A stretch of 64,000 nucleotides of DNA from Pisaster brevispinus (Eukaryota; Echinodermata; Asteroidea; Forcipulatida; Asteriidae), in the NCBI GenBank assembly GCA_023634235.1, contig JAMKCF010000008.1:16985558-17049557 (forward strand). The letters are read 5' to 3'. Positions within the stretch are counted from its first letter, which is position 1; every line of letters starts with the position of its first letter. Of this stretch, positions 1 through 64,000 are shown in pieces. The notes under the pieces are model-generated. The model worked only from the letters and a program-made list of their open reading frames with translations, did no database searches and had not been told where the DNA came from. The translations under genes and the position numbers were made by a program.

Positions 1-230
1 GTTACCAGCCAAAATGCCATGTCGCATGTAGCCTATTTGACTGGTAGCTGGCATATTTTTTGCTTAGCAGAGAATATTTAAGTAATATTTCTTGCTTTTA
101 AAAGCACCTCTATGAAGTTGGGACCAGAGCTTGAGTCCGTTGCTATTGGCCACTCAGCCAGGACACGCCATAAAATATGAATCACACGCTATTTATACAA
201 ATATAAAACTCCACACGTGTGGACACTTAC
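1..230 (-). repeat. BBS4 intron 4 end: two SINE fragments
   Basis: Positions 1-123 are the 3' half of the GCTTAGCA-type SINE-like family (GTTACCAGCC, then GACTGGTA, ending CTATGAAGTTGGGA). Positions 124-172 are a piece of the antisense tRNA-Ser/Leu-headed SINE family (CAGAGCTTGAGTC through CCACTCAGCCAGGACACG). Both families recur in the window. Nothing coding is visible before the exon at 231. Confidence 0.7.
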
Positions 231-2541
231 AATGATCTGGCTACTTGCTTGAGATTGTCCGCATTCTGAGCATTGATGAGGGAACATGTCTGGAAGCATT
301 CTAGAGACTCCTGAATGCGTCCTTCTTGGCGTAGAATCAAAGCCTGGACGTACAGAGGATATTCGCACATGCCATTTGTCTCAGCCACCTGTTCCTTAAT
401 CAGAACCTGTTAGCATACAGGCAATCAATTAGATACAATCAAATAATGAAAAGAGGTTAGACTTGAAGTTGGCAAGCACAATCTATTAAGATTGTTGTTA
501 TACTTTACCTTTGCAGTTTCAAATTCCTTTCTGACGTAATGCAAGTGTATCAGCCAGTTACAGCGTTCAAAGATCGGTAATTCTGGTGCTGTGGAAAAAA
601 AATAATTGAAAGGTGAAAATCAACTCATAATCAGCATAATCTGTGTACATGTACCTTATCACAAAAATCTCATTTCAAACAATATTATCCCTTATTCCGT
701 AAGCCCACTTAACCACTTAAGCCAAATGGGCATACAGCAGGTTGCTAATCATTCACATTCACCAATCTCTACCTTTGCAGATACCCACTTTACTCCTGGG
801 TGTTGAGAAGCAACTATAGTTAAGTGTCCTGCTAAATGATGTAAGTGTCAAGTGTCAAGACCAGGATTTGAACCCACACTCCGCTGATAGCCCCCAGAAC
901 TCAACTTTGATTCTTCTTGGGGGGAGAGTGAGAAACATTACCTTTCTTTGGTCTGGCTTTTGGTTGTGGCTTGACAGGTTGTTTGATTTCATCAGAACTG
1001 TTGACCATATCCATAGCATTGGGGTTCATACTACCCTGTAAATCAACAAAATACAATAAACTATGTTAAGTTTTAGACCCAGTAACTGGGGCGATGTACT
1101 CCGTTTTTTTCTAAATTTTGACATTTGTGGTAGTACTAGCTAGTTAAGTTTGTGGGTTTAATTTTGATCAGCCATAGAGGAAGAAAACTAGAATGGATAA
1201 CACAGTCCATCACTAGCCATGAATCTCAATCTGAAATTATAGGCAGCAATGCATACTAAAGGAAACATCGTGCCAACTTTTCTAAAGAAGACAGTGGAAA
1301 AAATTAAGTTTTATATGTGGGGGGGGGAATCCAGGCAATCAGCTTGGTTCAGCTTGGGACTGAAAACCCAACCCACATCCAAAGCTGCAGTCTGCAATGT
1401 GTCACAAAGCCAATCTGAATGCTAAGCTAGTCTTAACATGCTGAATGCCCAAGTTGCACTTGCGTTTACAAGAAGTAGGCTGTGGATATTTTACCATCCG
1501 ATAAAGTGTTCTGCCGGCAGATTGTATAGTGCCCTCTTCGACCCGTACACAAGTAGCTGACATTATGTAACGTATTAAATTAACGCATTTACCATCCACA
1601 TCCTGGCAGTGGCAGTTAAGAGGACTACATTCCCGTCTCACAAATGAGACATCCCACAATCAAATCTTGTGTTGCCTTGAAATATTGTTTTATTTTTTCC
1701 ATCCCAGAAAATAAGAATGGTATGGAGCTTTTAAAGGGTCATACTCATAGGTAAAGAAAAAAAATCAGGAAAAATTCTTCGTTCTAACGAAAATAATCTT
1801 CGTTCGAACAAAGACTTTTTCCAGATTTTTTCTTCACCTATGTCCCTTTTTAAAAGCTCTATAGAATACTCTTAAAACTTTAATTTATTCTCATATTTAT
1901 ATAATAAATTTAATGGATAGTGTACCTTTCTACTTCTAGTTCTTGAGGATATATATATTTGTTTAGCAAAATTAGACCCAGTAACTGTGGCGCTCTACTC
2001 CATTTTTTTATTTTTTTATTTTGACAGCAAATGTCAAAATTTCAAAACAACAAACCCCAGTTACACTAGTACTAGGTCAAGAGCAATTATATAAATAAGG
2101 TCCAAAGACTTACTTAGCATTTCAAATGTTCCTGATAAAATATCCACTGCCTTGTGTGTGAACGTTGCATAGTTTTTGCTGTATCATTATCATTATACCA
2201 ATATCAATTAAAATAATTAATTAAAATCATTTGTTATTAATTTTGTAACAAATATTATATTAAATTATCACTTGATATACAGCAGAAATTATAAATTAAA
2301 TAGGTCTTAATTGCGATAATTAATCGTCCCTCCTATGGCATTAATGACAGATGTCGATGTAACGACTACCAAAAGTGCAAAACACCATTAAAATCATATT
2401 TCGTATATATATCAATCAATGGCAATGGCAGGCAATTATTTATGCACTATATATTAGTTGCAGTTTGTATTCAATTTTTTTCTTACAAATAATTACCTGA
2501 ACAGCATTTTCCATTTGAGCCATTCCACTGTCTTCAGCCAT
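231..2541 (-). CDS. BBS4: BBS4, BBSome subunit, first four coding exons (partial)
   Basis: Four coding exons on the minus strand: 2541-2497, 1035-942, 588-509 and 406-231, all with GT/AG borders and phases that join without a stop. They encode about 131 residues. The start ATG is at 2541 ([15 protein letters not shown]). Recognition rests on near-identical stretches to vertebrate BBS4: [14 protein letters not shown] in exon 3 and [19 protein letters not shown] with FQTC and [10 protein letters not shown] in exon 4. BBS4 is a TPR-repeat protein of the BBSome, the coat complex that moves membrane proteins into and out of cilia. Exon 4 holds the first helices of the TPR solenoid; the low-complexity leader (exons 1-2, rich in K, P and Q) precedes it as in the family. 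Exon 4 ends in phase 2, so the rest of the gene continues beyond position 1. Identity is secure; only the N-terminal quarter is present. Confidence 0.95.
776..905 (-). repeat. tRNA-Ser/Leu-headed SINE fragment in BBS4 intron 2
   Basis: The antisense B-box region (GGATTTGAACCCACACTC, about 873-890) and the preceding CCCACTTTACTCCTGGGTG stretch match the copy at 20727-20947. It is truncated at both ends. Confidence 0.65.
1073..1145. repeat. Truncated AGACCCAGTAACTGGG element
   Basis: It begins AGACCCAGTAACTGGGGCG and runs into a T-rich stretch and GACATTTG. It matches the left half of the fuller elements at 1974-2078 and 21890-22030. The right inverted end is eroded. Confidence 0.55.
1330..1400 (-). 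repeat. Antisense fragment of the GCGTGGGTTTTCC SINE family
   Basis: GACTGAAAACCCAACCCACATCC is the antisense of sequence in the fuller plus-strand copy at 15400-15660. This is a short truncated piece in BBS4 intron 1, just after a G homopolymer run at about 1319-1327. Confidence 0.45.
1725..1859. mobile_element. Short hairpin (foldback) MITE in BBS4 intron 1
   Basis: The left arm begins GAGCTTTTAAAGGG and the right arm ends CCCTTTTTAAAAGCTC. The arms of about 55 bp pair almost along their full length, through CATAGGT..GAAAAAA..TC and CTTCGTTC against GAACGAAG/GAACAAAG. There is no coding capacity. This is typical of a non-autonomous DNA element. Confidence 0.7.
1974..2078. mobile_element. 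AGACCCAGTAACTG-type MITE
   Basis: The left end is AGACCCAGTAACTGTGGCG and the right end CCCCAGTTACACTAGTACTAGGTC. These are imperfect inverted ends around an AT-rich core with a GACA..TGTC hairpin. Related copies are at 1073 and 21890. Confidence 0.6.
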
Positions 2542-2734
2542 TATTAATATAAACCTCTATTTTCACAATCAGTGTCAGCAAAAGCAAATGCTGTCCAAAG
2601 TATCAACCTTTTTATTTAGATTTTTTAGTGATTTACGGTTTTTGTTTACATCGTCTCCTCGTTGATGTGCGACTGGAATTTCGGTGGTTGCCACTAGCCT
2701 ATAAAGCTCATCGCTGTGTTTGTCAATTAGGTTT
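2542..2734 (-). promoter_or_regulatory. BBS4 upstream region squeezed between the start codon and the large element
   Basis: Only about 190 bp separate the BBS4 ATG from the outer end of the large element. The 5' UTR and core promoter must lie here or inside the element end. A half X-box-like GGTTGCCAC is at 2686-2694, but its second half is not convincing. No TATA box can be assigned. Confidence 0.35.
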
Positions 2735-2984
2735 TTTTTCACGCCTGACTGAAGCTAGCCGCATAATGGGCCCAATTTCACATCTACGTATTCAAGGGCC
2801 GTCCGCGTATTCAGGAAAATAAGAATCCATGCGGTAAAAGGTGGTGAAATTTCGGTCGCCCTTCCTTTTTGATTATTACGAATTGTTTTAATAATGCGTT
2901 TTCAATATAATTTGTTTAATAGTTTTCACTAACATATCAATAACCATACTCGTAGACAGAATTAGCTTATTTGGATGCATAAAT

Positions 2985-3411
2985 GGTGAGTAATTAGCCG
3001 CCACAATTAAAACCTCATCATCAAGACCATATTTTTTACGCAACTGCCAAACAAATTGCACTAACCCCAAAGTAAATTTACCCTTCATGTTGCAAAAAAG
3101 GGTTTTTTCCCATAATCCGATAGACCGTACCACTGGGCACGCTTAATCTTGGAGGTGGCTAATTCCGTTCACTAATTAATACCTAATTAGCCGCTACAAT
3201 ACAAGACATTTTCTGTGTTACATTAAGGTATATCACATTTACACATAGGCCTATACTTACTATTATGACTGCACTCACCGCAAAGTAAATGTACCCTTCA
3301 TGTTGCAAAAATCTTACAATTTTGTTCTTTAATCTTAGAGACTATACCACTGGGCACACTTAATTTTGGAGGTGGCTAATTCTGTTCACTAATTAATACC
3401 TAATTAGCCGC
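2985..3411. repeat. Subterminal satellite of the large element, left block before the LINE
   Basis: About two units of a roughly 180-230-bp repeat. Landmarks in each unit are TAATTAGCCGC, GTAAATGTACCCTTCATG, ACCACTGGGCAC, TTGGAGGTGGCTAATT and CACTAATTAATAC. The first unit is more diverged. The repeat stops at AGCCGC (3411), where the LINE insertion begins, and resumes at 4462. Confidence 0.8.
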
Positions 3412-4461
3412 GTGAAATCTGACTGTCATTGCCTGTGGTGCGGTACCGCACGGTTCTGCAGCCGGACCCCTTGTATGTATTGTTCAGTGCACCGCTGCAA
3501 GATCTCATAGCTGCTCATGGTATAAAAAGTATTGTTTATGCAGATGATACTCAGTTTTATCTGACCTATAAACCGGCGGATCTTGACTTAGCCTTGCCAG
3601 AAATTAAGGCTTGTATTGATGACATAAAATCTTGGTCATTATCAAACAAACTTGCTCTAAATGATTCTAAAACTGAGATCATTATTTACTCACGTTTCAC
3701 TAAAAACATGCCCCCTGCTGAAATTAACATTCGACAGTCAATTATTCAACCATCTCGTGTAGTCAGAAACCTCAGTGTTCTTATGGATTCTTCAATGAGT
3801 ATGACCGACCAAATAACCAATATCTGCAAATCTGCTCTTCTGCAAATCAGAAAAATAGGTCGAATTCGACGCCATCTTGATGATGATTCCACTCTTGTAC
3901 TTGTTCATGCCTTTGTAACTTCTAGACTCGACTCATGCAATTCTCTTCTTACCGGACTTTCTGATCAGAGAACTTTCCAAAATTCAACGTGTTCAGAACG
4001 CCGCTGCTCGCTTCGTATCACGTACACCTCGTTCTCAGCATATTACACCTGTCTTGCTAGAACTCCACTGGCTACCGTTCAAATTACGTATCGCGTATAA
4101 AATAAATCTCATCACTTTCAAAGCTCTTCATGGCCTATCTCCTGTCTATATATCTGACCTTCAAATATATTCCTGTTCGTCCTCTTCGCTCTGCTGGCCA
4201 ATCCCTACTGACTCAAACTACTTGTTTCCACTAAATTCTATGGTCAAAGAGCCTTCCACTTTATTGCACCTTCTTTATAGAACGACTTACCTCTTCATAT
4301 TCGCCAAGCTGACTCTCTTCAGATTTTCAAGGGACTTTGTTTGAATCTTTCTTTTGTAACAGTTGCTTTTATTATTTTTTGTTAAATTGTTTTATGTTTT
4401 GTTTTGCGCATAGAGGCTCCTGCATTATGCGCCATATAAATGTCTCGTATTATTATTATAT
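3412..4461 (+). pseudogene. 5'-truncated CR1/L2-type LINE, reverse transcriptase C-terminal part, broken
   Basis: Conserved RT pieces are spread over several frames. VPHGSAAGPL (cf. VPQGSVLGPL) starts at about 3443. A +1 change leads to VLFSAPLQDL and the catalytic YADDTQFYL box (about 3538). LNDSKTEIII and HAFVTSRLDSCNSLL follow. Another shift near 3968 leads to IQRVQNAAARFVSRTP, HITPVLLELHWLP and YKINLITFKALHGLSP. A last shift leads to RPLRSAGQSLL and a stop. The element ends with GCGCCATATAAATG and a (TATT)n-like tail. The endonuclease half is missing. Multiple frameshifts show a dead copy. It lies inside the satellite, which is cut cleanly between AGCCGC and TACAATAC. Confidence 0.85.
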
Positions 4462-4984
4462 TACAATACACGCCATTTTCTATCATATACATTAAGGTAT
4501 ATCACTTGTACACAAAATACTTATTATTAAGACTGCACTCGCCGTAAAGTAAATGTACCCTTCATGTTGTAAAAAAGATGAAATTTTATTCCATAATCTT
4601 AAAGACCATACCACTGGGCACACTTAATTTTGGAGGTGGCTAATTCGGATTACTAATTAACACCTGATTAGCCGCTACAATACACGCCATTTTTGACCAT
4701 ACGTTAATGTATGTCACAAATACTTACTATTATGACTGCACTCGCCGTAAAGTAATGTACCCTTCATGTTGTAAAAAAGATGAAGTTTTATTCCACCACT
4801 GGGCACACTTAATTTTGGAGGTGGCTTATTCGGATCACTAATTAACACCTAATTAGCCGCTACAATACACGCCATTTTCGATCATATGTTAAAGTATGGC
4901 ACTTGTCACAAACAATTACAATTTTGACTGCACTCTCGCCGTAAAGTAAATGTACCCTTCATGTTGCAAAAAAGATGACATTTT
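4462..4984. repeat. Subterminal satellite of the large element, right of the LINE
   Basis: Roughly three units carry the same landmarks as 2985-3411 (TACAATACACGCC, GACTGCACTC, GTACCCTTCATG, CCACTGGGCAC, GGAGGTGGCT, CTAATTAACAC). They are closer to each other than to the left-block units, pointing to local tandem expansion. Confidence 0.8.
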
Positions 4985-5398
4985 GTGCCACTTAATGAAT
5001 CATGTTTAACAGCTGAAATAGAAATATGTAAAAGTGTTCTATGTCTAACCTGTAATGAAACTTCCGTCGTTGAAAATTCGACATCAGGTGTGTTACCTGT
5101 TACCGCCCAAAAAAACTGTCTCTATGAGTGTTTGCAACATTGCTTCAGCGATGAAGTTGTAAGGGATGTCGATTGTAGTCTTTGTAGTCAAAATAAGAGC
5201 ACGAAAATAAGTGGTTCTCGTATCGTTAACTGTCCTTCACTATTAGTGGTGCAGTTATTAAGATTCAATGGAGTTCAGGGGATCGGAGAGGGAAAAAAAG
5301 CAAAACGTTTATCGACCCAAATATTGTAAATGATTTGTCAAAGTTTTGTGTCAAAAACACGCCAGCAGTTTACCGTCTGCATTCTGTAATTTATTGTT
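4985..5398 (+). pseudogene. Ubiquitin-specific protease (USP/UCH, C19) catalytic-domain fragment, frameshifted
   Basis: The first frame (4985-5329) shows a USP zinc-ribbon and C-box region: a CLTC pair, CLYECLQHCFSDEVV, then CSLCSQNKSTK, and NCPSLLVVQLLRF, which fits the family pattern PxxLxxxLKRF. After LRF the frame is lost in an A run at about 5291-5298. One frame over, KSKTFIDPNIV, LSKFCV and VYRLHSVIY continue, fitting the USP pattern YxLxAVIxH. A stop (TGA near 5396) falls where the catalytic His box would begin. The catalytic Cys box is not seen upstream. The region starts directly at the end of the satellite, so it is probably cargo of the large element. It is an inactive or mis-sequenced fragment; the domain match is good by eye but not searched. 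Confidence 0.6.
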
Positions 5399-5399
5399 G

Positions 5400-5760
5400 A
5401 CGAACGTAATTCATTTATAAGTCCTGAGTCATGAACCCATCTAACTCCACTATTTTGTTTGTTTGGGGGGGGGGGGTCTTGTATTTTTTATTTGTTAAGG
5501 TTAAAAGGTTTAAAATTGCGGCCTTGAAAACCCTTAAAACATAGGGCCGCTGTAATCACTTGCTAAAATGTTTTATTGTTTCATTGTCTCAACAACATCA
5601 TACACACTGGTCAGCTCATGCAATGATATTCTAGGCTGGACCATTCAGAAAAGGGGGGGGCATTGGTTTTAAGTGACGGCCAGGAGGAATAGGTTTGTCA
5701 GTGGTGGGGTCATGCTTTTGTTGCACCTGGCGACGCTGTAGGGGGGCCACAATCGTTCTT
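5400..5760. other. Non-repetitive spacer before the 27-bp array
   Basis: It contains a G homopolymer at about 5466-5477 and no recognisable gene. The open frames that run from here into the array on both strands are by-products of the array. Confidence 0.5.
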
Positions 5761-5857
5761 GCCAACTGCAACTGGGCCCCAGCTGCTGCCAACTGCAACT
5801 GGGCCCCAGCTGCTGCCAACTGCAACTGGGCCCCAGCTGCTGCCAACTGCAACTGGG
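5761..5857. repeat. Inverted-orientation block (about 3.6 units) of the 27-bp minisatellite
   Basis: Three full 27-bp units (5761-5787, 5788-5814, 5815-5841) and a partial one (5842-5857) read as the reverse complement of all later units. Orientation flips at about 5858 through GGGCTGCAACTGGGG. Confidence 0.9.
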
Positions 5858-8800
5858 CTGCAACTGGGGCCCAGTTGCAGTTGGCAGCAGCTGGGGCCCA
5901 GTTGCAGTTGGCAGCAGCTGGGGCCCAGTTGCAGTTGGCAGCAGCTGGGGCCCAGTTGCAGTTGGCAGCAGCTGGGGCCCAGTTGCAGTTGGCAGCAGCT
6001 GGGGCCCAGTTGCAGTTGGCAGCAGCTGGGGCCCAGTTGCAGTTGGCAGCAGCTGGGGCCCAGTTGCAGTTGGCAGCAGCTGGGGCCCAGTTGCAGTTGG
6101 CAGCAGCTGGGGCCCAGTTGCAGTTGGCAGCAGCTGGGGCCCAGTTGCAGTTGGCAGCAGCTGGGGCCCAGTTGCAGTTGGCAGCAGCTGGGGCCCAGTT
6201 GCAGTTGGCAGCAGCTGGGGCCCAGTTGCAGTTGGCAGCAGCTGGGGCCCAGTTGCAGTTGGCAGCAGCTGGGGCCCAGTTGCAGTTGGCAGCAGCTGGG
6301 GCCCAGTTGCAGTTGGCAGCAGCTGGGGCCCAGTTGCAGTTGGCAGCAGCTGGGGCCCAGTTGCAGTTGGCAGCAGCTGGGGCCCAGTTGCAGTTGGCAG
6401 CAGCTGGGGCCCAGTTGCAGTTGGCAGCAGCTGGGGCCCAGTTGCAGTTGGCAGCAGCTGGGGCCCAGTTGCAGTTGGCAGCAGCTGGGGCCCAGTTGCA
6501 GTTGGCAGCAGCTGGGGCCCAGTTGCAGTTGGCAGCAGCTGGGGCCCAGTTGCAGTTGGCAGCAGCTGGGGCCCAGTTGCAGTTGGCAGCAGCTGGGGCC
6601 CAGTTGCAGTTGGCAGCAGCTGGGGCCCAGTTGCAGTTGGCAGCAGCTGGGGCCCAGTTGCAGTTGGCAGCAGCTGGGGCCCAGTTGCAGTTGGCAGCAG
6701 CTGGGGCCCAGTTGCAGTTGGCAGCAGCTGGGGCCCAGTTGCAGTTGGCAGCAGCTGGGGCCCAGTTGCAGTTGGCAGCAGCTGGGGCCCAGTTGCAGTT
6801 GGCAGCAGCTGGGGCCCAGTTGCAGTTGGCAGCAGCTGGGGCCCAGTTGCAGTTGGCAGCAGCTGGGGCCCAGTTGCAGTTGGCAGCAGCTGGGGCCCAG
6901 TTGCAGTTGGCAGCAGCTGGGGCCCAGTTGCAGTTGGCAGCAGCTGGGGCCCAGTTGCAGTTGGCAGCAGCTGGGGCCCAGTTGCAGTTGGCAGCAGCTG
7001 GGGCCCAGTTGCAGTTGGCAGCAGCTGGGGCCCAGTTGCAGTTGGCAGCAGCTGGGGCCCAGTTGCAGTTGGCAGCAGCTGGGGCCCAGTTGCAGTTGGC
7101 AGCAGCTGGGGCCCAGTTGCAGTTGGCAGCAGCTGGGGCCCAGTTGCAGTTGGCAGCAGCTGGGGCCCAGTTGCAGTTGGCAGCAGCTGGGGCCCAGTTG
7201 CAGTTGGCAGCAGCTGGGGCCCAGTTGCAGTTGGCAGCAGCTGGGGCCCAGTTGCAGTTGGCAGCAGCTGGGGCCCAGTTGCAGTTGGCAGCAGCTGGGG
7301 CCCAGTTGCAGTTGGCAGCAGCTGGGGCCCAGTTGCAGTTGGCAGCAGCTGGGGCCCAGTTGCAGTTGGCAGCAGCTGGGGCCCAGTTGCAGTTGGCAGC
7401 AGCTGGGGCCCAGTTGCAGTTGGCAGCAGCTGGGGCCCAGTTGCAGTTGGCAGCAGCTGGGGCCCAGTTGCAGTTGGCAGCAGCTGGGGCCCAGTTGCAG
7501 TTGGCAGCAGCTGGGGCCCAGTTGCAGTTGGCAGCAGCTGGGGCCCAGTTGCAGTTGGCAGCAGCTGGGGCCCAGTTGCAGTTGGCAGCAGCTGGGGCCC
7601 AGTTGCAGTTGGCAGCAGCTGGGGCCCAGTTGCAGTTGGCAGCAGCTGGGGCCCAGTTGCAGTTGGCAGCAGCTGGGGCCCAGTTGCAGTTGGCAGCAGC
7701 TGGGGCCCAGTTGCAGTTGGCAGCAGCTGGGGCCCAGTTGCAGTTGGCAGCAGCTGGGGCCCAGTTGCAGTTGGCAGCAGCTGGGGCCCAGTTGCAGTTG
7801 GCAGCAGCTGGGGCCCAGTTGCAGTTGGCAGCAGCTGGGGCCCAGTTGCAGTTGGCAGCAGCTGGGGCCCAGTTGCAGTTGGCAGCAGCTGGGGCCCAGT
7901 TGCAGTTGGCAGCAGCTGGGGCCCAGTTGCAGTTGGCAGCAGCTGGGGCCCAGTTGCAGTTGGCAGCAGCTGGGGCCCAGTTGCAGTTGGCAGCAGCTGG
8001 GGCCCAGTTGCAGTTGGCAGCAGCTGGGGCCCAGTTGCAGTTGGCAGCAGCTGGGGCCCAGTTGCAGTTGGCAGCAGCTGGGGCCCAGTTGCAGTTGGCA
8101 GCAGCTGGGGCCCAGTTGCAGTTGGCAGCAGCTGGGGCCCAGTTGCAGTTGGCAGCAGCTGGGGCCCAGTTGCAGTTGGCAGCAGCTGGGGCCCAGTTGC
8201 AGTTGGCAGCAGCTGGGGCCCAGTTGCAGTTGGCAGCAGCTGGGGCCCAGTTGCAGTTGGCAGCAGCTGGGGCCCAGTTGCAGTTGGCAGCAGCTGGGGC
8301 CCAGTTGCAGTTGGCAGCAGCTGGGGCCCAGTTGCAGTTGGCAGCAGCTGGGGCCCAGTTGCAGTTGGCAGCAGCTGGGGCCCAGTTGCAGTTGGCAGCA
8401 GCTGGGGCCCAGTTGCAGTTGGCAGCAGCTGGGGCCCAGTTGCAGTTGGCAGCAGCTGGGGCCCAGTTGCAGTTGGCAGCAGCTGGGGCCCAGTTGCAGT
8501 TGGCAGCAGCTGGGGCCCAGTTGCAGTTGGCAGCAGCTGGGGCCCAGTTGCAGTTGGCAGCAGCTGGGGCCCAGTTGCAGTTGGCAGCAGCTGGGGCCCA
8601 GTTGCAGTTGGCAGCAGCTGGGGCCCAGTTGCAGTTGGCAGCAGCTGGGGCCCAGTTGCAGTTGGCAGCAGCTGGGGCCCAGTTGCAGTTGGCAGCAGCT
8701 GGGGCCCAGTTGCAGTTGGCAGCAGCTGGGGCCCAGTTGCAGTTGGCAGCAGCTGGGGCCCAGTTGCAGTTGGCAGCAGCTGGGGCCCAGTTGCAGTTGG

Positions 8801-11800
8801 CAGCAGCTGGGGCCCAGTTGCAGTTGGCAGCAGCTGGGGCCCAGTTGCAGTTGGCAGCAGCTGGGGCCCAGTTGCAGTTGGCAGCAGCTGGGGCCCAGTT
8901 GCAGTTGGCAGCAGCTGGGGCCCAGTTGCAGTTGGCAGCAGCTGGGGCCCAGTTGCAGTTGGCAGCAGCTGGGGCCCAGTTGCAGTTGGCAGCAGCTGGG
9001 GCCCAGTTGCAGTTGGCAGCAGCTGGGGCCCAGTTGCAGTTGGCAGCAGCTGGGGCCCAGTTGCAGTTGGCAGCAGCTGGGGCCCAGTTGCAGTTGGCAG
9101 CAGCTGGGGCCCAGTTGCAGTTGGCAGCAGCTGGGGCCCAGTTGCAGTTGGCAGCAGCTGGGGCCCAGTTGCAGTTGGCAGCAGCTGGGGCCCAGTTGCA
9201 GTTGGCAGCAGCTGGGGCCCAGTTGCAGTTGGCAGCAGCTGGGGCCCAGTTGCAGTTGGCAGCAGCTGGGGCCCAGTTGCAGTTGGCAGCAGCTGGGGCC
9301 CAGTTGCAGTTGGCAGCAGCTGGGGCCCAGTTGCAGTTGGCAGCAGCTGGGGCCCAGTTGCAGTTGGCAGCAGCTGGGGCCCAGTTGCAGTTGGCAGCAG
9401 CTGGGGCCCAGTTGCAGTTGGCAGCAGCTGGGGCCCAGTTGCAGTTGGCAGCAGCTGGGGCCCAGTTGCAGTTGGCAGCAGCTGGGGCCCAGTTGCAGTT
9501 GGCAGCAGCTGGGGCCCAGTTGCAGTTGGCAGCAGCTGGGGCCCAGTTGCAGTTGGCAGCAGCTGGGGCCCAGTTGCAGTTGGCAGCAGCTGGGGCCCAG
9601 TTGCAGTTGGCAGCAGCTGGGGCCCAGTTGCAGTTGGCAGCAGCTGGGGCCCAGTTGCAGTTGGCAGCAGCTGGGGCCCAGTTGCAGTTGGCAGCAGCTG
9701 GGGCCCAGTTGCAGTTGGCAGCAGCTGGGGCCCAGTTGCAGTTGGCAGCAGCTGGGGCCCAGTTGCAGTTGGCAGCAGCTGGGGCCCAGTTGCAGTTGGC
9801 AGCAGCTGGGGCCCAGTTGCAGTTGGCAGCAGCTGGGGCCCAGTTGCAGTTGGCAGCAGCTGGGGCCCAGTTGCAGTTGGCAGCAGCTGGGGCCCAGTTG
9901 CAGTTGGCAGCAGCTGGGGCCCAGTTGCAGTTGGCAGCAGCTGGGGCCCAGTTGCAGTTGGCAGCAGCTGGGGCCCAGTTGCAGTTGGCAGCAGCTGGGG
10001 CCCAGTTGCAGTTGGCAGCAGCTGGGGCCCAGTTGCAGTTGGCAGCAGCTGGGGCCCAGTTGCAGTTGGCAGCAGCTGGGGCCCAGTTGCAGTTGGCAGC
10101 AGCTGGGGCCCAGTTGCAGTTGGCAGCAGCTGGGGCCCAGTTGCAGTTGGCAGCAGCTGGGGCCCAGTTGCAGTTGGCAGCAGCTGGGGCCCAGTTGCAG
10201 TTGGCAGCAGCTGGGGCCCAGTTGCAGTTGGCAGCAGCTGGGGCCCAGTTGCAGTTGGCAGCAGCTGGGGCCCAGTTGCAGTTGGCAGCAGCTGGGGCCC
10301 AGTTGCAGTTGGCAGCAGCTGGGGCCCAGTTGCAGTTGGCAGCAGCTGGGGCCCAGTTGCAGTTGGCAGCAGCTGGGGCCCAGTTGCAGTTGGCAGCAGC
10401 TGGGGCCCAGTTGCAGTTGGCAGCAGCTGGGGCCCAGTTGCAGTTGGCAGCAGCTGGGGCCCAGTTGCAGTTGGCAGCAGCTGGGGCCCAGTTGCAGTTG
10501 GCAGCAGCTGGGGCCCAGTTGCAGTTGGCAGCAGCTGGGGCCCAGTTGCAGTTGGCAGCAGCTGGGGCCCAGTTGCAGTTGGCAGCAGCTGGGGCCCAGT
10601 TGCAGTTGGCAGCAGCTGGGGCCCAGTTGCAGTTGGCAGCAGCTGGGGCCCAGTTGCAGTTGGCAGCAGCTGGGGCCCAGTTGCAGTTGGCAGCAGCTGG
10701 GGCCCAGTTGCAGTTGGCAGCAGCTGGGGCCCAGTTGCAGTTGGCAGCAGCTGGGGCCCAGTTGCAGTTGGCAGCAGCTGGGGCCCAGTTGCAGTTGGCA
10801 GCAGCTGGGGCCCAGTTGCAGTTGGCAGCAGCTGGGGCCCAGTTGCAGTTGGCAGCAGCTGGGGCCCAGTTGCAGTTGGCAGCAGCTGGGGCCCAGTTGC
10901 AGTTGGCAGCAGCTGGGGCCCAGTTGCAGTTGGCAGCAGCTGGGGCCCAGTTGCAGTTGGCAGCAGCTGGGGCCCAGTTGCAGTTGGCAGCAGCTGGGGC
11001 CCAGTTGCAGTTGGCAGCAGCTGGGGCCCAGTTGCAGTTGGCAGCAGCTGGGGCCCAGTTGCAGTTGGCAGCAGCTGGGGCCCAGTTGCAGTTGGCAGCA
11101 GCTGGGGCCCAGTTGCAGTTGGCAGCAGCTGGGGCCCAGTTGCAGTTGGCAGCAGCTGGGGCCCAGTTGCAGTTGGCAGCAGCTGGGGCCCAGTTGCAGT
11201 TGGCAGCAGCTGGGGCCCAGTTGCAGTTGGCAGCAGCTGGGGCCCAGTTGCAGTTGGCAGCAGCTGGGGCCCAGTTGCAGTTGGCAGCAGCTGGGGCCCA
11301 GTTGCAGTTGGCAGCAGCTGGGGCCCAGTTGCAGTTGGCAGCAGCTGGGGCCCAGTTGCAGTTGGCAGCAGCTGGGGCCCAGTTGCAGTTGGCAGCAGCT
11401 GGGGCCCAGTTGCAGTTGGCAGCAGCTGGGGCCCAGTTGCAGTTGGCAGCAGCTGGGGCCCAGTTGCAGTTGGCAGCAGCTGGGGCCCAGTTGCAGTTGG
11501 CAGCAGCTGGGGCCCAGTTGCAGTTGGCAGCAGCTGGGGCCCAGTTGCAGTTGGCAGCAGCTGGGGCCCAGTTGCAGTTGGCAGCAGCTGGGGCCCAGTT
11601 GCAGTTGGCAGCAGCTGGGGCCCAGTTGCAGTTGGCAGCAGCTGGGGCCCAGTTGCAGTTGGCAGCAGCTGGGGCCCAGTTGCAGTTGGCAGCAGCTGGG
11701 GCCCAGTTGCAGTTGGCAGCAGCTGGGGCCCAGTTGCAGTTGGCAGCAGCTGGGGCCCAGTTGCAGTTGGCAGCAGCTGGGGCCCAGTTGCAGTTGGCAG

Positions 11801-13963
11801 CAGCTGGGGCCCAGTTGCAGTTGGCAGCAGCTGGGGCCCAGTTGCAGTTGGCAGCAGCTGGGGCCCAGTTGCAGTTGGCAGCAGCTGGGGCCCAGTTGCA
11901 GTTGGCAGCAGCTGGGGCCCAGTTGCAGTTGGCAGCAGCTGGGGCCCAGTTGCAGTTGGCAGCAGCTGGGGCCCAGTTGCAGTTGGCAGCAGCTGGGGCC
12001 CAGTTGCAGTTGGCAGCAGCTGGGGCCCAGTTGCAGTTGGCAGCAGCTGGGGCCCAGTTGCAGTTGGCAGCAGCTGGGGCCCAGTTGCAGTTGGCAGCAG
12101 CTGGGGCCCAGTTGCAGTTGGCAGCAGCTGGGGCCCAGTTGCAGTTGGCAGCAGCTGGGGCCCAGTTGCAGTTGGCAGCAGCTGGGGCCCAGTTGCAGTT
12201 GGCAGCAGCTGGGGCCCAGTTGCAGTTGGCAGCAGCTGGGGCCCAGTTGCAGTTGGCAGCAGCTGGGGCCCAGTTGCAGTTGGCAGCAGCTGGGGCCCAG
12301 TTGCAGTTGGCAGCAGCTGGGGCCCAGTTGCAGTTGGCAGCAGCTGGGGCCCAGTTGCAGTTGGCAGCAGCTGGGGCCCAGTTGCAGTTGGCAGCAGCTG
12401 GGGCCCAGTTGCAGTTGGCAGCAGCTGGGGCCCAGTTGCAGTTGGCAGCAGCTGGGGCCCAGTTGCAGTTGGCAGCAGCTGGGGCCCAGTTGCAGTTGGC
12501 AGCAGCTGGGGCCCAGTTGCAGTTGGCAGCAGCTGGGGCCCAGTTGCAGTTGGCAGCAGCTGGGGCCCAGTTGCAGTTGGCAGCAGCTGGGGCCCAGTTG
12601 CAGTTGGCAGCAGCTGGGGCCCAGTTGCAGTTGGCAGCAGCTGGGGCCCAGTTGCAGTTGGCAGCAGCTGGGGCCCAGTTGCAGTTGGCAGCAGCTGGGG
12701 CCCAGTTGCAGTTGGCAGCAGCTGGGGCCCAGTTGCAGTTGGCAGCAGCTGGGGCCCAGTTGCAGTTGGCAGCAGCTGGGGCCCAGTTGCAGTTGGCAGC
12801 AGCTGGGGCCCAGTTGCAGTTGGCAGCAGCTGGGGCCCAGTTGCAGTTGGCAGCAGCTGGGGCCCAGTTGCAGTTGGCAGCAGCTGGGGCCCAGTTGCAG
12901 TTGGCAGCAGCTGGGGCCCAGTTGCAGTTGGCAGCAGCTGGGGCCCAGTTGCAGTTGGCAGCAGCTGGGGCCCAGTTGCAGTTGGCAGCAGCTGGGGCCC
13001 AGTTGCAGTTGGCAGCAGCTGGGGCCCAGTTGCAGTTGGCAGCAGCTGGGGCCCAGTTGCAGTTGGCAGCAGCTGGGGCCCAGTTGCAGTTGGCAGCAGC
13101 TGGGGCCCAGTTGCAGTTGGCAGCAGCTGGGGCCCAGTTGCAGTTGGCAGCAGCTGGGGCCCAGTTGCAGTTGGCAGCAGCTGGGGCCCAGTTGCAGTTG
13201 GCAGCAGCTGGGGCCCAGTTGCAGTTGGCAGCAGCTGGGGCCCAGTTGCAGTTGGCAGCAGCTGGGGCCCAGTTGCAGTTGGCAGCAGCTGGGGCCCAGT
13301 TGCAGTTGGCAGCAGCTGGGGCCCAGTTGCAGTTGGCAGCAGCTGGGGCCCAGTTGCAGTTGGCAGCAGCTGGGGCCCAGTTGCAGTTGGCAGCAGCTGG
13401 GGCCCAGTTGCAGTTGGCAGCAGCTGGGGCCCAGTTGCAGTTGGCAGCAGCTGGGGCCCAGTTGCAGTTGGCAGCAGCTGGGGCCCAGTTGCAGTTGGCA
13501 GCAGCTGGGGCCCAGTTGCAGTTGGCAGCAGCTGGGGCCCAGTTGCAGTTGGCAGCAGCTGGGGCCCAGTTGCAGTTGGCAGCAGCTGGGGCCCAGTTGC
13601 AGTTGGCAGCAGCTGGGGCCCAGTTGCAGTTGGCAGCAGCTGGGGCCCAGTTGCAGTTGGCAGCAGCTGGGGCCCAGTTGCAGTTGGCAGCAGCTGGGGC
13701 CCAGTTGCAGTTGGCAGCAGCTGGGGCCCAGTTGCAGTTGGCAGCAGCTGGGGCCCAGTTGCAGTTGGCAGCAGCTGGGGCCCAGTTGCAGTTGGCAGCA
13801 GCTGGGGCCCAGTTGCAGTTGGCAGCAGCTGGGGCCCAGTTGCAGTTGGCAGCAGCTGGGGCCCAGTTGCAGTTGGCAGCAGCTGGGGCCCAGTTGCAGT
13901 TGGCAGCAGCTGGGGCCCAGTTGCAGTTGGCAGCAGCTGGGGCCCAGTTGCAGTTGGCAGCAG
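5858..13963. repeat. 27-bp minisatellite, about 300 tandem copies
   Basis: The unit contains TTGCAGTTGG, CAGCAGCTGG and GGCCCAG in order, with CAGCTG and GGGCCC palindromes. The phase repeats exactly every 540 bp (20 units) from start to end, and no variant unit was seen by eye. 8.1 kb divided by 27 gives about 300 copies. Because 27 is a multiple of three and the unit lacks stops in several frames, reading frames of more than 2,700 codons exist on both strands (nonapeptides AAANCNWAP, AQLQLAAAG, GPSCSWQQL). There is no evidence of a gene: no conserved flanking domain, and competing frames are equally open. The array ends in CAGCCCCGCCG near 13970. Confidence 0.97.
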
Positions 13964-14480
13964 CCCCGCCGTGATTCGATCCTCTCACCTTCTCTCTTGT
14001 AGTCGCTCGGCCTACCTCTGGGCTAAGTTACTGCCCACCACCACCCTCTGTTTGTTCCAATATATAGTGTTAATCTAAATTTTTATGAAGGTAAAAAGAA
14101 ATTAGTTCTTTGGTTTGAGCCTACCTGGGCTCGAACCCGGCTTTTGCGATGTGCAAGACCATCACTTAACTAGTTTTGCTAACTTACTGATCTACTGGAA
14201 GTTTGCTTTTTTTTAGATATAAATATTTCTTTACCTTTTTAATTAAGATAAAAAAACATAAACCAGCCTGGGCTCGAACCTGGTTCTTGCGATTTGCACT
14301 ACCTTAAACTATCCACTTGCGCTAACTTGCCAGCTCATAAATTGTGCTTTATATTTACGTTATAAATAATTTGTTACACAACAGTTGAAAAAAAAAGTTA
14401 AATGCTGTGCTTCGAACCGGGGTCTTGTACTATGCACTACCACGACCAACTCTTCGTATTTAGTTGCGCTGACTGTTCTC
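13964..14480 (-). repeat. Tandem tRNA-like units (about four, roughly 140-147-bp spacing)
   Basis: On the minus strand each unit has a B-box-like motif (GATCGAATCAC at about 13970-13983; GGTTCGAGCCC forms at about 14126 and 14270; CCGGTTCGAAGC at about 14415) and an A-box-like motif (for example TTAGCGCAAGTGG near 14320). Linkers are AT-rich. They resemble decayed tRNA-derived SINE heads or tRNA pseudogenes. No unit forms a clean cloverleaf by eye. Confidence 0.55.
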
Positions 14481-15215
14481 ACGGTATTTGCAACTGGGCC
14501 CGGCTGCGATATGTTTTCCCGCTCAGTTGAGGCAGAACCAAAAGAGGGCGTTGTTTGCCTTCCATAGGTCATGAATATTAAAAGCTGCATAATACATGTT
14601 AACAGATAATTTTCTAACATGTTACTATTCATAATGAAGGGTACAAATTCTTTACACAAGACGTAGTTGACTCTACCGCATATGCAATTGCGTGTATTTT
14701 AGATGGAAAATGGTGTTTGTATAACTACTAATTAGTTGACCAAATTAGCCAGCTCAAAAATGTGGTATGCCCAGTGCCCAGTCTTCAAGATTCTGGGCTA
14801 AAACTTCCTTTTTTATTCATAACGAAGGGTACAAACTCTTTTCAAATTATGTTATAGTATTTAAACTGCATAACAAAAAAAATGACATAACACACGCACA
14901 TTGTCTCCGTGTTTGCGGCTAATTTTCTGTTATTTAGCGACTTGTTTTTGTTTGTTTATTGCTTTTCAATGATGAATAGCTATAACATTTCAATATTATC
15001 AAGAGAAAATCTGCAAGTTATGGCTAGAATTTCAGTATTTGTTCGGATAACGTAACGGATTCGCCGACAGAAATGAGCCAAATGAGCCATTTTGTCACCT
15101 CCCTATACTGCATGTGTTCTAATTTCGTGAATACGCGGCTGGCCGTTCCGCGAATATGCGGCTGGCTAATTTGGGCCCAATACTGTGCTAGCTTCAGCTC
15201 GGTCTTTTTCACTGG
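14480..15215. repeat. Right end of the large element with subterminal repeats
   Basis: Read on the minus strand, this stretch carries ATTAGCCGC, TACCCTTCGTT, ACTGGGCACTGGGC, GAGCTGGCTAATT and ACTAATTAG, a second TACCCTTCATT, and then the outer terminal repeat. It mirrors 2740-5000. No gene is seen. Confidence 0.6.
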
Positions 15216-15399
15216 TACCCGTTGAGGTACCTGGCTGGCAACTGCACTCTCTTACGAGTAACCCGTCATCCTCCCGACGGTCGCTTAGGGTTCCGTCTGT
15301 CTTTCACTTTCCACCTACGCTACGACTGTTTTATGATAAATACACATACACCCGAAACTGTTTTATGAGTACTGTACGGAAATCATATGACCGGGCAGG

Positions 15400-15660
15400 G
15401 CAATCAGGTTAGCATAGTGGGTTCTGTCCCTGCCTTTCACCTCTGTAGACCCCGGTTCGATACCCGGACTGGAGCTTTGAATGTGGATTAGGTTTTCAGT
15501 CCTTGCTCTATGTTATGACTGCGTGGGTTTTCCCTATAAGGGTTTTTCTCCCACGTCTAAAACTGATATTTCTTCATTGTCTTCTTTTCACTAAAGTTGG
15601 TGTGATGTTTCCATTAGGATGCTTTGCTGACTAAATAATTTGGATTCAGATTCAAATTCA
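15400..15660 (+). repeat. tRNA-derived SINE, GCGTGGGTTTTCC family
   Basis: The head has A-box-like GGTTAGCATAGTGGG and B box GGTTCGATACC (about 15454-15464). The body has TTTTCAGTCC, GCGTGGGTTTTCCC and CTCCCACGTCTAAAACTG. The same order is found at 37165-37345, and antisense pieces are at 1330 and 41090. Confidence 0.75.
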
Positions 15661-16270
15661 GCCTGTTTTTAGTGGCGCACTGTGCAAGGAGAGGTGTTTT
15701 GGCGGCCCAGAGACTCTTTTGATTGTTATTCAAAGAGGGAACGGGGAAGAAGTCGGAGAAATGGTCAACCTATACCTTCAAATGCCTACCTATAATAGAA
15801 GCCCCCAACCACCCCCAACAATGACAGTATTTTCTTCCCAACCCCCACCCCTAGGAATCATATGCATATCATTTGTGATCACAAGCTAGCTGACGTAATC
15901 CCAGATGCAGTCTGTCCCCCACTCAATAATCCGGAACAGAGTATATTAATGACTGAAACTTCCCCTTACCCCCCCCCCCACCCCTCCCCACCCCTCCCCA
16001 CCCCTCCCCACCCCTCCCCACCCCTCCCCAAGCTCAACCCCTCAAACCACCACCCAACAAATGTCACACTGTTGAAAAAAATCCTGACATTTACCAATGC
16101 GACTCAGTTATTTTTTCTTTTTCAATTCTGATTTTAATAACGATTTGCAGTTTGTACCAAACACAATTACTTACAATATTATCATATCTCCATTCTTAAA
16201 CATAAATCATTTCTTGCTTTTTTAATTTCTCATATTATTTATTACCGGGGGGGGGGGGGGGGGGGGGGTA
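15661..16270. repeat. Intergenic stretch with simple repeats
   Basis: It holds a C-rich (CCCCACCCCT)n tract at about 15969-16030 and a 21-22-base G run at about 16247-16268. No gene is seen. The G run is a likely assembly weak point. Confidence 0.75.
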
Positions 16271-16390
16271 AAGTGCAAAATCACAGAGTAACAATTAGTT
16301 TCTTACACTAGCCAGCTAGTATGAGCCTTCCTGTGCGGTATACATTTGCCTAAAAACAAAGTGGCAGTCCCAGTGAACATATCCAGCCAC

Positions 16391-16602
16391 TAAAGGAGCT
16401 GTGTCGTCGTGACCAAAGCAGGCCTGTGTTATGGACTCGGAATTATGAACACTTACCCAGTTACTGCACGTGCATGCGCCCTCCAGAGTCATACTATGGA
16501 GGGATCGGGCACGCGTGTCGTGTGCAGTTACTGGTTGAGAGTTCATGATCATCCATGTACAGCCACAGGCCTGCTTGAATCATGATGACACAGCCCCTTT
16601 AA
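16391..16602. mobile_element. MITE with AAAGGAGCTGTGTC inverted ends
   Basis: The left end TAAAGGAGCTGTGTCGTCG and the right end GATGACACAGCCCCTTTA pair, followed by CAGGCCTGTG in both arms. A fragment of the same family lies at 39081-39127. Confidence 0.7.
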
Positions 16603-17290
16603 TATCAATTCTTATACCTTTTTTTTTCAATAATCAGCATTCTATCTTACAATTGTGATTTTAATTTTCAAAAAAAAAAACACTTAAACCCGACGCTTTT
16701 ACTGTTACAGTTTTTATACCTTGGTTCTATTTATGGTTTTTATATTCTTTAGGTAAGCTTTATTTTCTTTTAATTACCACAGTTTTTTTACTAGGGTTTT
16801 GAGTTGATTGATTTTACGGTCTGTTTTGAACTTTCTTGTAGCATAGAGAAAGGACAGACCTTTCTCTATTGTTGTAGTTAGTTTCTTGTAGTTTGTTTTT
16901 TAACTAAAATCCTCTTCTTGGCTTATTTGTATTTAAGTTATGCTTTTCAGTCAAATTTTCCACTTGTAGTTGATGTTGTCTTAAGGACTTCGGTGATTGA
17001 AATAACAATTTTACATCTATAAATAATAACACTTGTTTTCCTTTTTTGCAGCATTACACATCGAAACACCAATCTGGGCTCAATTTAATGGCACTGTACT
17101 GTGGAATAGCACTCCCCACTAATGGCGTCACTTTTGTTCAAAATACCCACCTATCACACAAACATTCCACCACTTACGCAATCATCACATCATCAGCACA
17201 CCACATTGCACTAGTAGTTAAGTCAGTGCACGCGAGTACAAAATCAAACTTGGGACATGTACACGCCCATTATGTTAGTGAAACTGCCGT
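16603..17290. other. Intergenic, no recognisable feature
   Basis: AT-rich sequence downstream of the ORC6 stop. The ORC6 3' UTR should lie in about 17.3-17.7 kb, but no polyadenylation signal can be singled out. Confidence 0.4.
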
Positions 17291-17450
17291 CGATTTCACT
17301 AAACTCTTCCTAACTTAGGATTAATCTTAGGAATTAGGACGAGTCCCAGCCTTGCACTGTAACATGTAAACCTTAAGATTAATCCTAAGTTAGGACTAGT
17401 TACTCGTCCTAACTCGAGATAGAATTAATCCTAGCGTTTCGTGAAATCCG
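17291..17450. mobile_element. Foldback element with TTAGGATTAATCTTAGG arms, 3' of ORC6
   Basis: The left arm (GATTTCAC, TCCTAACTTAGGATTAATC) pairs with the right arm (GATTAATCCTAAGTTAGGA, and GTGAAATC at the end). Outer ends GATTTCAC/GTGAAATC also occur, in similar form, in the element at 24752-24900. Confidence 0.7.
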
Positions 17451-17589
17451 CTGCTGGACTCGTTTGTCTGAGATCCAGTTACTTAGCTTCTAGTTTTAGC
17501 ATTCATGCGGAGAGCTATTCTATAACTTACACAACGCTATGGCCCATAGAAATACACATTTTACAGGGCGTAGTAATCGCAAAATTCTT

Positions 17590-17620
17590 TGGTAACCAGC
17601 GCCATGAAATTGGGCCCTGT
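17590..17620. repeat. Small fragment of the GCTTAGCA SINE-like family in the ORC6 3' region
   Basis: GGTAACCAGC joined to CATGAAATTGGGCCC, the two hallmark pieces of the family, lie directly next to each other through an internal deletion. Confidence 0.5.
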
Positions 17621-17685
17621 AGGTCTGTAGTTTCCACTACAGGTTTTCCCTGCAGTCTTTGGATCTTTAAGTTGTTCCTCTTTTG

Positions 17686-20600
17686 TCATGTCTTTGAGTT
17701 TGCTCCTTCCAGTATTCTTCTTTTCCACTCTTCATAGTCGCTGTTTGTGGCACCATTTTGCTTCTTGGCGAGCTGCTTTTTTGGAGGGCTACACTCTTCT
17801 GGAAAATTAATTTCAAGATAAACTAACTATATATGAGGCTGAGTGAGATGAAATGTAATAAAAAATGTATCTGTTGATACAATTAGCAACTCTATTTGAA
17901 TCATAAATTGAGTACACCCAAATCTTTACGATTATTTCAGCTGATTCTGCGATTTGTAAATTTATAATAAACCGTTAATAAATGAATGAATGAACGAATG
18001 AATGAATGAATGGATACAGGAAATACGCAATTTAAAATAAACTAAATTTGTTGTGTCATTTGTGAGAAATCCACAACTTGGACATGTAGATGGCATCATC
18101 ATGCATTTGCATGAGTGCTGCATTCTTGTCAGTTTGCAGGCTGTGTAAAGTTTATTTAACCATCAATTTGAACGTTTACCAACTCGCTCAGTTCACCAGC
18201 CAGTGGAAGTTTTTAATCAGTAACTTTTTGAGAAAATATTGAGCATCTATTATTCTACAATGCTTCTTTTTATTTCTATATATCATCCACCAACTGATAT
18301 TTTTTCACTTAGAGCTTTCTCTCTTCTTTAACTTACCTTCAAATGACTTTTCCAGATCATCAAGCCAATGTCCCTGTCGTTTTGACTTACTCGTACTTTT
18401 GTCACCTACCGAGAGAAAGAATATGGGGGAATTTTTTTTTTATTAATGGCAAAAGATATCCACATACTAGATCACACTAAACAAACTATGCTCTTCAAGG
18501 TATGTTTCTTCAATGGGTATTTGGAAAAGTGCATTCATGCCAATCCTCTCTAGTTCATAAAAGCCCACAAGACAACGAACCTTTGAAAAATGCATCAACT
18601 CAAGGGTCACATTTTGAGAAATCACAAACTGTGTAGGCCCTATCCTGAGTCAATACATCACATGCATGCACATCTGCCATATGCACAAGGATTTGGCTAC
18701 ATCCGGCTCCAAAGATGGCATTTGTTTGTGTGTGATTTTACCAAAAATCACTCATTTCATCCTTCAACAACAAATTCTTTTAACAGAAACTAACAATTCT
18801 GGTGAGACTCTGCAAAACATTACTGGAGGGCAAGTTCCAAATTTATTTTGCATGCATACATTCTTGAAGAAACCATTGTTCGATGCATTTCCTATTGGTT
18901 TCTGGCAATCGGAGCCAGTTTGTGTATCGTGGACATGTCTCACAAACTACGTCACACAGGATAAAGACATCAATGAACACTCTAGACTATAATACCCACC
19001 AAGTGTTACCTTTTACATCTATTATAAAAGTTTATTTTCAATAGTGTTTTTAACCTGACAAATTATTCTTTGTAAGAAGTTTTAGTCAATGCTTTTTAAA
19101 TTCTCCCATCTGAAGGATAATAAAGTTTCTGTTGCTGCCTTACCTATTACAGCCGTAGCATGTTTAGTGAGCTCTGAGCAAAGTCTATCAAATGTTGACC
19201 TCTTGACCCCAGCGACTGCCACGTATTTACTCTTTTCTGCTTTAATTTTCAGGTGTCTGCAAGAAAATTTTTAATTAACTTTAAAATTAACAACAATGAT
19301 ATTGAGTACATTAACTTGGATCATGATATTATTGTCAATTTCTAAAACCAAGGATGCCTCAAAAGTGAACTTAATCACTGAAGCTCACAGGCTTGAGGAA
19401 ACCTGTAAACAAGGGTGCTTGTTTCTGTGAACCAGAAAAACAGCGGTTAACCCCTACTCTTCCATGATGTTCTGGGTATTTTTACATTTACTACCAATCC
19501 TAGTGCATAGGACCTGCTGCTTTTTACATCCCATCCGAAAGACAAAACATTTATGATAAAGTATCTTGCTCAACGACAAGCATCATGACCAGCTAGGCCA
19601 GGATTCAAACCCACACACTGTGAACGACAGAACTTAAATACGGTGCACTAGACTACTAGACGTCGAGCCCCAATTCTTCACAAATACTTCATTTGTACTT
19701 ACTCACATGGTAGGCCCCCAAAATGTTTCTCATTTTACTGTTAGTTTCAATAAAAACCCCAAAACAATCTTGGGTTCTGACTCAGTCAACTTTCTTGAGG
19801 AAATAACTATTTCAACAAGCTTCCAATAGGCATGTAATCACAATGCACTGGTTCCTAGATTAGGCCTACTAGATACATACCTACATGCTGTGTACAGGCT
19901 ACCAGTTGTGAATAATGGTCCATTAAAGTTGACATCTTCTTTTGTAGACTCCGACATTTTGCCATCAAACTCTTTCCTGTATCTGAAGAAATTAAAAGTT
20001 CACATACATGTAATTACATCAAGTGGAAAAAAATAAAGGTACACAGACAAGACCATCCTACTCTTGTTGTAAATAATACAACTGTGCACCAGACTACATT
20101 TTTTCATATTTAATGTGTACTGTGTAGATACTTTTACCACCCGATATCATAATGCTGGCTGGCACAGTTATCTACCATTCAAAACGACAGTGGGTGGTAT
20201 TAAATGGTCAGACAGTAGGAGGGTTGACTGTGTACATGATGCACTGTAAAGATGTACTACATTATATCATATTGCAGGCTGCCACAGTTTGCCATTCAAA
20301 AATGACAGTGGATGTTATTGAATAGTCAGACAGTACGTAGGTTAATATTTATTCAAAAGATACTTTAAGGTTCAAGGCTGTCATTTCTATTTCATTGATT
20401 CTCACCTGAAATTACCATGGAAGTTATACTTTTACTTTTATGCTTAGCTACATGGCTTCATTGTTTGCAAGAAATGTTGTATAGCAATGTTGTAACCTAG
20501 TAAAGGTTCCTAAAGTCAGGTCAAGTCAAGCAAAGGATTGCAACTTGAGTCGAAGTCACTGACTTCATACTGTTTTTTTAGCGATAGATTGGTTACCAGT

Positions 20601-22252
20601 ATGAGTGGCTTATTGTACAGTAATCAAATCCGTCAGGCAGCATTCACTCAAGGTGCTGTAACATTGTTATTCCTGGTCATCCGGCCATTTCTTCTTTCCT
20701 TAAACCATCTCAGCTCCTTTTGGGGGATACAGCCTGTGCTGCAAAGTGTGTGGCGCACCAAGCTAAATCAATCACAAAAACCATCTCTGCCCTCACAGGT
20801 ACCCATTCACCCCTGGGTGAAGAGAGGCAATTATCGTTAAGTATCTTTCTCAAAATCATAAGTGTCATGACCAGGATTCGCACCCACACCGGGATAACCA
20901 AATAACAACCAGAACAGGAGTCAAGTGCACTAGATCCCTCTGGCACAAAATGCTATAATGGAATTATGCAATAATGCAGACACAGACCTTGCCAAGATCT
21001 CTAAGGCTGGAGTAACTGCAGGAAGACATCCAAACTGAACAGCAAGATCCCTCACACTGACGTCTTGATTTAACTCAAGAAGATTTTCCAACGTCTTGTA
21101 AATTGTTGTGTAGACCTTTCTTGTCACACCTGAAATCCTGATGAGCGAGTTCTAAAGTCAAAGGAAAATGATAATTAGAAACAACATCAAAAATTTATGG
21201 GTTTCCCACTCTTTGCATGTAACTGTTCAAATTAATCTTTTTAAGTAGTATACTATAAAGATAAATATAGTTAACTTTAAAGTTAAATAGTTAAAGTATT
21301 TTTTTGCATTTTGGGGGCCTTTTCCATGTCCTTTTGGTAGGTAAGCAATTTGCTTTGCGTCTATTGTAAAGCACATTGAGAAACCAGTAATTCCTAATGC
21401 GCTTTATAAATGCTGTTTAATTATTACTACAAAGATGATCCTGGGAAGGTCGGGGGGGGGGGAGAATATCACAGTATGAATTACTTTATCTATTGGCTGA
21501 TCCATGGAATTAGCCGCAAGTTCAATACACATGACTGCTTTACATGAGCTGTTTGGGCACAACGCTGCTCCTCCGACAGTTTTCACTTCACACAACCTCA
21601 GCAATTCCTGGGCTTTCCTAAAATATTGAACGCAGAAATACACATTAATGACCAAAGATGTTAGTACAAATAGGACTGTTCAAAAAGCATACAACGAAAC
21701 ATTCATGATTTGTCTGTGTGGGGTCAAACAGGGCACCGCGCCTGTCTAATGCATTGACTGATTATGAATATGATATAATGTTACTGTTAAATAATGACAA
21801 GTGCATTCCGTATTCGTTATCAATCATATTTAATAATGTTATTGTTGTAACTTCAATTTGTAAACAAATATTAAACATTGTTAAATAGTAGACCCAGTCC
21901 CAGTAACTGGGTGGTACTCCTTTTTATTTTGTATCTATTTTTATATTTTTTTTATTGACATTTTCGGTCGTAAACCTAGCACAACCGAAGAGGTACTGAA
22001 GATGTACAGCGCCCCAGTAGTGCTGGGTCTTCCAACAGTTCAAATTACCTCAACTTTTTTGGAGGGAATTTCAACTAACTGTTGTTGTTAGCTAAGTAAA
22101 TTTCACCCATTCTTCATTCAAACATTAGATAGTCAATTCAAGTACACAACGAAACTGCTGCAGATTATCTACTATATACAAACAAACCTGATCACATCCT
22201 CTGAAGAAATTCCAACTTTAAATGCCAATGTTTTAATCTGGGAAGACTCCAT
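17686..22252 (-). CDS. ORC6: ORC6, origin recognition complex subunit 6 (complete)
   Basis: Seven minus-strand exons: 22252-22188, 21617-21485, 21151-20988, 19982-19881, 19256-19144, 18405-18337 and 17798-17686. All have GT/AG borders and the phases join to exactly 252 codons plus TGA, the same length as human ORC6. ORC6 is the smallest ORC subunit and helps load the MCM helicase at replication origins. Recognisable blocks are RKAQELLRLCEVK and AVMCIELAANSMDQPID (first TFIIB-like cyclin fold), VSVRDLAVQFGC, GPLFTTGSLYTACRHLKIK (second fold), VKRSTFDRLC, and the C-terminal DYEEWKRRIL, which in the family contacts ORC3; its Tyr (about residue 237) corresponds to the Meier-Gorlin tyrosine. The basic region before it (KSKRQG, PPKKQLAKKQ) fits the linker. 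No frameshifts. The gene is head-to-head with ATP2C1, 400 bp between start codons. Confidence 0.97.
17799..18336. other. ORC6 intron 6
   Basis: It contains a short (ATGA/ATGAACGA)n tract at about 17980-18012. Nothing else was recognised. Confidence 0.5.
18406..19143. other. ORC6 intron 5, no recognisable feature
   Basis: Open frames on the plus strand here (67 and 108 codons) show no domain or splice support and were not called. Confidence 0.5.
19345..19675 (-). repeat. tRNA-Ser/Leu-headed SINE, near full length
   Basis: The antisense copy runs from a tail (ACCAAGGATGCCTC, GGCTTGAGGAAACCTG, GGTTAACCCCTACTCTTCC) to the head, with the reverse B box GGATTCAAACCCACAC near 19600 and an A-box region at the end. 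The plus-strand copy at 39157-39500 shows the same order. Confidence 0.75.
20100..20350. repeat. Two units of the CAGTAGGAGGGTTGACTGTG dispersed tandem repeat, ORC6 intron 3
   Basis: Unit landmarks are GCTGGC/GCTGCC..ACAG, CCATTCAAAA, GACAGTGG, GGTCAGACAGTAGGAGGGTT and ATATCAT. The period is about 130 bp. The family recurs in ATP2C1 introns at 45280-46080 and 61062-61700. Confidence 0.7.
20727..20947 (-). repeat. tRNA-Ser/Leu-headed SINE fragment
   Basis: It shows antisense CCATTCACCCCTGGGTG, AAGTGTCATGACC and AGGATTCGCACCCACACC. It ends about 40 bp from the 3' border of ORC6 exon 3 (20988). Confidence 0.7.
21890..22030. mobile_element. AGACCCAGTAACTGGG MITE in ORC6 intron 1
   Basis: The left AGACCCAGTCCCAGTAACTGGG and right GCCCCAGTAGTGCTGGGTCT are imperfect inverted ends. 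It is the most complete of three copies in the window. Confidence 0.65.
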
Positions 22253-22652
22253 TGTTGTTGATGTTGGTCCAATCCAAGTGTAGTATACTAAAAACTAGTA
22301 GGAAATGGTCCCAAAAATAATGACGAGTCCAAAAAACCGCGCCAACGATCAGATCTTTAAATCACATGTTTTGATCACGTGACAAAATAAATCCGGCAAA
22401 TACTCATCAACAGAGGGGGCTCTTTTCCTTAGTTCTCTCTGCTCTCTGCTCTCATCTCCACCGCACACACCGGGCCTGCGTAATGGTACAACTCATCTGT
22501 TCTGTGTGTGTGTGTCATGTACCAACTATTGAACTCGTCCTAAAATCCTAAATCTGTTTAATGTCATCAGTTAACGCTTATTCTGCATGCTTACAGACAG
22601 TGCACTTTGCAAATGAGAGGTCAGATGATGGTTTGGGAGTGGAAGTTCAACG
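22253..22652. promoter_or_regulatory. Head-to-head ORC6 / ATP2C1 promoter region
   Basis: The 400 bp between the two start codons must hold both 5' UTRs and promoters. Visible sites are GCGCCAAC at 22339-22346 (reverse complement GTTGGCGC, one base from the E2F consensus TTTSSCGC, fitting a replication-licensing gene) and the palindrome TCACGTGA at 22375-22382 within ATCACGTGAC (E-box/CLEAR type, bound by USF or TFEB family factors). A CT-rich CTCTCTGCTCTCTGCTCTC stretch lies near 22433-22452. No TATA box is seen. Confidence 0.6.

Positions 22653-22666
<14 letters not shown>
22625..22666 (+). other. Short upstream reading frame overlapping the ATP2C1 start
   Basis: Two ATGs (22625, 22628) open a 13-codon frame that ends at TAA 22664-22666, past the ATP2C1 ATG at 22653 and in another frame. 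If transcribed, it could lower initiation at the main start. The transcript start is unknown. Confidence 0.4.
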
Positions 22667-61973
<39,307 letters not shown>

Positions 61974-64000
61974 GTAAGTCTGAGCAAATTCAATGCGTTT
62001 TATTTCATTTCCTTGTTAGGATGATGTTTTTCTTCTCTGTTAACTTACCCCCTCAGTATAACAGAACTAGCCGTGGGTCATGTCCGATGCTGAACAAACA
62101 TTCAAATAGTTGTCTTGCAAATGTGTCTTCTTTTAAAGGGTCGAGTTGTTTTGCATTTCCAGAGAATTCTCTCTTTTTTCCCCACTGTTTCTTATGACTC
62201 CAAAGACCGATTGAGCTTAAAATTTCATGTATATTTTGGGTCACGCCAAGTGTGGGTACTGGTCTTTGACAATTACCAATGTTGGCCGGGTGCTTTAAAT
62301 GAAACAGGAACCAGTCTTTATTATTTTTGTTTACAGCTTCAGTTTGAACACTTAAATTTTTGTATTTTAAAACACAAACAAGAAAGCAGTTTGATAGGTT
62401 CACTGTGAGACCAAGTTACTGCTGCAGAGTTTCCGACCTCCTGTGCTCCATGGACCCAGTGGCATAACTGGGTGAGGGGAAACGGAAACTCCAACTTAAA
62501 TTGTCCAGAAGTGGACCCCTAGAAAAAAATAGTGCAACCCCTTGTGCCCCCCTAAAATGTACCCTAGTTTTGGCACTGCATGGACCACTTACAAGTTGTT
62601 CTTTTAGCTTGCTTGTTTTATTTTGCATTCTGTTTTGTTTTATTGGATTTTTCCATCAAATCGTTCTTACCGAGCAGGAATGAAATTCCAGGCCCTTGGC
62701 CATTTTAGAAAAATCTTGACAATATATTCCTGGTTGCATTTTGCCATCCCTCCAATTTGAGTTGCTTTCTCTAGCTTCATGTAATATTCAAAATTCTAAA
62801 CCCACCATTGTTATTTTGTATTCATAATCACCCCCAGACATAGGCAGTCCTATTGGTTGAAAGGTGGTCACATGACAATGTTTACCTGGTATTAAACGGC
62901 TGATGAAAGCATAGCTGGAGCTGTTTAAGACCAGTGGGCTAAAGCGCATTTGGCATTAATAACCATGCGTGTTGGAGGGCGCAATCTCACGCGGGCCCTA
63001 ATAACTCATACTGCAGTCAGTACATGTACATAGTGTTAAATCTGGTAGTACGCTCGCAATGCAAAACCGTTGAGTGTCGCATGCAAATTCTACAATAAAG
63101 AACAAAAAGACAAATTCAATTAAAGTTTTTTTTCTTTATTGTTACGGTTTTAACACCCCCGAAAAAGATAAAAAATAAATAAACGAATAAATAAATCAAT
63201 CAATACAAAAACAAAAAAATTAATAATAAATTTAGAAAAATGTTAAAAATTTTATGAATGCCAGTAGTAACTTTGGTCTTAAACTGCCTTATAAAACTTT
63301 GCAGGGTTATGGCCTTCAGCTCGGTCCTTTATCGTTCGCCCACAAATCTGCCGGTTTTAAATGGTCGTTGATGACCTTGTCGCCACTCTCTTATTCCCTT
63401 ATTAAATTATCAATATCAGTGTTCCTTTGTACCCTTAAAAACTAACATTTAACGAGATGATCCCCAAACAAATAAGATAAGAAACAAGTCGGTAAATACC
63501 TCAATTAAAAATACACTTGTGGAAATACTTGTAAAAACGGAGTATTCCTAAGTGTTGTATCTATTCTGAAGATGATACTTCTATATTGCATTAAAGCAAA
63601 CAAACAATAAACAGTTTGACCTTCCAGCTCGGCATGATCAATCCAGCTGTTATGGAGAACAGAGCCCCCCCCCCCCAGTAGCTACCATCAACCTTGTGTT
63701 CATGGTGTCATATGGATCTTTGTTGTGCAAACAAAAACAATTTGTATTAATAATAAAACATGTGTGCGATTTATTTATTTATTTATTTGAAGGTCAAAAG
63801 ATTTTTACAATTTACATAATGTGCAGCAGGCTGTGGACACGCCAGTACAGACTGAGAGCTTATCCCTGATAATGTTATCGCTGATTGAAAACATACATGC
63901 AACAAATAACGCAGACAAGGACTCTAAAAAACAAAACACCCCCCCCCCTCATTCCCCCAAGCAATAAATCAACAAAAACTAAAACCTAGACCAGTAGACA
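61974..64000. other. ATP2C1 intron 22 (to window end)
   Basis: It contains a shortened CAAAGACCAGTATC repeat (about 62110-62290, GGTACTGGTCTTTGACAATTACC), a C run at about 63666-63677 and an ATTT run at about 63771-63790. CGCCACTCTCTTATTCCCTTATT at 63380 resembles the linker of the 45280 tandem repeat. The M10-encoding exon was searched for by eye and not found. Confidence 0.55.

Follow-up and report, generated by a model that had tools for sequence, protein, structure and literature searches.

What kind of element fills the roughly 12.5 kb between BBS4 and ORC6 in the sea star Pisaster brevispinus, and why do a satellite, a piece of a protease gene, a very long minisatellite and tRNA-like units all lie in this one intergenic space? 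We examined this in a window of 64,000 nucleotides, the whole stretch of DNA that was analysed, which belongs to contig C8 of a 550-Mb genome, and we ran all family searches in that same genome. BBS4 lies to the left of the structure (match to a solved BBS4, E 1.9e-8) and ORC6 to its right (ORC6 model, E 5.8e-6). A sequence-only reading of the locus had proposed a single large foldback-like transposon, and the remains of transposons do explain the mixture of parts. We find that positions 2743-15203 probably represent two related cut-and-paste DNA transposons whose remains have become fused: one (family A) would have inserted first, the other (family B) at its right end, and deletions would have followed.

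The mirrored outer edges, judged by eye to be about 75% identical over some 100 bp, are real. Positions 2749-2847 align with the reverse complement of 15095-15197 in 75 of 104 columns (72%), a score reached in none of 2000 shuffles and by 2 of 4000 pairs of pieces drawn at random from the window. The mirrored inner motifs are equally real: the unit at 4554-4659 matches the reverse complement of 14729-14833 in 79 of 106 columns (75%, E 1e-13), and the short motifs occur in opposite orientation on the two sides. TACCCTTCATG is found on the left five times, forward and exact, and on the right twice, reversed and with one or two mismatches; CACTGGGCAC occurs four times on the left, forward and exact, and twice on the right, reversed; GGTGGCTAATT and CACTAATTA follow the same layout, each with one reversed copy on the right. 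Under the same limits the 51.5 kb beyond the element hold 9, 30, 16 and 5 matches to TACCCTTCATG, CACTGGGCAC, GGTGGCTAATT and CACTAATTA, respectively, and looser matches to these motifs are also present on both strands.

Comparison with the families described below places the outermost bases of the structure at 2743 and 15203, within a few bases of the edges first proposed (2735 and 15215). An 8-bp direct repeat, TTTTTCAC, which is absent from the sequence-only reading, surrounds these ends, with its right copy (15205-15212) one base away from the end. By chance, such a repeat arose in 14 of 51139 placements when the right flank was fixed, in 16 of 51139 when the left flank was fixed and in 90 of 400000 when both were random. 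The parts of the structure are collected in Table 1. The limits of the LINE fragment were set by eye, and the unit sequence of the array resumes across it.

Table 1. Features of positions 2735 to 15212 of the window.
Feature	Position	Strand	Remarks
TTTTTCAC, candidate 8-bp target-site duplication, left copy	2735..2742	+	
Family A left end: ~100-bp terminal inverted repeat and first subterminal units	2743..3412	+	
Remnant ~210-bp subterminal array of family A, 5 units (last partial), split by LINE piece	3057..4990	+	
5'-truncated LINE fragment (reverse transcriptase) within the array	3413..4461	+	RVT_1 E 1.3e-4, under Pfam's cut-off
C-terminal end of family A transposase-USP gene, frameshifted	4991..5454	+	Protein match 4991-5373
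3.7 minisatellite units, inverted (99 bp), at the array's left edge	5760..5858	-	
27-bp minisatellite, 300 units, 299/300 identical	5856..13964	+	Unit is that of family B copies L038 and L039
tRNA-like units, period ~143 bp: three with B box, fourth weaker	13965..14480	-	
Lone GC-rich minisatellite-like stretch TGCAACTGGGCCCGGCTGC (GCAACTGGGCCCGGCTGC) adjoining tRNA-like block	14486..14506	+	
Family B right subterminal region and right end	14500..15203	-	
CTTTTTCAC, holds direct repeat TTTTTCAC one base from the end	15204..15212	+	

To identify relatives of the left end, we used its 151 bp as a query, which gave 42 matches including the window itself (best 40 of 328 candidates). Among these best 40 of 328, the closest other match is 85% identical with none of the 41 others above this value, and 29 of the 41 start at window position 2744. 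The search with end sequences suggested by the sequence-only reading shows that family A ends face each other elsewhere in the genome at distances of 2.3-11.3 kb, many with 8-bp duplications. Six pairs of facing ends were taken from this list, of which five were resolved and C6 (E6) was left out; C41, with ends 173 kb apart, was excluded as a pair. The five resolved pairs have identical ACCGGACTGAAGC termini, are 5.6-11.3 kb long and carry 8/8 duplications in all five cases (CGATCTTT, AAGGATTT, TCTGTTCG, GGTACCCT and GACTGAAG). The two arms of each copy, inverted stretches of 1.1-2.4 kb that start at the ends, are 89-98% identical to each other and consist mostly of ~210-bp tandem repeats in arrays of 3.6-17.4 copies. 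Window positions 2744-3411 are 82-83% identical to the left ends of the five copies and 79-83% identical to their right ends. Within the ~100-bp head of E48, CCGCGTATT occurs three times at a spacing of 23-25 bp, and we regard these three motifs as candidate binding sites.

The right end belongs to a different family. With the right 151 bp as a query we obtained 41 matches including the window (best 40 of 391 candidates); in this best 40 of 391, 39 of the 40 others are 94-100% identical over the last ~133-143 bp, and the remaining one, at 80%, is an end of family A. Family B was read whole in two copies, L038 (2.73 kb, duplication TTTTACTG, 8/8) and L039 (4.75 kb, CAGATTGC/CAGATAGC, 7/8), each consisting of a left end, a ~201-bp array, a 27-bp minisatellite, a tRNA-like block and a right end. 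Window positions 13965-15203 are 97.3% identical to L039 and 96.4% identical to L038, and the left arm and left end of family B, present in both of these copies, are missing from the window. The 27-bp unit is repeated 10.4 times in L038 and 63.7 times in L039, both arrays being 100% pure, and 300 times in the window. The 27-bp minisatellite and the tRNA-like units are components of family B. Terminal inverted repeats are found at both ends of dispersed A and B copies, and both families are foldback-like, with ~100-bp ends, ~200/210-bp repeat arrays and 8-bp duplications in most testable pairs, which bears out the foldback-like character first proposed. Family B is probably non-autonomous and, judged from ends that are ~78% alike, presumably moved in trans by an A-type transposase.

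The tRNA-like block is 94-95% identical in the two B copies and 72-77% identical in five A loci, with short pieces in a sixth; as candidate tRNA genes its units were rejected, both ARAGORN and Rfam finding none in this block of the window. A cmscan search of the relatives gave 97 sub-threshold matches, mostly to microRNA families and none at gathering score; the matches that we compared all lie on GC-rich minisatellites and are taken as chance. Such minisatellites are found in family A as well. Units of 22 bp occur in six A loci, namely five paired copies (L023, L026, L028, L031 and L033) and one unpaired locus, L024, whose array may lie outside the element, as no partner end is present. Units of 16 bp occur in three A loci (L018, L021 and L037), and the 22-bp and 16-bp units all contain GGGCCC, GGGCC or GGCCC. 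The 22-bp array lies within ~130 bp of the tRNA-like block in L026, L028, L031 and L033, and no minisatellite is present in the five long-armed A pairs. Perfect minisatellite arrays are found at L021, L024, L028, L037, L038 and L039.

We then asked where the protease sequence in the window comes from. The frame at 4979-5326 is a remnant of a ubiquitin-specific protease (USP) for which host-type models barely register (UCH, E 0.039; USP30, E 0.013). A search of predicted proteins with this remnant gave one relative, P0001 (991 aa, E 3e-25), which is 50% identical over 112 columns. The first ~70% of P0001 matches four uncharacterised fish proteins, from Garra rufa, Perca fluviatilis, Triplophysa rosa and Mugilogobius chulae. 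Among the fish relatives, a C-terminal Ulp1-type protease is found above Pfam's cut-off in P0002, below it in P0004 and P0005 and not at all in P0003, and P0004 is the only one with a PHD finger; P0009, a distant relative, has Ulp1 too. Residues D273, D352, C398, H401 and E623 (P0001 numbering) are invariant in 5/5 sequences, and D273, D352 and H401 remain so in a nine-sequence alignment that includes partial sequences. These invariant residues follow the DDE transposase pattern, in which we infer E623 to be catalytic, and a CxxH motif (C398/H401), which is present in MULEs, accompanies it. Among Foldseek's top chains, the modelled transposase fold is nearest to ISCth4, which we take to be a member of the IS256 family, the bacterial kin of Mutator, and a WRKY-like N-terminal domain is present in addition. 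Pfam transposase models gave no match to E 10 in P0001, its relatives or the family A copy E9b; by profile comparison, no KDZ model is among the Pfam matches up to E 10, and Pfam finds no PHD finger in P0001 or E9b. The protease identity of P0001 rests on sequence (PF00443, E 1.1e-7) because its USP part, in which C776 is the presumed catalytic cysteine, is poorly modelled (pLDDT under 50), and the shorter USP piece of E9b gives no Pfam match.

At the DNA level, the window's USP piece is 88.5% identical to L019, 86.8% to L025, 83.9% to L022 and 80.9% to L030, and each of these four alignments breaks off at window position 5454. The 305 bp that start at this point (5455..5759) have one 78-bp match, at 74%, to L029. 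L019 encodes P0001 residues 46-988, including the USP, over three frames (the fetched stretch starts there), and parts of the transposase-USP gene are found in L025, L022, L030 and L018. E9b and E25 contain a 974-codon open frame (stop to stop) that is 58.6% identical to P0001 residues 10-834. Between E25 and E9b there is a single amino acid difference and not one synonymous change; the same holds for L035 against E9b over 866 codons, apart from one frameshift in L035. Relative to L019, E9b has lost about 950 bp, and with them the C-terminal half of its USP; the most recent copies therefore seem to be spreading with an incomplete protease, and other copies may help them. Values of dN/dS (0.48-0.83 for the transposase and 0.26-0.63 for the window's USP piece, four loci each) say little on constraint because some of the compared copies are decayed. 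A search of viral_contigs gave 7 stretches that fit the P0001 pattern, none of them a relative.

These comparisons indicate that the protease in the window is the end of family A's own transposase-USP fusion gene. Capture from a host gene, as the sequence-only reading supposed, does not fit the 50% match to a transposase-USP fusion and the 81-89% DNA identity to A loci; among solved host USPs the best match has E 0.013. In the window the transposase core is gone and only the C-terminal protease end is left; the frame is open in two relatives. The earlier failure to recognise a transposase therefore holds for the window, which keeps that protease end alone, but not for the relatives, in which one is recognisable.

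To assess movement, we examined the flanks of facing ends for target-site duplications; seven loci without a pair (L019, L020, L022, L024, L029, L035 and L036, of the 20-locus set) were left out. In the 15 pairs tested, the duplication is 8/8 in L032, L033 and L038 and 7/8 in L039, and a shifted 7- or 8-bp repeat is seen by eye in L021, L028 and L037. The other eight (L018, L023, L025, L026, L027, L030, L031 and L034) have none, and their ends may perhaps derive from different copies. Six further B pairs were validly tested: four have an exact 8-bp duplication (C9, C3, C4 and C18), C43 has a 9-bp repeat by eye, and none was seen in C13. The dispersed copies thus establish cut-and-paste movement with an 8-bp duplication.

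Insertion into or beside the ends of other copies was also observed. E9b sits within the end of another copy, and joining its flanks minus one GACTGAAG restores that end, making this a natural empty site. At C18 (L037), an A copy has AACACTTT on both sides and a B end begins one base further; the partner of this B end lies 24.9 kb away, and ACACTTTT is on both sides, as read from ends and flanks. E9b and C18 are the two clear cases of this kind among the matches listed; by our estimate, with about 81 listed ends, chance would place an insertion within 20 bp of another end at a rate of roughly 3e-6 per insertion. C5 (L025), where heads lie 66 bp apart and no target duplication is seen, may be a third nested case or possibly a tandem duplication.

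These observations suggest how the window arose. Family A would have inserted upstream of BBS4 and duplicated TTTTTCAC, as the family comparison and the direct repeat indicate. Family B would then have inserted at A's right end, overlapping all but one base of A's duplication, in parallel with C18. We read CTTTTTCAC as the last base of A followed by the right-hand copy of A's duplication, with the duplication made by B, CTTTTTCA, overlapping them. The window's A left end starts with G where the family has A; if its right end was accordingly C, CTTTTTCA would equal A's last base and seven bases of A's duplication, with no extra mutation required. A would subsequently have lost its transposase core and right arm, and B its left arm, through one or more deletions; presumably one of these brought the array up against the USP piece at 4990 and another fell at or after 5454. 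The outcome would be A's left arm and protease end beside B's minisatellite, tRNA-like block and right end. The left part is old, because no scored relative exceeds 85% (best 40 of 328) and because a LINE has inserted into it and its gene piece is frameshifted, and the right end is younger, because its relatives are 94-100% identical (best 40 of 391).

We weighed other origins against this one. A single 12.5-kb element is not favoured, as the left end is of family A, the right end is of family B without its own left end, and the family termini put TTTTTCAC one base off. A transposon is thus upheld, but probably as two elements. A hybrid, formed at another locus from an A left end plus a B right end and brought here as one unit by a transposase accepting both, is unlikely but deserves the most weight among the alternatives: the ends are 72-79% alike, and TTTTTCAC flanks the structure at a chance of ~3e-4. 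However, left-end copies above 85% are lacking among the 41 others (best 40 of 328) whereas right-end copies reach 94-100%, 19 loci of the 20-locus set have no match to the window's minisatellite (L018 has 2 weak ones), and here too the one-base offset of the repeat counts against it.

The homology common to both ends and the persistence of the duplication would also suit a lone insertion of A, the right half of which was replaced with sequence from a B copy at another locus by gene conversion or gap repair. We consider this improbable, as conversion would have to run to the last base between ends that are ~78% alike and leave an extra C at 15204, while end-adjacent insertion is directly observed at other loci. 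Misjoining of unrelated A and B copies during assembly, by way of the perfect 8.1-kb array, is suggested by the identity of 299 of its 300 units and by its 99-bp inverted start; we rate such an artefact as very improbable, given that the six loci listed above have perfect arrays too and that both flanks lie between BBS4 and ORC6 with TTTTTCAC in common. Finally, the case that the sequence-only reading named as refuting a transposon, in which each end came from a local duplication of its own, is itself refuted by dispersed copies with matching ends and target duplications. We therefore retain the insertion of family B at the end of family A, followed by deletion.

Fuller relatives suggest how the complete element would work. 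Between their ~210-bp repeat arms, each of which has a ~100-bp head, lies a gene that encodes a DDE transposase with a WRKY-like DNA-binding domain and a C-terminal USP. This transposase presumably recognises the head motifs, cuts the element out and reinserts it with an 8-bp duplication, and the USP may, at a guess, keep the transposase, or the complex that it forms, from being removed through ubiquitin.

The elements are Mutator-like by fold and duplication length, with an RNase H-fold DDE transposase of IS256/Mutator type, and Mutator-like duplications are described as spanning 8-11 bp (PMC6446971). They resemble Mutator-like elements and ISCth4 in the DDE and CxxH residues, the nearest fold (ISCth4), the WRKY-like N-terminal domain, the long ends and the 8-bp duplication, and differ in the fused protease, the tandem-repeat arms and the lack of any Pfam transposase match to E 10. 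As far as the available account goes, Rehavkus is a Mutator-related group in Repbase whose terminal repeats measure 26-400 bp and which has a minisatellite ahead of its 3' end (PMC6446971). The long terminal repeats and Mutator grouping are common to both, the minisatellite habit is common in kind because Rehavkus is so described, and its PHD finger has a counterpart here in one fish relative, P0004. By that same description Rehavkus is set apart by a 9-bp duplication, compared with 8 bp here in exact cases (and one 9-bp case, C43), and by a PHD finger where these elements have a USP. The literature also gives Zisupton/KDZ an 8-bp duplication, the length found here.

Other known systems share single traits, as judged from partial accounts. 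Tm1, a Mutator/Foldback element of root-knot nematodes, has foldback-type composite ends, a Mutator-type transposase and a mixture of coding and MITE-like copies, but its duplication is 9 bp, its transposase is of the Phantom type and the part of the source consulted mentions no protease (PMC3169594). Tetris, a Drosophila virilis foldback element, has ~220-bp tandem repeats in its ends that feed satellite arrays; it is apparently non-autonomous, and its satellite derives from arm repeats, whereas here a separate GC-rich unit of 16, 22 or 27 bp is amplified (PMC4079207). Galileo is described as having long, internally repetitive, Foldback-resembling ends, but it belongs to the P-element superfamily and has a THAP domain in contrast to the WRKY-like domain and ISCth4-like core found here. 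The plant KI-MULE and Kaonashi elements are Mutator-type and carry a cysteine protease of the ubiquitin/SUMO world, although in the excerpts available this is Ulp1 rather than USP, is encoded by one of three coding genes and belongs to non-TIR MULEs (PMC13317346, PMC8277862). Helitron deubiquitinases (VTD) likewise place a deubiquitinase on a transposon protein, but in a rolling-circle element, with a different protease class and, as described in the part available, no DDE transposase (PMC9741609). A search of openly licensed literature gave no report of a DDE transposase-USP fusion.

Tentatively, these elements may belong to an animal lineage that stands next to Mutator and Rehavkus and is so far undescribed, with an exchangeable C-terminal protease directed at ubiquitin or SUMO, short copies that breed GGGCCC-centred minisatellites by a tRNA-like block, and a habit of inserting into or beside their own ends. 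The protease is a USP in P0001 and the window and of Ulp1 type in fish relatives. The near identity of two open transposase copies and one frameshifted copy, with no synonymous differences, points to recent movement. With a deubiquitinase fused to their DDE transposase, some transposons may bring their own defence against ubiquitin-dependent control. The presence of one unit at 10, 64 and 300 copies at three loci bears on how minisatellites originate within transposons, and nesting at ends can produce compound structures that resemble single large elements, as in the window.

We compared family A transposase genes, which encode a DDE transposase fused to a ubiquitin-specific protease (USP). 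Three are near-identical: the open copies E9b (L014:4361 to L015:1231) and E25 (L012/L013), and L035, which is frameshifted. E25 and L035 each differ from E9b by 1 amino acid and 0 synonymous changes, and the USP C-terminal half is missing from E9b and E25. As judged from these sequences, the near-identity of the three genes, with its 0 synonymous differences, points to very recent activity.

In family A, loci that lack an intact transposase contain GC-rich minisatellites of their own, in which GGGCCC, GGGCC or GGCCC is found and whose unit lengths (22 or 16 bp) differ from the 27 bp of the window minisatellite. At the strand switch of the latter lies a perfect 99-bp inverted repeat (5760-5967), either a rearrangement scar or an assembly effect.

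Elsewhere in the window, two tandem arrays, one of 164-bp units (45526-45983) and one of 118-bp units (61065-61287), have consensus sequences that are alike by eye, and perhaps constitute a single repeat family. tRNA-derived, SINE-like sequences with B boxes are dispersed in the window, where we counted 26 B-box matches (≤1 mismatch, both strands; some are one site read twice).

Features of the window and of loci with family A or B copies (L numbers)
Feature	Location	Strand	Remark
P-type cation-transport ATPase gene, exons	window 24282-43140	+	right of ORC6
Tandem array	window 45526-45983
Tandem array	window 61065-61287
SINE-like examples	window 39226	+
	window 50323, 52334, 60494	-
22-bp minisatellite units	L023, L024, L026, L028, L031, L033
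16-bp minisatellite units	L018, L021, L037
Nested/adjoining ends	L037 with L050		contig C18
Nested/adjoining ends	L014/L015		E9b
Nested/adjoining ends, perhaps	L025 start		contig C5

At two loci, and perhaps a third, ends of family A or B copies lie inside, or about 10 bp or less from, further ends of these two families, hinting that these transposons insert into their own termini.
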